A program made the position numbers and the translations under genes. Below are positions 1 to 63,056 of a stretch of DNA of 63,056 nucleotides, piece after piece (position 1 is the first letter of the stretch; each line of letters starts with the position of its first letter). Origin of the DNA: a virus. The DNA is taken from positions 1-63,056 of IMG/VR virus record IMGVR_UViG_3300042509_002230. The stretch is one strand, 5' to 3'. The notes beneath the pieces were generated by a model. That model searched no databases. It saw nothing but the letters and a program-made list of their open reading frames with translations, and was not told the DNA's origin.

Positions 1-1
1 A

Positions 2-3000
2 ACTACAAACAGTGTAGAAACTCAAATCGGTAAAGCACGAGTTTTATCTTTAACTGCCGAAGAAAGATTATTCGTTGCAGACCTAACATTATTTACAACT
101 ATAACAACAGCACAATCAACTCCAACTGTTGTGATTGGAGATTTTGTATTTTCTACTAATGGAAGTCAAGGAATTGTAGAGTCTATTAGTGGTAATACTA
201 TTGTATTGAGTCAAATTTCTGGACAATTCTTAAGTGGAGCTACTATTGCAAATAGTAGAGATTCAAATACATATACTATTTCTAGTGTAGAGAACAATAA
301 AATTGAAAACGTTACTAATGTAAAAACAGCCTCTGGTTTCTCTGCTTCATTAGCATTAACTCAAGTTGCAATTTCTGGAAGTAGTTTTGTAATTAATAAT
401 AACATATTAACTGGAACTGGCACTTCATTTTTACAAGACTTAAAAGTTCCAATGAAACTTTTAGTTGGATCTTCAACAGTAACAGTATCTGCAGTGTCTT
501 CAGATTCAAGTGTTACCGTGACTGGCACAGTTGCAAATGGAACTTATTATAATGTCAAAAAATTAGTTCCAAAGTTAAGCTCATTTGGAAATAACTTTTT
601 TGTCAAATTTTCAAATGAATTTATTAAATCTTCCAGTGATATGTCTTACTATAAGACAATTACTGAAAATAAAGTTGTAACTTCTGGCACTGTAACTATT
701 TCAACTACATCAGACTATACAATTTCAGCTTCTAACATTATTATAACTAATGCATCTGGGACTGTAGCATTTACACCAACAGTTGTTTCTGCTACTAATG
801 TAAATTTAGCTGTAAGTACTTCATTGAATGGAACTTCTGTAAATGTCGTATATAAAGTACGAGTTAACAATCCAACAATAAAAATTAAGTCATCAAATAA
901 ATTTAATTTCTTATCTGTAGATAAAGTAAAAAATCTTACGAATTTAGTATATGGAACTAGAATTAGTGATAAAGATATTTCACTGAAGTTCTCGGATGTA
1001 TATAGAGTTCATGCTATTCATGAAGCACTGTCTCCTACAGATACCAATCAATCAATGTTTGATTCTTTGGTAATTAATAATGCGTCTGATTTAACTGTTG
1101 GAGATATAATTAGATACGAAAATATTAAAGCTAAAATTATTTCAATTAGCGGAACAACTTTATACGTAGTTTACTTGAGTTCCGAAAAGTTTATTCAAGG
1201 AACTTCGTTAGCTTTAAGTGTTGATATTATTTCTAGTACTTTAATTACTGGCAGATATATCACCACATCAACTCATGGAAGATATAAAGATATTACAACT
1301 AACTATGCACTTGTAAAAAATGACAATGCAGAATTTTACAATATTTCAAAATTAGTTAGAATTGAAAATAGACCAACCCCAACAAATAAATTTATTGTAG
1401 TATTTGATTATTATAATCATGCAAATACTTCTAATGATTTTTATTCTACAAATTCATACAATGTATCTGAAGTAGATTATGCATTAATTCCAAATACATA
1501 TGAGGGAACTCCATATACTGATATTGTAGATTTTAGATATGAAACCGTTCCATCTACTGGTACTGGTGGCACACTATCCACTCCATATCAAGAAACTAAC
1601 TCAGCATTGAATTACTATTCACTAACTAGATCTATTTCAAATTTTGTCTTCCCAGGAGAAATTGTTAGTGCTGATTATGACTACTATCTTGGCAGAATTG
1701 ATAAAATTTTCCTAGATGAAAATGGCAATTTAGTTGCAATCAAAGGATCTGAAACTAACACTCCACAAGTCCCAGAAAATATTCAAAATGCGTTATTGCT
1801 AGCAACTGTCAATATTCCACCATATATGAAGACAGTTTCTTCTGCCTCATTAAATATTGAGCAGTCTAGAAGATATACAATGAAAGATATTGGTTCAATT
1901 GATAAAAGACTTGAAACTGTAGAAACATTAACTTCTCTCAATCTTCTTGAAATTGGAACCAACAGTCTAAGTATTGTAGATGAAGATGGCAATAATAGGT
2001 TCAAAACAGGATTTATTGCAGATAATTTTAAAACTACTAATCTTGCAGACTTCAATAATATTCAATATACTGCATCTATTGATACAGATAATGCATTAGT
2101 AAGGCCATACCCATATGTAAACAATGTAAATTTAAATTATGATTCTGCAAACTCAACCACAACTAAAACTGGCTCTTTAGTTACTTTACCATATGATGAG
2201 GTTGCATATATTAGCCAAATTTATGCAAGTAGAGTAGAAAATTTACAGCCATTTGAGGTTATTGCATGGAATGGTGAATTAGTATTAAGTCCAAATAAAG
2301 ATGTCTGGTTCGATACAATTAGAACTCAAAGAGAGACTCAACAGATAGATTTATCAGAACCAATTAGATTCCTATTTGACAATAGTGGTGCTTCAGGTGA
2401 ACAATGGGGTGCATGGAATTCTACTGGGTCTGCTAGGACAGGTGGCGGCACTAATGTCTTCCAACAGAGAACTGGAGTTGATAATACATTCTCAACATTA
2501 ACTCAAGAAATTCAAGTTGGGGATAGTATTAATAGTATTGGCACAGAAGAGTTTGTTAGATCCCGAATTGTTAATGTAGTTGCATCTAAGTTAAAGCCCA
2601 ATACATTATTCCACTTCTTTGTTGATGATGCACTGAATGATTCAATGATATTCCCTAAAAATATCACTGGAATGACCAATAGGACTGGAACTTTTGTAAT
2701 TGGTGAAACTGTAACTTTACGTCCAACATTAGCTAGCACTGTCCAAGGAGCTAATGTAATTACTGCAACAGTAATTGCTGATGATTTAGGTTCATATTCT
2801 TCAACTTCCACATATTTAAGTATTGACAATATTTTAACTATTGATGGAAGTAATATAAATCCAGTTATATTGGGTTCGACTTTTGTTATATCTGGAAATT
2901 CCTCAGGTGCAATTGGAACACTTACTCTTACATCACCTAGAGTAAAAACAGATTCATTTGGAGTATTGAACGCCTTCTTGATTATTCCTCCACAAACATA

Positions 3001-5008
3001 CCAGACTGGCACATCTGTGTTTAAGTTATGTGATGAAATTACTGGAACTTCAATTTATGGAATTTCTCAGTCAAATGCAGAAACAGTATATGATACTTTA
3101 GGTGCAAGAGTTAGCTTAACCAGCAATGTAGTTTCATTACAAACCCCACAAATCACGTCTACACCCATCAGAGGAACTAGAACAGTCTTCATTCCAGATC
3201 CACCACCACCACCACCTGCAGGGGGAGGAGACCCAGTAGCACAGTCATTCTTTGTAGATTCTACTGGCGGAGTGTTTATATCTTCAATTGATCTATACTT
3301 CCAAACCAAAGATCCTTCAGTACCAGTCTCTGTAGAAATTAGAACTATGGAGAATGGAACACTCACAAATACTGTAGTTCCATATGGAGTTGCTGTCGTA
3401 GATGCATCTAATGTAAATGTTTCTAATAATGCTTCTGTAGCAACCAGATTTACTTTCCCATCATTGGTATATTTAAATCAAGACACATATTATGCATTTA
3501 TAGTTAGAAGTAATTCTAAACAATATAAAATGTGGATATCTAGACTTACTGAAAATGATGTATTAACTTCATTTATTATTGATAAACAACCATACTCTGG
3601 TTCATTATTTAAATCTCAGAATATGTCAACTTGGTCACCAGATCAATTTGAAGATGTTAAATTTGTATTAAATAGAGCTAAATTTATTACAAATACTACA
3701 TATAACTGCAAGTTAAATAACGATCCTGTTCCAGATGCAGTATTAAATCCAGACTCTCTATCATTCACAGATAACTCTGCAACTATTGAAGTATATCATC
3801 CAAATCATTGCATGAACAGTATACAAAATTATGTTAAACTATCTTCTGTTATGTCAGATGCTCCAGATACTAGTTTAAATACTGCAATCACTACCGCATC
3901 ACAAACTGGAAATATTACTGTTGGCAATGCAAGTGCTACTACTTGGGGAACTATCAATAAACTTCCAGTATCTCCAACAAATCCTGGATTTGTATTAATC
4001 AATAATGAAATTATTAAATACACTGGTATTTCTGGAAATACACTTACTATCTCTGAAAGAGGAGTTTCTGGCAGTGTAGCAGCAACACATGCAATTGGTT
4101 CTAGTGTAAAATGCTATTCAATTAATGGAATTCCATTAACACAAATTAATAAAGTACATCAAATCACTCAAGTGGTTGATTTGGATAGATATAAAATTGC
4201 AGCAACCACTAATGCAAATTCCACTATTATTGCTGGGGGAAATTCTATAATTGCATCTAGAAATATTCAATATGAGGAATTATATCCAAATATTAATACT
4301 CTGGTGCTTCCTTCAACAGATTTATCATTTACATTTACAAGTGTTACTGGAAATAGCATTTATGCTGCACAATCCTCATTCTCTCAAATTAATGAAGAAT
4401 CTGTAGAAAATAAGCAGTATTGCGAAATGACTACACCTAGATTGGTTGTTTCATCTGCAAATAATTCAATTTATTTCCCATCTAATCCATCATCACTAAT
4501 ATTTAATTTGAGAATGTCTACTGAAATTGATAACATCAGTCCTGTAGTAGATGTAATTGGGTCATCAGCAATTACTGTATGCAATAGAATTAGCAAAAAA
4601 ATTCTTAATGATGTTGTAGATATTTCTGCAGAATTGACTCCAAATTCTGGTAAATATTCATCATATATTACTAAAAAAGTTACCTTACAAAATACTTCGA
4701 CTGCAATTAAAGTTCTTTTAGATGGTATTAGAAAACAAGGTTTGAATGGAGACTATTCTGAGATTAAGGTATTTGTTAAAATAAATGGTGATGGAAACCT
4801 AGGCTCATTTGATGATATGAATTATATTGAATTGCCTCCAATTTCATATCCAACTTCAGTGAATTCATCTGACTACAGAGCATTTGAGTTTGAAGTAAAG
4901 AATTTACCGGAGTTTAAAGAATACTCAATTAAGGTATGTATGATTAGTGCAGATCAAACTAATGTTCCAAAAATTAGAAACTTCAGAGCAATTGCATTAG
5001 CAGTATGA
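2..5008 (+). CDS. Large virion structural protein (5' end outside window)
   Basis: The reading frame is open from the window edge, so the true start lies upstream; the GTG at 131 is only an internal codon. About 1,668 residues are visible. The protein is rich in Thr, Ser, Asn and beta-strand patterns with no membrane segment. A polyproline linker (about nt 3200-3225) separates the long N-terminal part from a C-terminal part that begins with PVAQSFFVD. A segment near nt 1855-1960 (RRYTMKDIGSIDKRLETVE) resembles the DUF4815 region of large cyanophage virion proteins. It is probably a baseplate or fibre-associated adhesin. Its stop overlaps the next start (ATGA), so the two are translationally coupled. 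The exact role is unknown. Confidence 0.75.
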   Translation, partial: TTNSVETQIGKARVLSLTAEERLFVADLTLFTTITTAQSTPTVVIGDFVFSTNGSQGIVESISGNTIVLSQISGQFLSGATIANSRDSNTYTISSVENNKIENVTNVKTASGFSASLALTQVAISGSSFVINNNILTGTGTSFLQDLKVPMKLLVGSSTVTVSAVSSDSSVTVTGTVANGTYYNVKKLVPKLSSFGNNFFVKFSNEFIKSSSDMSYYKTITENKVVTSGTVTISTTSDYTISASNIIITNASGTVAFTPTVVSATNVNLAVSTSLNGTSVNVVYKVRVNNPTIKIKSSNKFNFLSVDKVKNLTNLVYGTRISDKDISLKFSDVYRVHAIHEALSPTDTNQSMFDSLVINNASDLTVGDIIRYENIKAKIISISGTTLYVVYLSSEKFIQGTSLALSVDIISSTLITGRYITTSTHGRYKDITTNYALVKNDNAEFYNISKLVRIENRPTPTNKFIVVFDYYNHANTSNDFYSTNSYNVSEVDYALIPNTYEGTPYTDIVDFRYETVPSTGTGGTLSTPYQETNSALNYYSLTRSISNFVFPGEIVSADYDYYLGRIDKIFLDENGNLVAIKGSETNTPQVPENIQNALLLATVNIPPYMKTVSSASLNIEQSRRYTMKDIGSIDKRLETVETLTSLNLLEIGTNSLSIVDEDGNNRFKTGFIADNFKTTNLADFNNIQYTASIDTDNALVRPYPYVNNVNLNYDSANSTTTKTGSLVTLPYDEVAYISQIYASRVENLQPFEVIAWNGELVLSPNKDVWFDTIRTQRETQQIDLSEPIRFLFDNSGASGEQWGAWNSTGSARTGGGTNVFQQRTGVDNTFSTLTQEIQVGDSINSIGTEEFVRSRIVNVVASKLKPNTLFHFFVDDALNDSMIFPKNITGMTNRTGTFVIGETVTLRPTLASTVQGANVITATVIADDLGSYSSTSTYLSIDNILTIDGSNINPVILGSTFVISGNSSGAIGTLTLTSPRVKTDSFGVLNAFLIIPPQTYQTGTSVFKLCDEITGTSIYGISQSNAETVYDTLGARVSLTSNVVSLQTPQITSTPIRGTRTVFIPDPPPPPPAGGGDPVAQSFFVDSTGGVFISSIDLYFQTKDPSVPVSVEIRTMENGTLTNTVVPYGVAVVDASNVNVSNNASVATRFTFPSLVYLNQDTYYAFIVRSNSKQYKMWISRLTENDVLTSFIIDKQPYSGSLFKSQNMSTWSPDQFEDVKFVLNRAKFITNTTYNCKLNNDPVPDAVLNPDSLSFTDNSATIEVYHPNHCMNSIQNYVKLSSVMSDAPDTSLNTAITTASQTGNITVGNASATTWGTINKLPVSPTNPGFVLINNEIIKYTGISGNTLTISERGVSGSVAATHAIGSSVKCYSINGIPLTQINKVHQITQVVDLDRYKIAATTNANSTIIAGGNSIIASRNIQYEELYPNINTLVLPSTDLSFTFTSVTGNSIYAAQSSFSQINEESVENKQYCEMTTPRLVVSSANNSIYFPSNPSSLIFNLRMSTEIDNISPVVDVIGSSAITVCNRISKKILNDVVDISAELTPNSGKYSSYITKKVTLQNTSTAIKVLLDGIRKQGLNGDYSEIKVFVKINGDGNLGSFDDMNYIELPPISYPTSVNSSDYRAFEFEVKNLPEFKEYSIKVCMISADQTNVPKIRNFRAIALAV

Positions 5009-5238
5009 TGAAAAAGGTAATGGTTGATGGGCACCCAGGGTTATATCGAGATTCTGATAGTGGTGCCATCGTTAATAGTAATACATATGAGTATGAATCA
5101 TATATGAAAAGTTATCAAATGAGACAGAATAAATCTCAGAAAATTGATAAAATTGAGAATGAGCTACAAGATCTAAAATCTGAGCTAACTGAAATTAAAA
5201 CTTTGCTGTTAAAATTAAATGAACGATCTACCACTTAA
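5005..5238 (+). CDS. Small coiled-coil protein, unknown function
   Basis: A 77-residue protein starting in an ATGA overlap with the giant virion gene upstream. The N-terminal half (GHPGLYRDSDSGAIVNSN) looks like a small folded motif. Residues about 42-72 form clear heptads of Leu and Ile (KIENELQDLKSELTEIKTLL), predicting a coiled coil. The stop overlaps the start of the next small gene. Position suggests a virion assembly or structural accessory. No function is recognised. Confidence 0.65.
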   Translation: MMKKVMVDGHPGLYRDSDSGAIVNSNTYEYESYMKSYQMRQNKSQKIDKIENELQDLKSELTEIKTLLLKLNERSTT

Positions 5239-5377
5239 TAAACAATTTACTCTTCAAAAAATTTATAATGATATAGATACGTTGAACGAAGAGGGTGCCA
5301 AGCACATTGCAAAAGAATTTGCAAAATTATATCATATCCAACAACAGGTAGTTATGAACTTATTAATAAAAAAATAA
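5219..5377 (+). CDS. nblA-like: NblA-like phycobilisome degradation peptide
   Basis: A 52-residue frame from ATG 5219 to TAA 5377, overlapping the end of the preceding gene by 20 bases. It begins MNDLPLNKQFTLQKIY. Compared from memory with cyanobacterial NblA, it aligns without gaps over about 50 residues: the L-x-L-x-x-Q-F-x-L start, a Glu-x-Ala near position 25 and a C-terminal Leu/Lys end. NblA is a short helical adaptor that directs phycobilisomes to the Clp protease. NblA copies are known in some cyanophages. It has no strong Shine-Dalgarno and may be coupled to the upstream gene. The size, helical nature and motif fit; catalytic residues do not apply. It could instead be an unrelated small helical protein. 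Confidence 0.5.
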   Translation: MNDLPLNKQFTLQKIYNDIDTLNEEGAKHIAKEFAKLYHIQQQVVMNLLIKK

Positions 5378-5396
5378 TTTCAAGAATAGATCTGCT

Positions 5397-5404
5397 TATA
5401 AATA
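5397..5404 (+). promoter_or_regulatory. T4-type late promoter TATAAATA
   Basis: Exact TATAAATA octamer about 33 bases before the start of the gene at 5437. This is the sequence used by T4 gp55 with host RNA polymerase. Confidence 0.65.
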
Positions 5405-5421
5405 TTAGGGAGATCTCTCTA

Positions 5422-5429
5422 TATAAATA
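5422..5429 (+). promoter_or_regulatory. Second T4-type late promoter, abutting a start codon
   Basis: A second exact TATAAATA ends 7 bases before ATG 5437. By T4 spacing, initiation would fall at or next to the ATG, giving an almost leaderless mRNA. Confidence 0.5.
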
Positions 5430-5436
5430 TTTTTAA

Positions 5437-5772
5437 ATGGCAGCTGTAAAAAACTTATATGTTGACCAAGGTTCTGATTTCAACGCTAAAATTACCATCT
5501 ATGATGATAACAATCAGCCATGGAATTTGACCGGTTATACAGGATTGGCTAAAATAAGAAAATCTTATTATAGTAGCACATCAACAGATTTTACAGTAAC
5601 TTTTTCGCCTAATAGAGCCACTGGAATTGTTATACTTGATTTGGGTTTTTCGCAAACTTCTTCTTTAGAACAAGGAAGATACTTATATGATGTAGTTCTT
5701 ACCGATTCTTTTGGTAAAAAAACTAGAGTAATAGAGGGAATTGTTACTATTAATCCAGGAGTAACAAAATGA
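5437..5772 (+). CDS. Small virion protein with beta-sandwich character
   Basis: A 111-residue protein whose alternating strand pattern (NLYVDQGSDFNAKITIYDD, GYTGLAKIRKS, GRYLYDVVLTD) resembles N-terminal Ig-like domains of phage baseplate upper proteins such as BppU. It lies between two late promoters and the fibre genes, and overlaps the next gene by an ATGA-type junction. It is probably a fibre or baseplate attachment protein. No Shine-Dalgarno is seen at its ATG. The family is not firmly identified. Confidence 0.6.
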   Translation: MAAVKNLYVDQGSDFNAKITIYDDNNQPWNLTGYTGLAKIRKSYYSSTSTDFTVTFSPNRATGIVILDLGFSQTSSLEQGRYLYDVVLTDSFGKKTRVIEGIVTINPGVTK

Positions 5773-6008
5773 CTAATATTACAGTAAATACTTCACCTTC
5801 TCCTAAGATATCTGCTACAGTATCTAACCAACCACAAGTAATAACTATTGCTGCAAATGCAGCACAAAAAATTTCTTCATTGCGTGATGTAGATGTACTA
5901 AATGCTCAACATGGAGCCCTTTTGCAATATGATGCTAATCTTGATGCTTGGGTTGCTTCTAATATTATAGAAAGAAATGGTCTGACTATTAATTGCGGTA
6001 ACTATTAA
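5769..6008 (+). CDS. Short fibre-associated protein
   Basis: A 79-residue protein coupled to the upstream gene by a 4-base overlap. The C-terminal half contains LRDVDVLNAQHGALLQYDAN, a pattern (sub-domain then GxxLxYD.....W) frequent in cyanophage tail-fibre proteins just before the fibre shaft. The N-terminus is Ser/Thr rich. It probably belongs to the tail-fibre or appendage module with the 806-residue protein downstream. The exact role is unknown. Confidence 0.6.
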   Translation: MTNITVNTSPSPKISATVSNQPQVITIAANAAQKISSLRDVDVLNAQHGALLQYDANLDAWVASNIIERNGLTINCGNY

Positions 6009-6027
6009 ACCATCAGGGACACAAAAA

Positions 6028-8448
6028 ATGGCAACTATTATTAAAATTAAAAGATCTTCTGGAATTGGACAACCAAATCTCGGTCAAGGTGAGTTAGGTT
6101 ATTCTTGGGGTACTGGTAATTATATTGATGCCCAAAGTGCCACAGTAACATCCTATGGTAAAATGTACCTTGGTACAGGTACTGAAACTGGAGGTATTGC
6201 TGCTAATATTGAAGTTATTGGTGGTAAATATTTTACTGATATGCTCGATCATGGGCATGGAACATTAACTGCTAACTCTGCGGTATTAGTAGATTCTGCG
6301 AAAAAAGTCAATGAATTTTATGTAGATAATCTTGGATTAGATGGTAACACTATTTCATCTACAAATACAGATGGGGATATTGTATTAGATCCAAATGGAG
6401 TTGGAGAAATACAAATTCCAGATGATACATATTTAACTTTTGGTACAAGTAAGGACACCAAAATTAGATATAATGAAGCTACTAATGATAGACTAGAAGT
6501 TACTGGGGCAGATTGGAATTTTACAAGTGGTGTTGCAGTCTCTATTTCTGATACTACTGTTTCATCAGGAGTTTCTAGTGGTGCATTAGTTGTTTCTGGT
6601 GGTGTTGGAATTGGAGGAGATCTTTATGTTGCTGGATCGTTTAATGTAGGTCTGGCAGGAACACCTACTAATTTAACAGTCAGTGGCGATTTAACGGTTC
6701 AGGGTGGAGATGTAAATTTTACAGACTCTGCTACCAATTTTAATTTAAGAGATAATATTGAAGGATCCCTTGATATTAAACAAGGTATAGACTCATATTT
6801 AAAAATAAACACTACAAATTCATCTGAATTAATTTCTATTGGAAATACTTTAGCTAAAACTTCCGTTGAAGTTTTAGATAATTCTTTAGGGGCGTTTCAA
6901 TTAAAACAAAATGCTAATGTATACATTGATGTCACAACATCTAATTCGGTTGAAAAAGTAAGTATAGGTAATAATATTTCAGCGATTGATAATATTGTTA
7001 AAGATAATGTTGCTTCTGCTTTTGTAGTTAAAGAAAGTACTAATGAATACATTAAAATTAATACTACTAATTCTTCGGAATCATTAATTTTAGGAAATAA
7101 TATTGCATCTATTAAGAATAATATATTAAATAATGCTTCCAATGCATTTTCAATTACAGAAGGATTAGTAAACTATTTAAATATTACAACCATAAATGGT
7201 TCAGAATTAATTGAAATTGGAAATTCAATTGCTAAAGTAAATATTTCGGTTGAAGATAATACAGCAAGTGCATTTTTGCTAGCGGAAGGTTCTAATAATT
7301 ATATTAAAATTGACACAACCAACTCTACTGAATTAGTTACTTTTGGAGTTGCAAATATTGATATTGATAATAATTTAAATGTTGATGGCGGAAATTTCAC
7401 AACAAATCAATCCACATTTAATTTATTAAATGCCAATGCAACTACTGTAAATTTTGCTGGTGCCGCCACTGCGGTTGAAATTGGTGCTGCTACAGGTACT
7501 ACTAATATCAATAATAATTTAGATGTTGATGGAACTATATCTATTGATGGTGGAGCTTTAAATTGTTCCACTTCTACATTTAATTTATTAAATAGCAATG
7601 CAACTACTGTAAATGCCTTTGGTAACGCCACTACTATTAATTTTGGTACTGCTGCTACCACAACTGATTTTGGAGATCTAAAAATTAATGGATCTACAAT
7701 TTATGGAGATGTAAGTGGTCAAACAATTACTCTTGATCCTTATCCTGCTGGCGGAGATGCTGGCGGTGATGTCATTGTTAGAGGTAACTTTAAGGTAACT
7801 GGTACTACAACTACGGTAAATTCTACCGTAATGACTGTAAATGATCCAATTTTTACTCTTGGAGATGCGATTAGCGAGAAAGTTTTAACATCTTCTGCTT
7901 CAAATGGAGCAACAACTTTAATCCTTGATAATACTACAGGATTAAATAATGGAGATATTATTACTGGTGATGCCAACATTCCTGCAAACACTACAATTGT
8001 AGTTAATACTTCAAATCAAATAACCATTAGTGCAGCATTAACTGGGGGAATTGCAGCTGGAGTCACTTTAACATTTACTCAAGGTGCAGACGATAATATG
8101 GATCGTGGTATCGAATACAGATACTACAATGGCAGCTTAAAAACTGGTTTCTTCGGTTATGATGAGTCTGGAATCTCTGAAGATGTAACAACATATTATT
8201 TTACATACATTCCAGATGCCACAAATTCTGGAAATGTATTCAATGGAACTAGAGGTAGTGCATATTTCAAAACAGTAAAACTTGATGATGGGGTATTAAA
8301 TGGTGTTGCTTTCTTTGATCAATACAAGAGATTAACAAGAACAGTTGCTGCAGGAACTTCTGATGAAACAACATCAAATCAAATTTTAACTGTAAATGGT
8401 TCTGGTGTTCCAGTTTGGACTACAACTCTTGATGGTGGAACCTATTGA
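6028..8448 (+). CDS. Tail-fibre-like virion protein with tandem repeats
   Basis: An 806-residue protein. The N-terminus (ATIIKIKRSSGIGQPNLGQGELGY) matches the head of cyanophage tail-fibre or appendage proteins. The central part (about residues 250-440) holds five consecutive 42-residue repeats, the last incomplete. They are followed by two longer Asn/Thr-rich units containing STFNLLN-N-ATTVN. The C-terminus has a globular segment with RGIEYRYYNG..KTGFFGYDESG, also typical of this family. It likely forms a trimeric fibre shaft that contacts the host. A Shine-Dalgarno-like AGGGA precedes the ATG. It is about twice the size of an average fibre component. Confidence 0.75.
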   Translation: MATIIKIKRSSGIGQPNLGQGELGYSWGTGNYIDAQSATVTSYGKMYLGTGTETGGIAANIEVIGGKYFTDMLDHGHGTLTANSAVLVDSAKKVNEFYVDNLGLDGNTISSTNTDGDIVLDPNGVGEIQIPDDTYLTFGTSKDTKIRYNEATNDRLEVTGADWNFTSGVAVSISDTTVSSGVSSGALVVSGGVGIGGDLYVAGSFNVGLAGTPTNLTVSGDLTVQGGDVNFTDSATNFNLRDNIEGSLDIKQGIDSYLKINTTNSSELISIGNTLAKTSVEVLDNSLGAFQLKQNANVYIDVTTSNSVEKVSIGNNISAIDNIVKDNVASAFVVKESTNEYIKINTTNSSESLILGNNIASIKNNILNNASNAFSITEGLVNYLNITTINGSELIEIGNSIAKVNISVEDNTASAFLLAEGSNNYIKIDTTNSTELVTFGVANIDIDNNLNVDGGNFTTNQSTFNLLNANATTVNFAGAATAVEIGAATGTTNINNNLDVDGTISIDGGALNCSTSTFNLLNSNATTVNAFGNATTINFGTAATTTDFGDLKINGSTIYGDVSGQTITLDPYPAGGDAGGDVIVRGNFKVTGTTTTVNSTVMTVNDPIFTLGDAISEKVLTSSASNGATTLILDNTTGLNNGDIITGDANIPANTTIVVNTSNQITISAALTGGIAAGVTLTFTQGADDNMDRGIEYRYYNGSLKTGFFGYDESGISEDVTTYYFTYIPDATNSGNVFNGTRGSAYFKTVKLDDGVLNGVAFFDQYKRLTRTVAAGTSDETTSNQILTVNGSGVPVWTTTLDGGTY
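6775..7347 (+). repeat. Five tandem 126-bp (42-residue) coding repeats
   Basis: Repeat units begin at 6775, 6901, 7027, 7153 and 7279; the last stops after 23 residues. Each unit reads approximately YIxIxTTNSxExxxIGNxIA followed by an acidic DN-x-x-x-A-F element. DNA is diverged while the 126-bp period is exact, so the duplication is old and kept in frame. Confidence 0.85.
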
Positions 8449-8454
8449 TAAATA
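8447..8454 (+). promoter_or_regulatory. Late promoter GATAAATA
   Basis: NATAAATA octamer overlapping the stop of the fibre gene, 20 bases before ATG 8475. It would drive the small coiled-coil gene and the neck genes. Confidence 0.5.
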
Positions 8455-8474
8455 ACTAAAACTATGAGGTAATT

Positions 8475-8690
8475 ATGAACTCAGATGAAGTAAATAATTT
8501 ATTAGCAGTAATGCAAAAAAAGATAAATGAATTGACATCCCAAAACATAATGCTTGAAGCTAAAGTGATTTATCTTAATAATATGATAACTGCTACCCAA
8601 AAGCAACCTTTAGTTTCAGATGGGGGTTCTTTTGATGACAAATCTGAAACTCCAACAAAAGAACTTACAAAATCTAGAAGGTCAGTATAA
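8475..8690 (+). CDS. Small coiled-coil protein upstream of neck genes
   Basis: A 71-residue protein with an N-terminal heptad-patterned helix (VNNLLAVMQKKINELTSQN) and a hydrophilic C-terminal tail. It has a GAGGTAATT ribosome-binding site, a late promoter just upstream, and a 1-base stop/start overlap with gp13. This suggests a late, virion-related role, perhaps chaperoning or trimerisation. No known family was recognised. Confidence 0.65.
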   Translation: MNSDEVNNLLAVMQKKINELTSQNIMLEAKVIYLNNMITATQKQPLVSDGGSFDDKSETPTKELTKSRRSV

Positions 8691-9511
8691 TGACAAAACC
8701 AAGTAGTAGAGTACAATTAAAAGAATATTGTCTTCGTAGACTTGGAAAACCAGTGATTGAAATTAATGTTGATGACGATCAAATAGAAGATCTCATCGAC
8801 GACACAATTCAAATTTTTAATGAGAGAGCCTATAATGGCATGGAAAGGATGTACTTGAAGTACAAACTTACCCAAGAAGATCTTGATAATGGAAAGAAAA
8901 GAAATTTTACTACTACTAAAACTGACACCAATGATTCTGATTCATCCAGGACTTTAAGTTTTGAAGAAGGAAGAGGATATCTAACAGTTCCAGATCACGT
9001 TATTGCAGTGCAAGGCATTTTTAAAGTATCAAATGCTTTTGTTAATAACATGTTTGGTTTTAGATATCAGTTCTTTCTAAATGACTTTTATAATTTCTAT
9101 TCATATGATATTATGAATTATTATATGGTGCTGACTTATCTAGAAACACTAGATTTTATGTTAGAAGGCAACAAAGATATTCGTTATAATAAAGTTCAAA
9201 ATAGATTGTATATTGATCTTGATTGGGGTATGCAATCTAAAGATGATTTTATTGTTATTGATTGTTATAGAGCATTGGATCCAAATGAGTTCAATAAACT
9301 TTATAATGAAATTTGGGTCAAAAAATATTTAACTTCACTTATCAAAAAGCAGTGGGGTCAAAATTTATCTAAATTTGAAGGTATTCAGATGCCAGGTGGG
9401 GTAACTTTCAATGGTCGTCAATTATATGATGATGCATCTGGAGAGTTGGATAAGCTATATGAAGAACTTCTAAGTACATATGAACTGCCACCACTTGATA
9501 TGGTAGGATAA
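8690..9511 (+). CDS. 13: Neck protein gp13
   Basis: A 273-residue homologue of T4 gp13 (309 residues), the adaptor ring that joins the portal to the neck and helps retain DNA after packaging. The N-terminus (SSRVQLKEYCLRRLGKPVIE) and following acidic helix (NVDDDQIEDLIDD) are the signature seen in cyanophage gp13. The gene order gp13-gp14-gp15-gp16 matches T4. The start overlaps the preceding stop by one base, as does its own stop with gp14. Confidence 0.88.
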   Translation: MTKPSSRVQLKEYCLRRLGKPVIEINVDDDQIEDLIDDTIQIFNERAYNGMERMYLKYKLTQEDLDNGKKRNFTTTKTDTNDSDSSRTLSFEEGRGYLTVPDHVIAVQGIFKVSNAFVNNMFGFRYQFFLNDFYNFYSYDIMNYYMVLTYLETLDFMLEGNKDIRYNKVQNRLYIDLDWGMQSKDDFIVIDCYRALDPNEFNKLYNEIWVKKYLTSLIKKQWGQNLSKFEGIQMPGGVTFNGRQLYDDASGELDKLYEELLSTYELPPLDMVG

Positions 9512-10608
9512 TGAAAAACGTTTACTTTTCCCACGGAACATCATCAGAACAAAGATTGTATGAAGATTTAATTATAGAATCTTTGAAAATTTATGGTTTT
9601 GATGTTTATTATTTGCCAAGAGAATTTTCAGATGATGACAGATTATTCAAAGAAGATCCTCTTGCATTATTTGATGAAAACTACATGATAGAAATGTATG
9701 TTTCTAACTACGAAGGATTTACCGGGGAAGGAACGTTATTAACTAAATTTGGAGTACGTATTGCAGAAGAGGCAACATTTATAATTTCAAAGAGAAGATG
9801 GGAAGATCTAATCTCCTCATCAAACAATTTACTCACCAACGAAAGACCTAATGAAGGTGATGTAATTTATTTCCCTCTAACAAATCAACTATTTCAAATT
9901 AAATTTGTAGAGCACAACAAACCATTTCGACAATTAGGACAGATTGCGACATATCAACTAGTTTGTGAAGTAATGGAGGATTCCAGTGAAAGATTTGAAA
10001 CTGGGGTAGAAGAAATAGATAAAATTAGAAGAGAGGAAGGATATTCTATTACATTTAAACTTACAGAAGGAATTAAGCAAATTAATGTTCTCAATGGAGG
10101 CACCGGATATACTGCATCTGGAACTACTGTAACTTTTGGTATTGTAAGTGGAGCATCTGGTGCTCAAGCTGCTGCTACAGTTTCTGCAGGAGTAATTACA
10201 GGAATTAAAATTATTCAACCTGGATCTGGATATAATTCTGTTCCTGCAGTAATTATCGGTGGTGCTGGAAATGGAGCATCTGCACAGGCAGTATTGGCAC
10301 CAAAAGGCATCTATAAATTTGAAGAGATCGTAACAGGTTCTATAAGCGGAGCCAAAGGAAAAGTTATAAGATATGATGTAACTAATAAAGAGCTTGAGCT
10401 TATAGATATAGTAGGAAAGTTTAAAGACGGAGAAACTTTAATCGGAGGAACTAGTAATGCAGAGTGGGTAATCAGTACCTTTAGCTCTATTGAAAATGAA
10501 AATGATGACTTCAACGAAAACAAATGGTTTGAAGATGAAGGTGACCAAATTATCGACTGGTCCGAAAGAAATCCATTCGGTGAATATTCAAATATGGGAG
10601 AATTTTAA
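9511..10608 (+). CDS. 14: Neck protein gp14 with inserted Gly-rich repeat domain
   Basis: A homologue of T4 gp14, the neck stopper that binds gp13 and the tail. The N-terminal 180 residues (YFSHGTSSEQRLYEDLIIES, FGVRIAEEATFIISKRRWED) are the recognisable gp14 core. At 365 residues it is about 110 longer than T4 gp14 (256). The extra length includes residues about 193-265, a segment with GGTGYT and PGSGYNSVPAVIIGG repeats like those of marine phage fibre proteins. The C-terminus (WFEDEGDQIIDWSERNPFGE) matches the gp14 end. The insert may be surface-exposed decoration. Confidence 0.85.
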   Translation: MKNVYFSHGTSSEQRLYEDLIIESLKIYGFDVYYLPREFSDDDRLFKEDPLALFDENYMIEMYVSNYEGFTGEGTLLTKFGVRIAEEATFIISKRRWEDLISSSNNLLTNERPNEGDVIYFPLTNQLFQIKFVEHNKPFRQLGQIATYQLVCEVMEDSSERFETGVEEIDKIRREEGYSITFKLTEGIKQINVLNGGTGYTASGTTVTFGIVSGASGAQAAATVSAGVITGIKIIQPGSGYNSVPAVIIGGAGNGASAQAVLAPKGIYKFEEIVTGSISGAKGKVIRYDVTNKELELIDIVGKFKDGETLIGGTSNAEWVISTFSSIENENDDFNENKWFEDEGDQIIDWSERNPFGEYSNMGEF

Positions 10609-11405
10609 TGTTAGGCACACATTTTTATAACGAATCAATTCGTAAAACAATTATTGGATTTGGCACTCTATTTAATAATATAGAACTCAGAAGAAAAGAC
10701 AAAGATGGAGTTGTTAAGCAATCCATTAAAGTTCCTTTTGCATATGGTCCTGTTGAGAAATTTTTAGCAAGAGTAGAAGCAGAACCAGATTTAGATCAAC
10801 GAAGACCTACTCAGATTCAGCTACCTAGAATTGCGTTTGAGTTAAAAGGAATCACATATGATCCCTCAAGAAAGTTAGGACCAACTCAGGTATGCAGAAC
10901 TCCAAAGAATGGAGAAACTGATATATCATATTCACATTATATGCCAGTTCCATATAATTTAGATTTTGAGCTTGCTATCATCAGCAAAAATAACGACGAT
11001 GCTGTTCAAATTTTAGAACAAATTTTACCTTTCTTTCAGCCATATTTTTCAATTACGATCAATATGGTCGCAGAGACAGATGAGAAAAAAGATATTCCAA
11101 TTTTACTAAATGGTGTAACTATTCAAGATGATTATGAAGGAGATTTTACTGTCAGAAGAACTATTATTTACACTCTAACATTTACTGCAAAGTCATATAT
11201 TTACGGACCAATTACAACTTCAGATATAATCAAAAAGGTCAATGTTGATATTGGTACTGCAATTAACGCCAACAGATATGTGACATATAGTGTAACTCCA
11301 AAAGCATTAGAAGATAATAATAACGATGGAGTTATTAATACTCTAGATGATGCTTTAGTAGAAGCAGATGATGATTTTGGATTTAATGAACTTTGGACTG
11401 AATAA
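10608..11405 (+). CDS. 15: Tail terminator / sheath stabiliser gp15
   Basis: A 265-residue protein, similar in size to T4 gp15 (272), which caps the tail tube and sheath and docks the tail to the neck. Conserved text includes FYNESIRKTIIGFGTLFNNI, QLPRIAFELKGITYD and a C-terminal YTLTFTAKSYIYGP. The start overlaps the gp14 stop by one base. Confidence 0.88.
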   Translation: MLGTHFYNESIRKTIIGFGTLFNNIELRRKDKDGVVKQSIKVPFAYGPVEKFLARVEAEPDLDQRRPTQIQLPRIAFELKGITYDPSRKLGPTQVCRTPKNGETDISYSHYMPVPYNLDFELAIISKNNDDAVQILEQILPFFQPYFSITINMVAETDEKKDIPILLNGVTIQDDYEGDFTVRRTIIYTLTFTAKSYIYGPITTSDIIKKVNVDIGTAINANRYVTYSVTPKALEDNNNDGVINTLDDALVEADDDFGFNELWTE

Positions 11406-11407
11406 TC

Positions 11408-11824
11408 ATGTCAACATTCGATAAATTAGATGACGCTTTTAATATTGTCCCTCAAGATACAGTTTCCGAAACAGAAATTGTAAAACTTGAAGATGATATA
11501 AAAGATATTGAAAAAGATTATGAATATAGTAGAGAACAATTATATAATTTAATTGGAAAGGGTCAGGAAGCGATTGATGGCATCATGGATGTAGCTAGAA
11601 ATAGTGATCATCCAAGAGCATATGAAGTTGCTTTCCAAGGCATCAAAAATATTGCTGATATGACTGACAAATTAATTGATCTTCAGAAAAAAATGAAGAC
11701 CATTGAAGAAGATACTCCTTCCAGAAAAGGTCCATCTACTGTAAACAATACAATGTTTATCGGAAGCACCGCAGAACTTCAAAAGTTTCTAAAACAATCC
11801 AAAATAAATAATACGGAAGAATGA
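11408..11824 (+). CDS. 16: Small terminase subunit gp16
   Basis: A 138-residue helical protein. The central region (DIEKDYEYSREQLYNLIGKG, then SDHPRAYEVAF) and the C-terminal NNTMFIGSTAELQKFLK closely match T4 gp16, which recognises concatemeric DNA and regulates gp17. It is slightly shorter than T4 gp16 (164). Residues about 30-110 form the coiled-coil core for ring assembly. It follows gp15 by 2 bases. Confidence 0.88.
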   Translation: MSTFDKLDDAFNIVPQDTVSETEIVKLEDDIKDIEKDYEYSREQLYNLIGKGQEAIDGIMDVARNSDHPRAYEVAFQGIKNIADMTDKLIDLQKKMKTIEEDTPSRKGPSTVNNTMFIGSTAELQKFLKQSKINNTEE

Positions 11825-11844
11825 TAACAATTCGGAGAATTTAA

Positions 11845-12393
11845 ATGTCAGTCATTAAAGTTGTACAAGATTTACCTATAGTAGATACTACAGATACTAC
11901 AGATACTCAATCTACTGCATTTATCGTCAATAGTGGTGTAATTCGTTTTATTGCTGATATTGCAAAAGGTCCAGCAAGAATTGCATGGGGAGGAAACCCT
12001 CTAGCAGCAAACAGCACACTTTACATCCATGATGGGTATGAGATTGTAGTCAAGGTTGCTTCTGTAAAAAGAGCTGCTATTGCTAGTATTACTAAGGGTG
12101 CGAGTACAACTGTTCTAAATATGAGACAAGATGTTGGTCGTCCAGCACATTCGTTTGTTGTTGGTGATTATGTTACTCTAACTGGTTCTTCGGTTGCTGC
12201 ATATAATACTGGCGTTGCACACCTAGCAGTAACTGCAGTAACAGATACTTCAATTTCGGTTGCTCTTAATTCTTCTGGTTATGCTGATTTTACTGGAACG
12301 GCCACTCTAAATAATAGTTTTAAGTATGCTACAATTGCTGGAAGTGGTGGTGCTAAAGTATATGCAACAGAAATTCAAATTGTTGGTGGTTGA
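11845..12393 (+). CDS. Putative virion protein between gp16 and gp17
   Basis: A 182-residue beta-rich protein with an N-terminal Asp-Thr repeat (DTTDTTDTQ). It has no counterpart in T4, where gp16 and gp17 are adjacent. A GGAGAATTTAA ribosome-binding site precedes the ATG. Composition (Ala, Thr, Ser, Gly; no signal or membrane segment) is that of a capsid or fibre decoration. The gene directly precedes another structural-looking gene. Function unknown. Confidence 0.6.
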   Translation: MSVIKVVQDLPIVDTTDTTDTQSTAFIVNSGVIRFIADIAKGPARIAWGGNPLAANSTLYIHDGYEIVVKVASVKRAAIASITKGASTTVLNMRQDVGRPAHSFVVGDYVTLTGSSVAAYNTGVAHLAVTAVTDTSISVALNSSGYADFTGTATLNNSFKYATIAGSGGAKVYATEIQIVGG

Positions 12394-12396
12394 TAG

Positions 12397-13761
12397 ATGG
12401 CAAAGTTTTACCGTTCAGACCAATCACTAGCTAGTGATAATAATGATGAGTATGAAGTAGTGATGCTTGCCGATAACTTCGGCAATCTTACTACTGGTAC
12501 TGGTGCAACTGCTAATGATGCTTTTGGTCGTTTGAGAGTTGCCGAGACATTCACTCTCGGTGATTATAAGCATCTCTATGCTATTGATCCTAACTTCAAC
12601 GATAGAACATTGAATGGTGGGAACATTCAATATGACGTGAATAAAGCATGTGCTACGATGACAACAACATCTAATGTTGCTTCTAGTGCCTCCCATCAAA
12701 CAAAGTTCTATCATCATTACCAGCCAGGTAAATCACAGGTTATCTTTAGTTCGGTATGCTTTGGTTACGCCCAGCAGAATGTAACCAAGAGAACTGGATA
12801 CTTTGATGACAGAGATGGCATTTACTTTGAGCAAGTTGGAAATGGAACTTCCAACGGCACAACAAATGGTACACTCAATTTTGTAATTCGTTCCTATGCT
12901 GGCGGCAGTGCTAGTGAAGCAACAGTAGGAGACTACAAGAGAAGAGTTCCTCAATCAGAATGGAATATTGATCCTTGTGATGGAACTGGTCCTTCCAAGT
13001 TCAACATCAATACTTCAAAAACTCAACTGGTTTATATTGACTTTCAGTGGCTTGGAGTTGGTAGAGTTCGTTGTGGATTTGTTCATGCTGGTCAGATCAT
13101 TTTAGCACATGAATACTACTGCTCTAATGTGCTATCAGAAGTTTATATGTCTAATCCAAACCTCCCAGTAAGATGTGAGATCCTAAACACAGGCACAACT
13201 TCTGGTGGTTCGATGGATCAGATTTGTTCTACTGTAATGTCAGAAGGTGGATACACAGAAAGTGGTATTGACTTTATGCATTTGATGACAGCATCAAGAG
13301 CAGTTGGAGCAGCTGCCACTCTACCAGTATTAGCAATTCGTTTGAAAAATACATTCCAATCTTATCCAAACAGAATTTCTGTCAAGTTGAATAATATTGC
13401 TCTGTATCCAACTGGCGAAACGATGGCATTTCAAATTGCTAAACTACCTAGCGAAGCAAGTTTGGCAGGAACACTTACTTGGACCGATGTTGATGCTGAT
13501 AGTGGCGTTCAATATTCTGTAGGTGCTACTGGTTATACAGCAGCAAATCGTGATGTCTTATTTGGTGGTTATGTAACTGCTGGTTCTTCACAAAACTCTT
13601 TAGGATCTGCTTCAACAGGTTCTATTTCAGCAGCAAAGAAAAACATTATCGTTCAAAATTTTGACTCAAGTTCATCTGAAGTATATGTTGTATTGGTAAC
13701 GAACATGGGTAATAACGCTGGAACAATCAGAGCAGGTCTTCAGTGGAGGGAGATTTACTAA
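12397..13761 (+). CDS. Putative virion structural protein
   Basis: A 454-residue protein with an N-terminus containing AFGRLRVAETFTLGDYKHLY, followed by a lectin- or jelly-roll-like beta-rich body (FQWLGVGRVRCGFVH, NLPVRCEILNTGTTSGG). These motifs occur in a widespread phage family usually annotated as minor structural or decoration protein. It follows the 182-residue protein by 3 bases and overlaps the next start by one base. It is a non-T4 insertion in the packaging module. Confidence 0.65.
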   Translation: MAKFYRSDQSLASDNNDEYEVVMLADNFGNLTTGTGATANDAFGRLRVAETFTLGDYKHLYAIDPNFNDRTLNGGNIQYDVNKACATMTTTSNVASSASHQTKFYHHYQPGKSQVIFSSVCFGYAQQNVTKRTGYFDDRDGIYFEQVGNGTSNGTTNGTLNFVIRSYAGGSASEATVGDYKRRVPQSEWNIDPCDGTGPSKFNINTSKTQLVYIDFQWLGVGRVRCGFVHAGQIILAHEYYCSNVLSEVYMSNPNLPVRCEILNTGTTSGGSMDQICSTVMSEGGYTESGIDFMHLMTASRAVGAAATLPVLAIRLKNTFQSYPNRISVKLNNIALYPTGETMAFQIAKLPSEASLAGTLTWTDVDADSGVQYSVGATGYTAANRDVLFGGYVTAGSSQNSLGSASTGSISAAKKNIIVQNFDSSSSEVYVVLVTNMGNNAGTIRAGLQWREIY

Positions 13762-14762
13762 TGAAAAAGAAAGTTCCTACAGAACAAGAAATCGCCAAGA
13801 AACATGGTGTATCTGTTGATTACGTTATTAGACAGGCAGAAGTTGGTTCTACTGTAGAAAGAGAGCACGTAACTACTCATGAAGAGGCTTACGGAATTGC
13901 TCTCCAACATATTGCTGAGTTTCCTAACTATTACAAGCATTTACTAAAAATGGAAAAGCAATTAAAGTCTCAATGGAAAGATGGAAAAAAATCCGTCAAA
14001 GAAGAGAAACAAGAAGTTCGTTATTGTCATCTTTGTGAAAAGAAAGAAACTAAATCACAATGTTCATATGGTCCAAGCGCATGGGAAATGAATACCAGTC
14101 TTTTGAACATGCAAGAAGATCATAAAGAAATTAATAGTGGAAAGATTAAAGACCATGAAGGGTATATGGCAAGGCTTGAATTGGATCAGATGGAAAGATC
14201 TATTGCTATGCTTCGCAGAATTATTCGCAAATCTGATCAACAACTTCCTGCATGGGTACAATCAAAAATTACACGAGCTGCAGACTTTGTAGATACTGCT
14301 GCAGAATATCTGGCATCAGATGAGAAAATTGATGAAGGAGTGCTTAGCAGAATTGTAGATAGATTGAAGAATAGAGTAGATACTGGTGAGAGAACTGCAA
14401 GTGGCGGAAAAGTCTATATGCCTCGCAAACCAACTTCGTCAAAAGTTAAGTATAAATCAAGCACCAAACCAGTTAGTAAGTCAAATGATTCAGATGAAGA
14501 TCCTTGGCTCAAAGGTGCTAAATCTTCTGGCGGAGCAGAATTAAAAGCTCATTATCGTCAACTAAGAGGTGAATCAAAGTCTTTCTCTCAGTTTATGAAT
14601 GAAGCAGATAATGTAAGTTTTCAAATTGGTTCTGGACATAGTTCTGCTAGAAGACAAGCAAAAATTAGAAATCTTGCAGATAGAACAACAAGTGCAGGAG
14701 AACAATCTGCAGCAAAAGCAAAATTAAAAGGTCCCGATTGGCGAAAACCAAAATTAAAATAA
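13761..14762 (+). CDS. DUF5661-like protein upstream of the terminase
   Basis: A 333-residue protein. I chose ATG 13761, which overlaps the previous stop, over the upstream ATG 13743. The N-terminus (AKKHGVSVDYVIRQAEVG, then EREHVTTHEEAYGIALQHIAE and NYYKHL) matches the DUF5661 pattern, a small helical domain of unknown function. A Cys pair (CHLCEKKETKSQC, about residues 88-100) could bind metal. The C-terminal third is basic and Ser/Lys rich, ending ARRQAKIRNLADRTT. It may bind DNA or be packaged. No enzyme motif is seen. Confidence 0.6.
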   Translation: MKKKVPTEQEIAKKHGVSVDYVIRQAEVGSTVEREHVTTHEEAYGIALQHIAEFPNYYKHLLKMEKQLKSQWKDGKKSVKEEKQEVRYCHLCEKKETKSQCSYGPSAWEMNTSLLNMQEDHKEINSGKIKDHEGYMARLELDQMERSIAMLRRIIRKSDQQLPAWVQSKITRAADFVDTAAEYLASDEKIDEGVLSRIVDRLKNRVDTGERTASGGKVYMPRKPTSSKVKYKSSTKPVSKSNDSDEDPWLKGAKSSGGAELKAHYRQLRGESKSFSQFMNEADNVSFQIGSGHSSARRQAKIRNLADRTTSAGEQSAAKAKLKGPDWRKPKLK

Positions 14763-14768
14763 TTTACT

Positions 14769-16445
14769 ATGAGTGAAAGATCTAGTTATAAAGGTAATCC
14801 TAACCTCAAACCTTCTAACGTACAAATACAATTTACTTCTGAACAGTTAGAAGAGTATTTGACATGTCAAGAAGATCCAATTTACTTTGCAAAAAAGTAC
14901 ATCAAAATTGTTTCTCTTGATGAAGGTCTAGTCCCATTTAAAATGTGGGACTTCCAAGAAAAATTGATTGACAATTTCCATAAGCATAGATTTAATATCG
15001 CAAAGCTTCCAAGACAGACTGGAAAATCAACTACGGTTGTTTCCTACCTGTTACATTATGCTTTGTTCAACCCCAACGTAAAAATCGCAATTCTTGCAAA
15101 CAAAGCAGAGACCTCAAGGGAACTTCTATCCAGATTGCAGTTATCATACGAAAACTTACCTAAATGGTTACAGCAGGGCGTGGGTTCTTGGAACCGTGGA
15201 TCACTGGAGCTAGAGAACGGATCCAAGATTATTGCTGCTTCTACTTCATCATCTGCTGTCCGAGGAAACTCATTCAACATCATCTTCCTGGACGAATTTG
15301 CGTTCATTCCGAACCACATTGCAGAACAGTTTTTTAGTTCTGTATACCCTACTATTTCATCTGGTAAAACTACTAAAGTAATTATCATTTCCACTCCAAA
15401 TGGAATGAACATGTTCTATAAGTTCTGGCACGATGCAGAACGAGGAAAGAACAGTTACACACCATTGGAAGTTAACTGGTGGGATGTTCCAGGAAGAGAC
15501 CAGAAGTGGAAAGAAGAAACTATTGCAAACACTTCTCAACGACAGTTTGAGCAAGAATTTGAGTGTACCTTCCTAGGATCTGTTGATACTTTAATCAATC
15601 CAAATAAACTTCGTGCAATGGTTTATGAAGATCCATTAAAACGAAGTGGTGGATTGGATGTATATGAAGACCCAATAGATGGTCATGATTATGTAATGAC
15701 CGTTGACGTTGCCAGGGGAGTTGGAAATGATTACTCTGCCTTCGTGGTAATGGATGTCACTACAATCCCTTATAAAATGGTAGCAAAATACAAGAATAAT
15801 GAGATAAAACCCATCCTCTTCCCCAATATCATAGATACAGTCGGTAAAAACTACAATAATGCCAATATATTGGTTGAGGTCAATGATATCGGTGGTCAAG
15901 TAGCAGATATCCTGCAGTTTGATCTAGAGTACGATAACTTGCTAATGTGTGCAATGAAAGGTCGTGCTGGCCAGATAGTTGGAACTGGATTTTCCAACAA
16001 GGCACAACTGGGAGTGAAGATGACCAAGGCAGTTAAAAAGTATGGATGTGCCAACCTAAAAGCAATGATTGAAGATGATAAACTTTTAGTTCCAGATTAT
16101 GACATTATTAGTGAATTGACTACATTCATTCAAAAGAGTGATACTTTTTCTGCAGAGGAAGGTTGTAATGATGACTTGGCAATGTGTCTCGTAATTTTCT
16201 CTTGGTTATCAACTCAACCTTATTTTAGGGAGCTTACTTCAAATGATGTTAGGAAAAGAATTTTTGAAGATCAAAGAGAGGCTATTGAGCAGGATATGGC
16301 TCCATTTGGTTTTATATTGGATGGCTTGACTGATACTGAAACTACATTTGTAGATACTAAAGGAGATTATTGGACTGCTGCTACAGATGATAAGTGGAAT
16401 GTTGATGAATATGGTGATATGGCTTATATGTGGGAATATAAGTAG
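14769..16445 (+). CDS. 17: Large terminase subunit gp17
   Basis: A 558-residue DNA-packaging motor ATPase-nuclease that docks on the portal. The N-terminal ATPase has Walker A PRQTGKST at residues 81-88 and Walker B with catalytic Glu, IIFLDEFAF, at 171-179. The C-terminal RNase H-like nuclease begins near residue 308 with the acidic motif TVDVARGVGNDYSA (Asp 313). The later CNDDLAMCLVI motif supplies further acidic residues. It is slightly shorter than T4 gp17 (610). A locally GC-richer stretch (about 15,000-15,300) spans the ATPase motifs. Confidence 0.95.
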   Translation: MSERSSYKGNPNLKPSNVQIQFTSEQLEEYLTCQEDPIYFAKKYIKIVSLDEGLVPFKMWDFQEKLIDNFHKHRFNIAKLPRQTGKSTTVVSYLLHYALFNPNVKIAILANKAETSRELLSRLQLSYENLPKWLQQGVGSWNRGSLELENGSKIIAASTSSSAVRGNSFNIIFLDEFAFIPNHIAEQFFSSVYPTISSGKTTKVIIISTPNGMNMFYKFWHDAERGKNSYTPLEVNWWDVPGRDQKWKEETIANTSQRQFEQEFECTFLGSVDTLINPNKLRAMVYEDPLKRSGGLDVYEDPIDGHDYVMTVDVARGVGNDYSAFVVMDVTTIPYKMVAKYKNNEIKPILFPNIIDTVGKNYNNANILVEVNDIGGQVADILQFDLEYDNLLMCAMKGRAGQIVGTGFSNKAQLGVKMTKAVKKYGCANLKAMIEDDKLLVPDYDIISELTTFIQKSDTFSAEEGCNDDLAMCLVIFSWLSTQPYFRELTSNDVRKRIFEDQREAIEQDMAPFGFILDGLTDTETTFVDTKGDYWTAATDDKWNVDEYGDMAYMWEYK

Positions 16446-16458
16446 TTCAAAATATAAA

Positions 16459-16466
16459 GATAAATA
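16459..16466 (+). promoter_or_regulatory. Late promoter GATAAATA before tail sheath
   Basis: NATAAATA octamer 39 bases before the gp18 start, in the 60-base gap after gp17. Confidence 0.6.
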
Positions 16467-16505
16467 AATAGTTTTGAGAAAAAAAATCTCATAGAGGTAA
16501 TAAAC

Positions 16506-18539
16506 ATGGCGTTTGCTTCACCTGGAGTATCTATTAAGGAAATTGATTTAACTCCTACAATTAATGTATCCGATCAAAATGTTGCTGCAATTGTAATTGC
16601 AGCAGAAACTGGTCCTGTAGATACTGTAACCTACATTACTAGTGAAAAGGAATTGCTAGATACATTTGGTACACCAAATAACGATAACTATGAGTCTTGG
16701 TTTGCTGCATTAACCATCATTCAGTATGGTGGAATTGCTGCGGTAGTAAGACCAACAAGTTCAAGTATTGTATTAAATTCTTCATCTGATGCAGGATTAA
16801 GTTCTTTCATTATTAAGAGTAAATTTGATTACGATAACTACACTGGAACTGCATTTAAATTTGCAGCAAGATCTGCTGGAACAAAATTAAATTCTTTAAA
16901 AGTAGTTGCAGTTGATCATGGTGCAGACCAAATTATTACTTACACTGGTGCAGATCCTACAGTCTCAGCAGGAGATGCCATTGTAATTAAAAAAGGCAGC
17001 ACTACTGTAGGAACTGGCTGGATTTACAAGTCAAGCACTACAGATAATACTCTTCATATCATTTTAAATGATAGTACAAAGAGAATTCCAACTTCAGATG
17101 ATCCAACCAATGGGTATCCAGCATATAGCATTACCGACAATGCAGGAACCCCAGTAACTTTAATTGCAGCTGGTGCAATCAGTGCAGCGCCAGATAATAG
17201 TTATTACGACACTCTTGAGTATGCATCTGGACTAAAATGGAGAGATGTTGCTCCTCAGCCAGGAACATCTTCTTCTGTTGCTTCTAAAGGCGGCAAATTT
17301 GATGAAATGCATATTGTAGTATTAGATGAAGATGGAATTATTACTGGTACTCCAAATTCAATTCTTGAGAAGTATCTATTTGTTTCCAAAGCAAAAGATG
17401 CAAGCACTCTAGATGGTTCATTAGTATACTTCCATACTGCAATTGCAGAAAGATCCAAGTATGTATTCCCAGGTCACTCAACCGGAATTGATTTTGTTGG
17501 AACTTCTAAAATTAATTTAGAAGGTCAAACAAATGCAGTGATTGGCGAAACAAATAGTTCAAATAAGGTATTCTCACCAATTTCTAGTTCAAATTCTCCA
17601 GTTATCGGATTTAGCTTAAGCGGTGGAACAGATTATAATTTCACTGGTGATACAGTTGATGTAACAGCTGCAATAGACAATGGATATGAACTATTCAGAG
17701 ATTCTGAAAGTTTCAATGATATTGATTTCCTAATCCCTGGAACTATAAGTCCAGATAGAGCAGCTAAGCTTATTGATATTGCAGAATCAAGAAGAGATTG
17801 TGTAGCTGTAATTTCTCCAAGAAGATCAGATGTAATTAATAGTTCTACCAGTGCTGTTAAAACTGAAAACATTGTAGATTTCTTCAGTGGAATTGCAAGT
17901 AGCTCATTTGCAATGTTCGACTCTGGTTATAAGTACATCTATGATAAGTTCAACGATACTTATCGTTACGTCCCATGTGCAGCAGATGTTGCTGGTCTTT
18001 GCATCAATACCACTATTAATTCTGAGACTTGGTTCTCTCCTGCAGGATATAATAGAGGAAATCTGAGAAATGCAACTAAGCTTGCATATTCACCAAAGCA
18101 ATCAGAAAGAGACAGACTTTATACCAATAGAATCAATCCTATCGTTTCATTCCCTGGACAAGGTATTGTTTTATTTGGTGATAAGACTGCACTATCTTCT
18201 CCTAGTGCATTCAATAGAATTAATGTTCGTAGACTATTCATCGAACTTGAAAAGAATGTTGCAAGATTCTCTAAATTCCAGTTGTTTGAAGTAAATGATG
18301 AGGTAACTAGAAGTTCCTTCAAATCTGCCGTTGAACCTTACTTAAGAGGTGTTCAAGGAAGAAGAGGTATCTATGATTTCCTTGTGGTGTGTGATGAAAC
18401 CAATAATACTCCAGATGTCATTGACAGAAATGAATTTAATGCTGAAATTTATGTGAAGCCTGCAAGAAGCATCAACTTCATCACAATTACCTTTGTTGCT
18501 ACAAGAACTGGCATTTCCTTTGGCGAACTAACTCAGTAA
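16506..18539 (+). CDS. 18: Tail sheath protein gp18
   Basis: A 677-residue protein, close to T4 gp18 (659). It polymerises into the contractile sheath around the gp19 tube. The N-terminus (ASPGVSIKEIDLTP) is the classic sheath start. The C-terminal domain, which holds sheath contacts, contains INVRRLFIELEKNVARFSKF and ARSINFITITFVATRTGISF. It has its own late promoter and an AGAGGTAA ribosome-binding site, fitting high late expression. Confidence 0.95.
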   Translation: MAFASPGVSIKEIDLTPTINVSDQNVAAIVIAAETGPVDTVTYITSEKELLDTFGTPNNDNYESWFAALTIIQYGGIAAVVRPTSSSIVLNSSSDAGLSSFIIKSKFDYDNYTGTAFKFAARSAGTKLNSLKVVAVDHGADQIITYTGADPTVSAGDAIVIKKGSTTVGTGWIYKSSTTDNTLHIILNDSTKRIPTSDDPTNGYPAYSITDNAGTPVTLIAAGAISAAPDNSYYDTLEYASGLKWRDVAPQPGTSSSVASKGGKFDEMHIVVLDEDGIITGTPNSILEKYLFVSKAKDASTLDGSLVYFHTAIAERSKYVFPGHSTGIDFVGTSKINLEGQTNAVIGETNSSNKVFSPISSSNSPVIGFSLSGGTDYNFTGDTVDVTAAIDNGYELFRDSESFNDIDFLIPGTISPDRAAKLIDIAESRRDCVAVISPRRSDVINSSTSAVKTENIVDFFSGIASSSFAMFDSGYKYIYDKFNDTYRYVPCAADVAGLCINTTINSETWFSPAGYNRGNLRNATKLAYSPKQSERDRLYTNRINPIVSFPGQGIVLFGDKTALSSPSAFNRINVRRLFIELEKNVARFSKFQLFEVNDEVTRSSFKSAVEPYLRGVQGRRGIYDFLVVCDETNNTPDVIDRNEFNAEIYVKPARSINFITITFVATRTGISFGELTQ

Positions 18540-18571
18540 TCATTTTTTCGTAAACCATCTAGGAGAACACA

Positions 18572-19207
18572 ATGGCTAAGAGTATTTCAGATTTCAAATC
18601 ATATTTAAAGAAAGGTGGGGCAAGACCTAATCTATTTCTAGTTAGATTAAATTTCCCACCTCAGCTAAATCAAATTGGGGATGTTGGTGGTCCAGCATCA
18701 ACCTCATCACCAAATTTAACCACTCAAGCTGAATTTCTTGTAAAAACTGCTCAAATCCCAGCATCAAACATTGGAACTATTGAAGTTCCTTTCCGTGGAA
18801 GAATGCTTAAAGTTGCTGGAGATAGAACTTTTGAACCATGGTCAGTTACCATAGTAAATGATGGTAATTTTGAAATTCGTAAAGCGTTTGAAACATGGTC
18901 AAGAGGAATCAATGCTTTAACTGAAAACGTATCACAGTTAGGGTATGGTGCAGATGGTGGAGCTTCATATTGTGTGGATATGACAGTATTCCAACTCAGC
19001 AGAGATGGTCAGACACCTTCCAGGGGTCCAGACTCAACTAATGGTGGAACAGACGGCATGGAAACAATCCGTGCATATAAATTCTATGATGCATGGCCTT
19101 CTGCAATTTCATCTATTGATTTATCATTTGAAGCAAATGATCAGATTGAAGAATTCACTGTAGAGTTCCAATATAACTTCTTTGAAGTAACCAAGGATAA
19201 AGTTTGA
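18572..19207 (+). CDS. 19: Tail tube protein gp19
   Basis: A 211-residue protein forming the inner tail tube. T4 gp19 is 163 residues, so this version carries loop insertions, for example the Gly/Asp/Ser-rich segment near residues 145-170. Recognisable motifs are KGGARPNLFLVRLNFP near the start, AQIPASNIGTIEVPFRGR, and the C-terminal EANDQIEEFTVEFQYNFFE. An AGGAGAACAC ribosome-binding site precedes the ATG. Confidence 0.93.
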   Translation: MAKSISDFKSYLKKGGARPNLFLVRLNFPPQLNQIGDVGGPASTSSPNLTTQAEFLVKTAQIPASNIGTIEVPFRGRMLKVAGDRTFEPWSVTIVNDGNFEIRKAFETWSRGINALTENVSQLGYGADGGASYCVDMTVFQLSRDGQTPSRGPDSTNGGTDGMETIRAYKFYDAWPSAISSIDLSFEANDQIEEFTVEFQYNFFEVTKDKV

Positions 19208-19208
19208 T

Positions 19209-19216
19209 AATAAATA
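19209..19216 (+). promoter_or_regulatory. Late promoter AATAAATA before portal gene
   Basis: NATAAATA octamer 23 bases before the gp20 start. Confidence 0.55.
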
Positions 19217-19239
19217 CATAAAAGAGTTATAGGATTATT

Positions 19240-20901
19240 ATGACGCAACTATTTGGTTTCTCTATTGAAGACAGAAAGAAGAAACCAGCCAAGGCGTTTT
19301 CACCAGCGCCTCCTAATGATGATGATGGCACCTCGGTAGTCGCCGCAGGTGCCTATTTTGGTCAGTATCTAGATCTAGATGGCGTTGGCCAACATAATAA
19401 TGAATTTGAGCTGGTTAGAAAATATAGAGAAATTGCATTACATCCAGAGATTGATAGTGCTATTGATGATATTATTAATGAAGCTATTAGTAGTGATTTG
19501 GATTATGCTCCAGTATCTGTAGAGCTTTCTACTCTTCAAGCAAGTGATAAAATTAAAAAATCAATTAAAGAAGAATTTTCTAATATTTTACGTCTTTTAA
19601 ATTTTGATAAAAAGTGCCATAATATTTTTCGTCGCTGGTATATTGATGGCAGATTATATTACCATAAAATTATTGACTTTGATAAACCAAAAGAAGGTAT
19701 CAAAGAACTTAGATATATTGACTCTCTAAAAATCAAAAGAGTCCGAGAAATTAAACGACAAAAAAACGTAGACTCTCTCACTACAATGGAGGGTCAAAAG
19801 TATGATTACGGTGAGTTTATTGAATACTACATTTATTTTCCAAGAGGTTACAAAGGTTCTGATGCAAATGGCATCAAAATTTCTAATGATGCTGTAACTT
19901 ATGTTCCTTCTGGACTATTTGATCATAACAGAAACATGGTCTTGAGTTATCTATACAAGGCTATTAAATCTGTCAATCAACTCCGAATGATTGAAGACTC
20001 ACTTGTAATTTACAGACTTTCAAGAGCACCAGAACGTCGTATTTTTTATATCGACGTAGGTAATCTACCTAAAGTGAAGGCAGAACAATATCTACGTGAA
20101 GTTATGGGTAGATATAGAAATAAAGTTGTATATGATTCTGCAACTGGTGAAATCAGAGATGACAGAAAGCATATGAGTATGCTTGAAGACTTCTGGCTAC
20201 CTCGCCGTGAAGGTGGTCGAGGTACAGAAATTACCACACTCCCAGGCGGACAGAACCTAGGAGAACTAGAGGACGTTAAGTATTTCCAGAAGAAACTTTA
20301 CAAATCTCTTAATATTCCTCTTTCAAGACTAGAGCAAGAATCTTCATTCACCATCGGAAGAACTAACGAAATCACTAGAGACGAACTTAAATTTGCTAAA
20401 TTTGTTGGTAGACTTCGTAAGCGTTTTAGTGATTTATTCCATGATCTTCTCAGAACTCAGTTAATTCTAAAAGGAATTATTACTGCAGATGATTGGGAAG
20501 AAATGAAAGAATATATTCAATACGATTATATTTTTGATAACCATTTCAATGAATTAAAAGAATCTGAAATCTTGAATGATAGACTTAATATTGTAAATCA
20601 AGTTGAACCATATTTAGGTAAATATTTCTCAGTAGAATATGTTCGTAGACAAATTCTAAAACAAACTGATGATGAAATTGAAGAGATTGATATGCAAATT
20701 GAAAAAGAGAAAGAAATTGGAATTATCCAAGATCCAAATCAAATGATGATGGATCAGCAGGGTATGTTGCCCCCAGGTCAAGATCACCAGGTACAACCTG
20801 ATGTAGCTGCATCTGGAGAAGCTGGCCCAGCAGGAGGCGGAATTAATAGTCAATTTAAAGACTTTATCGCTCCATCTGATTATGGGAAAGGTAAATTTTA
20901 A
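19240..20901 (+). CDS. 20: Portal vertex protein gp20
   Basis: A 553-residue portal subunit (T4 gp20: 524). Twelve copies form the DNA entry ring, nucleate the prohead and dock the terminase. Conserved text includes KYREIALHPEIDSAIDDIIN, SVNQLRMIEDSLVIYRLSRA, PERRIFYIDVGNLPK and DEIEEIDMQIEKEK. The C-terminus is Gln, Pro and Gly rich. This is the gene widely used as a cyanomyovirus marker. Confidence 0.96.
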   Translation: MTQLFGFSIEDRKKKPAKAFSPAPPNDDDGTSVVAAGAYFGQYLDLDGVGQHNNEFELVRKYREIALHPEIDSAIDDIINEAISSDLDYAPVSVELSTLQASDKIKKSIKEEFSNILRLLNFDKKCHNIFRRWYIDGRLYYHKIIDFDKPKEGIKELRYIDSLKIKRVREIKRQKNVDSLTTMEGQKYDYGEFIEYYIYFPRGYKGSDANGIKISNDAVTYVPSGLFDHNRNMVLSYLYKAIKSVNQLRMIEDSLVIYRLSRAPERRIFYIDVGNLPKVKAEQYLREVMGRYRNKVVYDSATGEIRDDRKHMSMLEDFWLPRREGGRGTEITTLPGGQNLGELEDVKYFQKKLYKSLNIPLSRLEQESSFTIGRTNEITRDELKFAKFVGRLRKRFSDLFHDLLRTQLILKGIITADDWEEMKEYIQYDYIFDNHFNELKESEILNDRLNIVNQVEPYLGKYFSVEYVRRQILKQTDDEIEEIDMQIEKEKEIGIIQDPNQMMMDQQGMLPPGQDHQVQPDVAASGEAGPAGGGINSQFKDFIAPSDYGKGKF

Positions 20902-20907
20902 TAAATA
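20900..20907 (+). promoter_or_regulatory. Late promoter AATAAATA
   Basis: NATAAATA octamer overlapping the portal stop codon, 34 bases before ATG 20942. Confidence 0.5.
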
Positions 20908-20941
20908 GTTATTGTAATTTTCATATATTATTGAGGTTTTT

Positions 20942-21199
20942 ATGTCTTTGTCACAAGAAATTGTTGATAGCATTATTGCTAGAAACAATATTAATGCAAA
21001 TGAAAAAATTTATGATACTCTGTTTGGTCTTGCCTCAGAAAAGATCGGAATGAGAAAAATTGAACTTGCTCAGAATATGTTTGCAACAGGAAACTATGAA
21101 GATGAGGATGATTATTATGAAGAGGACGACTCTGTAGTTGAATATGAGGATGACGATGAATATGAAGAAGATGTACCAGAAGAAGAGTACGAACAATGA
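20942..21199 (+). CDS. Prohead core protein gp67/gp68-like
   Basis: An 85-residue protein with a basic-helical N-terminus (IYDTLFGLASEKIGMRKIEL) and a very acidic C-terminus made mostly of Asp, Glu and Tyr. Position between gp20 and gp21, and this two-part composition, match the T4 prohead core proteins gp67 and gp68. Those shape the scaffold and are degraded by gp21. An ATGA overlap couples it to gp21. The assignment is mainly by context and composition. Confidence 0.7.
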   Translation: MSLSQEIVDSIIARNNINANEKIYDTLFGLASEKIGMRKIELAQNMFATGNYEDEDDYYEEDDSVVEYEDDDEYEEDVPEEEYEQ

Positions 21200-21849
21200 A
21201 ACTAATCACAGAAACTATCGAAGATATCAAAGTTATCACTGAAGAAAAAGGTGGTAAAAGGAATCTATACATTGAAGGAGTATTTCTTCAGGCGGAACTA
21301 AAAAACCGCAATGGTCGTATGTACCCTATGCAAACTCTTGAAAGAGAGGTTGGTTCTTATAACGAGAACTATGTTGCAAAAGGTCGTGCTCTAGGTGAAC
21401 TAGGTCATCCAGATAGTCCAACAATTAACCTAGATAGAGTGTCTCACAAGATTGTTTCTCTTCGTTCAGAAGGAACCAATTTTATTGGTAAGGCTCAGAT
21501 TCTAGAAACTCCAATGGGTAAAATTGCCAAATCTCTACTTGAGTCTGGCGTTACTCTAGGTGTATCTTCAAGAGGAATTGGTTCTATTGAAGAAAGAAAC
21601 GGAATCAATGTAGTAAAGGATGACTTCATGTTATCTACTGCTGCAGATATTGTTGCAGATCCTTCTGCTCCAGATGCTTTTGTACAAGGTATTATGGAAG
21701 GTAAGGAGTGGATTTGGAATAATGGCATGTTAGAAGAAAAAGTAATTAATAGTTACAGACGAGCAATTAATAATGCATCTTCTAATAGTTTAACTGAAAG
21801 AAAACTTCAAGTATTTGAAAGTTTTCTCCGTAATATAAAAATTTCATAA
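21196..21849 (+). CDS. 21: Prohead maturation protease gp21
   Basis: A 217-residue serine protease (T4 gp21: 212). It degrades the scaffold and trims capsid and internal proteins after (Leu/Ile)-x-Glu. The herpes-assemblin-like His is in GELGHPDSP (about residue 74) and the nucleophile Ser in LGVSSRGIG (about residue 120). The start overlaps the preceding gene by 4 bases. Several proteins in this window carry candidate target sites. Confidence 0.93.
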   Translation: MKLITETIEDIKVITEEKGGKRNLYIEGVFLQAELKNRNGRMYPMQTLEREVGSYNENYVAKGRALGELGHPDSPTINLDRVSHKIVSLRSEGTNFIGKAQILETPMGKIAKSLLESGVTLGVSSRGIGSIEERNGINVVKDDFMLSTAADIVADPSAPDAFVQGIMEGKEWIWNNGMLEEKVINSYRRAINNASSNSLTERKLQVFESFLRNIKIS

Positions 21850-21852
21850 ATA
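21845..21852 (+). promoter_or_regulatory. Late promoter CATAAATA before scaffold
   Basis: NATAAATA octamer overlapping the gp21 stop, 39 bases before the gp22 ATG. Confidence 0.55.
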
Positions 21853-21891
21853 ATAGTAGAAAATATCACATATTTCTAGAGGGTTTTTTCG

Positions 21892-23028
21892 ATGTCCAAT
21901 GTATTAAATACAGAATTTGACGAATTTCTAGAAGAAGGAAACGTTGTCACTGCTCACGCTAAACCAGGAGACCGTATGCAAAAACTACAGCACAGCACTC
22001 CTGGCCAGGGTGCATCACCAGAGGAACTAGGTGGTTCTTCCACAACCAAACCAGAAGGTGATGAAATTGGCAAGAAAGCTTCTTCAAGAATGAGTAAGTC
22101 ATCTTCTAAAGTAAATGCTGGTGCAAAGTCACCAGATGGAATGGCTCGTCTTCAAGGCTCAGCTCCTGGTCAAAAAGGAATGAGAGAAGAAGAAGAGTTA
22201 GATGATGAAGAGCTAATTTATGAAGCTCAAGAAGATGATGAAGAAGAAGATGAAGATGAAGATGAGAAGGAAGAGAAAGAGTCTTCCAAGAAAAAAACAA
22301 AAATGAAGGCAGAAGAGATTGAAGTCGATGTAACCGACGATCTCAATGCACTTTTCTACGGAGAAGAACTCTCCGAACACTTCATGCAGAAGGCAGCTAC
22401 AATTTTTGAAGCTGCAGTAAAAGCAAAAGTAGTTGAAGAAGTTCAAAAGTTTGAGGCACTATACGAACAGCGTCTAATCGAAGAAATCGAAGAGATTGCT
22501 GAGTCCCTAGAGACTCGTGTAGACGCTCACCTTGATTATGTTGCTGAGCAGTGGATTGCTGAGAACCAGCTTTCTATTGATAATGGCATCAAGACCGAAA
22601 TTGCTGAAAATCTAATGCAAGGTCTTGCTAATCTCTTCCTGGAGAACAATATTGATCTCCCTGAAGAGGAACAAGATGTAGTTGCCGAAATGGCAACTAA
22701 ACTAGATGAGATGGAGGAAAAACTCAACGAACAGATTGAAATCAATGTTGGGCTAAACCAAGAAATCGGATCATACATTAAAAATGGAATTATTGCAGAA
22801 GTATCCGAAGGTCTAGCAGAAACACAGAAAGAAAAACTGTTCAACCTTTCAGAAGGTGTTGAGTTTATTAGTGAAGAATCTTTCCGTGACAAGGTTGAGA
22901 CTATTAAGGAAAATTATTTCCCAAGACTTCAATCAAATTATGTGGAAGACCTAGTTGAAAAGAATCAAGATTTCTACGAGGGACCAATGGCAGCTTATGT
23001 ACAAGCTGTATCCAGATGGGCTCAGTGA
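21892..23028 (+). CDS. 22: Prohead scaffold protein gp22
   Basis: A 378-residue, acidic, coiled-coil scaffolding protein (T4 gp22: 269). The N-terminal third has a repeated motif, MQKLQHSTPGQG and MARLQGSAPGQKG, then an extended Glu/Asp run. The rest is long amphipathic helix (QRLIEEIEEIAESLETRV, LNEQIEINVGLNQEIGSYI) ending YVQAVSRWA. It sits between protease and major capsid genes as in T4. It is longer than T4 gp22 because of the acidic N-terminal region. Confidence 0.92.
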   Translation: MSNVLNTEFDEFLEEGNVVTAHAKPGDRMQKLQHSTPGQGASPEELGGSSTTKPEGDEIGKKASSRMSKSSSKVNAGAKSPDGMARLQGSAPGQKGMREEEELDDEELIYEAQEDDEEEDEDEDEKEEKESSKKKTKMKAEEIEVDVTDDLNALFYGEELSEHFMQKAATIFEAAVKAKVVEEVQKFEALYEQRLIEEIEEIAESLETRVDAHLDYVAEQWIAENQLSIDNGIKTEIAENLMQGLANLFLENNIDLPEEEQDVVAEMATKLDEMEEKLNEQIEINVGLNQEIGSYIKNGIIAEVSEGLAETQKEKLFNLSEGVEFISEESFRDKVETIKENYFPRLQSNYVEDLVEKNQDFYEGPMAAYVQAVSRWAQ

Positions 23029-23041
23029 TAGTCTAGATTTT

Positions 23042-23049
23042 TATAAATA
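23042..23049 (+). promoter_or_regulatory. Late promoter TATAAATA before major capsid gene
   Basis: Exact TATAAATA 48 bases before the gp23 start; a strong AAGGAG ribosome-binding site lies between. Confidence 0.75.
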
Positions 23050-23097
23050 TTAATAGATTCCTAACAATAAATTTAACAACCAAGGAGTTTACCCCAA

Positions 23098-24489
23098 ATG
23101 TTTAATTCAGAACAGCTACAAAGAAAATGGGCTCCTATTTTGGAGCACAACGATCTAAACCCAATTACAGACAGATATCGTAAGGCCGTAACCGCAGTTC
23201 TTCTTGAGAACCAAGAATCATTCCTACGTGAAGAGCGTGGTGTTCTTTCCGAGGTTGCAGTTAATAGCACTGGTTCATTCACCTCAGGTGGTGCTGGTGT
23301 AGGCGCTCACGGCTTCTCAGGTGGCGCTGCTGCTGGTGGTCCTGTTGCAGGTTTCGACCCAGTTCTAATCAGCCTAATCCGCCGTTCAATGCCTAAGCTA
23401 ATTGCTTATGACATTTGCGGTGTTCAGCCAATGAGCGGTCCAACTGGTCTAATCTTCGCAATGCGTGCTCATCGTGGTACTGACCGTAATGGTAACGGTG
23501 CTACTCCAAACGTATTCGACAACGAGACCTTCTTCAACGAAGTTCCTTCAGGTTTCTCTGCTGCTGGTGGTGCATACTCTGCTGCAACTGGCGAAGGTGC
23601 AACCAACCCTGGCGTACTAAACGCAGCAAGCCCTGGCGATTACGGTTATGTTGGTGGTATGAACACCAACGCTGCTGAAGCTCTAGGTGAAAGCGGATCT
23701 GAGTTCCGTGAAATGAGCTTCTCAATCGAGAAGGTAACTGTAACAGCAAAGAGCCGTGCTCTAAAAGCTGAGTACACCCTAGAACTAGCACAAGACCTCA
23801 AGGCTATCCATGGTCTTGATGCTGAGACTGAGCTAGCTAACATTCTAAGCTCAGAGATTCTAACTGAAATCAACCGTGAAGTTGTTCGTACCATCTACGT
23901 AACCGCTAAGCCTGGTGCTCAGAATAACGTAGCTAACGCTGGTACTTTCGACCTAGACGTTGACTCCAATGGTCGTTGGTCAGTTGAGAAGTTCAAGGGT
24001 CTACTATTCCAGATTGAGCGTGATGCAAACGCAATCGGTCATGAGACTCGTAGAGGAAAGGGTAACTTCATCGTCTGTTCAGCAGACGTTGCAAGTGCTC
24101 TAGCTGCTGCTAAGGTAATGGATTACACCCCACTACTCAACACTTCAGACACTCCAGACGACACCGTATCAACTCTAGCTGGTACAATAAATGGTCGCAT
24201 CAAGGTATATGTTGATCCATATTCAGCAAATATCTCCAACGATCACTACTACGTGATGGGTTATAAGGGTTCTAATGCATATGATGCAGGTCTCTTCTAT
24301 TGCCCATATGTACCTCTCCAGATGGTTCGTTCCATCGGTCAGGACACCTTCCAGCCAAAGATTGGCTTCAAGACCCGTTATGGCATGGTTGCAAACCCAT
24401 TCGCAGGTGGTCTAACCCAGCGTTCTGGTGCTCTACAGGCAAACGACAACGTTTACTACAGAAGAACCAGAGTCATCAACCTAATGTGA
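23098..24489 (+). CDS. 23: Major capsid protein gp23
   Basis: A 463-residue HK97-fold capsid protein (T4 gp23: 521). Signature segments include SLIRRSMPKLIAYDICGVQP, MSGPTGLIFAMRA and YTLELAQDLKAIHGLDAE. A (Leu/Ile)-x-Glu site, VLSE at residues 49-52, is the likely gp21 cleavage point that removes the N-terminus. Codon use is visibly more GC-rich and biased than in neighbours, consistent with very high expression. It has its own late promoter and an AAGGAG site, and is followed by a terminator. Confidence 0.97.
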   Translation: MFNSEQLQRKWAPILEHNDLNPITDRYRKAVTAVLLENQESFLREERGVLSEVAVNSTGSFTSGGAGVGAHGFSGGAAAGGPVAGFDPVLISLIRRSMPKLIAYDICGVQPMSGPTGLIFAMRAHRGTDRNGNGATPNVFDNETFFNEVPSGFSAAGGAYSAATGEGATNPGVLNAASPGDYGYVGGMNTNAAEALGESGSEFREMSFSIEKVTVTAKSRALKAEYTLELAQDLKAIHGLDAETELANILSSEILTEINREVVRTIYVTAKPGAQNNVANAGTFDLDVDSNGRWSVEKFKGLLFQIERDANAIGHETRRGKGNFIVCSADVASALAAAKVMDYTPLLNTSDTPDDTVSTLAGTINGRIKVYVDPYSANISNDHYYVMGYKGSNAYDAGLFYCPYVPLQMVRSIGQDTFQPKIGFKTRYGMVANPFAGGLTQRSGALQANDNVYYRRTRVINLM

Positions 24490-24510
24490 TCACTGATTCA
24501 CATAATTCAG

Positions 24511-24536
24511 GAGCCCCCAAAAGGGGCTCTTTTTTT
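24511..24536 (+). terminator. Intrinsic terminator after gp23
   Basis: Perfect 7-bp GC-rich stem (GAGCCCC / GGGGCTC) with loop CAAAA followed by seven T. It ends the head gene transcript. Confidence 0.9.
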
Positions 24537-24543
24537 ATCTAAA

Positions 24544-24551
24544 TATAAATA
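24544..24551 (+). promoter_or_regulatory. Late promoter TATAAATA abutting gp3-like start
   Basis: Exact TATAAATA ends 6 bases before ATG 24558, directly after the gp23 terminator. By T4 spacing the transcript would start at the ATG itself. Confidence 0.6.
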
Positions 24552-24557
24552 AAACCC

Positions 24558-25094
24558 ATGGCTGCAAATTTTATAGCCAACTCAGGCTGCCCTTCAAATT
24601 TTTTAACTGGTATAGGATTTCAATTTCAGTTAATTAAATATCCAAAGGTATCATTTTTTTGTCAGTCTGCAACAATACCTGGGATTAGTATTTCAGTTGC
24701 AAATCAATCCACACGATACAATGCAATTCCTCATCCAGGTGATGAAATAAATTTTCAAGATTTATCGTTAGAATTTATTGTAGATGAAAATATGTCTAAT
24801 TATGTTACTGTGCATAATTGGATTAGAAAATTAGGCCATCCATATTCATCGCAAGATATTCAAGAACTTCCCGGTGAGGATCTAGAAGATAAAACTTATA
24901 GTGATGCAGTATTGTTTATTCTAGATTCAAACTTTAAAAAGAAATTTAAAGTAGTATTTAATGATGTGTTTCCTACAGATATTGGAGCATTAACATTTAA
25001 TACTAATGCAACTGATGTTCAGTATTTTACTGTACCAGCCACTTTTAAGTACACTATATATGATATATACGATATTAATGACAACAAACTATGA
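24558..25094 (+). CDS. 3: Tail completion / sheath stabiliser gp3-like
   Basis: A 178-residue protein (T4 gp3: 176) expected to terminate the tail tube. The N-terminus (NSGCPSNFLTGIGFQFQLIK), the middle EFIVDENMSNYVTVHNWIRK and the C-terminal VPATFKYTIYDIYDI are tube-protein-like. They match cyanophage proteins placed between gp23 and uvsY and labelled gp3. It could alternatively be named a tail-tube-fold protein of unspecified role. The ATG lies immediately after a late promoter. It overlaps uvsY by 4 bases. Confidence 0.65.
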   Translation: MAANFIANSGCPSNFLTGIGFQFQLIKYPKVSFFCQSATIPGISISVANQSTRYNAIPHPGDEINFQDLSLEFIVDENMSNYVTVHNWIRKLGHPYSSQDIQELPGEDLEDKTYSDAVLFILDSNFKKKFKVVFNDVFPTDIGALTFNTNATDVQYFTVPATFKYTIYDIYDINDNKL

Positions 25095-25522
25095 TTGATA
25101 TTGACTTTGTTAAAGATGAATGGAAAAAAGATTCAGTAATGGATCAAGATTTATTAGACCACGAATCAATCAAAATTCCACAACTACACAGCAAGTATTT
25201 AAATTATCTTTCTGATGTAAGGCTTATAAAAGTTAAAAAGGAACAGGATTACAAAAGATTACTTAGAGAAAAATTTGAGTATTACACTGGAAAGGCAGAT
25301 TCCGAAGTTTACAAGGAAAAACCTTTTGATTTAAAAATTTTGAAACAAGATGTTCAACTATACATTGAGTCTGATGAAGAAATTCAAAAGTCTTTAAACA
25401 TCCTAAATTATTATAAAGAAATGATGTTTGTTCTTGAAAAAATTCTTGAAAATATAAACACACGAGGATTTCAAATCAAGAATAGTATTGATTGGCAAAA
25501 ATTCATGCAAGGTAGTATTTGA
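25091..25522 (+). CDS. uvsY: Recombination mediator UvsY
   Basis: A 143-residue protein (T4 UvsY: 137). It helps load UvsX recombinase onto gp32-coated single-stranded DNA. Matches to T4 include a DYKRLLREKFEYYTGKADSE segment, like KARLDYYSGRGD in T4, and NTRGFQIKNSIDWQKFMQG near the end. It is coupled to gp3-like by an ATGA overlap and to uvsW by a 1-base overlap. Confidence 0.9.
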   Translation: MIDIDFVKDEWKKDSVMDQDLLDHESIKIPQLHSKYLNYLSDVRLIKVKKEQDYKRLLREKFEYYTGKADSEVYKEKPFDLKILKQDVQLYIESDEEIQKSLNILNYYKEMMFVLEKILENINTRGFQIKNSIDWQKFMQGSI

Positions 25523-26994
25523 TGGCTGACGTTATTATCCAAAAAAAGAATGAAGTATATCTGACTGTTGAATGTGAACCTCATATAAAATATGAATTGT
25601 CTGAGTATTTTACATTTGAGGTTCCTGGTGCGAAATTTATGCCTCAATATAAAAATAGATTATGGGATGGAAAGATTAAATTATTCAGTCCATATGAAGG
25701 CACAATATATGTTGGTCTGTATGATTATCTAACAGAATGGCTTTGTTCTAGAGGATACACATATATTGACAAAGACAATAAATTTTATGGAATGCCTAAA
25801 GATTCCAATCAACAAATAACTCCAGAAGGTTTAGTTGATTATGTTAAATCTTTAAATATTCCATTTAAAGTTCGTGATTATCAATACAAAGCAATTTACG
25901 AAGCATTACGAAATAATCGTAAACTGTTATTATCTCCAACTGCATCTGGTAAGTCTTTAATGATTTACTGCATCATGAGATATTATATTGATAGAAATTT
26001 AAATGTACTTATTATCACACCTACTACTTCTCTTGTAGAACAGTTATCAAAAGACTTTCAAGATTATGGGTGGGGAGATGATGTGCATAAAATTTATGCT
26101 GGCAAATCAAAACAAACTAACAAACAAGTAACTGTTACAACTTGGCAATCAATTTATAAGTTACCAAAAAATTTCTTTGAAAAGTATGATGTTGTAATTG
26201 GAGATGAGGCTCATCAATTCAAAGCCAAGTCACTAATTACGATCATGACAAAACTGCATAATTGCAAGTATAGAATTGGGTTCACAGGTACTCTGGATGG
26301 GTCAAGCACAAATCAACTCGTTTTAGAGGGGTTATTTGGACCTGTTAACAAGGTTATTAAGACCAAAAATTTGATAGACAAGGGGTATCTCTCAAACCTC
26401 AAAATCAATATCCTTCTTCTCCAACATGGTTATTCGCCATTTGAGTCATATCAAGAAGAGATAGATTACATTTGTCGTCATGAACGACGAAACAACTATA
26501 TTAAAAATCTTGCAATAAATCAGGAAGGAAACACTCTAATTTTATTTGCTATGGTAGAAAAACATGGCAAGATACTTCACGAAATAATAAATAGTGATGT
26601 AGGTGATAAACGAAAAGTATTCTTTGTATATGGTGGTGTTGATACCGAAGAAAGAGAATTAATAAGGAAACTCACAGAAGAAGAATCTAATGCCATCATC
26701 ATTGCTTCTTACGGTACTTTTTCTACTGGTATTAACATTAGAAATCTACATAACGTTATCTTTGCTTCCCCTAGTAAATCAAGAGTTAGAAATCTCCAAT
26801 CCATCGGAAGAGTATTGCGAAAAGGAGAAAACAAATCAAAAGCAAAATTATTTGACATCGCAGACGATTTCTCAAAAGGAGAAAAAAAGAATTATACTTT
26901 AAATCATCTAGTAGAAAGAATTAAAACATATTCAGAAGAGAATTTTGAATATGAAATAATTCCAGTAAATTTTACAAGGAAAGAACATGAATGA
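25522..26994 (+). CDS. uvsW: DNA helicase UvsW
   Basis: A 490-residue superfamily-2 helicase that unwinds R-loops and branched recombination intermediates and shifts T4 from origin- to recombination-dependent replication. An N-terminal DNA-binding domain (FEVPGAKFMPQYKNRLWDG) precedes motif I SPTASGKSLM, motif II GDEAHQ, motif III GFTGTL and motif VI QSIGRVLRKGE. I chose ATG 25522, overlapping the uvsY stop, over the upstream TTG. Confidence 0.94.
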   Translation: MADVIIQKKNEVYLTVECEPHIKYELSEYFTFEVPGAKFMPQYKNRLWDGKIKLFSPYEGTIYVGLYDYLTEWLCSRGYTYIDKDNKFYGMPKDSNQQITPEGLVDYVKSLNIPFKVRDYQYKAIYEALRNNRKLLLSPTASGKSLMIYCIMRYYIDRNLNVLIITPTTSLVEQLSKDFQDYGWGDDVHKIYAGKSKQTNKQVTVTTWQSIYKLPKNFFEKYDVVIGDEAHQFKAKSLITIMTKLHNCKYRIGFTGTLDGSSTNQLVLEGLFGPVNKVIKTKNLIDKGYLSNLKINILLLQHGYSPFESYQEEIDYICRHERRNNYIKNLAINQEGNTLILFAMVEKHGKILHEIINSDVGDKRKVFFVYGGVDTEERELIRKLTEEESNAIIIASYGTFSTGINIRNLHNVIFASPSKSRVRNLQSIGRVLRKGENKSKAKLFDIADDFSKGEKKNYTLNHLVERIKTYSEENFEYEIIPVNFTRKEHE

Positions 26995-27385
26995 ATTCTA
27001 TGGAGTAATTAAATTAATTGATGGTACTGAGTTAGTTGGCAATATAGTTGTATGTGAACAAGAAGATGGATTTGTTGTAGAGAATCCATTTGAAATATCT
27101 GTAGAACCAATCTCTACTCCAGCAGGAGAAATGTATAAAGTAGATATGAGACCTTGGATTAAATTCTCAAAGGAAGATATATTCTTTATAGATAAAAATA
27201 AAGTATTTACTGTTGGTGAAGCAGATAATAAAATATTAACTCTGTATCGTAGTACTCTAAAAAAGTATCTAAATGAAGAACATAATAATAGAGTATCTCT
27301 AGATAAGGAACTAGGATTTAAAAATAAGATTGAAGAAGCAAGGAAGCTTCTAGAGAAGTCATTTAAATTGAATATTGATTCTTAA
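26987..27385 (+). CDS. Sm-like small barrel protein (copy A)
   Basis: A 132-residue protein overlapping uvsW by 8 bases. The first 90 residues (YGVIKLIDGTELVGNIVV, FVVENPFEISVEP) have the layout of an Sm/Hfq-like five-strand barrel. They resemble two further small proteins in this window at 36,793 and 38,908. The C-terminal 40 residues are helical and charged. An RNA-binding or regulatory role is possible but not shown. It is conserved in position in cyanophages. Confidence 0.6.
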   Translation: MNEFYGVIKLIDGTELVGNIVVCEQEDGFVVENPFEISVEPISTPAGEMYKVDMRPWIKFSKEDIFFIDKNKVFTVGEADNKILTLYRSTLKKYLNEEHNNRVSLDKELGFKNKIEEARKLLEKSFKLNIDS

Positions 27386-27476
27386 GGTCTCTAAGTACTC
27401 TAAAGAACTAATTTCTGAACCCTGACATGGTTATTGTAGCAGAATCCAGCACCCTTGTCAACCCCCCCCCTACCCC

Positions 27477-27505
27477 TTGACAAATCTACAGTAAGCTGTT
27501 ATACT
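27477..27505 (+). promoter_or_regulatory. Sigma-70 promoter for gene 55 operon
   Basis: TTGACA, 17-bp spacer, TATACT. Predicted initiation near 27,512, 19 bases before the gp55 ATG. It is preceded by a run of nine C. Confidence 0.85.
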
Positions 27506-27530
27506 GGTATCATCAGAAACAAGTCCTTCA

Positions 27531-28001
27531 ATGAAGAAAAAAGAACACTATGTAAACAATAAGGAATTTTTAGACGCCTTAATGGTTTACAGAAAAGAAG
27601 TTAAATTATCAAGAGAAGAAGGTAGAGAAAAGCCAAGGGTTCCTAACTATATTGGCGAATGTTTTCTAAAGATTGCTACTCACCTATCATATCGCCCTAA
27701 TTTTGTTAACTACATGTTTAAGGATGATATGATCTGTGATGGTATAGAAAACTGTCTTCAATATATTGATAACTTTGATCCAGAGAAATCTACTAATCCA
27801 TTTGCATATTTTACACAGATCATTTACTTTGCTTTCCTTCGCAGAATTCAAAAAGAAAAGAAACAACTAGAAGTTAAAACTAAATTACTTGAAAGATCTG
27901 GTTACGATCAGGTATTTGCTGCAGATGATAATATTATGGGATTTAATATGTCTGATATGAATAGCATTAAAGAAAATCTTGAGTATCGCAACAACCGATG
28001 A
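27531..28001 (+). CDS. 55: Late-transcription sigma factor gp55
   Basis: A 156-residue divergent sigma factor (T4 gp55: 185). It lets host RNA polymerase read TATAAATA late promoters. A region-2-like stretch (SYRPNFVNYMFKDDMICDGI, NPFAYFTQIIYFAFLRRIQK) corresponds to the core-binding and melting segment. Typical region 4 is absent, as in T4. It lies in an early operon with gp47, a DUF3110-like gene and gp46, driven by the promoter at 27,477. The NATAAATA motifs across the window are its expected targets. Confidence 0.92.
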   Translation: MKKKEHYVNNKEFLDALMVYRKEVKLSREEGREKPRVPNYIGECFLKIATHLSYRPNFVNYMFKDDMICDGIENCLQYIDNFDPEKSTNPFAYFTQIIYFAFLRRIQKEKKQLEVKTKLLERSGYDQVFAADDNIMGFNMSDMNSIKENLEYRNNR

Positions 28002-29047
28002 ACAGTGCAATTATTACCGATCAACATTTGGATGGAAGAAAAGGTTCTCAGGCTTTCTGGGAATTTTTTCTAAAATTCTATGATAATGTATTTTTCCCAA
28101 CATTAGAAAAAAACAATATCAAGATTTTGTTTGATCTTGGGGATACCTTTGACAATAGAAAGGCTATTGACTTTCTTGCATGGGATCGTATTAAAAAACA
28201 TTACTATGATCGACTACAAGAACTTGGTATTCAGGTTCATATGATTGTCGGTAATCACACAGCATATTATAAAAATACTAATCGAGTAAATACTCCCCAA
28301 CTACTACTACATTCATATGACAATATCACTGTATACGATGAGATCTGTGATATTGATGTTCTAGGAAATACCATTACAATGGTTCCATGGATTAATTCCG
28401 AAAATCAGTTCAAAGTGATGAATCACCTAGAAAATACTAAATCAGAAGTATTGATGGGACACCTTGAAATTAATGGGTTTGAAGCTCATCCAGGACATAT
28501 GTTTGAAGGTGGATTGGATAGAGATATATTTTCTAAATTTAAACGAGTATTCTCCGGTCATTTTCATCACAAATCTAGAAGTGATAATATTTACTATCTT
28601 GGCAATCCTTATGAAATGACTTGGAGTGATTATAATGAAGAAAGAGGTTTTCATCTATATGATCTGGATGCTAGAAAGTTAAAATTTATTCGTAATCCAT
28701 ATCGAATGTTTAATAAATTTTACTATGATGATATTAAACATGATTATACAAAAGTAGATCTATCAGAATACGTAGATAGCTACGTTAAAGTAATTGTAGA
28801 AGAGAAAACCGATCTATACACTTTTGACAAAGTAATTGAAAAATTTTATACCATCGGAGTACATGATCTAAAAATTATTGAAGATACTCAAATTCTGCTG
28901 AATAAAAATGATGATGAAATGTTAGAGCACGAAGATACCCTAACCACTCTGCAGAGATATATAGAAGATATGAAAAATAATCATGATAAATCTCAATTGA
29001 AATCTATCATAAAATCTATTTACCTGGAAGCTTCTGAAATTCAGTAA
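27998..29047 (+). CDS. 47: Recombination nuclease subunit gp47 (Mre11/SbcD-like)
   Basis: A 349-residue metallophosphoesterase (T4 gp47: 339). It works with gp46 to resect double-strand ends for recombination-dependent replication and to degrade host DNA. Metal-binding motifs are DQHLDGR near residue 8, FDLGDTFDNR, VGNHTAYY, GHLEINGFEAHPGH and SGHFHH, the full set for the family. The start overlaps gp55 by 4 bases. Confidence 0.95.
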   Translation: MNSAIITDQHLDGRKGSQAFWEFFLKFYDNVFFPTLEKNNIKILFDLGDTFDNRKAIDFLAWDRIKKHYYDRLQELGIQVHMIVGNHTAYYKNTNRVNTPQLLLHSYDNITVYDEICDIDVLGNTITMVPWINSENQFKVMNHLENTKSEVLMGHLEINGFEAHPGHMFEGGLDRDIFSKFKRVFSGHFHHKSRSDNIYYLGNPYEMTWSDYNEERGFHLYDLDARKLKFIRNPYRMFNKFYYDDIKHDYTKVDLSEYVDSYVKVIVEEKTDLYTFDKVIEKFYTIGVHDLKIIEDTQILLNKNDDEMLEHEDTLTTLQRYIEDMKNNHDKSQLKSIIKSIYLEASEIQ

Positions 29048-29322
29048 TGTATATACTAACTCTCAAGGACAAAAAAGAAGAAGGAGCATATGCAGTAGAA
29101 ACTTCTGATGGAAGTAAAGTTTTGCAAATGTTTGTTGACGAGGATGATGCTCTTCGTTATATTGGTCTTCTTGAAGCTGATGGTTTTCCTGAAATGCAAC
29201 TAGTGCAAATTGAAGAAGAGGATGCCATCATTGCCTGTGAGAATTTTGGATATAATTACTGTGTAATAACCCCTGACGATTTTGTAATTCCTCCTGATAC
29301 TGTTTCTTATGATTTTATTTAA
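29047..29322 (+). CDS. DUF3110-like small protein
   Basis: A 91-residue acidic protein between gp47 and gp46. The pattern (MYILTLKDK, then QMFVDEDDALRYIGLLEADG and FPEMQLVQI) matches DUF3110, a small domain found in cyanobacteria and plants and in cyanophages at this position. Its function is unknown. It overlaps both neighbours, so it is co-translated with the resection nuclease. Confidence 0.65.
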   Translation: MYILTLKDKKEEGAYAVETSDGSKVLQMFVDEDDALRYIGLLEADGFPEMQLVQIEEEDAIIACENFGYNYCVITPDDFVIPPDTVSYDFI

Positions 29323-31021
29323 GTCTGTAACGTACTCAAATTTTCTTGCTGTAGGGAATACTCCCACCACGATCAACTTAAACGACGCCAATACTACTCT
29401 AATCGTTGGAACCAATGGTGCTGGTAAGAGTACTATAATTGAAGCTATTGTGTTTGCTTTATTTAATAAATCTTTTCGTAAAGTAAATAAAAATCAGCTT
29501 ATCAATTCAATCAATGAGAAAGATTGTAAAGTAGAAATTGAGTTTAGTATTGGATCAAAAGAATACAAAATTATACGAGGATTGAAGCCAAATATTTTTG
29601 AAATTTGGATTGATGGTAAAATCCTAGATCAAGTGGCTGCTGCATCAGATCAACAAAAGTACTTGGAGCAAAATATTCTAAAACTAAATTACAAATCTTT
29701 TACTCAGATTGTAATCTTGGGCTCCAGTACATTTGTGCCATTTATGCAACTTCCTGCAGCACACCGTCGAGAAGTTATTGAAGATCTTTTGGATATTCGT
29801 ATATTCTCTACGATGAATGTTATCCTAAAAGATAGAATTAAAACTAATAATGATAACATCAAGACGTTTGAGACTGAAATTGATTTTCTAAAAGAAAAAG
29901 TTAAAATGCAAAAGGATCATATTGATTATATTGCAGGACAGTCTCAAAAAAGCATTGATGAAAAAAATGAACAGATACTAGATTATGAACAGCAGATCAA
30001 AGAATGCAATGAGCAGTACGATGAGTTATGTCTGCAATTAGTTGCTAAAAATGATGAGCTTATACAACTACCTAAAGTAAATATCAAAGAACTAGACAAA
30101 TATAAAACTAAATTTTCTACCAAACTAACGGATCACAAGAGTAACATAAGTTTCTACAATGACAATGATGTTTGTCCAACCTGTCATCAAGATTTAACCG
30201 AGGAAGTAAAAGAAACTCACATTTCAAAGTGTAATACAGAAATTACTAAATTGGAATCTGCTATTTCTGAAGTAGAAACTGAGATTGAAAAAGCACAGGA
30301 AATTATTGAACAGTCACAAAAAATTCTGAATGATATCAATGACTTGAACATTAAAATTGCAAGTCAAAATTATAACTGCAAAAGTCTAACTAAATTTATT
30401 GATTCTTTGAAAGATGAAATCCAAAAAATTTCTGAGTCCGATAAAGACATTGCTATCGAAAAACAAAAGTTGACTACTCTAGCTTCTGAAGGTGTTACTC
30501 TAAAGAAGCAAGTTGACAAAATGAAAGCTAATAAGACTTATTATGAAATCGTATCTACACTACTAAAAGACACTGGAATCAAATCAAAGATCATCAAAAA
30601 ATATCTTCCTGTGATGAATCAACTTATCAACAAATATCTTCAGTTGATGGACTTCTATGTTAACTTTAACTTAGACGAAAACTTTGAGGAAACTATTAAA
30701 TCTAGATTTCGTGATGAATTTAGTTACAGCTCTTTTTCTGAAGGAGAAAAAATGCGAATTGATTTATCTCTGATGTTCACTTGGAGATCTGTTGCTAAAC
30801 TTAAAAATTCTGCCAGCACAAATTTATTGATTCTTGACGAAGTATTTGATAGCTCACTTGATACAGCTGGAACTGAAGATTTCCTGAAAATTATTCGTGG
30901 TATAGATAGTGATACTAATGTATTTGTCATATCACATAAAGGAGATGTACTGAATGATAAATTTGAAAAAGTTCTTCAGTTTGAAAAAGTTAAAAACTTT
31001 AGCAAGGTAACCGAGATATAA
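29309..31021 (+). CDS. 46: Recombination nuclease subunit gp46 (Rad50/SbcC-like)
   Basis: A 570-residue SMC-type ATPase (T4 gp46: 560). Walker A is VGTNGAGKST near residue 33. Two long coiled-coil arms flank a zinc hook CPTCHQDL (about residue 288). The signature FSEGEKMRIDLSL and Walker B LLILDEVFDSSLD are at the C-terminus. It partners gp47. Confidence 0.95.
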   Translation: MILFKSVTYSNFLAVGNTPTTINLNDANTTLIVGTNGAGKSTIIEAIVFALFNKSFRKVNKNQLINSINEKDCKVEIEFSIGSKEYKIIRGLKPNIFEIWIDGKILDQVAAASDQQKYLEQNILKLNYKSFTQIVILGSSTFVPFMQLPAAHRREVIEDLLDIRIFSTMNVILKDRIKTNNDNIKTFETEIDFLKEKVKMQKDHIDYIAGQSQKSIDEKNEQILDYEQQIKECNEQYDELCLQLVAKNDELIQLPKVNIKELDKYKTKFSTKLTDHKSNISFYNDNDVCPTCHQDLTEEVKETHISKCNTEITKLESAISEVETEIEKAQEIIEQSQKILNDINDLNIKIASQNYNCKSLTKFIDSLKDEIQKISESDKDIAIEKQKLTTLASEGVTLKKQVDKMKANKTYYEIVSTLLKDTGIKSKIIKKYLPVMNQLINKYLQLMDFYVNFNLDENFEETIKSRFRDEFSYSSFSEGEKMRIDLSLMFTWRSVAKLKNSASTNLLILDEVFDSSLDTAGTEDFLKIIRGIDSDTNVFVISHKGDVLNDKFEKVLQFEKVKNFSKVTEI

Positions 31022-31032
31022 GTAATGCTTAT

Positions 31033-31063
31033 AGCCCAACCCATTGACAAGATGGGTTGGGCT
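31033..31063 (+). promoter_or_regulatory. Perfect 12-bp inverted repeat at promoter -35
   Basis: AGCCCAACCCAT and ATGGGTTGGGCT are perfectly complementary, separated by TGACAAG. The -35 hexamer straddles the left arm and loop. No T-run follows, so it may be an operator or a weak gp46 terminator. Confidence 0.65.
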
Positions 31064-31072
31064 TGGTAGTAT
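31044..31072 (+). promoter_or_regulatory. Sigma-70 promoter for the cobT-like gene
   Basis: TTGACA, 17-bp spacer, TAGTAT. Predicted initiation is about 16 bases before ATG 31,096. Confidence 0.65.
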
Positions 31073-31095
31073 AAGTGCAACGAATTGAGGCACCT

Positions 31096-33255
31096 ATGTC
31101 CGACATCCAACAGTCCAAAAGTATTCTTGCGAAGCTTCTTGCCACTGAAAACCTCACTGTAGAGCATCGGTCTGTTCCTACTGCCAGTTTTGATACTCAC
31201 AACCGAGTTCTAACTCTGCCCATCTGGGAAGGCACTTCTAATGATGTATACGACCTTCTCGTGGGCCATGAAGTTGGTCATGCCATCTACACTCCAGATT
31301 TGTATGGAAGTGAGCTGAATCTTCCTCAAGGGTATTTGAATGTTGTCGAGGATGCTCGTATTGAGAAGCTGATGAAGCGAAAGTATCCTGGCCTTGCTCG
31401 TGCATTCTATCGTGGATATTCAGAACTCAATGACAAAGATTTCTTTGAGATTGATTCTATTGATATCAATCAACTTAAGTTTATTGATAAAATCAATCTT
31501 TATTTTAAACTTGGCAATGTCAATAAAGCAATGTTTATTAACTTCACTCCAGAAGAAAAAGTAATTGTTGATAAAGTTGCAAATGTAGAAACTTTTGATG
31601 ATGTAGTGAACATTGTCAAAGAACTTGTAGAACATACTGAACATGAAGTAGAACTTCAATTCCAGATTTTTTCATCATCTGGGGATGATACTGATGGAGA
31701 AGTAGAACAATCTGATTCTGGTGAGAATCGAAGTCTCGATAGTAATGTTAGTGATAGCCAGAATCAAAATTCTACTCAATCAGATTCTGACAAAAAAGAA
31801 GATACTCCTAAAGAAGCTACTCCTTCAACTTCTAATAATTCTGGAAAAGAAGCTGACTTCACTTCTGATACTGATAAAGCATGGGCTAAGAATCAACAAC
31901 AACTTGCTAGCATCAATAATAATAACTATATCTACCTAACTCCTCCAAGTATTAATATTGATAGTCATATCATTTCTTGGAAAGACTGTGCAAATGATCT
32001 TCCTAATATTTTTAAAGAAACCATCAAAGATGCAAGTCATTCTGGATATAGGAATAAAACTCATTATGAGAACATGTTTGCCAGAGCAGAGAATGATTAC
32101 AAAAATTATAAAGATGAGTGCAAGAAATCAGTATCATATCTGATCAAGGAATTTGAAATGAAGAAGCGAGCAACCGAATACAATCGGTCTGCTACTGCTG
32201 GAACTGGTGTTCTTGATACAAATAAAATGTATTCCTACAAGTGGAATGACGATATCTTCAAGAAAGTAACTGTTGTTCCTAAAGGTAAGTCACATGGTCT
32301 GATCATGTATCTTGATTGGTCTGGTTCTATGCAAGGGAATCTAGTAGGCACCATCAAACAACTTTTTAACCTAATTCAATTCTGCAAGAAAGTGCAAATT
32401 CCTTTTGAAGTATATTCCTTCAATGATAGGAATCTAGCAAAAAATTATGCTCAAATGTCTCGCAGTAAAAGAACTAAACTGGAAGGCTCTCAGATTCATA
32501 TTATTGAGGATTTTCTATTGGTAAATTTCTTGAGCAGTAAAATGAATACTACTCAACTTGAAAATCAAATGAAAAACGTTTGGAAACTTGCATATGCTTT
32601 AGATCATCAAACATATCTAACTTATGGGTATAATCATTATGATCTAGGCAGTACTCCATTGAATGAATGTATTTTTGCAGCTATTGATGTTTTTGAAAAG
32701 TTCAAAAAAACGTATAACGTCGATAAGGTCAATACAGTTTTCTTGACTGATGGTGAATCGAACTCAGTATCATTCAATCGTCCATCAGTTCATAATCCAA
32801 CTCAAAGGAATATTGTTCATGCTGGTTGGCTTCAAAATAATGACGTTCTGTGTCTTCAGGACAAAAAGAACAAAATTACTATGATGAATATTAGTAAGAA
32901 TGGTAGTATGGGAATTACTGGTGCATTCGTAGATTATTATCGACAAGTAACTGGATCTAATGCTGTAGGGTTTAGGCTTATTGATTTCTATGGTGCCAAA
33001 TCTTTTGTTTCTCGTTATCTCAAAAATGAGTTTTCATCTTGGAGTGATGTATCATCGGAGTGGGGAAACACAAGATCATTTACTGCAACCTCTTTAGGAT
33101 ATAATGAATTGTATTTTATTGAGATTGGAAATAGTACTCCTACTGATATCTCACCAGCTAGCTCATCGAGTCCACTAGTAACATTCAAAACTCAAATGAA
33201 AAAGAAAGCTTTCAATAAGATCATCTTATCGAAATTCATCGAGCAAATCGCTTGA
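31096..33255 (+). CDS. CobT-like VWA protein with N-terminal HEXXH motif
   Basis: A 719-residue protein. I chose ATG 31096 (GAGG upstream, after the promoter) over GTG 31075. The N-terminus has LVGHEVGHAIYTP (HEXXH at residues 58-62), a zinc metallopeptidase motif, with a downstream Glu in NVVEDARIEK. A Ser/Asp/Glu-rich linker (about 205-265) leads to a VWA domain whose MIDAS motif is DWSGSM, followed by FLTDGESNS. The pairing with the AAA+ gene downstream mirrors CobS-CobT and MoxR-VWA systems. In cyanophages this gene is usually called a peptidase. Cobalamin synthesis is not implied, since no CobN is visible. Substrate unknown. Confidence 0.75.
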   Translation: MSDIQQSKSILAKLLATENLTVEHRSVPTASFDTHNRVLTLPIWEGTSNDVYDLLVGHEVGHAIYTPDLYGSELNLPQGYLNVVEDARIEKLMKRKYPGLARAFYRGYSELNDKDFFEIDSIDINQLKFIDKINLYFKLGNVNKAMFINFTPEEKVIVDKVANVETFDDVVNIVKELVEHTEHEVELQFQIFSSSGDDTDGEVEQSDSGENRSLDSNVSDSQNQNSTQSDSDKKEDTPKEATPSTSNNSGKEADFTSDTDKAWAKNQQQLASINNNNYIYLTPPSINIDSHIISWKDCANDLPNIFKETIKDASHSGYRNKTHYENMFARAENDYKNYKDECKKSVSYLIKEFEMKKRATEYNRSATAGTGVLDTNKMYSYKWNDDIFKKVTVVPKGKSHGLIMYLDWSGSMQGNLVGTIKQLFNLIQFCKKVQIPFEVYSFNDRNLAKNYAQMSRSKRTKLEGSQIHIIEDFLLVNFLSSKMNTTQLENQMKNVWKLAYALDHQTYLTYGYNHYDLGSTPLNECIFAAIDVFEKFKKTYNVDKVNTVFLTDGESNSVSFNRPSVHNPTQRNIVHAGWLQNNDVLCLQDKKNKITMMNISKNGSMGITGAFVDYYRQVTGSNAVGFRLIDFYGAKSFVSRYLKNEFSSWSDVSSEWGNTRSFTATSLGYNELYFIEIGNSTPTDISPASSSSPLVTFKTQMKKKAFNKIILSKFIEQIA

Positions 33256-33280
33256 CAACCCACGCCTTTTACCCTATACT
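33252..33280 (+). promoter_or_regulatory. Sigma-70 promoter for cobS
   Basis: TTGACA, 17-bp spacer, TATACT, starting in the stop codon of the upstream gene. Initiation is about 23 bases before ATG 33,310. Confidence 0.87.
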
Positions 33281-33309
33281 ACATTCATACCAAACGAGGT
33301 AACTTCATT

Positions 33310-34422
33310 ATGACTCAAATGATTGATCAGCTTGTCCAAAACCTGTCTGTTCTTTATGGTGAGACTGTCACTCGCCAACAACTAATCGAATACGCTGCAA
33401 GCTCTGATACTTCTCTTGCATCTATTTGTAAAGCACTTGAACCCAACAAAACTAGTCGTGGAGTCTGGAATTTGACCGTAACCGAACAACTTGAAAAAAC
33501 CTTTAATTCTATGTCTGCCACCCCTGCAAGTCCAGTAGTTAGCTTTATCCCCCAGAAGGATAAGAACTATGTCTCGTTTGGTAACTTTACTGATGTAAAG
33601 CGAATCGTGAAGTCTGGTATGTTCTATCCTGTCTTCATCACTGGTCTGTCTGGTAACGGTAAGACTGTCAGCGTAGAGCAAGCCTGTGCTCATCTCAAGC
33701 GTGAACTGATTCGGGTCAACATTACCATTGAAACCGATGAGGATGATCTGCTTGGCGGTTTCCGACTCGTTGATGGAGAAACCGTATGGCACGACGGTCC
33801 TGTTGTGAATGCTCTCAAGCGTGGTGCCGTACTTCTTCTCGACGAGATCGACCTTGCAAGCAACAAGATCATGTGTCTGCAATCTGTTCTAGAAGGCAAG
33901 GGTGTTTTCCTCAAGAAGATCAACCAGTATGTAACTCCTTCTGCAGGGTTCAATGTGATTGCCACTGCAAACACTAAAGGTAAAGGTTCTGATGATGGTC
34001 GTTTCATTGGTACCAACGTTATGAACGAAGCTTTCCTTGAGCGTTTTCCAATCACCTTTGAGCAGCCTTATCCTTCGATGGCTACTGAGAAAAAGATTCT
34101 CATGAACCTGATGAATTCTTTTGAGGTTGTTGATGAGGAGTTTGTGGACAAACTGATTGTCTGGGCAGACACCATTCGTAAGACCTTCTATGATGGTGGC
34201 GTAGACGAAATTATCACTACTCGTCGTCTTGTTCACATCATTCAGTCATTTGCTATCTTCAAGAATCGCAAGAAAGCAATCAATGTATGTATCAATCGTT
34301 TTGATGATGACACGAAGAGTTCTTTCCTAGATCTATACAAGAATATTGATGCTTCTGATCTGGATACTACTGAAGAAGCTATCCCAGAAACTACCGAAGA
34401 GGTACTTGACATCGCCTCCTGA
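33310..34422 (+). CDS. cobS: CobS-like AAA+ ATPase
   Basis: A 370-residue MoxR/CobS-family ATPase, a hallmark auxiliary gene of cyanomyoviruses. Walker A is GLSGNGKT (about residue 114) and Walker B VLLLDEID (about residue 177). The segment DEDDLLGGFRLVDGETVWHDGPVV is the CobS/MoxR signature. In bacteria CobS inserts cobalt with CobN and CobT. Here the partner is the VWA protein upstream, so it may act as a remodelling chaperone instead. The region is more GC-rich than its neighbours. It has its own strong early promoter and an ACGAGGTAAC ribosome-binding site. Confidence 0.85.
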   Translation: MTQMIDQLVQNLSVLYGETVTRQQLIEYAASSDTSLASICKALEPNKTSRGVWNLTVTEQLEKTFNSMSATPASPVVSFIPQKDKNYVSFGNFTDVKRIVKSGMFYPVFITGLSGNGKTVSVEQACAHLKRELIRVNITIETDEDDLLGGFRLVDGETVWHDGPVVNALKRGAVLLLDEIDLASNKIMCLQSVLEGKGVFLKKINQYVTPSAGFNVIATANTKGKGSDDGRFIGTNVMNEAFLERFPITFEQPYPSMATEKKILMNLMNSFEVVDEEFVDKLIVWADTIRKTFYDGGVDEIITTRRLVHIIQSFAIFKNRKKAINVCINRFDDDTKSSFLDLYKNIDASDLDTTEEAIPETTEEVLDIAS

Positions 34423-34434
34423 TTGCGGTATACT
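34406..34434 (+). promoter_or_regulatory. Sigma-70 promoter inside the cobS 3' end
   Basis: TTGACA, 17-bp spacer, TATACT. The -35 lies in the last cobS codons and initiation falls near 34,441, inside the terminator hairpin. Confidence 0.85.
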
Positions 34435-34436
34435 AA

Positions 34437-34460
34437 GGGGAGTTCCTCTCCCCATTTTTT
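34437..34460 (+). terminator. Terminator after cobS, overlapping a start site
   Basis: Stem GGGGAG / CTCCCC with loop TTCCT, then A and six T. RNA starting at the overlapping promoter would lack part of the left arm and so escape termination. Confidence 0.75.
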
Positions 34461-34476
34461 ATTTGGAGACTTAATT

Positions 34477-34785
34477 ATGCAATGGAAGTACAACGAGGAA
34501 AAGATCCTCAAAGATATTGAAGAGTATGTAGTCAGCACCTATCATGGTCACTATTGCGGTGATGAAGATGGCTACAATGACATTCAGACAATTGATCTGA
34601 TGGCAGCCAAAGGTCTTGCTGCTCCCTTCTGTCAAGCAAATATTCTCAAGTATGGCAGCCGGTATGGTGACAAAGATGGACTCAATAAGAGAGATCTACT
34701 CAAAGTGATTCATTACGCTATGCTACTACTTCACTTTGACAGTCACTATTCTCGTACACAAAACGGTCTTCAGGAATTTAAATGA
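34477..34785 (+). CDS. DUF3310-like protein
   Basis: A 102-residue protein; ATG 34477 is preceded by TGGAG, and the frame upstream lies in the terminator region. The layout HYCGDEDGYNDIQTIDLM, then FCQANILKYGSRYGDKDGLN and a final helix with HYAMLLL resembles DUF3310. That family includes a T7-group small protein annotated as a nucleotide-kinase-like accessory. It overlaps the gp45 start by 4 bases, so it opens the replisome operon. Function unproven. Confidence 0.65.
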   Translation: MQWKYNEEKILKDIEEYVVSTYHGHYCGDEDGYNDIQTIDLMAAKGLAAPFCQANILKYGSRYGDKDGLNKRDLLKVIHYAMLLLHFDSHYSRTQNGLQEFK

Positions 34786-35456
34786 GTATGAAAATCTCTA
34801 ATGAAACTTTGAATGTTCTTAAGAACTTCTCCACTATCAATTCTTCTCTAGTAGTAAAAGCTGGTAGTGTAATTCGTACAGTATCTCCAGTCAAAAATAT
34901 TCTGGCTGAGTATGTATGTAAAGAGGTGTTTGAACAAGACTTTGCTCTATATGATTTAAATGAATTTCTAGGAGGTTTGTATCTATTCAAAGATGCTGAA
35001 TTTGTATTTGATAATTCTAGCCATCTAACTATTAAAAGTGGTCGTTCTAAAGTAAAATATTTTTTCTCTGATCCTAGTTTGATTACTAGTCCTTCAGACA
35101 AGCAAATTCCTATGGATGGGGAGAATGTTGAGTTTGAGCTTAGTGAAGAAGTTCTATCATCACTTTTGAAAGCAGCAAATGTCTACCAGCTCAAGGACTT
35201 ATCATTGATTAGTGAGGACGGGGAGATCAATCTTGTAGTTCGCAACAAAGATAATGATACATCCAACAGCTATTCAGCTAAAGTAGGTGAGACTGACAAA
35301 GAGTTTGCTTTTAACTTTAAGATTGAAAACATCAAGATTATTCCTGATGTATATAAAGTTCTAGTTTCACCCCGTAATATTTCTCAATTTATTAGTACTA
35401 AGTATAACTTGCAATATTGGATTGCACTTGAACCAGATTCCACTTTTGGAGGTTGA
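34782..35456 (+). CDS. 45: Sliding clamp gp45
   Basis: A 224-residue processivity clamp (T4 gp45: 228) that tethers gp43 to DNA and also activates late transcription with gp55 and gp33. The N-terminus (MKISNETLNVLKNFSTINSS) and C-terminus (ISQFISTKYNLQYWIALEPD) match the family. It is followed by gp44 and gp62 clamp-loader genes, as in T4. Confidence 0.94.
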   Translation: MSMKISNETLNVLKNFSTINSSLVVKAGSVIRTVSPVKNILAEYVCKEVFEQDFALYDLNEFLGGLYLFKDAEFVFDNSSHLTIKSGRSKVKYFFSDPSLITSPSDKQIPMDGENVEFELSEEVLSSLLKAANVYQLKDLSLISEDGEINLVVRNKDNDTSNSYSAKVGETDKEFAFNFKIENIKIIPDVYKVLVSPRNISQFISTKYNLQYWIALEPDSTFGG

Positions 35457-35460
35457 TTGA

Positions 35461-36408
35461 ATGATTGGTAATGATTTCTTGTGGGTTGAGCAATATCGAC
35501 CACAGAAAGTATGTGATTGTATTCTTCCAAAAGATATTAAGGATACTTTTCAAAATTTCGTAGAGCGGGGAGAAATCCCCAATCTACTTTTATGTGGTCC
35601 ACCAGGAATTGGAAAAACCACAATTGCTAAAGCATTATGTAATGAACTTGGAGTAGATTATTATGTCATCAACGGATCTGATGAAGGACGATTTTTGGAC
35701 ACGGTACGGAACCAGGCAAAGAACTTTGCTTCGACCCTATCACTTCAAGCAACTGGTAAACACAAAGTCATCATCATTGATGAGGCAGATAACACAACCA
35801 ACGATGTTCAACTCCTTCTACGGGCTAATATTGAGACGTTTCATAACAACTGCCGATTCATCTTCACCTGCAATTACAGGAATAAGATCATCGAGCCGCT
35901 CCAATCTCGATGTGCAGCATTTGATTTCAACATTTCAGGAAAAGAAAAGCAGAAAATCGCAGCACAGTTCTTCCAGCGTGTCCGGGTTGTACTTGAGGAG
36001 CAAAATGTCGAATATGATCCAAAGGTTGTTGCAGAGGTAATTCATAAGTTCTTGCCAGATTGGCGTAGGGTATTGAATGAACTTCAGAAATATTCTTCTG
36101 GAGGTGTTATTGATACTGGCATCCTAGCATCTGTATCAGACATAAATTTGAAAAATCTTGTTCAATCCATGAAAGAAAAGAACTTTGCCAATGTTCGTAA
36201 GTGGGTTGTTGAGAATTTGGATAATGATGTAAATGCAATTATTCGTAAAATTTACAATGAAATGTACAAATCATTAGAACCCCAATCAATACCACAGGCT
36301 GTATTGATTTTTGCTAAATACCAATACCAAGCTGCCTTTGTTGCAGATCAAGAGATCAACACTTTGGCTTGCTTTACTGAATTGATGTGCGATTGCAAAT
36401 TCAAATGA
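35461..36408 (+). CDS. 44: Clamp loader large subunit gp44
   Basis: A 315-residue AAA+ ATPase (T4 gp44: 319). Motifs are Walker A GPPGIGKTT (about residue 45), Walker B IIDEAD and an arginine finger in EPLQSRC. It loads gp45 with gp62. WVEQYRPQKVCDCILP is the usual N-terminal box. It ends in an ATGA overlap with the next gene. Confidence 0.95.
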   Translation: MIGNDFLWVEQYRPQKVCDCILPKDIKDTFQNFVERGEIPNLLLCGPPGIGKTTIAKALCNELGVDYYVINGSDEGRFLDTVRNQAKNFASTLSLQATGKHKVIIIDEADNTTNDVQLLLRANIETFHNNCRFIFTCNYRNKIIEPLQSRCAAFDFNISGKEKQKIAAQFFQRVRVVLEEQNVEYDPKVVAEVIHKFLPDWRRVLNELQKYSSGGVIDTGILASVSDINLKNLVQSMKEKNFANVRKWVVENLDNDVNAIIRKIYNEMYKSLEPQSIPQAVLIFAKYQYQAAFVADQEINTLACFTELMCDCKFK

Positions 36409-36791
36409 AACGAACTAAATTTTATTATCAAATTTTTGAAGGCGGATTAGATGCTTCTGCAAATTCAAAATGGATAGGTAGTTCTGAACACTATTATTTT
36501 AAAACTGAAATTTTACCAAATTTGCCAAAAGATACAGGATTTTTTAGGCAAGGAAATACTGGTATGTGGTATACATTTGATAACCCATTACCAGATTATT
36601 GTTTAAGTATGGTAAAACCTGATGGAACAAAACTATTCAAATATGTTAAATTTGAAGAAGTTGATATTGAACCTACTTTTACCAAACTTGACCGAGATAC
36701 AAGATACAGCAAAAAACCAAAAGCTTCAAAGAAAAAACCACTTAAATTTAGTATAAATCCCAAGACTGGACTTCGGGATGGAGGATCTTAA
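36405..36791 (+). CDS. Conserved hypothetical between gp44 and gp62
   Basis: A 128-residue basic protein starting in an ATGA overlap with gp44. It has aromatic-rich strands (FYYQIFEGGLDASANSKWIG, GMWYTFDNPLPDYCLSMVK) and a Lys-rich C-terminal tail (KKPKASKKKPLKF). No T4 counterpart is known to me. Its place inside the clamp-loader operon suggests a replication accessory role. Confidence 0.6.
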   Translation: MKRTKFYYQIFEGGLDASANSKWIGSSEHYYFKTEILPNLPKDTGFFRQGNTGMWYTFDNPLPDYCLSMVKPDGTKLFKYVKFEEVDIEPTFTKLDRDTRYSKKPKASKKKPLKFSINPKTGLRDGGS

Positions 36792-36792
36792 A

Positions 36793-37080
36793 ATGAATGT
36801 AAAACTGATTCGTATGTCCTCTGGTGAGGATCTAATTGCTAATGTAATCAAAGAAACCTTTGATTACATTGTTGTTGAGAATGCAATTGTTGGAGTTCCT
36901 ACTGGACAAGGAACACTTGGATTTGCTCCGTGGTCTCCAATGATTAGTAAAGCACAAACCGAAATTGCAGTAGATAGAAAATTTGTGGTATATATTGCTG
37001 AAGCAGATGAAGGTATTGTAGACCAATACACTAAAATGTATAGTAATATTATTACTCCAGATAAAAAAATTATTGTGTGA
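36793..37080 (+). CDS. Sm-like small barrel protein (copy B)
   Basis: A 95-residue protein; ATG 36793 is chosen because GGAGG lies 8 bases upstream. The N-terminal MNVKLIRMSSGEDLIANVI, then IVVENAIVGVP and a terminal IDQYTKMY-like segment, parallel the proteins at 26,987 and 38,908. It fits an Sm/LSm-like barrel by pattern. It sits in the gp44-gp62-regA operon. Function is unknown. Confidence 0.6.
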   Translation: MNVKLIRMSSGEDLIANVIKETFDYIVVENAIVGVPTGQGTLGFAPWSPMISKAQTEIAVDRKFVVYIAEADEGIVDQYTKMYSNIITPDKKIIV

Positions 37081-37084
37081 CTTC

Positions 37085-37474
37085 GTGGCAGAACTTAAAG
37101 ATTACTTAAATTCTATCAATATTTCAAAGGAAAATTTGATGGATTCTAATCCAGAATGTGAGAGTCAATATCCTCCATACGTTGTCAATCGTTGCTATTC
37201 TGGGTTCATGGATACTATACTTCTTGCAAATGAGATGAACTTAAATTCTCATATTGACAAGAAGTTACAATATGATTTTTATATAAATATTATCAGACCA
37301 AAGAAACGTTTCTCTCCTTGGCTAAAGAAAGAGAAATTGGATTCTCTGGATTGCATAAAACAATATTATGGTTATAGTGATGAAAAAGCTAAAGTTGCTT
37401 TAAAGCTATTAACACAACAACAACTTGAATTTATAAAAGCTAAATTGAATCGTGGAGGAAAACATGAACGCTGA
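37085..37474 (+). CDS. 62: Clamp loader small subunit gp62
   Basis: A protein of about 129 residues, shorter than T4 gp62 (187), typical of cyanophages. Text such as QYPPYVVNRCYSGFMDTIL and IIRPKKRFSPWLKKEK aligns with the T4 region FPECMPAVYAMN and VPRGKRYGKWAK. Five gp44/62 subunits load gp45. There is no in-frame ATG near the conserved start. GTG 37085 begins the AELKDYL conserved segment, and TTG 37073 is the alternative. The non-ATG start may keep its level low. Confidence 0.75.
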   Translation: MAELKDYLNSINISKENLMDSNPECESQYPPYVVNRCYSGFMDTILLANEMNLNSHIDKKLQYDFYINIIRPKKRFSPWLKKEKLDSLDCIKQYYGYSDEKAKVALKLLTQQQLEFIKAKLNRGGKHER

Positions 37475-37886
37475 TAGTGAAGTGAGTTGGTCACCAGAAC
37501 AAATGGTTGAAGTAACTCTGAACGAACCAGACGACTTTCTAAAAGTCAGAGAAACTCTAACTCGTATTGGAGTTGCATCAAGAAAAGAAAAAAAACTATA
37601 TCAATCTTGCCATATACTGCACAAGCAAGGTAGATATTATATTGTCCATTTCAAAGAGTTATTTGCTCTTGATGGTAAACGAGCTAATCTATTTTTAAAT
37701 GACGTACAACGTAAAAATAGAATTGCTCAGTTGCTACAGGATTGGGGGTTAGTTAAAATTGTAAACGCTGATCAGGTTGCAGATTCGGCACCACTGAGTC
37801 AAATTAAGGTTCTTTCTTTTAAGGATAAACCTGAGTGGACTCTAGAATCCAAATATAATATTGGAAAAAAGAAACAAGCAGAATAA
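37464..37886 (+). CDS. regA: Translational repressor RegA
   Basis: A 140-residue RNA-binding repressor (T4 RegA: 122) of early phage mRNAs. Strong identity to T4: VTLNEPDDFLKVRETLTRIG, LYQSCHILHKQGRYYIVHFK and IAQLLQDWGL. ATG 37464 with GGAGG upstream is preferred, giving an N-terminal extension of about 14 residues relative to T4. It overlaps gp62 and ends the operon at a terminator. Confidence 0.94.
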   Translation: MNADSEVSWSPEQMVEVTLNEPDDFLKVRETLTRIGVASRKEKKLYQSCHILHKQGRYYIVHFKELFALDGKRANLFLNDVQRKNRIAQLLQDWGLVKIVNADQVADSAPLSQIKVLSFKDKPEWTLESKYNIGKKKQAE

Positions 37887-37890
37887 CAGG

Positions 37891-37916
37891 AAAGGGGGCA
37901 TTTAGCCCCCTTTTTT
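37891..37916 (+). terminator. Terminator after regA
   Basis: Perfect 6-bp stem GGGGGC / GCCCCC with loop ATTTA, flanked by AAA and TTT and followed by T-rich DNA. It also lies just past the stop of the convergent minus-strand gene, so it may serve both. Confidence 0.88.
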
Positions 37917-37917
37917 A

Positions 37918-38064
37918 TTATTTCATTGCCATGGCAAGTTGTGCTTGCTTGAGTCTTTCTTCTTTTTCAATTTGCTGACGAATAACTGTCAACCAATTTG
38001 ATGCGATTTGATTTTTACGAGTTTCGGTGTCGTAATGAGCACCACGATAAGTTGCTTGTGACAT
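37918..38064 (-). CDS. DUF4278-like small protein on the minus strand
   Basis: A 48-residue minus-strand gene, with ATG at 38064 preceded by GGAG on that strand and the stop touching the regA terminator. The start (MSQATYRGAHYDTETRK) carries the TYRG-x-x-Y-D motif of DUF4278, a small family common in cyanobacteria and cyanophages. The rest is a charged helix (VIRQQIEKEERLKQAQLA). It is the only minus-strand gene I can support in the window. A late promoter in the same orientation lies about 130 bases upstream. Confidence 0.7.
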   Translation of the reverse strand: MSQATYRGAHYDTETRKNQIASNWLTVIRQQIEKEERLKQAQLAMAMK

Positions 38065-38190
38065 TAGGTTTCTCCTTAGTTTTTTAGGTTAAAGAGCGTT
38101 CCTTCAGTCGGCTTTTGCGTCGGTTTCCCGATGAACGATCCGTTCCGAGTCGGCTTACTTCCGTCCACATAAGTGGATGAACGATACTAC

Positions 38191-38198
38191 TATTTATT
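38191..38198 (-). promoter_or_regulatory. Minus-strand late promoter AATAAATA
   Basis: Reads AATAAATA on the minus strand, oriented toward the DUF4278-like gene, leaving a leader of about 120 bases that contains repeated GTCGGCTT and GATGAACGAT motifs. Confidence 0.5.
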
Positions 38199-38213
38199 TT
38201 CGGAAATCCGAAC

Positions 38214-38243
38214 TTGAAAAATTTATCATCACATATATATAAT
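38214..38243 (+). promoter_or_regulatory. Sigma-70 promoter for hsp20
   Basis: TTGAAA, 18-bp spacer, TATAAT. Predicted initiation near 38,250, giving a leader of about 54 bases that folds into a UUCG-capped hairpin. Confidence 0.7.
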
Positions 38244-38303
38244 TGTGAAGAGATGCCTTCGGGGTCTCTAGTAAAACTCTCGCTTAATAAGGAGATTCAG
38301 AAA

Positions 38304-38771
38304 ATGAAATTTACCACTCAATCACTAGACTCATTTTGGAACGATTACGCTCCACTCGCTGTAGGTCTGGATGAAATGTTTAACAGACTAGATGCAATGC
38401 ATCATTCAGTTAATGTTAACTATCCTCCCTACAACATCGTCAAACATGACAACAGTAACTACACAATTGAAGTCGCTCTTTCGGGATTTAAACCAGAAGA
38501 GATTGAAGTCTTTACAGAACAAAACGTTCTCACAATTGCCAGCAAAGTTGAGGAACGAGATACTTCAAGACAGTATGTACACAAAGGTTTATCCAAGCGT
38601 TCATTCACCCGTAAGATTCAACTCTCAGATGAACATCGAGTATCCTCTGTAGGGTTTGAGCATGGACTACTAACTGTAGATATTGAAAGAATCATTCCAG
38701 AACATCAGAAGAAAACTACATGGAATATTCCTGGAATAAAAACAGAGCCACAACTTTTAACAGAAGATTGA
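38304..38771 (+). CDS. hsp20: Small heat-shock protein Hsp20
   Basis: A 155-residue alpha-crystallin-type chaperone, a cyanophage core gene. ATG 38304 (AAGGAG upstream, downstream of the promoter) is chosen over an upstream in-frame codon. The crystallin domain spans about residues 45-140 (YTIEVALSGFKPEEIEVFTE, LTIASKVEERD, GLSKRSFTRKIQLSDE). A short tail ends LLTED. It probably protects virion or host proteins during infection. Confidence 0.93.
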   Translation: MKFTTQSLDSFWNDYAPLAVGLDEMFNRLDAMHHSVNVNYPPYNIVKHDNSNYTIEVALSGFKPEEIEVFTEQNVLTIASKVEERDTSRQYVHKGLSKRSFTRKIQLSDEHRVSSVGFEHGLLTVDIERIIPEHQKKTTWNIPGIKTEPQLLTED

Positions 38772-38779
38772 AATAAATA
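38772..38779 (+). promoter_or_regulatory. Possible late promoter AATAAATA after hsp20
   Basis: NATAAATA directly after the hsp20 stop. It lies upstream of a terminator, so its output is doubtful. Confidence 0.3.
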
Positions 38780-38810
38780 GAATTGGGAAATCCCCAAATA
38801 TCGTCGGCAC

Positions 38811-38848
38811 AGACCCACCCTGGCAACTTTCAGGGATTGGGTCTTTTT
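38811..38848 (+). terminator. Terminator after hsp20
   Basis: A 12-bp stem (AGACCCA then CCCTG, against CAGGG and TGGGTCT) with a 2-base bulge, followed by five T. The next promoter begins two bases later. Confidence 0.85.
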
Positions 38849-38850
38849 CC

Positions 38851-38879
38851 TTGACAAGCGAGCCTGAGTATGCTACCAT
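38851..38879 (+). promoter_or_regulatory. Sigma-70 promoter for the polymerase operon
   Basis: TTGACA, 17-bp spacer, TACCAT. It sits immediately after the hsp20 terminator and about 22 bases before the ATG used by the Sm-like gene. Confidence 0.65.
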
Positions 38880-38907
38880 ACATAGAGATGTTCCGATGGA
38901 GCCCACC

Positions 38908-39273
38908 ATGAATATTAAAATGATTCAGCTAATCAACAATGATTACATTATTTGTGAATATGACGAGTTGGATGAAGAACCTTCTCTGCATATGAAAAAT
39001 CCATATAAAGTTGATCCATTGACTTATTGGGATTATAATGATGAAGACAAACATTTTCCCCCAGATAATGCAGTATTTTTGAAAACAACCGAAGAAAAAA
39101 ATATTAAAGACGGCAAGGAAATTGCCGTTGTCCAGACAGATTACGCTCAGTTAGATAGATATCCATCGTTTACTGATGATGTAGACATTCTTCTCAATTC
39201 TGATAAGATTATGACTATCATTGAACCAAAACCTGAAATTCTAAATCTTTACACTCAACTAATTTCTAAATGA
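38908..39273 (+). CDS. Sm-like small barrel protein (copy C)
   Basis: A 121-residue acidic protein. ATG 38908 is preferred because GGAG lies 6 bases upstream and it follows the promoter; earlier in-frame codons fall within the promoter. MNIKMIQLINNDYIICEYDE and MKNPYKVDPLTYW repeat the plan of the proteins at 26,987 and 36,793. It overlaps the DNA polymerase start by 4 bases. Role unknown, possibly RNA binding. Confidence 0.6.
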   Translation: MNIKMIQLINNDYIICEYDELDEEPSLHMKNPYKVDPLTYWDYNDEDKHFPPDNAVFLKTTEEKNIKDGKEIAVVQTDYAQLDRYPSFTDDVDILLNSDKIMTIIEPKPEILNLYTQLISK

Positions 39274-41762
39274 GGTTTTACACCAACGTACAACTCATCC
39301 GTGATATAGTTCACTATCGTGGATACAACAATGGAGTTCAGGAAATATTTCAGGAAAAGTTTTCTCCCACTCTATTTGTTCCATCTAAAAAGAATAGTAA
39401 GTATACAACACTAGATGGGGAATGTGTGAGTCCTATCAAATTCGATAAGACTAATGATGCAAAAGACTTTCTCAAAAAATATGAAGGAGTAGATAACTTT
39501 GTTGTCTACGGTTATGAGAGGTTCTTGTATCAATACATTGCAGATCAGTTTCCTGAAGAAGAGATCAAGTTTGATATTTCTTCGATGAAGATTGTTTCTC
39601 TAGACATTGAGGTTGCATGTGAAAACGGATTTCCTAATGTGGAAGCTGCTGCAGAAGAAATGCTTTGTATTACAATTAAAGATATTAATACAAAGCAACT
39701 GATTGTGTGGGGTGTTCGTGAATATGAAAACACTCGTTCAGATGTAGAATATCGAGTATTCTGGACTGAGCAAGAAATGCTTCAAGACTTCCTAAATTGG
39801 TGGGTTCATAACACTCCTGATGTTGTAACTGGATGGAACGTATATCTTTACGATATTCCATACATCATGCGTAGGCTAGATAAAGTTCTATCTACAAAAC
39901 ATATGAAGTCTATTTCTCCCTGGACTGTAGTGACCAACAGAGAAGTAGTAATCATGGGAAGACCACACATCATCTATGAAATTGCAGGTCTATCTGTTTT
40001 AGACTATCTTGATCTTTATAAGAAGTTTACTTATACTAATCAGGAATCATATCGTCTAGATCACATTGCGTTTGTTGAGCTAGGAGAGAAAAAACTAGAT
40101 CACTCCGAGTTTGAAAACTTTAAAGACTTCTACACTAAAGATTGGCAGAAGTTTATTGATTATAACATTCGTGACGTAGAACTTGTTGATCGTCTAGATG
40201 ACAAGATGAAACTGATTGAACTGGCAATCACCATGGCATATGACGCAAAGGAAAACTTTGAAGATGTATATTCTCAGGTAAAGACTTGGGACAATATCAT
40301 CTTCAATTATCTAAAGCGTAAGCACATTGTAGTTCCTCCGAAAGTCAATCAGAAGAAAGATTATGCATATGAAGGTGCATATGTAAAAGATCCTATTCTA
40401 GGTAAGCATGATTGGGTAGTCTCATTTGACTTGAACTCACTGTATCCTCACCTTATCATGCAGTATAACATTTCTCCAGAAACTCTTTTGCAGGAGAGAT
40501 TCCCAAACATTAATGTAGATAAACTTCTCCATAAACAGGCTGATACCAGTTCACTAGAATGTTCTACGGTATGTGCCAACGGAGCAATGTTTGATACTCA
40601 TGAGCAAGGGTTTCTTCCAAAATTGATGGAGAAGATCTATGAAGACCGAACCATCTACAAAAAGAAGATGCTTGCTGCCAAACAGCAATATGAAAAGACT
40701 CCAACAACGGAGTTGAAGAAAGAGATTGCTCGCTGCAATAACATTCAGATGGCACGTAAGATTCAACTTAACTCTGCATATGGTGCCATCGGAAATGAAT
40801 ACTTCAGGTATTTTCTAATCACTAATGCAGAAGCTATTACTCTTTCTGGACAGCTTTCAATTCGCTGGATTGAAAACAAGATGAATAGCTATCTAAATAA
40901 AATTCTCAAGACAGATAATGAAGATTATGTTATTGCTTCAGATACTGATTCCATCTATCTCAATATGGGTCCTTTGGTCTCTCATATATTCAAAGGAAGA
41001 GAAACGACTACTGAAAAAATTGTCAATTTCATTGATAAGATCTGTACGGTGGAACTTGAGCCTTATATTGAAAGTTCTTACCAAGAACTGGCGGATTATG
41101 TAAATGCATATTCCCAGAAAATGAAGATGAAACGTGAGAACATTGCAGACAAAGGAATCTGGACTGCAAAGAAACGTTACATTCTCAACGTATGGGACTC
41201 AGAGGGTGTACGATATGAGAAACCCAAGATGAAAATCATGGGTCTTGAAACTGCACGATCATCTACTCCATCATACTTTAGGGATAAATTAACTAAGGCA
41301 TTTGAAATCATTTTGATGAAGGATAACGATGTTCTGATTGATTTTATCAATAAGGTTAAGATGGAAACACGAAAACAAGATATTGTAGACATATCATTCC
41401 CTCGTAGTTTGAACAACCTCAACAAATACAAGGGATCATCTACACTGTATGAGAAGAGAACTCCTATCCAAGTTAGAGGAGCAATTTTATACAATCATCT
41501 CGTTAAAAAATTAAAGATTGCCAATAAGTATCCATACATTCAGGAAGGAGAAAAGATCAAGTTTGTATACTTGAAAACTCCTAACCCAATCCAAGAAAAT
41601 GTGATATCATATTTTCAAACACTGCCTTCAGAGTTTAATGTGCATAAGTATATTGACTTTGATATGCAGTTTTCCAAGAGCTTTCTAGAACCACTCATTT
41701 CTGTGCTAAATTCTATTGGCTGGGTTTCTGAAAGACGAGGAACACTAGAAGCATTTTTGTAA
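39270..41762 (+). CDS. 43: DNA polymerase gp43
   Basis: An 830-residue family B polymerase with proofreading exonuclease (T4 gp43: 898), uninterrupted. Exonuclease motifs are MKIVSLDIEVA (about 108), GWNVYLYDIPYIMRRL and FIDYNIRDVELVDRL. Polymerase motif A is FDLNSLYPHLIMQYNISPE, motif B KIQLNSAYGAIGNEYFRYF and motif C ASDTDSIYLNM. The C-terminus (YIDFDMQFSKSFLEPLISVL) is the clamp-interacting side. Confidence 0.97.
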   Translation: MRFYTNVQLIRDIVHYRGYNNGVQEIFQEKFSPTLFVPSKKNSKYTTLDGECVSPIKFDKTNDAKDFLKKYEGVDNFVVYGYERFLYQYIADQFPEEEIKFDISSMKIVSLDIEVACENGFPNVEAAAEEMLCITIKDINTKQLIVWGVREYENTRSDVEYRVFWTEQEMLQDFLNWWVHNTPDVVTGWNVYLYDIPYIMRRLDKVLSTKHMKSISPWTVVTNREVVIMGRPHIIYEIAGLSVLDYLDLYKKFTYTNQESYRLDHIAFVELGEKKLDHSEFENFKDFYTKDWQKFIDYNIRDVELVDRLDDKMKLIELAITMAYDAKENFEDVYSQVKTWDNIIFNYLKRKHIVVPPKVNQKKDYAYEGAYVKDPILGKHDWVVSFDLNSLYPHLIMQYNISPETLLQERFPNINVDKLLHKQADTSSLECSTVCANGAMFDTHEQGFLPKLMEKIYEDRTIYKKKMLAAKQQYEKTPTTELKKEIARCNNIQMARKIQLNSAYGAIGNEYFRYFLITNAEAITLSGQLSIRWIENKMNSYLNKILKTDNEDYVIASDTDSIYLNMGPLVSHIFKGRETTTEKIVNFIDKICTVELEPYIESSYQELADYVNAYSQKMKMKRENIADKGIWTAKKRYILNVWDSEGVRYEKPKMKIMGLETARSSTPSYFRDKLTKAFEIILMKDNDVLIDFINKVKMETRKQDIVDISFPRSLNNLNKYKGSSTLYEKRTPIQVRGAILYNHLVKKLKIANKYPYIQEGEKIKFVYLKTPNPIQENVISYFQTLPSEFNVHKYIDFDMQFSKSFLEPLISVLNSIGWVSERRGTLEAFL

Positions 41763-41782
41763 ATTATTATTAGGAGTTAATC

Positions 41783-42823
41783 ATGAGTTTCTTAAATAGT
41801 GTTATCAAAGAGTTAGATAACGAGTATGCAGGAATCGTCGAGGATGGAGTCGCCGCAGGAGATTGTGGGGGCTTTGTTGACACTGGGAGTTATATCTTTA
41901 ATGCTCTCCTTAGTGGCAGTATTTTTGGGGGGCTACCTAACAACAAGATTACAGCTCTCGCTGGTGAGTCATCTACTGGAAAAACTTTCTTTGCTCTCTC
42001 AATCGTTAAATTCTTCCTTCAACAAAATCCTACTGGAGAAGTAATTTATTTTGAAACTGAGTCTGCAATTACCAAGGATATGATGACCAGTCGTGGCATT
42101 GATGCTAAGCGTGTTGGTCTAGTTCCAGTGTCTACAGTTCAGGAATTTCGTACTCAATCAATCAAGGTTGTTGATGAGTACATGAAACTTAAAAAGGATG
42201 AGCGCCCACCCCTGATGTTTGTGCTAGACTCTCTGGGGATGCTTGCCACCACCAAGGAGATTGAGGATGCCTCTGCAGGCAAGGAGACCAGGGACATGAC
42301 TCGTTCTCAGGTCATCAAGTCCGTGTTCCGAATCCTGTCCCTCAAACTGGGCACTGCAGGCATTCCTATGATTGTTACGAATCACACATATGATGTGATT
42401 GGATCCTATATGCCAACCAAAGAAATGGGTGGTGGATCTGGTCTTAAGTATGCTGCATCTACAATCATCTACCTATCCAAATCAAAGGAGAAAGATGGAA
42501 CAGAAGTAGTAGGTAACATTATCAAATGTAAGGCATTTAAGTCTAGGTTCACGAAAGAAAATTCACTGATCGAGACGAGGTTATTCTATGATGAACGTGG
42601 ACTTGACAAGTACTATGGACTATTGGAACTGGGTGAGAAGTACGGAGTTTTCGTTAAGTCTGGTGGACGTTATGAAATTGATGGCGGCAAGCATTATGCT
42701 AAACAAATTCTTTCAGATCCTGAGAGGTTCTTCACCCCCCAAGTGATGGAAGCACTTGACGAATGTGCTAAAAAGGAGTATAGTTATGGTGCGGTGGAAA
42801 CATTTGATGGAGAAAGTGATTGA
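41783..42823 (+). CDS. uvsX: Recombinase UvsX
   Basis: A 346-residue RecA-like strand-exchange protein (T4 UvsX: 391) with Walker [13 protein letters not shown] (about residue 60) and Walker [13 protein letters not shown] (about residue 145). It works with UvsY and gp41 in recombination-primed replication. Codons at about 42,190-42,360 are noticeably more GC-rich than the flanks. It is preceded by a TAGGAGTTAATC ribosome-binding site and overlaps gp41 by one base. Confidence 0.95.
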
Positions 42824-44196
42824 TGGATAGTATTGAATCTAAAATTCTATCAAACTTAATTTATGATGAAAAGTACACACGAAAGGTAATTCCTTTCATT
42901 AAAGAAACATACTTTGAATCTCTTGTAGACAAAATTGTATTTCAGGAGATTCATAATTATGTTGCCAAGTATGATGCAGTGCCCTCTAAGGCAGTTTTAA
43001 AAATTGAAATTGAAAACCGTAAGGACATTTCTGATGATGCATTCCAAAAATCAATTAGCCTAGTTACTGAATTAAAGGAAGAAAAGTTTGATGAACAATG
43101 GTTACTAGATACTACCGAAAAATGGTGCAAGGATAGAGCCATTTATTTGGCTCTTCTAGACTCAGTTAAAATTGCAGATGGAAAGGATAAGACACGAAGT
43201 AAAGATTCTATTCCTTCGATCCTTTCCGACGCACTTTCCGTTTCTTTTGATGACCACATTGGTCATGACTATATTTCAGACTCTGATTCTCGATATGATT
43301 TCTACCACAAAAAAGAAGACAAAATCCCGTTTGATCTCGATCTATTCAACAAAATTACCAAAGGTGGTCTCCCTAACAAGACTCTCAATATCGCTCTTGC
43401 TGGTACGGGTGTCGGCAAAAGTTTATTCATGTGCCACATGGCTAGCTCCATCCTCCTGCAGGGGAGCAATGTTCTCTACATTACACTTGAAATGGCAGAG
43501 GAAAGGATTGCTGAAAGAATTGATGCAAATCTCTTAAATGTCAATATTCAAGATATTACTAATTTGCCAAAGAGTACTTATGAGAGTAAGTTATTTAAGT
43601 TGTCTGAAAAGACACGAGGTAAATTAATCATTAAAGAATATCCGACTGCATCTGCACACGTAGGACATTTTAAGTCACTTCTAAATGATCTTGCTCTGAA
43701 GAAAGGATTTAGGCCAGATATTATTTTTATTGATTATCTAAACATCTGTGCTTCATCTAGGTATAAAGGTTCACTTGTAAATTCATATACCTATGTCAAA
43801 GCAATTGCAGAAGAACTTCGTGGACTTGCTGTAGAATGTAATGTTCCAATTGTATCTGCAACACAAACGACTCGTCAAGGTTATGGTAACTCTGATGTAG
43901 AACTTACTGATACATCTGAAAGTTTTGGTCTTCCTGCTACTGCAGACTTTATGTTTGCACTCATCAGTACGGAAGAGCTTGAAAACCTTAATCAAATCAT
44001 GATTAAGCAGCTCAAGAATCGTTATAATGACCCCACGACCCACAAGAGATTCGTCGTGGGTATTGACAGAGCCAAGATGAAGCTGTATAATGTTGAGGAC
44101 AGTGCTCAGAAGACCCTGATCAACTCAGGTCAAGATGATGAGCACGATTCCAAGTTTAAAAAATCACAACGCACATTTGAAGGATTCAAAGTATGA
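42823..44196 (+). CDS. 41: Replicative helicase gp41
   Basis: A 457-residue DnaB-like helicase (T4 gp41: 475). It has Walker A LAGTGVGKSLFMC (about residue 195), ITLEMAEERIAERID and Walker B DIIFIDYLNI, plus the downstream CNVPIVSATQTTRQGY segment. ATG 42823 overlaps the uvsX stop. The 3' end carries an inverted repeat and a perfect sigma-70 promoter. Confidence 0.95.
   Translation: MDSIESKILSNLIYDEKYTRKVIPFIKETYFESLVDKIVFQEIHNYVAKYDAVPSKAVLKIEIENRKDISDDAFQKSISLVTELKEEKFDEQWLLDTTEKWCKDRAIYLALLDSVKIADGKDKTRSKDSIPSILSDALSVSFDDHIGHDYISDSDSRYDFYHKKEDKIPFDLDLFNKITKGGLPNKTLNIALAGTGVGKSLFMCHMASSILLQGSNVLYITLEMAEERIAERIDANLLNVNIQDITNLPKSTYESKLFKLSEKTRGKLIIKEYPTASAHVGHFKSLLNDLALKKGFRPDIIFIDYLNICASSRYKGSLVNSYTYVKAIAEELRGLAVECNVPIVSATQTTRQGYGNSDVELTDTSESFGLPATADFMFALISTEELENLNQIMIKQLKNRYNDPTTHKRFVVGIDRAKMKLYNVEDSAQKTLINSGQDDEHDSKFKKSQRTFEGFKV
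44032..44060 (+). promoter_or_regulatory. 8-bp inverted repeat just before a promoter
   Basis: CCCACGAC and GTCGTGGG, separated by 13 bases, inside the gp41 3' end and ending 2 bases before the -35 box. A possible operator or attenuating hairpin. Confidence 0.5.
44063..44091 (+). promoter_or_regulatory. Perfect-consensus sigma-70 promoter inside gp41
   Basis: TTGACA, 17-bp spacer, TATAAT: all 12 consensus bases. It drives mazG and the next gene from within the last 130 bases of gp41. Confidence 0.85.
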
Positions 44197-44633
44197 CAAA
44201 GAAACTAATTAGCCTAGACGCATATCAAGAGTTTGTAGGTGATACTACTAGTCTTGCATCTAGCAACCCAGAAGAGTTCGTTGCTCGGGTTAATGAACTT
44301 GAACGAAAGACTCCTGAAGACAACGTAAACGCTGTTGGTGTTGACTTGAACCGACTTTTAACTGCTGCGATTGGATTGACTGCAGAGGGCGGAGAATTCG
44401 CAGAAGTAGTTAAAAAGATTGCTTTCCAAGGCAAACCATACAATGAACAGTCTCGTATTCATATGATTAAAGAAATGGGAGACGTAATGTGGTATATTGC
44501 ACAAGGCTGTATTGCTCTTGGTACTAGTATCGAAGAGGTTCTTGAGACCAACGTAGAAAAGCTAACTGCACGTTATCCCGAAGGCGTATTCCGTGTATTC
44601 CATTCCGAAAACCGTAAAGAAGGAGACATCTGA
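44193..44633 (+). CDS. mazG: MazG-like nucleotide pyrophosphohydrolase
   Basis: A 146-residue protein with a MazG-type helical core. GLTAEGGEFAEVVKKI gives the ExxE metal motif, and MIKEMGDVMWYIAQ gives the second ExxxD motif. It hydrolyses nucleoside triphosphates or (in proposals for cyanophages) ppGpp or non-canonical dNTPs. It is a conserved cyanophage auxiliary gene, transcribed from a consensus promoter and overlapping gp41 by 4 bases. Confidence 0.9.
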   Translation: MTKKLISLDAYQEFVGDTTSLASSNPEEFVARVNELERKTPEDNVNAVGVDLNRLLTAAIGLTAEGGEFAEVVKKIAFQGKPYNEQSRIHMIKEMGDVMWYIAQGCIALGTSIEEVLETNVEKLTARYPEGVFRVFHSENRKEGDI

Positions 44634-45091
44634 TGAGTGGAGTAAGTCTGAGCACTATACATTCTAGTCTGTTTGCAAATGGTAGTAAAGGTGTGAACGA
44701 ATGCTTAGCTTTACTGGATTCAATGTCTATATTTGTTCAACCAGCAGACAAACCTAGATTTGATAATTATATCAATGCTACAAAAAGATTCTTGCCATTG
44801 TGCTCAGACTTCCTAGATGTTATTGCAAAAAATTATGATTTTTTTGTTTACACTTTGCTAGTAGATTATGTGAGATTTTATCCCAAGACAAAACAAAATT
44901 TAGCTAATCAAAAAGAACTAGTTTCTTCATTAGTAAATTTTTATTTGATGAAGAGAAAGAAAAGTAAACTATACAATCAAAACAAAGATCCGATTCTAAA
45001 GTTTTTACAAGACAATTCTACTAATGTTTATAATTCAATTGTAGTAGCTACTAACATATTGAGGGCAAAAACGCTTATCAAACCTATGTAG
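44633..45091 (+). CDS. Hypothetical helical protein after mazG
   Basis: A 152-residue helical basic protein starting in a TGATG overlap with mazG. A Phe/Tyr/Leu-rich middle (NYDFFVYTLLVDYVRFYP) is followed by a Lys-rich segment (LMKRKKSKLYNQNKD). No known family is recognised. Coupling to mazG suggests an early or middle role. Confidence 0.55.
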   Translation: MSGVSLSTIHSSLFANGSKGVNECLALLDSMSIFVQPADKPRFDNYINATKRFLPLCSDFLDVIAKNYDFFVYTLLVDYVRFYPKTKQNLANQKELVSSLVNFYLMKRKKSKLYNQNKDPILKFLQDNSTNVYNSIVVATNILRAKTLIKPM

Positions 45092-45126
45092 TTACCTAAA
45101 TAATAGATGTAGAACTTTTGTTTTTG

Positions 45127-46308
45127 ATGAAAACTTTTAGACAATTTATAACAGAAGCCAGAACTCCTGCGGGCAAAGAGGCAGAGAAAAAAGGTCTTAC
45201 CCATCTGGGTAAAGGCTACTACTCAAATGCCAAAGGAGAAATTGTCGCTAAAAGTGAAGGTGGCGGACAAAAATTAGTTTCTATATCTAAGTCAGATAAA
45301 AAAAAGCTAAAAGATGGTACTCCACTTATGGGTCCATCTTCACAAGCTGATGCTCAAAATGTCCCTCAGCCGCCTGCCACAAATCAAACCACTGCAGATC
45401 AACCTCCAGAAGAAATTCAACCTGGAGATGGTCCTGCAGTGGTTATTACTTTTGGTAGATTTAATCCTCCTTCACTTGGACATCAAAATCTCATAAATGC
45501 AGTTCAGGAACAAGCGGAAGAGCTAGAAGCTGAGTATAGAATTTATCCAAGTAGGACTTCTGATAGTAAGCAGAATCCATTAGATTTCAAATCAAAGTAT
45601 AACATTCTCCAACATATATTCCCAGATCATGCTGAGAGTATTATAAATGATCCAGAAAACGGAGATAACATTTATGATATTTTGACATCATTGCACGACG
45701 AAGGTTATCATCATGTAGTAATTATGTGTGGAGATGAGAATGTTCAAAAGTATGAAAAAATCGCACAAAAATACAATGGAACTGTATATGACTTTTATGG
45801 AGTAGAAGTAGTTGGTGCTGGAATGTCTGATCCAGATACGGATAAAACTGAAGGAATTACTAGCTCAATGATGCGTAAAGCAGCACTTGAAAATGATTAC
45901 GAAACCTTCAAGCAAGGACTTCCTGGCAATGTTAGCAAAAAAGAATGCCGTGCAATCTATGCACAAGTTCGTAAGTCCATGAGTCTCAAAGAAGATTTAT
46001 GGAAAATATCTCCATCATTAGATATTGAAAATCTTAGAGAGCAATATTATCAGGGAAATATTTACAACTTAGGTGAAACCGTAATTGATTCTATTACTGG
46101 TATCTCTGGAAAAATTGTTACCAGAGGTTCTAATTATGTTATCTTTGTGGACGAACAAAAGAAAATTCATAGAACCTGGGTCAAAGATTTAAGTTATCAC
46201 CCAGGACCATTGGAAATTGGTACGGATGATTATCGTGAATATCTACAACGAATGCATCCTACTGAACCAGTTAAGTCATTTACTAAAGGTAGACGAAAAG
46301 ATAAATAA
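45127..46308 (+). CDS. Probable packaged nucleotidyltransferase
   Basis: A 393-residue protein; ATG 45127 is preferred since it begins MKTFRQFITEARTPAGK. That start is nearly the capsid-targeting sequence of T4 internal protein III (MKTYQEFIAEARVGAGK), with ITE as a gp21 cleavage site. Residues about 105-255 form a cytidylyltransferase-like (NMNAT-type) domain: GRFNPPSLGH at 110-119 (HxGH-like motif) and GITSSMMRKA near 247. A C-terminal small barrel (SITGISGKIVTRGSNYVIFV) completes it. A Pro/Gln linker separates the parts. It may be packed in the head and injected to act on NAD or a related nucleotide. The substrate is uncertain. Confidence 0.75.
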   Translation: MKTFRQFITEARTPAGKEAEKKGLTHLGKGYYSNAKGEIVAKSEGGGQKLVSISKSDKKKLKDGTPLMGPSSQADAQNVPQPPATNQTTADQPPEEIQPGDGPAVVITFGRFNPPSLGHQNLINAVQEQAEELEAEYRIYPSRTSDSKQNPLDFKSKYNILQHIFPDHAESIINDPENGDNIYDILTSLHDEGYHHVVIMCGDENVQKYEKIAQKYNGTVYDFYGVEVVGAGMSDPDTDKTEGITSSMMRKAALENDYETFKQGLPGNVSKKECRAIYAQVRKSMSLKEDLWKISPSLDIENLREQYYQGNIYNLGETVIDSITGISGKIVTRGSNYVIFVDEQKKIHRTWVKDLSYHPGPLEIGTDDYREYLQRMHPTEPVKSFTKGRRKDK

Positions 46309-46317
46309 TAATAAATA
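46300..46317 (+). promoter_or_regulatory. Tandem late promoters before an internal-protein gene
   Basis: GATAAATA at 46,300-46,307 and AATAAATA at 46,310-46,317, the second 22 bases before ATG 46,340. Confidence 0.55.
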
Positions 46318-46339
46318 GAACTCATTTCAAAGAAAGAAT

Positions 46340-48829
46340 ATGGATTTATCTATTGTATCTCAATTCATGTCTCTTACACCAGACATGATGTACAAAGCAA
46401 CAAAGATGGTTGAGTCTGCCTCTGCATACTTTCCTGGTGATGTGACTTCTCAAGAAGATTATCTAAGAGAAAATCTAATTGATCAAACTCTTGAGTATGC
46501 TCTAACTCTTCTAGAAGACAAGAAAGTTAGAGATTACATGGGTGTTAATGTATACACCAATGGAAAAACATTTAGTGCTCCAACTCTAGCACTTTATAAT
46601 GTGGCTTCAATGCCAGAAATGAAGCAACGTATTCAGGCAAAATTAAATGCTAAGGGTGGAGTTCGCAAAGAAGAAACTGAATTAGTTCAGGAGAAGAAGA
46701 GACCTAAACTAAAAGGTCGTAAGTTTAAGGGTAAGAATCCTTGGTGGAATTCTGATGGGGATGATACTCCATATGAGCCAGGTGATGATGTTAGAAAGAC
46801 CAGAAAGGAAGCAGTAGATTATGTTGCTGAACTCTGGAGAAATAGACATTCCGATGATCAACTTGATGAAGTCAAAGGATATGGTGGACATGTTGATCCA
46901 AATACAGGTAAATCATCTGGTCTAAGATCACCTTCTCAACAAGCACACGCTACACATTGGCGTAACAGACAGCAAGGTAAAGATGTTCCTGATCCTAGAA
47001 GATCAAAGTTTAAGTATGGTGGATCAAAAGGATCAACAACTGGTGCTCATGAAGGTGAGCCACCAGAAGATTTTGCAAAAAAACAAAATCCTGAACTTGC
47101 AATGACTCCTGCTGCTAGAATGAAAGCTAGGGCAAATGCACTAGAAAAAAGAGGTCAAGGAAAGAGAGCAAATAAGATTCGTGCTGTTGCAAGTCGTCCA
47201 AACATGGGTGAATCATATGAATTAGTAAATGAAGAGGATCCATGCTGGACAGGATATACTCAAGTTGGAATGAAGAAAAAGGGTGGCCGTGAAGTGCCAA
47301 ACTGTGTTCCTTCAAAAGGTGTGCCTAAAGCAAAGGGATACAAGCAAGAAGATATTGAGTTTGTAGCAGACTACTTAATTGCTGAAGGACTCAATGAGTA
47401 TGGTATTGATCTTCTAATCGAAGATATGGGTATTGATGATTTCTGTGATTTTGTTGATGAGATTTCATCTGAAGAGTTTCTTGTTGAATGGAGACGTGGA
47501 GCTGGTGGTACTAAAGTACGTGGCTCTGGAATGTCCAAGTCTGGTAAGTCAATTGGCTCACTAAAGGGTGGTGCTAAATCTGCAGCAATCCGTGCTTCTG
47601 CTGAGCATAAATCAAGAAAAGCTGCAAGAGATGCTGAGTCATCAAAATCATCTGGAATGGCTGCTGCTCTTAAGAGTCAGTCTAAAGTTGCAAATGCTAA
47701 GAAATCTCAGCCAGCAACTAAATCAACTCCAACACAAACTAAAGAAAAAGCAAAAGGTGGTATCCTAGGTGCCCTTAAAGCTAGAGCAGAAAAGGATATT
47801 GCATCTGTTAGACAATCAGTAAACACAGCAAGACAAGTAGGAGCAAGACGTGCTGCAGAAGTTAAAGCAACTTATGATGCGGTTAGAGCTAGGGGCAATG
47901 AAGCCGAGCAATCCGCAGCTGCAACTAGGGCAAGAAGAAAGGCAACTGTTGCAGCTGGTAGAGCAGCTCAAAGTGCAGGTAGAACTGCAGTCAAGGCTGC
48001 GGGAGCTGCTGGAGCGGCTGCAGGAGAAGCAGTAAAGGCTAGAAAAGCTGGCAAGTCTGCTGCTGCAACTGCAGGTAGAGCTGTCGGAACTTTTGTTAAA
48101 AAGATGAGACAGGAAGAGAAAGAACTTCTAACTCACTATTTCATTGAATCTGAAATTGCATTTAATTATGATGAAGTTCAAGAAATTTTTGAATCTCTTG
48201 ATCAAGAGCATTTTGATTATTTCATTGAGCAAGCAATGCTAATGGTAGAAGAGTCTGGTCCATCAGCTCGTGAAATCATTGAAGAAAAATTGCAAAATTC
48301 ATTTGACATTGAAAGATTTACTTTTGCAGACTGGAGGCAGTTAACCGAAAAAAAGTCTAGTGATGATGATGCAACTGGAAAATTTGTTAGTCTAACTCAA
48401 TCTAACAGAACAGATAACACTCCAGATGTGAAAGGTAAAAGAAAGGATGGTGTAATCATCAATCCTCAGGTTGATATGAGACGTGAAGATGCTGATTTAG
48501 AAGCTTATCAAAAATCAACTCAATCATCTATTGCAAATGTGAAAAAAACCAAGGATAAAATGGTAAACCGAGCTTCTGCAAATATTGCAGCAAATAGAGT
48601 TGCGAATGATGTAAGGACAGCTTCTAAGTATGGCCCTCAACGCCCAAAGCCAGGTAACGTTGGTGCGTATAGAATTGAAGAAGTTGAGAACATTGATGAG
48701 AAGGCACCTCCAGGCAAAAAATATGAAAGAATGGTGAAGCATATTAAAAAGGGTTATTCTGAAGGTGGTTTGACTAAAAAAGAAAAAGGCATTGTATATG
48801 CAACCGCATGGAAGCAATATAATAACTAA
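46340..48829 (+). CDS. Large modular virion protein with histone-like core
   Basis: An 829-residue protein made of distinct blocks. The helical N-terminus is QFMSLTPDMMYKATKMVESA. A basic hydrophilic block contains HATHWRNRQQGKDVPDPRRS. An acidic block includes FVADYLIAEGLNEYGIDLLI. Next comes an Ala/Lys/Arg/Gly-rich segment (about residues 390-590) reminiscent of histone H1 or HU tails. A second acidic block and a C-terminal helix motif (KYERMVKHIKKGYSEGGLTK), seen in several cyanophage virion proteins, follow. Several (Leu/Ile)-x-Glu sites could be cut by gp21. It is a probable internal head protein; function inferred. Confidence 0.65.
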   Translation: MDLSIVSQFMSLTPDMMYKATKMVESASAYFPGDVTSQEDYLRENLIDQTLEYALTLLEDKKVRDYMGVNVYTNGKTFSAPTLALYNVASMPEMKQRIQAKLNAKGGVRKEETELVQEKKRPKLKGRKFKGKNPWWNSDGDDTPYEPGDDVRKTRKEAVDYVAELWRNRHSDDQLDEVKGYGGHVDPNTGKSSGLRSPSQQAHATHWRNRQQGKDVPDPRRSKFKYGGSKGSTTGAHEGEPPEDFAKKQNPELAMTPAARMKARANALEKRGQGKRANKIRAVASRPNMGESYELVNEEDPCWTGYTQVGMKKKGGREVPNCVPSKGVPKAKGYKQEDIEFVADYLIAEGLNEYGIDLLIEDMGIDDFCDFVDEISSEEFLVEWRRGAGGTKVRGSGMSKSGKSIGSLKGGAKSAAIRASAEHKSRKAARDAESSKSSGMAAALKSQSKVANAKKSQPATKSTPTQTKEKAKGGILGALKARAEKDIASVRQSVNTARQVGARRAAEVKATYDAVRARGNEAEQSAAATRARRKATVAAGRAAQSAGRTAVKAAGAAGAAAGEAVKARKAGKSAAATAGRAVGTFVKKMRQEEKELLTHYFIESEIAFNYDEVQEIFESLDQEHFDYFIEQAMLMVEESGPSAREIIEEKLQNSFDIERFTFADWRQLTEKKSSDDDATGKFVSLTQSNRTDNTPDVKGKRKDGVIINPQVDMRREDADLEAYQKSTQSSIANVKKTKDKMVNRASANIAANRVANDVRTASKYGPQRPKPGNVGAYRIEEVENIDEKAPPGKKYERMVKHIKKGYSEGGLTKKEKGIVYATAWKQYNN

Positions 48830-48851
48830 GTTGCCTTCAAGATTCGACTAA

Positions 48852-48859
48852 AATAAATA
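48852..48859 (+). promoter_or_regulatory. Late promoter AATAAATA
   Basis: NATAAATA octamer 27 bases before ATG 48,887. Confidence 0.5.
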
Positions 48860-48886
48860 GAAGTGAATCCTTTTCGGAGAAAAATC

Positions 48887-49060
48887 ATGGGAGTATTAGT
48901 AGAAGTAGTAAAACCACTACTACTTGCAGCAATGAATTCTTGTCATACTAAGCGTCTTGTAGTTGAACTACTTGATCGCTATGTGAATACCACTGATAAT
49001 GATATTGATAATGTAATCGCAGCAACTGTACGAACTGCACTTCTAAAGAATTGTAAGTGA
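48887..49060 (+). CDS. Small conserved protein, unknown function
   Basis: A 57-residue protein. ATG 48887 has a CGGAGA ribosome-binding site 7 bases upstream and follows the late promoter; GTG 48863 is rejected. The sequence MGVLVEVVKPLLLAAMNSC, then TKRLVVELLDRYV, suggests two amphipathic helices. Its stop touches the next small gene, so the two are likely co-translated. No family recognised. Confidence 0.6.
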   Translation: MGVLVEVVKPLLLAAMNSCHTKRLVVELLDRYVNTTDNDIDNVIAATVRTALLKNCK

Positions 49061-49209
49061 TTGAATGTTTGCTGTTGAACTGGGGGGTTGAGTTAATTTT
49101 AATTTTACTCCTCAGTTTTTCTGAATATCTTGGCAAAACAAAACGATTCAAAGAAAATAATATAATAGATTTTACTAAAAACACTATAAGGCGTATGCTG
49201 GGGAGGTAA
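49057..49209 (+). CDS. Small one-span membrane protein
   Basis: A 50-residue frame with GTG start 49057 overlapping the preceding stop and TAA at 49207. Residues about 4-26 (CLLLNWGVELILILLLSF) form one membrane helix, followed by a basic tail (KTKRFKENNII). Short proteins with an LNWGVE...SEYLG pattern recur in cyanophages. Its end runs into the terminator. It could be a holin-like or host-membrane modulator. Easily missed because of its size and start codon. Confidence 0.55.
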   Translation: MIECLLLNWGVELILILLLSFSEYLGKTKRFKENNIIDFTKNTIRRMLGR

Positions 49210-49222
49210 CTCCCCATTTTTT
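49199..49222 (+). terminator. Terminator before the Ig-domain virion gene
   Basis: Perfect 7-bp stem TGGGGAG / CTCCCCA with loop GTAA and six T. The last T also begins the late promoter TATAAATA. Confidence 0.9.
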
Positions 49223-49229
49223 ATAAATA
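49222..49229 (+). promoter_or_regulatory. Late promoter TATAAATA fused to a terminator
   Basis: Exact TATAAATA beginning in the terminator T-tract, 31 bases before ATG 49,261. Confidence 0.75.
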
Positions 49230-49260
49230 TTAATAGAATAAAAATTCAAGAGGGGTTTAA

Positions 49261-49869
49261 ATGTCTCTATACGGAAGAACTGATTCTAACGCAAATAAGA
49301 CTAAAGTTGAAAGAACTATTGCTGCTTCAGCACAAGCAAAAACAATTGTTTTCGTTGATGAAACTGAAGCAAGACTAAACGAGAACCGTACCCGTGGTAT
49401 TGATGGTCCTGGTTGGTGGTCCTACTTCACTTATACTGATGCTGCAGGAAATACTCGCCATAAAGCAGAAAAGCTAGTTGCACTTGGCAATCCAGATACC
49501 AATGCAAACGAAACTCAAGCTGATGATACAATTGCTGCAGATGTTGCATCAGCAGTAACAATTAACGTTGCATATCCACAGAATGCTACTACATCATCCG
49601 GTGGAGCAACATTTACAGTTAACGGTCAAACCACTACAACTGGAACTCCAGGAACTCTTGCTTATCAGTGGCAGGTTCAAACTACAACCGGAACTCGTTG
49701 GACAAATCTTACCAACACTGGAATTTACACCGGCTCCACAACTCACACCCTAACTTTAACTGGTGCTACTTCAGCAGTTACTGGTTACAAGTATAGAGTG
49801 CAGATCACGTCTGCTGGTGGTACTGAAGAAGTTATTTCTAGAACTGCAACTCTAACATTTGGTACCTGA
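49261..49869 (+). CDS. Virion protein with C-terminal Ig-like domain
   Basis: A 202-residue protein. The N-terminal half (TRGIDGPGWWSYFTYTDAAG, then TRHKAEKLVAL) is a conserved cyanophage structural module. The C-terminal half, about residues 105-200, is a bacterial Ig-like domain (AYQWQVQTTTGTRWTNLTN, YKYRVQITSAGGTEE). Its strong late promoter and Ig domain suggest a capsid decoration protein similar in role to T4 Hoc, although sequence identity to Hoc is not claimed. Confidence 0.7.
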   Translation: MSLYGRTDSNANKTKVERTIAASAQAKTIVFVDETEARLNENRTRGIDGPGWWSYFTYTDAAGNTRHKAEKLVALGNPDTNANETQADDTIAADVASAVTINVAYPQNATTSSGGATFTVNGQTTTTGTPGTLAYQWQVQTTTGTRWTNLTNTGIYTGSTTHTLTLTGATSAVTGYKYRVQITSAGGTEEVISRTATLTFGT

Positions 49870-49875
49870 TAACAT

Positions 49876-50238
49876 ATGAGATTTAATGAATTGAATGATG
49901 ACAACTTTTTGTTATTTGCAATTAAACATTATGACAACCCAAATGCAATGACAAAAGATGATTTTTTTGAAGACCTAAAACGATTTAAGTATATCAAAAG
50001 ATTACTCAAACGTTATGATAAAACAGGAATTCTCAAAACTCATCTTTTGTTAAATCATATTATAGTTGTATATAATATTTTTGGTGATGCAGCAACTCCA
50101 ATTTTATTTTTTAAAATTGAACCGGAATACTGGAAATACTTGAAGTCTTTTGTAATATTTTTGGATAGGCTAGAGCCAAATTCAATTTCACATATAACAC
50201 CTGATAGTTATTGTTTAGAAGAGCTTAGTAAAATATGA
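49876..50238 (+). CDS. Conserved hypothetical, helical
   Basis: A 120-residue protein with many Lys, Phe and Leu residues (NFLLFAIKHYDNPNAMTKDD, KYIKRLLKRYDKTG, LKTHLLLNHIIVVYNIFG). The pattern of a compact helical protein recurs in marine T4-like phages but I know no function. It follows the Ig-domain gene by 6 bases and overlaps the next start by 4, so it may be a late accessory. Confidence 0.6.
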   Translation: MRFNELNDDNFLLFAIKHYDNPNAMTKDDFFEDLKRFKYIKRLLKRYDKTGILKTHLLLNHIIVVYNIFGDAATPILFFKIEPEYWKYLKSFVIFLDRLEPNSISHITPDSYCLEELSKI

Positions 50239-50621
50239 ACTATAACGAAGAAGTTGCTGCTAATTGTGTTGGAGATGGATCTGCAGTATCCATTCCTCCA
50301 AGTGTAGAGCCACCTGGAATTCCGGCATCAAAAAGAAAGAAAAGAAAAAAAGTGAATGAGCAAAGACTATTTGAAAGTGGTGGTAAAGTAATTGACCAAC
50401 TAAAGCAAATAGCTTTGGCAGGACAGCAAGGAGTCGTTATGTTTGATAATGGAGAGAAAGCTCAGATTTCTCCTGATGGTGCAAACAAATTAGTTGACTT
50501 GTATCGAAACTTAAATGCTAGTAATAGAGTTAAAATGATTAAAACTATTAATTCATCTGCTTCTGGATTTGAAAAAATTTCTACATTTGCATCCAACAGA
50601 GGCATTTCTCCAGAACAGTAA
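50235..50621 (+). CDS. Putative virion-associated protein
   Basis: A 128-residue basic protein. NYNEEVAANCVGDGSAVSI resembles starts of marine phage virion proteins, with a Pro-rich spacer and a KRKKRKKVNE basic cluster. The C-terminal helical part contains LVDLYRNLNASNRVKMIKTI. It overlaps its upstream neighbour by an ATGA junction. Probably packaged; function unknown. Confidence 0.55.
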   Translation: MNYNEEVAANCVGDGSAVSIPPSVEPPGIPASKRKKRKKVNEQRLFESGGKVIDQLKQIALAGQQGVVMFDNGEKAQISPDGANKLVDLYRNLNASNRVKMIKTINSSASGFEKISTFASNRGISPEQ

Positions 50622-50634
50622 TTTTAGAGGTAGT

Positions 50635-51051
50635 ATGTTTCAATCTCAAACCACCGAAACTAAGTTAGCATTACTAGAAGAAAAACTTAGCATCTATGAA
50701 CAAATGATGAAAAAGATTGATGCAGCTATCGAAAAAATTAGTGAAACAAGTCAGACAATTAGTAAAATGTTGGCAATACATGAAGAAAGACTGGAGAACT
50801 CAACTAAGTCTGATGAAGTAATTATTCAGATGGTGAATGAGATGAAAAAATCAAATACCGAAGATCATAAAAAAGTTATTGAAAGAGTTTCAGAAGTAGA
50901 AAAAACTGTTGGAGATTTATTAAAATTTAGGTGGCAGGTAGCCGCCATCTCAGGGGCAGTTATTTTAGTGGTCGGTCTGGTGGTTCCCCTTGTTGACAAC
51001 ATGCTCGGTATGCCCTATAATGGAGGGACTGAGCAAACCACCAAAAAATGA
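50635..51051 (+). CDS. Coiled-coil protein with a C-terminal membrane anchor
   Basis: A 138-residue protein; ATG 50635 with TAGAGGTAG upstream is chosen. Residues 8-100 are a continuous coiled coil (TKLALLEEKLSIYEQMMKKI). Residues about 103-122 form one membrane helix (VAAISGAVILVVGLVVPLV), leaving a short C-terminal tail. This holin/spanin-like topology suggests a membrane role in lysis or takeover. The end of the gene contains a perfect early promoter, and the stop overlaps the primase start. Confidence 0.6.
   Translation: MFQSQTTETKLALLEEKLSIYEQMMKKIDAAIEKISETSQTISKMLAIHEERLENSTKSDEVIIQMVNEMKKSNTEDHKKVIERVSEVEKTVGDLLKFRWQVAAISGAVILVVGLVVPLVDNMLGMPYNGGTEQTTKK
50993..51021 (+). promoter_or_regulatory. 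Perfect-consensus sigma-70 promoter for primase-nrdAB
   Basis: TTGACA, 17-bp spacer, TATAAT: all 12 bases match. It lies inside the preceding coding region, about 27 bases before the primase ATG. Confidence 0.87.
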
Positions 51052-52028
51052 GTTACATTGACCACAAATACATTAACCTCATTTCAATTAGACTAAGTAA
51101 ATTTCAAAAGAAGCAAGATAATTTATATAACTTCAGATGCCCTTATTGCGGTGACTCTGCAAAATACAAAAACCGTGCAAGGGGATTTTTCTATCGAAAG
51201 AATGCAGATATGGTATTCAAATGCCATAACTGTGGAGTGGGTAGAACTCTCAGTAATTTTTTAAAAGATCTAGATGTAACTCTTCACGATGAATACGTGA
51301 TGGAGAGATTTAAGTCTGGACTGACTGGTCGTGGAACAAACACTGAAGAACCTAAGTTTGAATTTCAAAAGCCAGTTTTCAAGAAGACTCCACTATCCGA
51401 ACTCAAAAAAATATCAGAACTAAATAATTCACACCCAGCAAGAGAATATCTTTCCAACAGGCAAATACCAGAAAAATATTTTTCTAAGTTCTATTACGCA
51501 GAGGATTTTCATGCTTGGGCCAAAACAGACACAAAACTTAAAGAGTCTAGAATCGTCATCCCCCTCATGTCCAAAAGTGGAAAACTTTTTGGATTCCAGG
51601 GAAGGGCTCTTGACAAAACTGCAAAACTACGCTATATTACTACCATCCTGGATGATAAGTACGTTAAATTATTTGGACTTGATTCTTTAGACTTCGATAA
51701 AACCATCTATGTTACAGAGGGTCCATTTGACTCTCTTTTTCTGTCTAATGCAATTGCCATGTGTGGATCTGATGTGCATCTGGAAAAATCTATTTACCGA
51801 GACAGAATTTTTGTATTGGATAATGAACCAAGAAATCTTCAGATTGTCCAGAGGTATGACAAGCTTATCACTGCAGGAGAAAAGGTCGTTATTTGGCCAA
51901 GCACCATAAAAGAAAAAGATATTAATGATATGGTTATTTCTGGACTCAACCCACAGCAAATAATCAAAGAAAACACATTTCAAGGGTTGGAAGCTAAAGT
52001 TAAATTTACTACATGGAAGAAAGTATGA
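51048..52028 (+). CDS. 61: DNA primase gp61
   Basis: A 326-residue primase (T4 gp61: 342). The N-terminal zinc ribbon is CPYCGDSAKYKNRARGFFYR with a second pair in FKCHNCGVG (residues about 25-65). The Toprim core begins TIYVTEGPFDSLF with Glu 224-225 region and FVLDNEP. It forms the primosome with gp41. Starts in an ATGA overlap, driven by the consensus promoter upstream. It ends overlapping nrdA. Confidence 0.93.
   Translation: MSYIDHKYINLISIRLSKFQKKQDNLYNFRCPYCGDSAKYKNRARGFFYRKNADMVFKCHNCGVGRTLSNFLKDLDVTLHDEYVMERFKSGLTGRGTNTEEPKFEFQKPVFKKTPLSELKKISELNNSHPAREYLSNRQIPEKYFSKFYYAEDFHAWAKTDTKLKESRIVIPLMSKSGKLFGFQGRALDKTAKLRYITTILDDKYVKLFGLDSLDFDKTIYVTEGPFDSLFLSNAIAMCGSDVHLEKSIYRDRIFVLDNEPRNLQIVQRYDKLITAGEKVVIWPSTIKEKDINDMVISGLNPQQIIKENTFQGLEAKVKFTTWKKV
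51610..51638 (+). promoter_or_regulatory. Possible internal promoter in primase gene
   Basis: TTGACA, 17-bp spacer, TATATT, about 390 bases before nrdA. It may be chance because the bases encode LDKTAKLRYI. Confidence 0.35.
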
Positions 52029-54325
52029 GTAACGGTACTAAAGTAAAAAAACGTAATGGTACTCTGGAATCTTTAGATTTGGACAAGATTCACAATATGG
52101 TTGAATGTGCTTGTGGAGGGCTTGCTGGAGTAAGTGCATCTCAAGTTGAAATTCAATCTGGACTACAATTTTATGATGGAATTACAACTGATGAAATTCA
52201 AGAAATCTTGGTTCGGTCAGCTAGTGACCTCATTAGTCTTGATAATCCAAATTACCAGTATGTTGCTGCTCGTCTTCTTTTGTTCGGCTTATATAAACAA
52301 GTCTTTGGAGCTAATTGGAAGAACGGGTTCCCCTCAATAGGTGATCACCTGTACCAAGGTATCATGAATGGTGTATATGATAAAGCCCTATCTGGCAAAT
52401 ACACTGATGAAGAATGGGATAAAATTAATTCCTGGATTGATCATGAAAGAGATTATATTTTTACTTATGCTGGTCTTCGTCAAGTAGTAGACAAATATCT
52501 TGTACAGGATAGGAGTTCAAAGAAAATTTATGAAACTCCTCAATACATGTACATGTTAATTTCTGCAACTATTTTTGCAGAATATCCACAATCAACTCGA
52601 CTAGAATATGTCCGACGATATTACAACGCAATCTCCAAGCACAGAATTAACATTCCAACACCAATTATGGCAGGTGTTAGAACCCCTCTTCGTCAATTTG
52701 CTTCTTGTGTGCTTATTGATTCTGACGATTCTCTCAATTCTATCTTCAGCTCTGACATGGCTATTGGCCGTTATGTGGCTCAGCGTGCTGGAATCGGTAT
52801 TAACGCAGGCAGGATCAGAGGTCTCAATAGCAAAATTCGTGGTGGTGAGGTTGCCCATACTGGAGTTATACCCTTCCTCAAGAAATTTGAAGCGACGGTC
52901 AGATGTTGCACTCAAAACGGCATTCGTGGTGGGTCGGCTACAGTTCACTTCCCTATTTGGCACCAAGAAATAGAAGACATCCTAGTATTAAAAAACAATA
53001 AGGGAACCGAGGATAACCGAGTTCGTAAGCTAGACTATAGCATTCAGATCTCAAAACTATTCTATGAGAGGTTCATCACAAATGAAGAAATTTCTCTATT
53101 CTCTCCACACGACGTTCCTGGTTTGTATGATGCTTTTGGGACTGATTCGTTTGATGACATGTATGTGGGTGCAGAACGAGATCAGTCTATTCCAAGAAAA
53201 ACTGTAAATGCACAGGAACTGTTTCTGGATCTTCTCAAAGAACGTGCAGAGACTGGTCGTATTTACATCATGAATATTGACCATTGTAATTCACATAGTT
53301 CTTTCCTTGACAAAGTGAACATGAGTAATCTCTGCCAAGAGATCACACTTCCAACTGTACCAATCAATCATATTGATGATCCACAAGGTGAGATTGCACT
53401 TTGTATTCTCTCTGCAGTTAATGTTGGTAAATTGAATAATCTAAATGAAATGGAAGAACTTTGTGATCTTTCAATTCGTGCTTTGGATGAACTAATTGAT
53501 TATCAAGATTATCCAGTTGAAGCTGCTAGAGTTTCTACAAAGTCTCGTCGTTCACTTGGAATCGGTTATATTGGGCTTGCACATTATCTGGCTAGACATG
53601 GTGTGAAATATGAAGATCGTGAGTCTTGGAAACTAGTCCATGATTTGACTGAATCATTTCAATATCATCTATTGAAAGCTTCTAATAAACTTGCTCAAGA
53701 AAAGGGTGCATGTGAATATTTTAATCGTACAAAGTATTCTCAAGGAATTCTTCCCATCGACACCTATAAAACAGATGTAGACGAAATAGTACCTAACGAA
53801 CTGAACTATGATTGGGAGACTTTACGTTCCGAGATTCAAACACATGGTCTACGACATAGCACGTTGTCCGCACAAATGCCTTCGGAAAGCAGTTCCGTTG
53901 TGTCAAATGAAACCAACGGAATTGAACCACCTAGAGATTACTTGTCCGTTAAGAAATCAAAGAAAGGTCCGCTTAAGCAAATTGTTCCTAGCTATCAAAC
54001 CCTCAAGAAGAACTATACGCTTCTTTGGGACATGCCTAATAACACTGGTTACATTAATATTGTTGCTGTGATGCAAAAGTTCTTTGATCAGGCAATCAGT
54101 GGTAACTGGAGCTACAACCCAGAAAACTATCCAGATAATGAAGTGCCAGCATCAGTAATGGCACAAGATCTACTGACAACATATAAGTATGGCTGGAAGA
54201 CATCATACTATCAAAATACATATGATAGTAAATCTGATGGTGATACGGAAGAGAAAACGGATGCTCTATCACAACTAGTCTCGCAACTAGAGACCGAAGA
54301 CGACTGCGAAAGCTGCAAAATCTAA
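52025..54325 (+). CDS. nrdA: Ribonucleotide reductase class I alpha, NrdA
   Basis: A 766-residue large subunit making dNTPs for phage DNA. An ATP-cone regulatory domain is at the N-terminus (KKRNGTLESLDLDKIHNMVE). The active-site segment NLCQEITLPT carries the Cys-x-Glu pair. AGIGINAGRIRGL and RRSLGIGYIGLAHYLARHG are core motifs. The C-terminal tail CESCKI supplies the redox Cys pair. ATG 52025 overlaps the primase stop. Confidence 0.95.
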   Translation: MSNGTKVKKRNGTLESLDLDKIHNMVECACGGLAGVSASQVEIQSGLQFYDGITTDEIQEILVRSASDLISLDNPNYQYVAARLLLFGLYKQVFGANWKNGFPSIGDHLYQGIMNGVYDKALSGKYTDEEWDKINSWIDHERDYIFTYAGLRQVVDKYLVQDRSSKKIYETPQYMYMLISATIFAEYPQSTRLEYVRRYYNAISKHRINIPTPIMAGVRTPLRQFASCVLIDSDDSLNSIFSSDMAIGRYVAQRAGIGINAGRIRGLNSKIRGGEVAHTGVIPFLKKFEATVRCCTQNGIRGGSATVHFPIWHQEIEDILVLKNNKGTEDNRVRKLDYSIQISKLFYERFITNEEISLFSPHDVPGLYDAFGTDSFDDMYVGAERDQSIPRKTVNAQELFLDLLKERAETGRIYIMNIDHCNSHSSFLDKVNMSNLCQEITLPTVPINHIDDPQGEIALCILSAVNVGKLNNLNEMEELCDLSIRALDELIDYQDYPVEAARVSTKSRRSLGIGYIGLAHYLARHGVKYEDRESWKLVHDLTESFQYHLLKASNKLAQEKGACEYFNRTKYSQGILPIDTYKTDVDEIVPNELNYDWETLRSEIQTHGLRHSTLSAQMPSESSSVVSNETNGIEPPRDYLSVKKSKKGPLKQIVPSYQTLKKNYTLLWDMPNNTGYINIVAVMQKFFDQAISGNWSYNPENYPDNEVPASVMAQDLLTTYKYGWKTSYYQNTYDSKSDGDTEEKTDALSQLVSQLETEDDCESCKI

Positions 54326-54336
54326 GGAGAATTTAC

Positions 54337-55500
54337 ATGCAATTCATCAAAAATACAAACAGTGAAATCAAAGGTATGACCGTATTTAATAGTAATCATG
54401 TAGATACCAAAAAGCAACCAATGTTTTTTGGTAAACCACTTGGAGTTCAAAGATATGATAGCTACAAGTATCCTATCTTTGAAAAGCTAACTCAACAACA
54501 ACTTGGATACTTCTGGAGACCTGAGGAGGTCTCCCTCCAAAAAGATCGTGCAGATTATCAAACTCTTCGTCCTGAGCAAAAGCATATCTTTACTTCCAAC
54601 CTGAAGTATCAGATCATGCTTGATTCTGTACAGGGTCGTGGTCCTGGTCTTGCATTTATTCCATACTGTTCACTTCCTGAACTGGAAGCTTGCATGACCA
54701 TTTGGGAAACTATGGAGATGATTCATAGTCGTTCATATACCTACATCATCAAGAATGTCTATTCTGATGTGACAGAAGTATTTGATACTATTCTAAATGA
54801 TGAAAAGATTCTAGAACGTGCAACTAGTGTAACTGAAGCATATGATGATCTAATTCAGTGTGCTCATCAATGGGATTCTGGAACTCTTTGGGAACTAGGA
54901 GATCATTTAACTGCACAGATTGAACTCAAGGAACTGAAGCGAAAGCTTTATCGTGCAGTTATGAATGTGAACATTCTTGAGGGTATTCGTTTCTATGTTT
55001 CATTTGCTTGTAGCTTTGCATTCGGTGAACTAAAACTCATGGAAGGATCTGCAAAGATCATTTCTCTAATTGCTCGTGATGAATCTCAGCATCTTGTGAT
55101 CACTCAAAACATTATCAAGAACTGGAAGAATGGTGATGATCCTCAGATGTTAGATATTATTGCTGAGGAAGAAAATAATGTTAAGCAGATGTATGTTCGT
55201 GCAGTTAATGAAGAGAAAGCATGGGCGGAGTATCTATTCAAGGATGGTTCTATGATTGGTCTAAATGCTAAATTACTTTCTTCATATGTTGAGTATATTG
55301 CAAATCGTAGAATGAAAGCAATTGGTATCAAGCCAATGTTTGATATCTCCATGTCAAACAATCCTCTTCCTTGGACTGAGCATTGGCTCAATTCCAAGAT
55401 GATGCAGAATGCTCCACAGGAAACTGAAATTGAGAGCTATGTAATTGGTGGTATCAAACAAGACATGAAGAAAGATACTTTCTCTGGATTTAAACTCTGA
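54337..55500 (+). CDS. nrdB: Ribonucleotide reductase class I beta, NrdB
   Basis: A 387-residue small subunit that houses the diiron centre and tyrosyl radical. METMEMIHSRSYTYI contains Glu, His and the radical Tyr in the usual spacing. RDESQH gives the second Glu and His. Eleven bases separate it from nrdA, with an AAGGAG ribosome-binding site. Confidence 0.95.
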   Translation: MQFIKNTNSEIKGMTVFNSNHVDTKKQPMFFGKPLGVQRYDSYKYPIFEKLTQQQLGYFWRPEEVSLQKDRADYQTLRPEQKHIFTSNLKYQIMLDSVQGRGPGLAFIPYCSLPELEACMTIWETMEMIHSRSYTYIIKNVYSDVTEVFDTILNDEKILERATSVTEAYDDLIQCAHQWDSGTLWELGDHLTAQIELKELKRKLYRAVMNVNILEGIRFYVSFACSFAFGELKLMEGSAKIISLIARDESQHLVITQNIIKNWKNGDDPQMLDIIAEEENNVKQMYVRAVNEEKAWAEYLFKDGSMIGLNAKLLSSYVEYIANRRMKAIGIKPMFDISMSNNPLPWTEHWLNSKMMQNAPQETEIESYVIGGIKQDMKKDTFSGFKL

Positions 55501-55516
55501 TTAATACTGGAGTTTT

Positions 55517-55524
55517 TATAAATA
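55517..55524 (+). promoter_or_regulatory. Late promoter TATAAATA
   Basis: Exact TATAAATA in the gap after nrdB, 31 bases before ATG 55,556, separating early nrdB from a late virion-type gene. Confidence 0.7.
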
Positions 55525-55555
55525 ATACTATAAAGTAACATTTATAGAAACTCCA

Positions 55556-56710
55556 ATGACAGAAACTCAAAGACTTTACGAATCATACTTTGCCGTTTAT
55601 AACGATGAAGTAAGAGAAACATTATCTGAAGAAGTAGAACTTCTTGAGGATATTAATTATCTCTATGATGGTGAGATTGAAGAGATTGTTGAAGAAACAA
55701 TCGAAGCTATGCTTGAAGAGGGATATGAATTATTAGATATTGAAGAAGCTTTAGATGAGATTTTCTCCGAGGCTACTGTAACTAAAGGTCGTGGTGGATA
55801 TACTAAACTAAGTACTGATAGGCGTTCTGCACCAGTAACATCTGGTCAGGGTACTGCAATGCGTCAACAAGCTAGAAGGCAAGCTGTTGTATCTGCTGCC
55901 CGTCAGCGTCAAGTTCAAGCAGTCAAGGATGCTCCTGGTAAGGCTGTAGCTAGAGCTAGAAAGGCTGTAGACACCGCTGCAGGTGATTATGCTGCTAAGC
56001 ATGGCCTAGTATCAAGCAAGAAGGGTAAGCCACTCAATAGAACCTCTATTGGTATGAAGCAGGCTTCAAAAGATCCTTCTGTTCGTAGAGGCATTCGCTC
56101 ACAGGTTGTTGGTCACCTTGCATCAAGAGCTGCTAGTAAGCTTCAGCGTGGAGTAGAAAAGGTAAAGGGTGCGGTTCAATCTACCGGCCAAAGAGCAGTG
56201 ACTGGCGTTAAAACTGCCGGTGATGCTGCTCAAGCTAAGATGCAAGCAGCAGGTTCTGCTGCAAAGAAAGCTGGTGGAGGTTTCCTAGGCAGAGTTGCTA
56301 GAAAGGTATCTACTAAAGCAGGAAATCTTGCATCAAGACTAGGTGAAGATGTAGATGTATATGATGTAGTTCTAGACCACCTTCTAGAAGAAGGATATGC
56401 TGATACTGTAGATTCAGCAGAAAACATCATGGTTAACATGAGTGAAGATTGGATTGATGTAATTGTTGAAGGATTTACTGCACCATATCCAGAAAGGCCA
56501 CAATCCCCAAAAACAACTAAACTACCAAGAAGTCGTGAAGCAAATATTGGCAGGCATGATGATTGGAAAGATAACACTCCAACTGAATGGGATGGTAAAA
56601 CATCTGAGCAAAAGAAGGCAGCTAAATTAAGATCTAGATTGAATGCAGTAGTAGGAACTCAGCGTAGGCAAGATGTTGAAACTGGTTCAAGAAGAAGCTA
56701 CGATGGATAA
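55556..56710 (+). CDS. Probable internal head protein with histone-like core
   Basis: A 384-residue protein with the same plan as the large protein at 46,340. Residues 1-75 are acidic helices (IEEIVEETIEAMLEEGYELL). Residues about 78-265 are an Ala/Lys/Arg/Gly-rich basic stretch (VARARKAVDTAAGDYAAKHG). An acidic module follows (VVLDHLLEEGYADTVDSAE, IMVNMSEDWIDVIVEG), then a polar tail. The pattern IFSEA near residue 71 could be a gp21 site. Likely packaged DNA-binding protein; inference from composition and promoter. Confidence 0.6.
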   Translation: MTETQRLYESYFAVYNDEVRETLSEEVELLEDINYLYDGEIEEIVEETIEAMLEEGYELLDIEEALDEIFSEATVTKGRGGYTKLSTDRRSAPVTSGQGTAMRQQARRQAVVSAARQRQVQAVKDAPGKAVARARKAVDTAAGDYAAKHGLVSSKKGKPLNRTSIGMKQASKDPSVRRGIRSQVVGHLASRAASKLQRGVEKVKGAVQSTGQRAVTGVKTAGDAAQAKMQAAGSAAKKAGGGFLGRVARKVSTKAGNLASRLGEDVDVYDVVLDHLLEEGYADTVDSAENIMVNMSEDWIDVIVEGFTAPYPERPQSPKTTKLPRSREANIGRHDDWKDNTPTEWDGKTSEQKKAAKLRSRLNAVVGTQRRQDVETGSRRSYDG

Positions 56711-56730
56711 ACCAAATATTTAAGTAATCC

Positions 56731-56763
56731 AAGCCATCTGCCGACTAGGTAGGTGGCTTTTTT
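56731..56763 (+). terminator. Terminator after the internal-protein gene
   Basis: A 12-bp stem with two G-T pairs (AAGCCATCTGCC / GGTAGGTGGCTT), loop GACTA, then a six-T run. Confidence 0.87.
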
Positions 56764-56896
56764 GTGTCTGGGACTTCCAGTAAAATCTCCTAAAAAACAG
56801 CGGTTTATGGCCTTTAAACTGGGCTGACTAGGGAAAGGGTCATAGACCCCTTTAACTGGCCATATAAGCTGTTTAATTCCTGAAAGAAGGGGGGGC
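56764..56896 (+). other. Non-coding gap with hairpin, no gene seen
   Basis: Part of the 263-base interval after 56,710. It contains a hairpin with arms near AAAGGGTC and GACCCCTTT (about 56,835-56,853) and a run of G at 56,889-56,895. I see no open frame with a start site. Confidence 0.5.
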
Positions 56897-56925
56897 TTGA
56901 CAAGACCCAAGAAACCCTGTACAAT
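56897..56925 (+). promoter_or_regulatory. Sigma-70 promoter for the nuclease gene
   Basis: TTGACA, 17-bp spacer, TACAAT, about 42 bases before ATG 56,974. Confidence 0.8.
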
Positions 56926-56942
56926 AACTCTGTCAGGGTTCA

Positions 56943-56950
56943 GATAAATA
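56943..56950 (+). promoter_or_regulatory. Late promoter GATAAATA
   Basis: NATAAATA octamer 23 bases before ATG 56,974, so the same gene could be read early and late. Confidence 0.45.
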
Positions 56951-56973
56951 TTCTAAGTTATTAGAGATATATT

Positions 56974-57321
56974 ATGAAACCTCAGAGTGCTAAAGCTAAA
57001 GGTAGGAATTTACAAAAGTGGGTTAGAGATCAACTCATAGAAGAACTAGATATACATCCTGAAGATATTGAATCTAGATCTATGGGTGCTGGAGGTGAAG
57101 ATTTGATCATGGCTAGAGCAGCTAGAAGTAAATTTCCTTTCTCAATAGAATGTAAAAATGTTGAGAAGTTAAATGTCTGGGAAGCATATGAACAAGCTAA
57201 AGCAAATTGTGGTGATTATGAACCAGTAGTGGTCATGAAAAAGAACCACAAGAAACCATTAGTCGTAATAGACGCAGAGTACTTTATCAAACTATTCGGA
57301 GAGAAAGATGGCCAGAATTGA
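56974..57321 (+). CDS. PD-(D/E)XK nuclease, possibly resolvase-like
   Basis: A 115-residue protein with the compact PD-(D/E)XK plan. KAKGRNLQKWVRDQL near residue 7 is the leading helix. GGEDLIMA (Glu 42, Asp 43) and ECKN (Glu 59, Lys 61) are the metal-binding residues, and VWEAYEQA is the following helix. Such proteins act as Holliday-junction resolvases or small endonucleases in phages. T4 uses gp49 for that job and I see no gp49 here, so this may substitute; that is inference. It overlaps the next gene by 14 bases. Confidence 0.7.
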   Translation: MKPQSAKAKGRNLQKWVRDQLIEELDIHPEDIESRSMGAGGEDLIMARAARSKFPFSIECKNVEKLNVWEAYEQAKANCGDYEPVVVMKKNHKKPLVVIDAEYFIKLFGEKDGQN

Positions 57322-58003
57322 TTTACACAATTTCTTTAAACACTATAATGAAAATAATCCAAAGCATGTTGCTGCAGTAGAGCAACTTGAAGTTGATTTA
57401 ATGGATTCTCCATTAATAGATGATTCATCTAATTGGGTAAGAATTTATAGAACAAAACCAGAAAAACCAAAATCAAATACTATAGAAAATTTTCCATGGT
57501 TTCCTCAGACAGATAATTACAGAGATGCAAATCGAACCTGTAATTCATCTGCATGTGCAATGTGCCTTGAGTATTTTAAACCAGGCACATTAAAAGGACC
57601 AAAAGGAGATGATGCATATGTTCAAAAAGTCTTCTCCATCGGAGATACAACAGACCACTTGGTTCAAACTCGTGCTCTTGCGTATTATGGAATTAAGTCA
57701 AGCTTCAGCTATTCCCTTACTTTTGCTGATCTTGATAGAGAGCTTGCCGCTGGTAGACCTGTTGTTATTGGTATTCTTCATAGGGGGACTTTATCTAATC
57801 CGACAGGAGGACACATGGTAGTTGTAATTGGAAAGACACCAAATGGAGATTATGTAGTTAATGACCCTTACGGAAGCCTCAATGATAGCTATACTGGTCC
57901 AGTGACCAATGGTAAAGGAGCAATCTACAAACGATCTGATCTAGCTCGTAGATGGTGTCCTGCTGGCAACGATGGATGGGGTAGGGTTTTCCAGACACCA
58001 TAA
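57308..58003 (+). CDS. C39-like papain-fold peptidase
   Basis: A 231-residue protein. The catalytic Cys is in NRTCNSSACAM (Cys 78), the His in TGGHMVVVIG (His 169) and the Asp in VVNDPYGSLN (Asp 186). This is the peptidase C39 layout. Two upstream segments are of unknown role. No signal peptide is seen, so it could be a virion or lysis hydrolase, or a cytoplasmic protease. It is conserved in cyanophages. The start overlaps the nuclease gene. Confidence 0.75.
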   Translation: MARIDLHNFFKHYNENNPKHVAAVEQLEVDLMDSPLIDDSSNWVRIYRTKPEKPKSNTIENFPWFPQTDNYRDANRTCNSSACAMCLEYFKPGTLKGPKGDDAYVQKVFSIGDTTDHLVQTRALAYYGIKSSFSYSLTFADLDRELAAGRPVVIGILHRGTLSNPTGGHMVVVIGKTPNGDYVVNDPYGSLNDSYTGPVTNGKGAIYKRSDLARRWCPAGNDGWGRVFQTP

Positions 58004-58007
58004 GTTT

Positions 58008-58015
58008 TATAAATA
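58008..58015 (+). promoter_or_regulatory. Late promoter TATAAATA before the RNA cluster
   Basis: Exact TATAAATA just after the peptidase stop and about 12 bases before a sigma-70 promoter, so the RNA and rlpA-like region could be read late as well as early. Confidence 0.5.
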
Positions 58016-58026
58016 TCCCAAACACC

Positions 58027-58055
58027 TTGACAACCAAATAGAAGTGTGTTAAGAT
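58027..58055 (+). promoter_or_regulatory. Sigma-70 promoter for the RNA / tRNA-Tyr unit
   Basis: TTGACA, 17-bp spacer, TAAGAT. Predicted initiation near 58,062 coincides with the base of the long stem that follows. Confidence 0.65.
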
Positions 58056-58061
58056 TGTCTT

Positions 58062-58168
58062 AAGTCTGAAGCCAGTAAACCTTTTGGCATCTCCGCCAAG
58101 AGTCCTGCTGGAAATATGTTACTCGCTATGCAGATAGCATAGAAGGAGGCATTACTGGTTTCAGGCTT
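58062..58168 (+). ncRNA. Candidate structured RNA with 17-bp closing stem
   Basis: 58,062-58,078 pairs with 58,152-58,168 over 17 continuous bp, two of them G-U. Inside are an 8-bp hairpin (58,081-58,102; one G-U), TCCT pairing with AGGA (58,103-106 / 58,144-147), and a perfect 6-bp hairpin (58,126-58,142). A promoter places initiation at the stem base and tRNA-Tyr starts 4 bases after it. There is no tRNA T-arm. Not an RNA class I recognise; T4 tRNA clusters also carry stable RNAs (C and D) of unknown function. Confidence 0.6.
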
Positions 58169-58171
58169 TTC

Positions 58172-58262
58172 GGGAAGGTGGCTACTGTTGGCAATATGTG
58201 TGGCTGCGGTCTGTAAAACCGTTACATAAGAACCATCGGGGGTTCAATTCCCTCCCTTCTCA
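58172..58262 (+). tRNA. tRNA-Tyr (GUA)
   Basis: Acceptor GGGAAGG / CCTTCTC; D stem GCTAC / GTGGC; anticodon stem GCGGT / ACCGT with loop CTGTAAA; long variable arm (class II); T arm GGGGG TTCAATT CCCTC. The 3' CCA is not encoded. Confidence 0.85.
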
Positions 58263-58382
58263 TTGGTAACACCAATTTATATTATAAGCGGTTGAGTGTT
58301 ATCATGTTGTGCCCAGGAAAGTGCCCTCCGAGAGGTTGGGTGTACCCCCTTTCTATTGGGATGTAGAGTTCTATTCAAATTA
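58263..58382 (+). other. Structured leader between tRNA-Tyr and rlpA-like gene
   Basis: Contains a 6-bp hairpin (ATTGGT / ACCAAT, 58,262-58,276) right after the tRNA and a small CCTC-CGA-GAGG hairpin near 58,324-58,334. No convincing gene; only a 20-codon frame. It may be a processing signal or rlpA leader. Confidence 0.4.
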
Positions 58383-58745
58383 ATGCGTTTTATTTCAACA
58401 CTTCTCATTGCTTCAACACTTCTTGGATTTACGCCCCAAAAAGCTGAAGCGGCCAGTGGATGTTCAATGGCTTCTCATTATGGTATCGGTGATGGATATC
58501 ACGGTCAAACCACCGCCAACGGTGAAAGATACAATGCATATGGTAAATCTGTAGCACATAAATGGCTTCCATTCGGAACTAGGTTACGGGTGACAAATCA
58601 ACGAAATGGAAGATCAGTTATTGTGCGAGTGAATGATAGAGGTCCATATGTCGGAGGACGAGACCTCGACCTGTCCTACGGGGCATTCTCTACTATTGCA
58701 TCTCCTGGACAGGGAGTGGTAAGTGTCTGTTACTCTAGAGCTTAA
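58383..58745 (+). CDS. Secreted RlpA-like double-psi barrel protein
   Basis: A 120-residue protein; ATG 58383 is preferred because it opens a clean signal peptide (RFISTLLIASTLLGF) with likely cleavage after AEA (about residue 23). The mature part is an RlpA-type double-psi beta-barrel: SHYGIGDGYHGQTTANGERY, AHKWLPFGTRLRVTNQRNGR and VNDRGPYVGGRDLDLS. RlpA proteins are lytic transglycosylases or glycan-binding proteins in the periplasm. Two Cys (27 and 116) could form a disulfide. A phage-coded exported wall enzyme could aid lysis. Confidence 0.82.
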   Translation: MRFISTLLIASTLLGFTPQKAEAASGCSMASHYGIGDGYHGQTTANGERYNAYGKSVAHKWLPFGTRLRVTNQRNGRSVIVRVNDRGPYVGGRDLDLSYGAFSTIASPGQGVVSVCYSRA

Positions 58746-58747
58746 CA

Positions 58748-58755
58748 GATAAATA
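58748..58755 (+). promoter_or_regulatory. Late promoter GATAAATA after rlpA-like gene
   Basis: NATAAATA octamer 2 bases after the stop, followed by a GGGGAG / CTCCCC hairpin (58,758-58,776) and ATG 58,786. Confidence 0.4.
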
Positions 58756-58785
58756 ATGGGGAGAGGTGATCTCCCCTTCCTCATG

Positions 58786-59181
58786 AATAAAAAGCAAGTA
58801 ATAAATTTTGCAATCATTGGTGTAATACTTACATCATCAGTAGGTGTACTTACAAAATGCACAGGGATTGATGAGATACATTGGTATGACCTGATTGACG
58901 AAATTCAAAGAAAGTATTTTCCAAATGGTCAATTAAACGACTATATAATACAGGACGACAAGCTTCTCAAGAGAAGAATCGAGAGAGATGTCGATAAAGC
59001 AATTAAAGATTATGAGGACTTGACAAACGACGATGGACGTGCTACGATACCATCACCACGATACTCAGTGAAACCGGTGGACTCCAGCGTGTGCTACACT
59101 GATGAGTGTCAAGCATTGGGAGGAGAGATCCGACTCTGTGCTCCATGGGTTCCAGACTGCCCCTTGACAAACCAAGACTAG
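58786..59181 (+). CDS. Membrane-anchored or exported small protein
   Basis: A 131-residue protein. ATG 58786 is tentatively chosen; ATG 58756 is the alternative but would translate through a GGGGAG/CTCCCC hairpin. Residues 6-24 (VINFAIIGVILTSSVGVLT) form a signal anchor, with Cys 26 in TKC which might be a lipobox-like site. The rest is charged, ending with four Cys (VCYTDECQALGGEIRLCAPW). An i-spanin or o-spanin-like lysis role is possible but not shown. Confidence 0.55.
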   Translation, partial: NKKQVINFAIIGVILTSSVGVLTKCTGIDEIHWYDLIDEIQRKYFPNGQLNDYIIQDDKLLKRRIERDVDKAIKDYEDLTNDDGRATIPSPRYSVKPVDSSVCYTDECQALGGEIRLCAPWVPDCPLTNQD

Positions 59182-59192
59182 TCTGCTACACT
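59164..59192 (+). promoter_or_regulatory. Sigma-70 promoter for the main tRNA cluster
   Basis: TTGACA, 17-bp spacer, TACACT, inside the last codons of the upstream gene; tRNA-Arg starts 12 bases later. Confidence 0.8.
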
Positions 59193-59204
59193 AAAAAGGT
59201 AATT

Positions 59205-59277
59205 GGGTTAGTAGTTCAGCGGATAGAACAACGCTCTTCTAAAGCGTGTGTCGCAGGTTCGATTCCTGCCTAACCCG
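59205..59277 (+). tRNA. tRNA-Arg (UCU)
   Basis: Acceptor GGGTTAG / CTAACCC; anticodon loop CTTCTAA gives UCU; T arm GCAGG TTCGATT CCTGC. CCA not encoded. Reads AGA codons, frequent in this AT-rich genome. Confidence 0.95.
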
Positions 59278-59306
59278 TGACAACTGAATAATTAAGGTAT
59301 GAATCA

Positions 59307-59561
59307 ATGTACAAAATCAGATGTAAAGATTGCAACATGGAGTTGCAAGTAACTGCTCCAAACAAAGGTCAGTCATGCAAGTGTCCCAATAGAGCTTACA
59401 TACGACTTGACAACAACGGATTGCCTGTTATAGTAGCTGAGGACATCAGCCAAGTTGAAATGGTAAGTGGATTTGTTAAACCAAAACAAAGACAACCCAT
59501 ATACGATCAAGTAGCTGTTCCTAAAAGAAAAGTTAGGAAATTAGATTACGAAGTTCGTTAA
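59307..59561 (+). CDS. Small zinc-ribbon-like protein
   Basis: An 84-residue protein with an N-terminal CKDCNMELQV and later CKCPNRAYIRL, a possible Cys4 zinc ribbon. The C-terminal half is basic (KPKQRQPIYD, VPKRKVRKLDYEVR). It lies between tRNA-Arg and tRNA-Leu. No known function. Confidence 0.6.
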   Translation: MYKIRCKDCNMELQVTAPNKGQSCKCPNRAYIRLDNNGLPVIVAEDISQVEMVSGFVKPKQRQPIYDQVAVPKRKVRKLDYEVR

Positions 59562-59569
59562 TTTATTTT

Positions 59570-59652
59570 GGGCGTATGGTGAAATTGGTAAACACAACTG
59601 ACTTAAAATCAGTCGGGCTTTGCCCTTGTCGGTTCAAGTCCGACTATGCCCA
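59570..59652 (+). tRNA. tRNA-Leu (UAA)
   Basis: Acceptor GGGCGTA / TATGCCC; anticodon stem ACTGA / TCAGT with loop CTTAAAA; class II variable arm; T arm GTCGG TTCAAGT CCGAC. Confidence 0.95.
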
Positions 59653-59656
59653 CCTC

Positions 59657-59728
59657 GGGAGTATAGCTTAATGGTTAGAGCGGGCTCCTTATAAGGGCTT
59701 AGTCTGGGTTCAACTCCCAGTATTCCCA
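59657..59728 (+). tRNA. tRNA-Ile (UAU)
   Basis: Acceptor GGGAGTA / TATTCCC; D arm GCTT / GAGC; anticodon loop CTTATAA gives UAU; T arm CTGGG TTCAACT CCCAG. The anticodon stem GGCTC / GGGCT has two G-T pairs. Reads AUA without needing lysidine. Confidence 0.85.
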
Positions 59729-59934
59729 TTGGAAATCGACGGGTTTCCAAAGAATGTGACAGAATAATCTTTGTGGTTACTCACGGGATAATGTAATAGA
59801 TTAGGGGTGGTGCCCGCTGTATCGTTGGGAAATCAAAGGTATAGAACTTCTCACCAAGAAGAATCTAGGTTCTGGAATACGGTTGTCAGTGTAACCTTCC
59901 AGTTGTGGGTATGACAGAATCCCACCATTCACCT
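59729..59934 (+). ncRNA. Unassigned structured RNA between tRNA-Ile and tRNA-Pro
   Basis: A 206-base gap with several hairpins: TTGGAAA / TTTCCAA (59,729-59,750), CTTCT / AGAAG, CTGGAA / TTCCAG enclosing GGTT / AACC, and GTGGG / CCCAC near the end. The word TGACAGAAT occurs at 59,757 and again at 59,912. No complete tRNA, no convincing ORF. Possibly a stable RNA. Confidence 0.4.
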
Positions 59935-60010
59935 CCGAATGTCGCCTAACTTGGTCATGGCACCTGCTTTGGGAGCAGGAATAATCTCGGTTCAAATCCG
60001 AGCATTCGGA
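59935..60010 (+). tRNA. tRNA-Pro (UGG)
   Basis: Acceptor CCGAATG / CATTCGG; anticodon stem CCTGC / GCAGG with loop TTTGGGA; T arm CTCGG TTCAAAT CCGAG. Confidence 0.95.
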
Positions 60011-60011
60011 C

Positions 60012-60168
60012 TTACCGTTAACAGAACTTTCCTTCTGACGGTAAAGACCACTAGTATATTATTCAACACAGACTACAATCGCCGTTGGTTAGTTTACTAG
60101 TTTGACGTTGAACTGCAAAGTCAGCATACGGATAGAGGTTAGGTCCCTGGTCTCACACCTAATCCATC
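60012..60168 (+). ncRNA. Unassigned structured RNA between tRNA-Pro and tRNA-Ala
   Basis: Hairpins in series: TTACCGT / ACGGTAA capped by CAGAA / TTCTG (60,012-60,044); ACTAGTA / TACTAGT (60,050-60,056 / 60,095-60,101) enclosing CAAC / GTTG; and GGTTAGG / CCTAATCC (60,137-60,165). It lacks a T-arm. Together with 59,729-59,934 it may form one or more stable RNAs. Confidence 0.4.
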
Positions 60169-60169
60169 T

Positions 60170-60240
60170 GGGGGATTAGTTTAGTGGTAAAACGGGTGCT
60201 TTGCAAGCATCAATCACCAGTTCGACTCTGGTATTCTCCA
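60170..60240 (+). tRNA. tRNA-Ala (UGC)
   Basis: Acceptor GGGGGAT / ATTCTCC (two G-U); D stem GTTT / AAAC; anticodon loop TTTGCAA gives UGC; T arm ACCAG TTCGACT CTGGT. Confidence 0.92.
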
Positions 60241-60259
60241 TTCCCTTTATATTATTACT

Positions 60260-60529
60260 ATGGGAGACTCAGTTAAGTATCAAATTGAAAAGGCTGAACA
60301 TGCACTTCGTTCTGCACTTGAACTAGGTGCTATGCATGAAGACCCATATACTCTTCATTCTATTGCAGAAGCTTTACAAAAGCTAGGTTACATTATTATC
60401 ATGAACAGAGTACAGACTCCAAAAGAAGATTTTAGTGTAGAAGGTGGTATTCCTTTTGCAACTAACTATGATGATATAATTACTTTTGGTGGTATTAATC
60501 CAAATCCAGAGATTAATTTTACTACCTAA
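60260..60529 (+). CDS. Small hypothetical protein between tRNAs
   Basis: An 89-residue protein with an N-terminal helical part (YQIEKAEHALRSALELGAMH) and a C-terminal loop-rich part (FATNYDDIITFGGINPNPEI). It lies between tRNA-Ala and tRNA-Gly. No family recognised and no clear Shine-Dalgarno. Confidence 0.5.
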   Translation: MGDSVKYQIEKAEHALRSALELGAMHEDPYTLHSIAEALQKLGYIIIMNRVQTPKEDFSVEGGIPFATNYDDIITFGGINPNPEINFTT

Positions 60530-60594
60530 ATAAAATCATCTACCTCTCAAGCCTATCTCGGGACGCCGAATGATGCTCAAACAGAGGGGTCCCT

Positions 60595-60665
60595 GCGAAT
60601 GTGGTGTAGCGGTAACATCCCATCCTTCCAAGTTGGTGTCACGGGTTCGATCCCCGTCATTCGCT
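60595..60665 (+). tRNA. tRNA-Gly (UCC)
   Basis: Acceptor GCGAATG / CATTCGC; anticodon loop CTTCCAA gives UCC; T arm ACGGG TTCGATC CCCGT. A GGGAC / GTCCC hairpin lies just upstream. Confidence 0.95.
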
Positions 60666-60686
60666 TCCTCACTATTTGAGGTTACT

Positions 60687-60845
60687 ATGTCACTTATCTC
60701 TCAAAAAGACAGAGAAATGGTTATTGAAGCACTTGAGTATTATATTCAAAGGCTTGAAGCTGACAATTGCACTGAAGCATCAATTTATGCGTTTAACACT
60801 CTCCTTAGATGGATAGAATTAGAACACTTTAAAAATGAAAATTAA
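60687..60845 (+). CDS. Small hypothetical protein
   Basis: A 52-residue helical protein; ATG 60687 (TGAGG upstream) is preferred over the frame that would start inside tRNA-Gly. It contains DREMVIEALEYYIQRLEADN and EASIYAFNTLLRWIELEHF, two amphipathic helices. It overlaps the next start by 11 bases. Unknown function. Confidence 0.5.
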   Translation: MSLISQKDREMVIEALEYYIQRLEADNCTEASIYAFNTLLRWIELEHFKNEN

Positions 60846-61017
60846 TCTTTGGTATTGTACTGAATTAAATCAATGGAGATGGACTCTAGTAGATGATCAT
60901 CGCCCAATAATTAAAATGGAGTCTGGTCAACAATCAGATCTTCGGGTAGCAATGAATGACATTGCAAACACTGTTGAATACATGTTAAATCATAATGATC
61001 CTACCTTACAATCTTAA
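60835..61017 (+). CDS. Small Trp-rich hypothetical protein
   Basis: A 60-residue protein starting 11 bases inside the previous gene. INLWYCTELNQWRWTLVDD has a cluster of aromatic residues in beta-strand spacing, then a helix ending YMLNHNDPTLQ. Overlaps the next gene by 23 bases, giving a run of coupled small genes. Unknown function. Confidence 0.5.
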   Translation: MKINLWYCTELNQWRWTLVDDHRPIIKMESGQQSDLRVAMNDIANTVEYMLNHNDPTLQS

Positions 61018-61513
61018 AGAAACATATTCAATTACTCCAAATACTGAAGCAGCAGATTTTCTTCAAAATGAAATACAGACTCATTTTGGATATATTCAAA
61101 AATCTAAAAGAGAAAAATATGCTGATGTTTGGATTTCTTCCAATGAAGGATTGAATGTTAAAACTGATAATTTGTTATCCCAACAAAATAAAGGTAGGTT
61201 ATGTACTGCAGAAGTAAATCAATGGCTGTTAAATCCTTCTAACAATTTAAAATTTCTTTTTATTGAATATACAAATGTTAATGGTCTTTTACAACTAATA
61301 AATACCAACGAAGTTTTTATTGAAGAAGTTTGTTACGAAATTTCTAATCAGGGTAGAGGACTTCTACAACCAAAAAGAACTTCTGAAGGAAAAGTTATTT
61401 TGCGTAATCGTATATCTCGTAATGAATGGATTGATGAATTTAAAATTAAATATTCTGAATTTGTTGATAAACAAATTAAACGATTTGAAAAGTACAAATT
61501 AGAATGGTGCTAA
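60995..61513 (+). CDS. Hypothetical protein, possible nuclease fold
   Basis: A 172-residue basic protein. ADVWISSNEGLNVKTDN (Asp then N-V-K about 11 residues later) and EEVCYEISNQGRGLLQPK are weakly like a PD-(D/E)XK restriction-type core, but no complete motif is secure. The C-terminal WIDEFKIKYSEFVDKQIKR is helical. It overlaps the previous gene by 23 bases and sits just before tRNA-Asn. Function unknown. Confidence 0.5.
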   Translation: MILPYNLKETYSITPNTEAADFLQNEIQTHFGYIQKSKREKYADVWISSNEGLNVKTDNLLSQQNKGRLCTAEVNQWLLNPSNNLKFLFIEYTNVNGLLQLINTNEVFIEEVCYEISNQGRGLLQPKRTSEGKVILRNRISRNEWIDEFKIKYSEFVDKQIKRFEKYKLEWC

Positions 61514-61519
61514 TTTCTT

Positions 61520-61591
61520 TGGGGTGTAGCTCAGCGGTAGAGCTATCGGCTGTTAACCGATTGGTCGCAGGTTCGATCCCTGCCGCCCCAG
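61520..61591 (+). tRNA. tRNA-Asn (GUU)
   Basis: Acceptor TGGGGTG / CGCCCCA; D arm GCTC / GAGC; anticodon loop CTGTTAA gives GUU; T arm GCAGG TTCGATC CCTGC. Followed by a TTGATAC / GTATCAA hairpin (61,592-61,610). Confidence 0.95.
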
Positions 61592-61721
61592 TTGATACAT
61601 TTTGTATCAAATGTAGGAACCAAAACCTCTTCCTGGTCACTGGCTGGGTAATGTAAAGAGGGAGGCTTAAGGTAATGCTCTCCCCTCCTACCACTAAATA
61701 TTTGTATCGAAGGATACAGTC

Positions 61722-61982
61722 ATGAAATACAAAATCTCATCAAAGTATTGTTTTTACAATAATGAAATTGTTGAGATGTATTTCATCAATAATGTTCCGT
61801 TTACATTTGAAGAACTTCCTCAAATAATGCAGGATGATCCTTACATTCAAATTGATGCTTCAAACAATGAAGAGTATAGTCCAGAAGATCTATACAAAAC
61901 TTCATTTTATTTAATTGATGAAGAATGTCATCCTTGCTTGTTTCCAGTGGACTTAGAAAATCCAGAAGATATGCCTGAATAA
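61722..61982 (+). CDS. Small acidic hypothetical protein
   Basis: An 86-residue acidic protein (EELPQIMQDDPYIQIDASN, then EEYSPEDLYKTSFYLIDEE). The ribosome-binding site AAGGA lies in a small hairpin (TGTATC / GATACA), which might modulate translation. Positioned between tRNA-Asn and tRNA-Thr. No family recognised. Confidence 0.5.
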   Translation: MKYKISSKYCFYNNEIVEMYFINNVPFTFEELPQIMQDDPYIQIDASNNEEYSPEDLYKTSFYLIDEECHPCLFPVDLENPEDMPE

Positions 61983-61985
61983 TTT

Positions 61986-62056
61986 GCCTCTAAAGCATTG
62001 TGGTGATGCACCGCTCTTGTAAAGCGGAGACGACAGTTCAATTCTGTCTAGGGGCT
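61986..62056 (+). tRNA. tRNA-Thr (UGU)
   Basis: Acceptor GCCTCTA / TAGGGGC (one T-G); anticodon stem CCGCT / AGCGG with loop CTTGTAA gives UGU; T arm GACAG TTCAATT CTGTC. Confidence 0.93.
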
Positions 62057-62077
62057 TAGTTAATTAATTAACTTATT

Positions 62078-62281
62078 ATGGGTTACGAATCACTTACTGA
62101 ATTTGAAAGAGCACTTGCTAGATTCGGTGATAAGGTAGATCTTATCGTCGGATTGGAAATCGGTGGTAAGATGAATGCCGATGATGCATACAAAGAAATT
62201 AAAACCATGATGAAGGATTTGAAGAAACTCCGCAAAGAATCCATCAAAGCTGGTAAAGACCTTGATACTTTTGAAGTATGA
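62078..62281 (+). CDS. Small helical hypothetical protein
   Basis: A 67-residue, charged, mostly helical protein (LTEFERALARFGDKVDLIVG, DAYKEIKTMMKDLKKLRKE). It overlaps the next gene by 4 bases, so both are likely co-translated. Unknown function. Confidence 0.55.
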   Translation: MGYESLTEFERALARFGDKVDLIVGLEIGGKMNADDAYKEIKTMMKDLKKLRKESIKAGKDLDTFEV

Positions 62282-62859
62282 CTATTTCACAAGGACTCGT
62301 TGAAACTGAATACGAAGAACCTGGATTTGAGATTACTCATCTGTCATTCAGAAAAAGAACATCCGAAAACATGTATGGAGGTCCTGTAGATTACTACATT
62401 GGTAACATCGTGTTTCGCCTGACGAATGAAGACGCCAAAGCCCGCATGAACTATTATTTGGAACAAAATGAAAAGCTTCGTGTAGCACCAGACCAAGAGT
62501 TGCATGACAAATATTATGATGGTCTTCATTTTGTATTTGGTGATGCAAAAGAACTTGAAGAAGAACATGATGGAGAAAAATATACTCCATTAGAAATTCT
62601 AAACAAAGAAGGTATCAAAGATGAAGATGTATTCATTTATGCATATCGTCGTAACATGGCACCTTTGCATGGATTCGTTGAATACATTGAGAAGTTTGAT
62701 TGTTACAAAATGCACGAATACTTCCAGGACACCCCTGTGGTTCGTGGTATCATACAGTATCTCCAAGACATGAAAGATGGTAAACCTAATCCAAGTCGTA
62801 CAGTCTATTACGAGCAGTTCATCAACACGCTTGAAAACCTCTGCTGGTGGTGGGACTAG
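62278..62859 (+). CDS. Hypothetical protein
   Basis: A 193-residue acidic protein (ITHLSFRKRTSENMYGGPVD, YYIGNIVFRLTN, DVFIYAYRRNMAPLHGFVEY). Strand and helix alternate, consistent with an alpha/beta fold. It ends LENLCWWWD. No catalytic motif recognised. It is coupled to the small helical protein upstream. Confidence 0.55.
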   Translation: MTISQGLVETEYEEPGFEITHLSFRKRTSENMYGGPVDYYIGNIVFRLTNEDAKARMNYYLEQNEKLRVAPDQELHDKYYDGLHFVFGDAKELEEEHDGEKYTPLEILNKEGIKDEDVFIYAYRRNMAPLHGFVEYIEKFDCYKMHEYFQDTPVVRGIIQYLQDMKDGKPNPSRTVYYEQFINTLENLCWWWD

Positions 62860-62983
62860 ACAGTGCTCAAAATGTCACACTGAGTACCCCCTTGACAAAG
62901 ACCACTATCAAGTGGTAAAATATTTCAGGACAGGATTTTCATATTATTGTAACGAATGCAATAAACCAAAATCCAAAGAATAA
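62777..62983 (+). CDS. Zinc-ribbon-like small protein (start uncertain)
   Basis: The recognisable part is the 40-odd C-terminal residues: CSKCHTEYPLDKDHYQVVKY and YYCNEC form a Cys2-Cys2 ribbon. The frame overlaps the previous gene by about 80 bases if ATG 62777 is used; a TTG at 62831 would give a shorter, more plausible product. A frameshift from the upstream gene is also conceivable. Low certainty on the start, fair on the domain. Confidence 0.45.
   Translation: MVNLIQVVQSITSSSSTRLKTSAGGGTRQCSKCHTEYPLDKDHYQVVKYFRTGFSYYCNECNKPKSKE
62892..62921 (+). promoter_or_regulatory. Possible sigma-70 promoter near the window end
   Basis: TTGACA, 18-bp spacer, TAAAAT, inside the zinc-ribbon gene; would drive genes beyond the window. 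Confidence 0.4.
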
Positions 62984-63056
62984 CTAAATACACAGAGACA
63001 CGGATGGTCTATAACAGTACTGGTCGGATGCGTCCCCTAATTCCCATGCAAAAAAC

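Follow-up and report, generated by a model that had tools for sequence, protein, structure and literature searches.

What would a cyanophage gain from a promoter placed to drive a folded, non-coding RNA immediately ahead of its tRNA genes? The window analysed here is a whole virus record of 63 kb; the NrdA protein that it encodes shares 80% identity with the NrdA of Synechococcus phage S-CREM1, which marks the virus as a T4-like cyanophage. Nine tRNA genes extend from 58172 to 62056; a manA RNA separates two of them, and the promoter and RNA precede the first. A first-pass annotation of this locus had described a sigma-70 promoter, an RNA of unfamiliar class built on a 17-bp stem, and a context reminiscent of the stable RNAs C and D of phage T4. 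The promoter, the RNA with its parts and the tRNA that follows all lie on the + strand.

The promoter and structured RNA of the window

A promoter scan located TTGACA at 58027-58032 and TAAGAT at 58050-58055, separated by a 17-nt spacer and completed by a TG before the -10 box (extended -10), with 10 of 12 consensus matches. Every homolog keeps the promoter, even where the RNA is missing, and the 5' end of the transcript would lie at about 58062. The following 107 nt (58062-58168) fold with a minimum free energy (MFE) of -48.0 kcal/mol (z -6.01), and none of 200 shuffled sequences was equally stable. A scan of this RNA against Rfam 15 returned nothing at gathering scores or at relaxed E-values, in keeping with the unfamiliar class proposed earlier.

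The covariance analysis suggested by the annotation upheld the stems, both in the core alignment described below and in nine distinct full-length homologs. In the latter, 96.4% of cells are paired, the long stem and the first hairpin together have five pairs with double compensatory changes, and covariation exceeded that of all 500 shuffles and of every slid control. The long stem, modelled by folding and covariation, joins 58062-58077 to 58153-58168 and has three pairs changed on both sides; it comprises 16 modelled pairs, the 17th of the original description competing with the inner helix. An 8-bp hairpin (58081-58102, with compensatory changes from UG to GC and from GC to AU) and a 6-bp hairpin, P3 (58126-58142, within the 40-nt core), are both present as described. 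The predicted TCCT/AGGA helix, on the other hand, was not retained: homologs pair the GAG of AAGGAG with a CUC beside the 6-bp hairpin, and the TCC pairs locally with GGA. The resulting small UCC-UGCU-GGA hairpin (58103-58112) is an MFE prediction whose pairs are invariant, so that covariation cannot be tested there. Display of a Shine-Dalgarno sequence (AAGGAGG) was considered as a role and rejected, as homologs read AAAGAC or AAGGCG at this place.

The tRNA gene occupies 58172-58262, just beyond the end of the RNA at 58168. ARAGORN miscalled it as Arg(gcg); when read from the sequence, the anticodon arm has a 5-bp stem and a 7-nt loop, CUGUAAA, which places the anticodon GTA at 58213-58215 and identifies tRNA-Tyr, as annotated. 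Taken at the level of sequence comparison, the window RNA is confirmed as real, structured and absent from earlier catalogues.

Relatives of the locus were collected with the upstream gene as bait and then by a pattern scan. The RNA lies at the same place in six of them (L002, L003, L004, L010, L012 and L024), whereas the promoter is followed by tRNA-Tyr without the RNA in L013, L018-L023 and L076, and by another tRNA without the RNA in L054 and L072. The pattern scan added L085, L088, L089 and L091, and L089 keeps the promoter and the window-type RNA with no tRNA after them. These patterns of presence and absence indicate that RNA and tRNA were gained or lost independently. A junction that is occupied in some relatives and empty in others is also what a mobile DNA repeat without function as RNA could leave behind, but such a repeat would hardly show compensatory changes in several helices, the RNA's scaffolds share no flanks, and most carrier records searched hold one or two copies matching the core model R1; we regard it as highly improbable.

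A second conserved, covarying RNA structure lies at 58309-58361, between tRNA-Tyr and an RlpA/DPBB gene, with compensatory changes at 8 of 19 predicted pairs among 9 relatives. It has no Rfam match, kindred DNA occurs in S-CREM1 and DSL-LC03, and it is a candidate leader RNA.

The conserved 40-nt core and its carriers

The unit outlined by the annotation is too large, and its important part is a 40-nt core (58115-58154). Model R1, a covariance model, has no other strong match in the window. It scores the core at 50.7 bits (E 8e-15); its weaker matches (57814, with 18 bits, and below) lie within a coding gene or score close to chance level, and their hairpin is incomplete. In a blastn search of the window RNA against named phages the core alone was matched, between tRNAs of Synechococcus phages DSL-LC02 and DSL-LC03. 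The core can be written G-[YUANGC]-AGAUA-[GCNUAR]-AAR; a 3-bp helix that covaries and an outer stem that is variable close it. In the window the outer helix P1 is formed by 58116-58119/58149-58152 and P2 (CUC/GAG) by 58122-58124/58146-58148, both with covariation over 66 sequences; the core alignment also defines P3 (58126-58131/58137-58142) and the loop AGAUA (58132-58136).

Pattern scans placed the core in more than 100 distinct IMG/VR contexts, a lower bound, as are the other counts, since pattern-based sampling misses divergent members. To test each part without circularity, the parts of the pattern were released in turn. With the hairpin fixed and the flanks free, the flanks pair: P2 appears as CUC/GAG, GUC/GAC, UUC/GAA, GUU/GAC or CGC/GCG, and P1 varies freely in sequence yet pairs. 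A full P2 was found in 67 of 81 contexts among the matches listed, against a mean of 23 with shuffled 3' flanks; some of these contexts came from an earlier scan that fixed CUC/GAG, from which the other P2 types did not derive. Conversely, with P1 and P2 fixed and the hairpin free, the hairpin was recovered in 57 of 59 distinct contexts, with the loops AGAUA (32), ACAUA (12) and AGACA (6). The alignment of 66 core sequences has 91.9% paired cells, and the covariation of P1 and P2 reached 0.435 against 0.155 in shuffles (0/500) and at most 0.122 in slid controls; as its rows were picked for a complete P2, the shuffling of 3' flanks is the fairer test. Hairpin-like DNA missing a full P2 (L176, L185, L204, L242 and L244) was set aside as chance. 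By these comparisons, an RNA structure under selection with a conserved loop is shown.

Conservation within the core is strongest in the loop and upper stem, a feature that would suit an antisense or sponge RNA acting through loop-loop pairing with a complementary RNA. That reading is nevertheless given little probability, because loop positions 2 and 4 are variable and only 5-7 nucleotides are exposed.

Named carriers of the core are the Synechococcus phages DSL-LC02 (two copies), DSL-LC03 and S-B05, and S-EIVl has a weaker match. For carrier contigs, hosts were inferred from whichever named isolate had the most similar protein; nearest proteins belong to S-CBP1 (a podovirus, 78%), S-CBS4 (65%), S-EIVl (60%) and also Kyanoviridae, with a more distant match to S-CBWM1 (partial, 53%). 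These nearest named phages represent unrelated lineages and have Synechococcus hosts throughout. The core is missing from the named relatives S-CBP1, S-CBS4, S-CBWM1, DSL-LC07, S-CREM1 and S-PM2. Exact-pattern scans of 84,980 bacterial species genomes, which divergent copies escape, gave no strict match and 11 chance-like relaxed ones.

Two contigs (L125, at 3730-4140, and L098) have a longer conserved non-coding region round the core (GGGTG-core-AGCCC) with an additional motif, TGTAACAAGGAACGTTGCATTAAA, and no clear tRNA array; S-CREM1 and DSL-LC03 have part of the same region. In DSL-LC02 and DSL-LC03, the HNH genes near the core raised the possibility of an HNH-associated RNA (IscB/omega-like), which was discarded as these genes are short and a tRNA intervenes.

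Placement beside tRNAs and resemblance to the anticodon arm

Most copies of the core are short forms that lie in tRNA arrays. The first paired base falls within 13 nt of the 3' end of a same-strand tRNA in 89 of 101 usable cases, and between -2 and +2 of that end in 88 of the 101, for a chance expectation of about 1.8%. The tRNAs that precede them have 14 different calls, among them Gly, Leu, Ser, Thr, Ile, Arg, Asn, Asp and Met. The window form is the exception, being located upstream of its tRNA and behind its own promoter. On this distribution the core RNA is not confined to the neighbourhood of tRNA-Tyr, and a leader specific to tRNA-Tyr was rejected given the diversity of these calls and the relative whose window-type RNA has no tRNA after it.

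The flush position of short forms after tRNA 3' ends would be expected of an element of tRNA-array maturation, in which the hairpin would attract a nuclease (RNase E, III or Z) or block its access and would aid the processing or stability of neighbouring tRNAs. This explanation appears unlikely, however: the one or two copies per record contrast with many tRNA junctions, S-B05, S-EIVl, L098, L178, L188 and L191 carry the core with no tRNA nearby, and L089 again has the window-type RNA alone. It is likewise rather improbable, and a little more so, that the core acts in cis on the genes behind it, as a site on nascent RNA to which a transcription or translation factor of host or phage binds (put/nut-like antitermination or a repressor operator). 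The window copy does come first in a unit driven by a promoter, and a compact, conserved hairpin flanked by purines is what protein-binding RNAs typically show, but the downstream genes differ wholly between carriers, most copies are found in mid-array, and one would expect a tRNA-like scaffold to be excised and to persist as a stable RNA.

Such scaffolds exist. ARAGORN calls L186, L187, L192 and L202 as tRNA-Ile(gat) of 68-69 nt whose anticodon arm is the core hairpin; the folds of L192 and L205 are cloverleaves that have the hairpin in that same position, and L192 scores 45 bits as tRNA (RF00005). A search that fixed only D-arm and T-arm elements found 15 distinct relatives with compensatory stem changes, the stems of these truncated tRNAs including CCAAG/CTTGG, TCATG/CATGG, CTGGA/TCCAG and CCAGG/CCTGG and their loops CAGAUAG, CUCAUAG, CAAAUAG, CAUAUAG and CUAAUAG. 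Many of the tRNA-like forms stand directly behind an abiF-type RNA (identified by Rfam in L187, by eye and a loose pattern in others).

Read as an anticodon arm, the hairpin has a 5-bp stem and a 7-nt loop, C-W-N-A-Y-A-G in most members. In tRNA numbering, position 35 is A, 36 a pyrimidine and 37 A, and positions 32 and 38 are C and G and able to pair. The pattern of the loop is thus of the Ile/fMet type (NAU), though mostly with A33 in place of U33. U33 is universal in anticodon loops; here it is confined to some tRNA-like variants. With A33 in most members and position 34 variable, the likeness to any particular tRNA is weak. A strict mimic of the GAU anticodon is also weakened as a candidate by the occurrence of the loops ACAUA, AGACA, UCAUA and AAAUA.

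Could the core then be a divergent decoding tRNA, or the decaying relic of one? ARAGORN and Rfam do score some forms as tRNA, and a few loops (CUCAUAG) have U33. The window RNA and the short form have no RF00005 match, however, both missing D and T arms, A33 prevails, and the strong purifying selection and covariation rule out decay. A decoding tRNA or relic is accordingly very unlikely.

Known RNA families and a possible decoy role

The resemblance to T4 RNAs C and D holds in part. The T4 RNAs, of about 120-140 nt, lie beside a tRNA cluster, and rnaD starts 1 nt after tRNA-Arg, much as most short core forms are flush with a tRNA 3' end. In contrast, the window copy precedes its tRNA, model R1 reaches at best 9.6 bits in the T4 region (outside rnaC and rnaD and not above chance), and rnaD folds no better than its shuffles (z -0.83) where the window RNA departs strongly from them. 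The abiF RNA (RF03085) is also a small structured RNA adjoining tRNAs in cyanophage arrays, as in S-CREM1, and it adjoins a tRNA-like core form in L187, but its fold and sequence are other than those of the core, its protein partner is known (PMC12373285), and its model gave no match at E up to 10 to the window RNA or the short form. The manA RNA (RF01745) is similarly wedged between cyanophage tRNAs; it is about 200 nt long and unrelated in structure, and neither manA nor wcaG covariance models matched over the window RNA. We found no description of the core RNA in the open-access literature. Since the manA, wcaG, abiF and tRNA models miss the window RNA and R1 misses T4 rnaD, the core RNA is described here as a new family, outside T4 RNAs C and D, manA, abiF and tRNA, which may act like known RNA decoys.

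The occurrence of the core in unrelated lineages that have Synechococcus hosts in common makes a trans-acting, host-directed role likelier than that of a tRNA leader or cis-regulator. We tentatively propose, with somewhat less than even confidence, that this non-coding RNA of Synechococcus phages serves as a decoy for a host factor that binds anticodon arms, for example an anticodon nuclease; a decoy for any given toxin class is less probable. The phage would present one anticodon-arm-like hairpin in differing scaffolds, namely a short stem cut from tRNA arrays, a truncated cloverleaf, or the four-helix, promoter-driven RNA of the window. The window RNA and its relatives would be transcribed, and host processing of tRNA ends (RNase Z/RNase P) would free the short forms. 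The RNA would then act in trans on a host target common to the carrier phages that binds Ile/fMet-type (NAU) anticodon arms, most likely an anticodon nuclease toxin (a VapC-like PIN or HEPN protein), which the hairpin would occupy.

The proposal draws on the likeness to an anticodon arm, the proximity of abiF RNAs, the orphan antitoxins of DSL-LC02 and precedents of mimicry, with the abiF and antitoxin-gene neighbourhood as circumstantial support. The abiF RNA belongs to a proven family of RNA antitoxins and neutralises the AbiF toxin (PMC12373285). The phage pseudo-ToxI RNA, a non-coding mimic of a host RNA that silences a toxin, is the model for the proposed action, although it consists of pseudoknot repeats mimicking ToxI (PMC3475682), where the core RNA has an anticodon-arm-like hairpin. 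Phage tRNAs with altered anticodon loops have been proposed to evade VapC, PrrC and colicins (PMC10264068); these were proposed as working tRNAs, whereas the short and window forms of the core are not tRNAs.

It is possible, though doubtful, that a widespread class of phage anticodon-arm decoys exists, as mini-stem, cloverleaf or four-helix RNA, released by tRNA processing and blocking host tRNA-cutting defence. If so, tRNA arrays would carry counter-defence RNAs (abiF and perhaps manA included) in addition to supplying tRNAs, and arrays in which tRNAs punctuate and release toxin-silencing small RNAs would amount to counter-defence cassettes. The core, absent from Rfam 15 and recurrent in viruses that are unrelated but share a host of major ecological importance, bears in this way on the old question of the purpose of phage tRNA arrays and T4-type stable RNAs. 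Because it is present in the isolates DSL-LC02, DSL-LC03 and S-B05, the decoy proposal is directly testable.

Several other elements of these arrays deserve mention. In DSL-LC02 (L092, 3641-3972), orphan antitoxin genes, PhdYeFM plus a MazE-like match near the cutoff, lie in the tRNA array just after the hairpin RNA and a tRNA-Pro. In the window, an abiF-like RNA with an enlarged loop (60543-60590; 29.9 bits, below the gathering score of 37) directly precedes tRNA-Gly, an arrangement also seen in S-CREM1. The manA RNA (59730-59935) takes up all of the interval from tRNA-Ile to tRNA-Pro, a placement more in line with a small RNA punctuated by tRNAs than with a regulator in a 5' UTR, and in S-CREM1 it is placed between tRNA-Leu and tRNA-Asn. 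Two further non-coding segments between tRNAs have apparent stems (60012-60168 and 61593-61720), the second including CTGGGTAATGTAA, which resembles the manA core. Finally, the tRNA-Pyl(cta) called by ARAGORN at 59204-59278 is better read as tRNA-Arg(TCT), with the stem ACGCT/AGCGT and the loop CTTCTAA.
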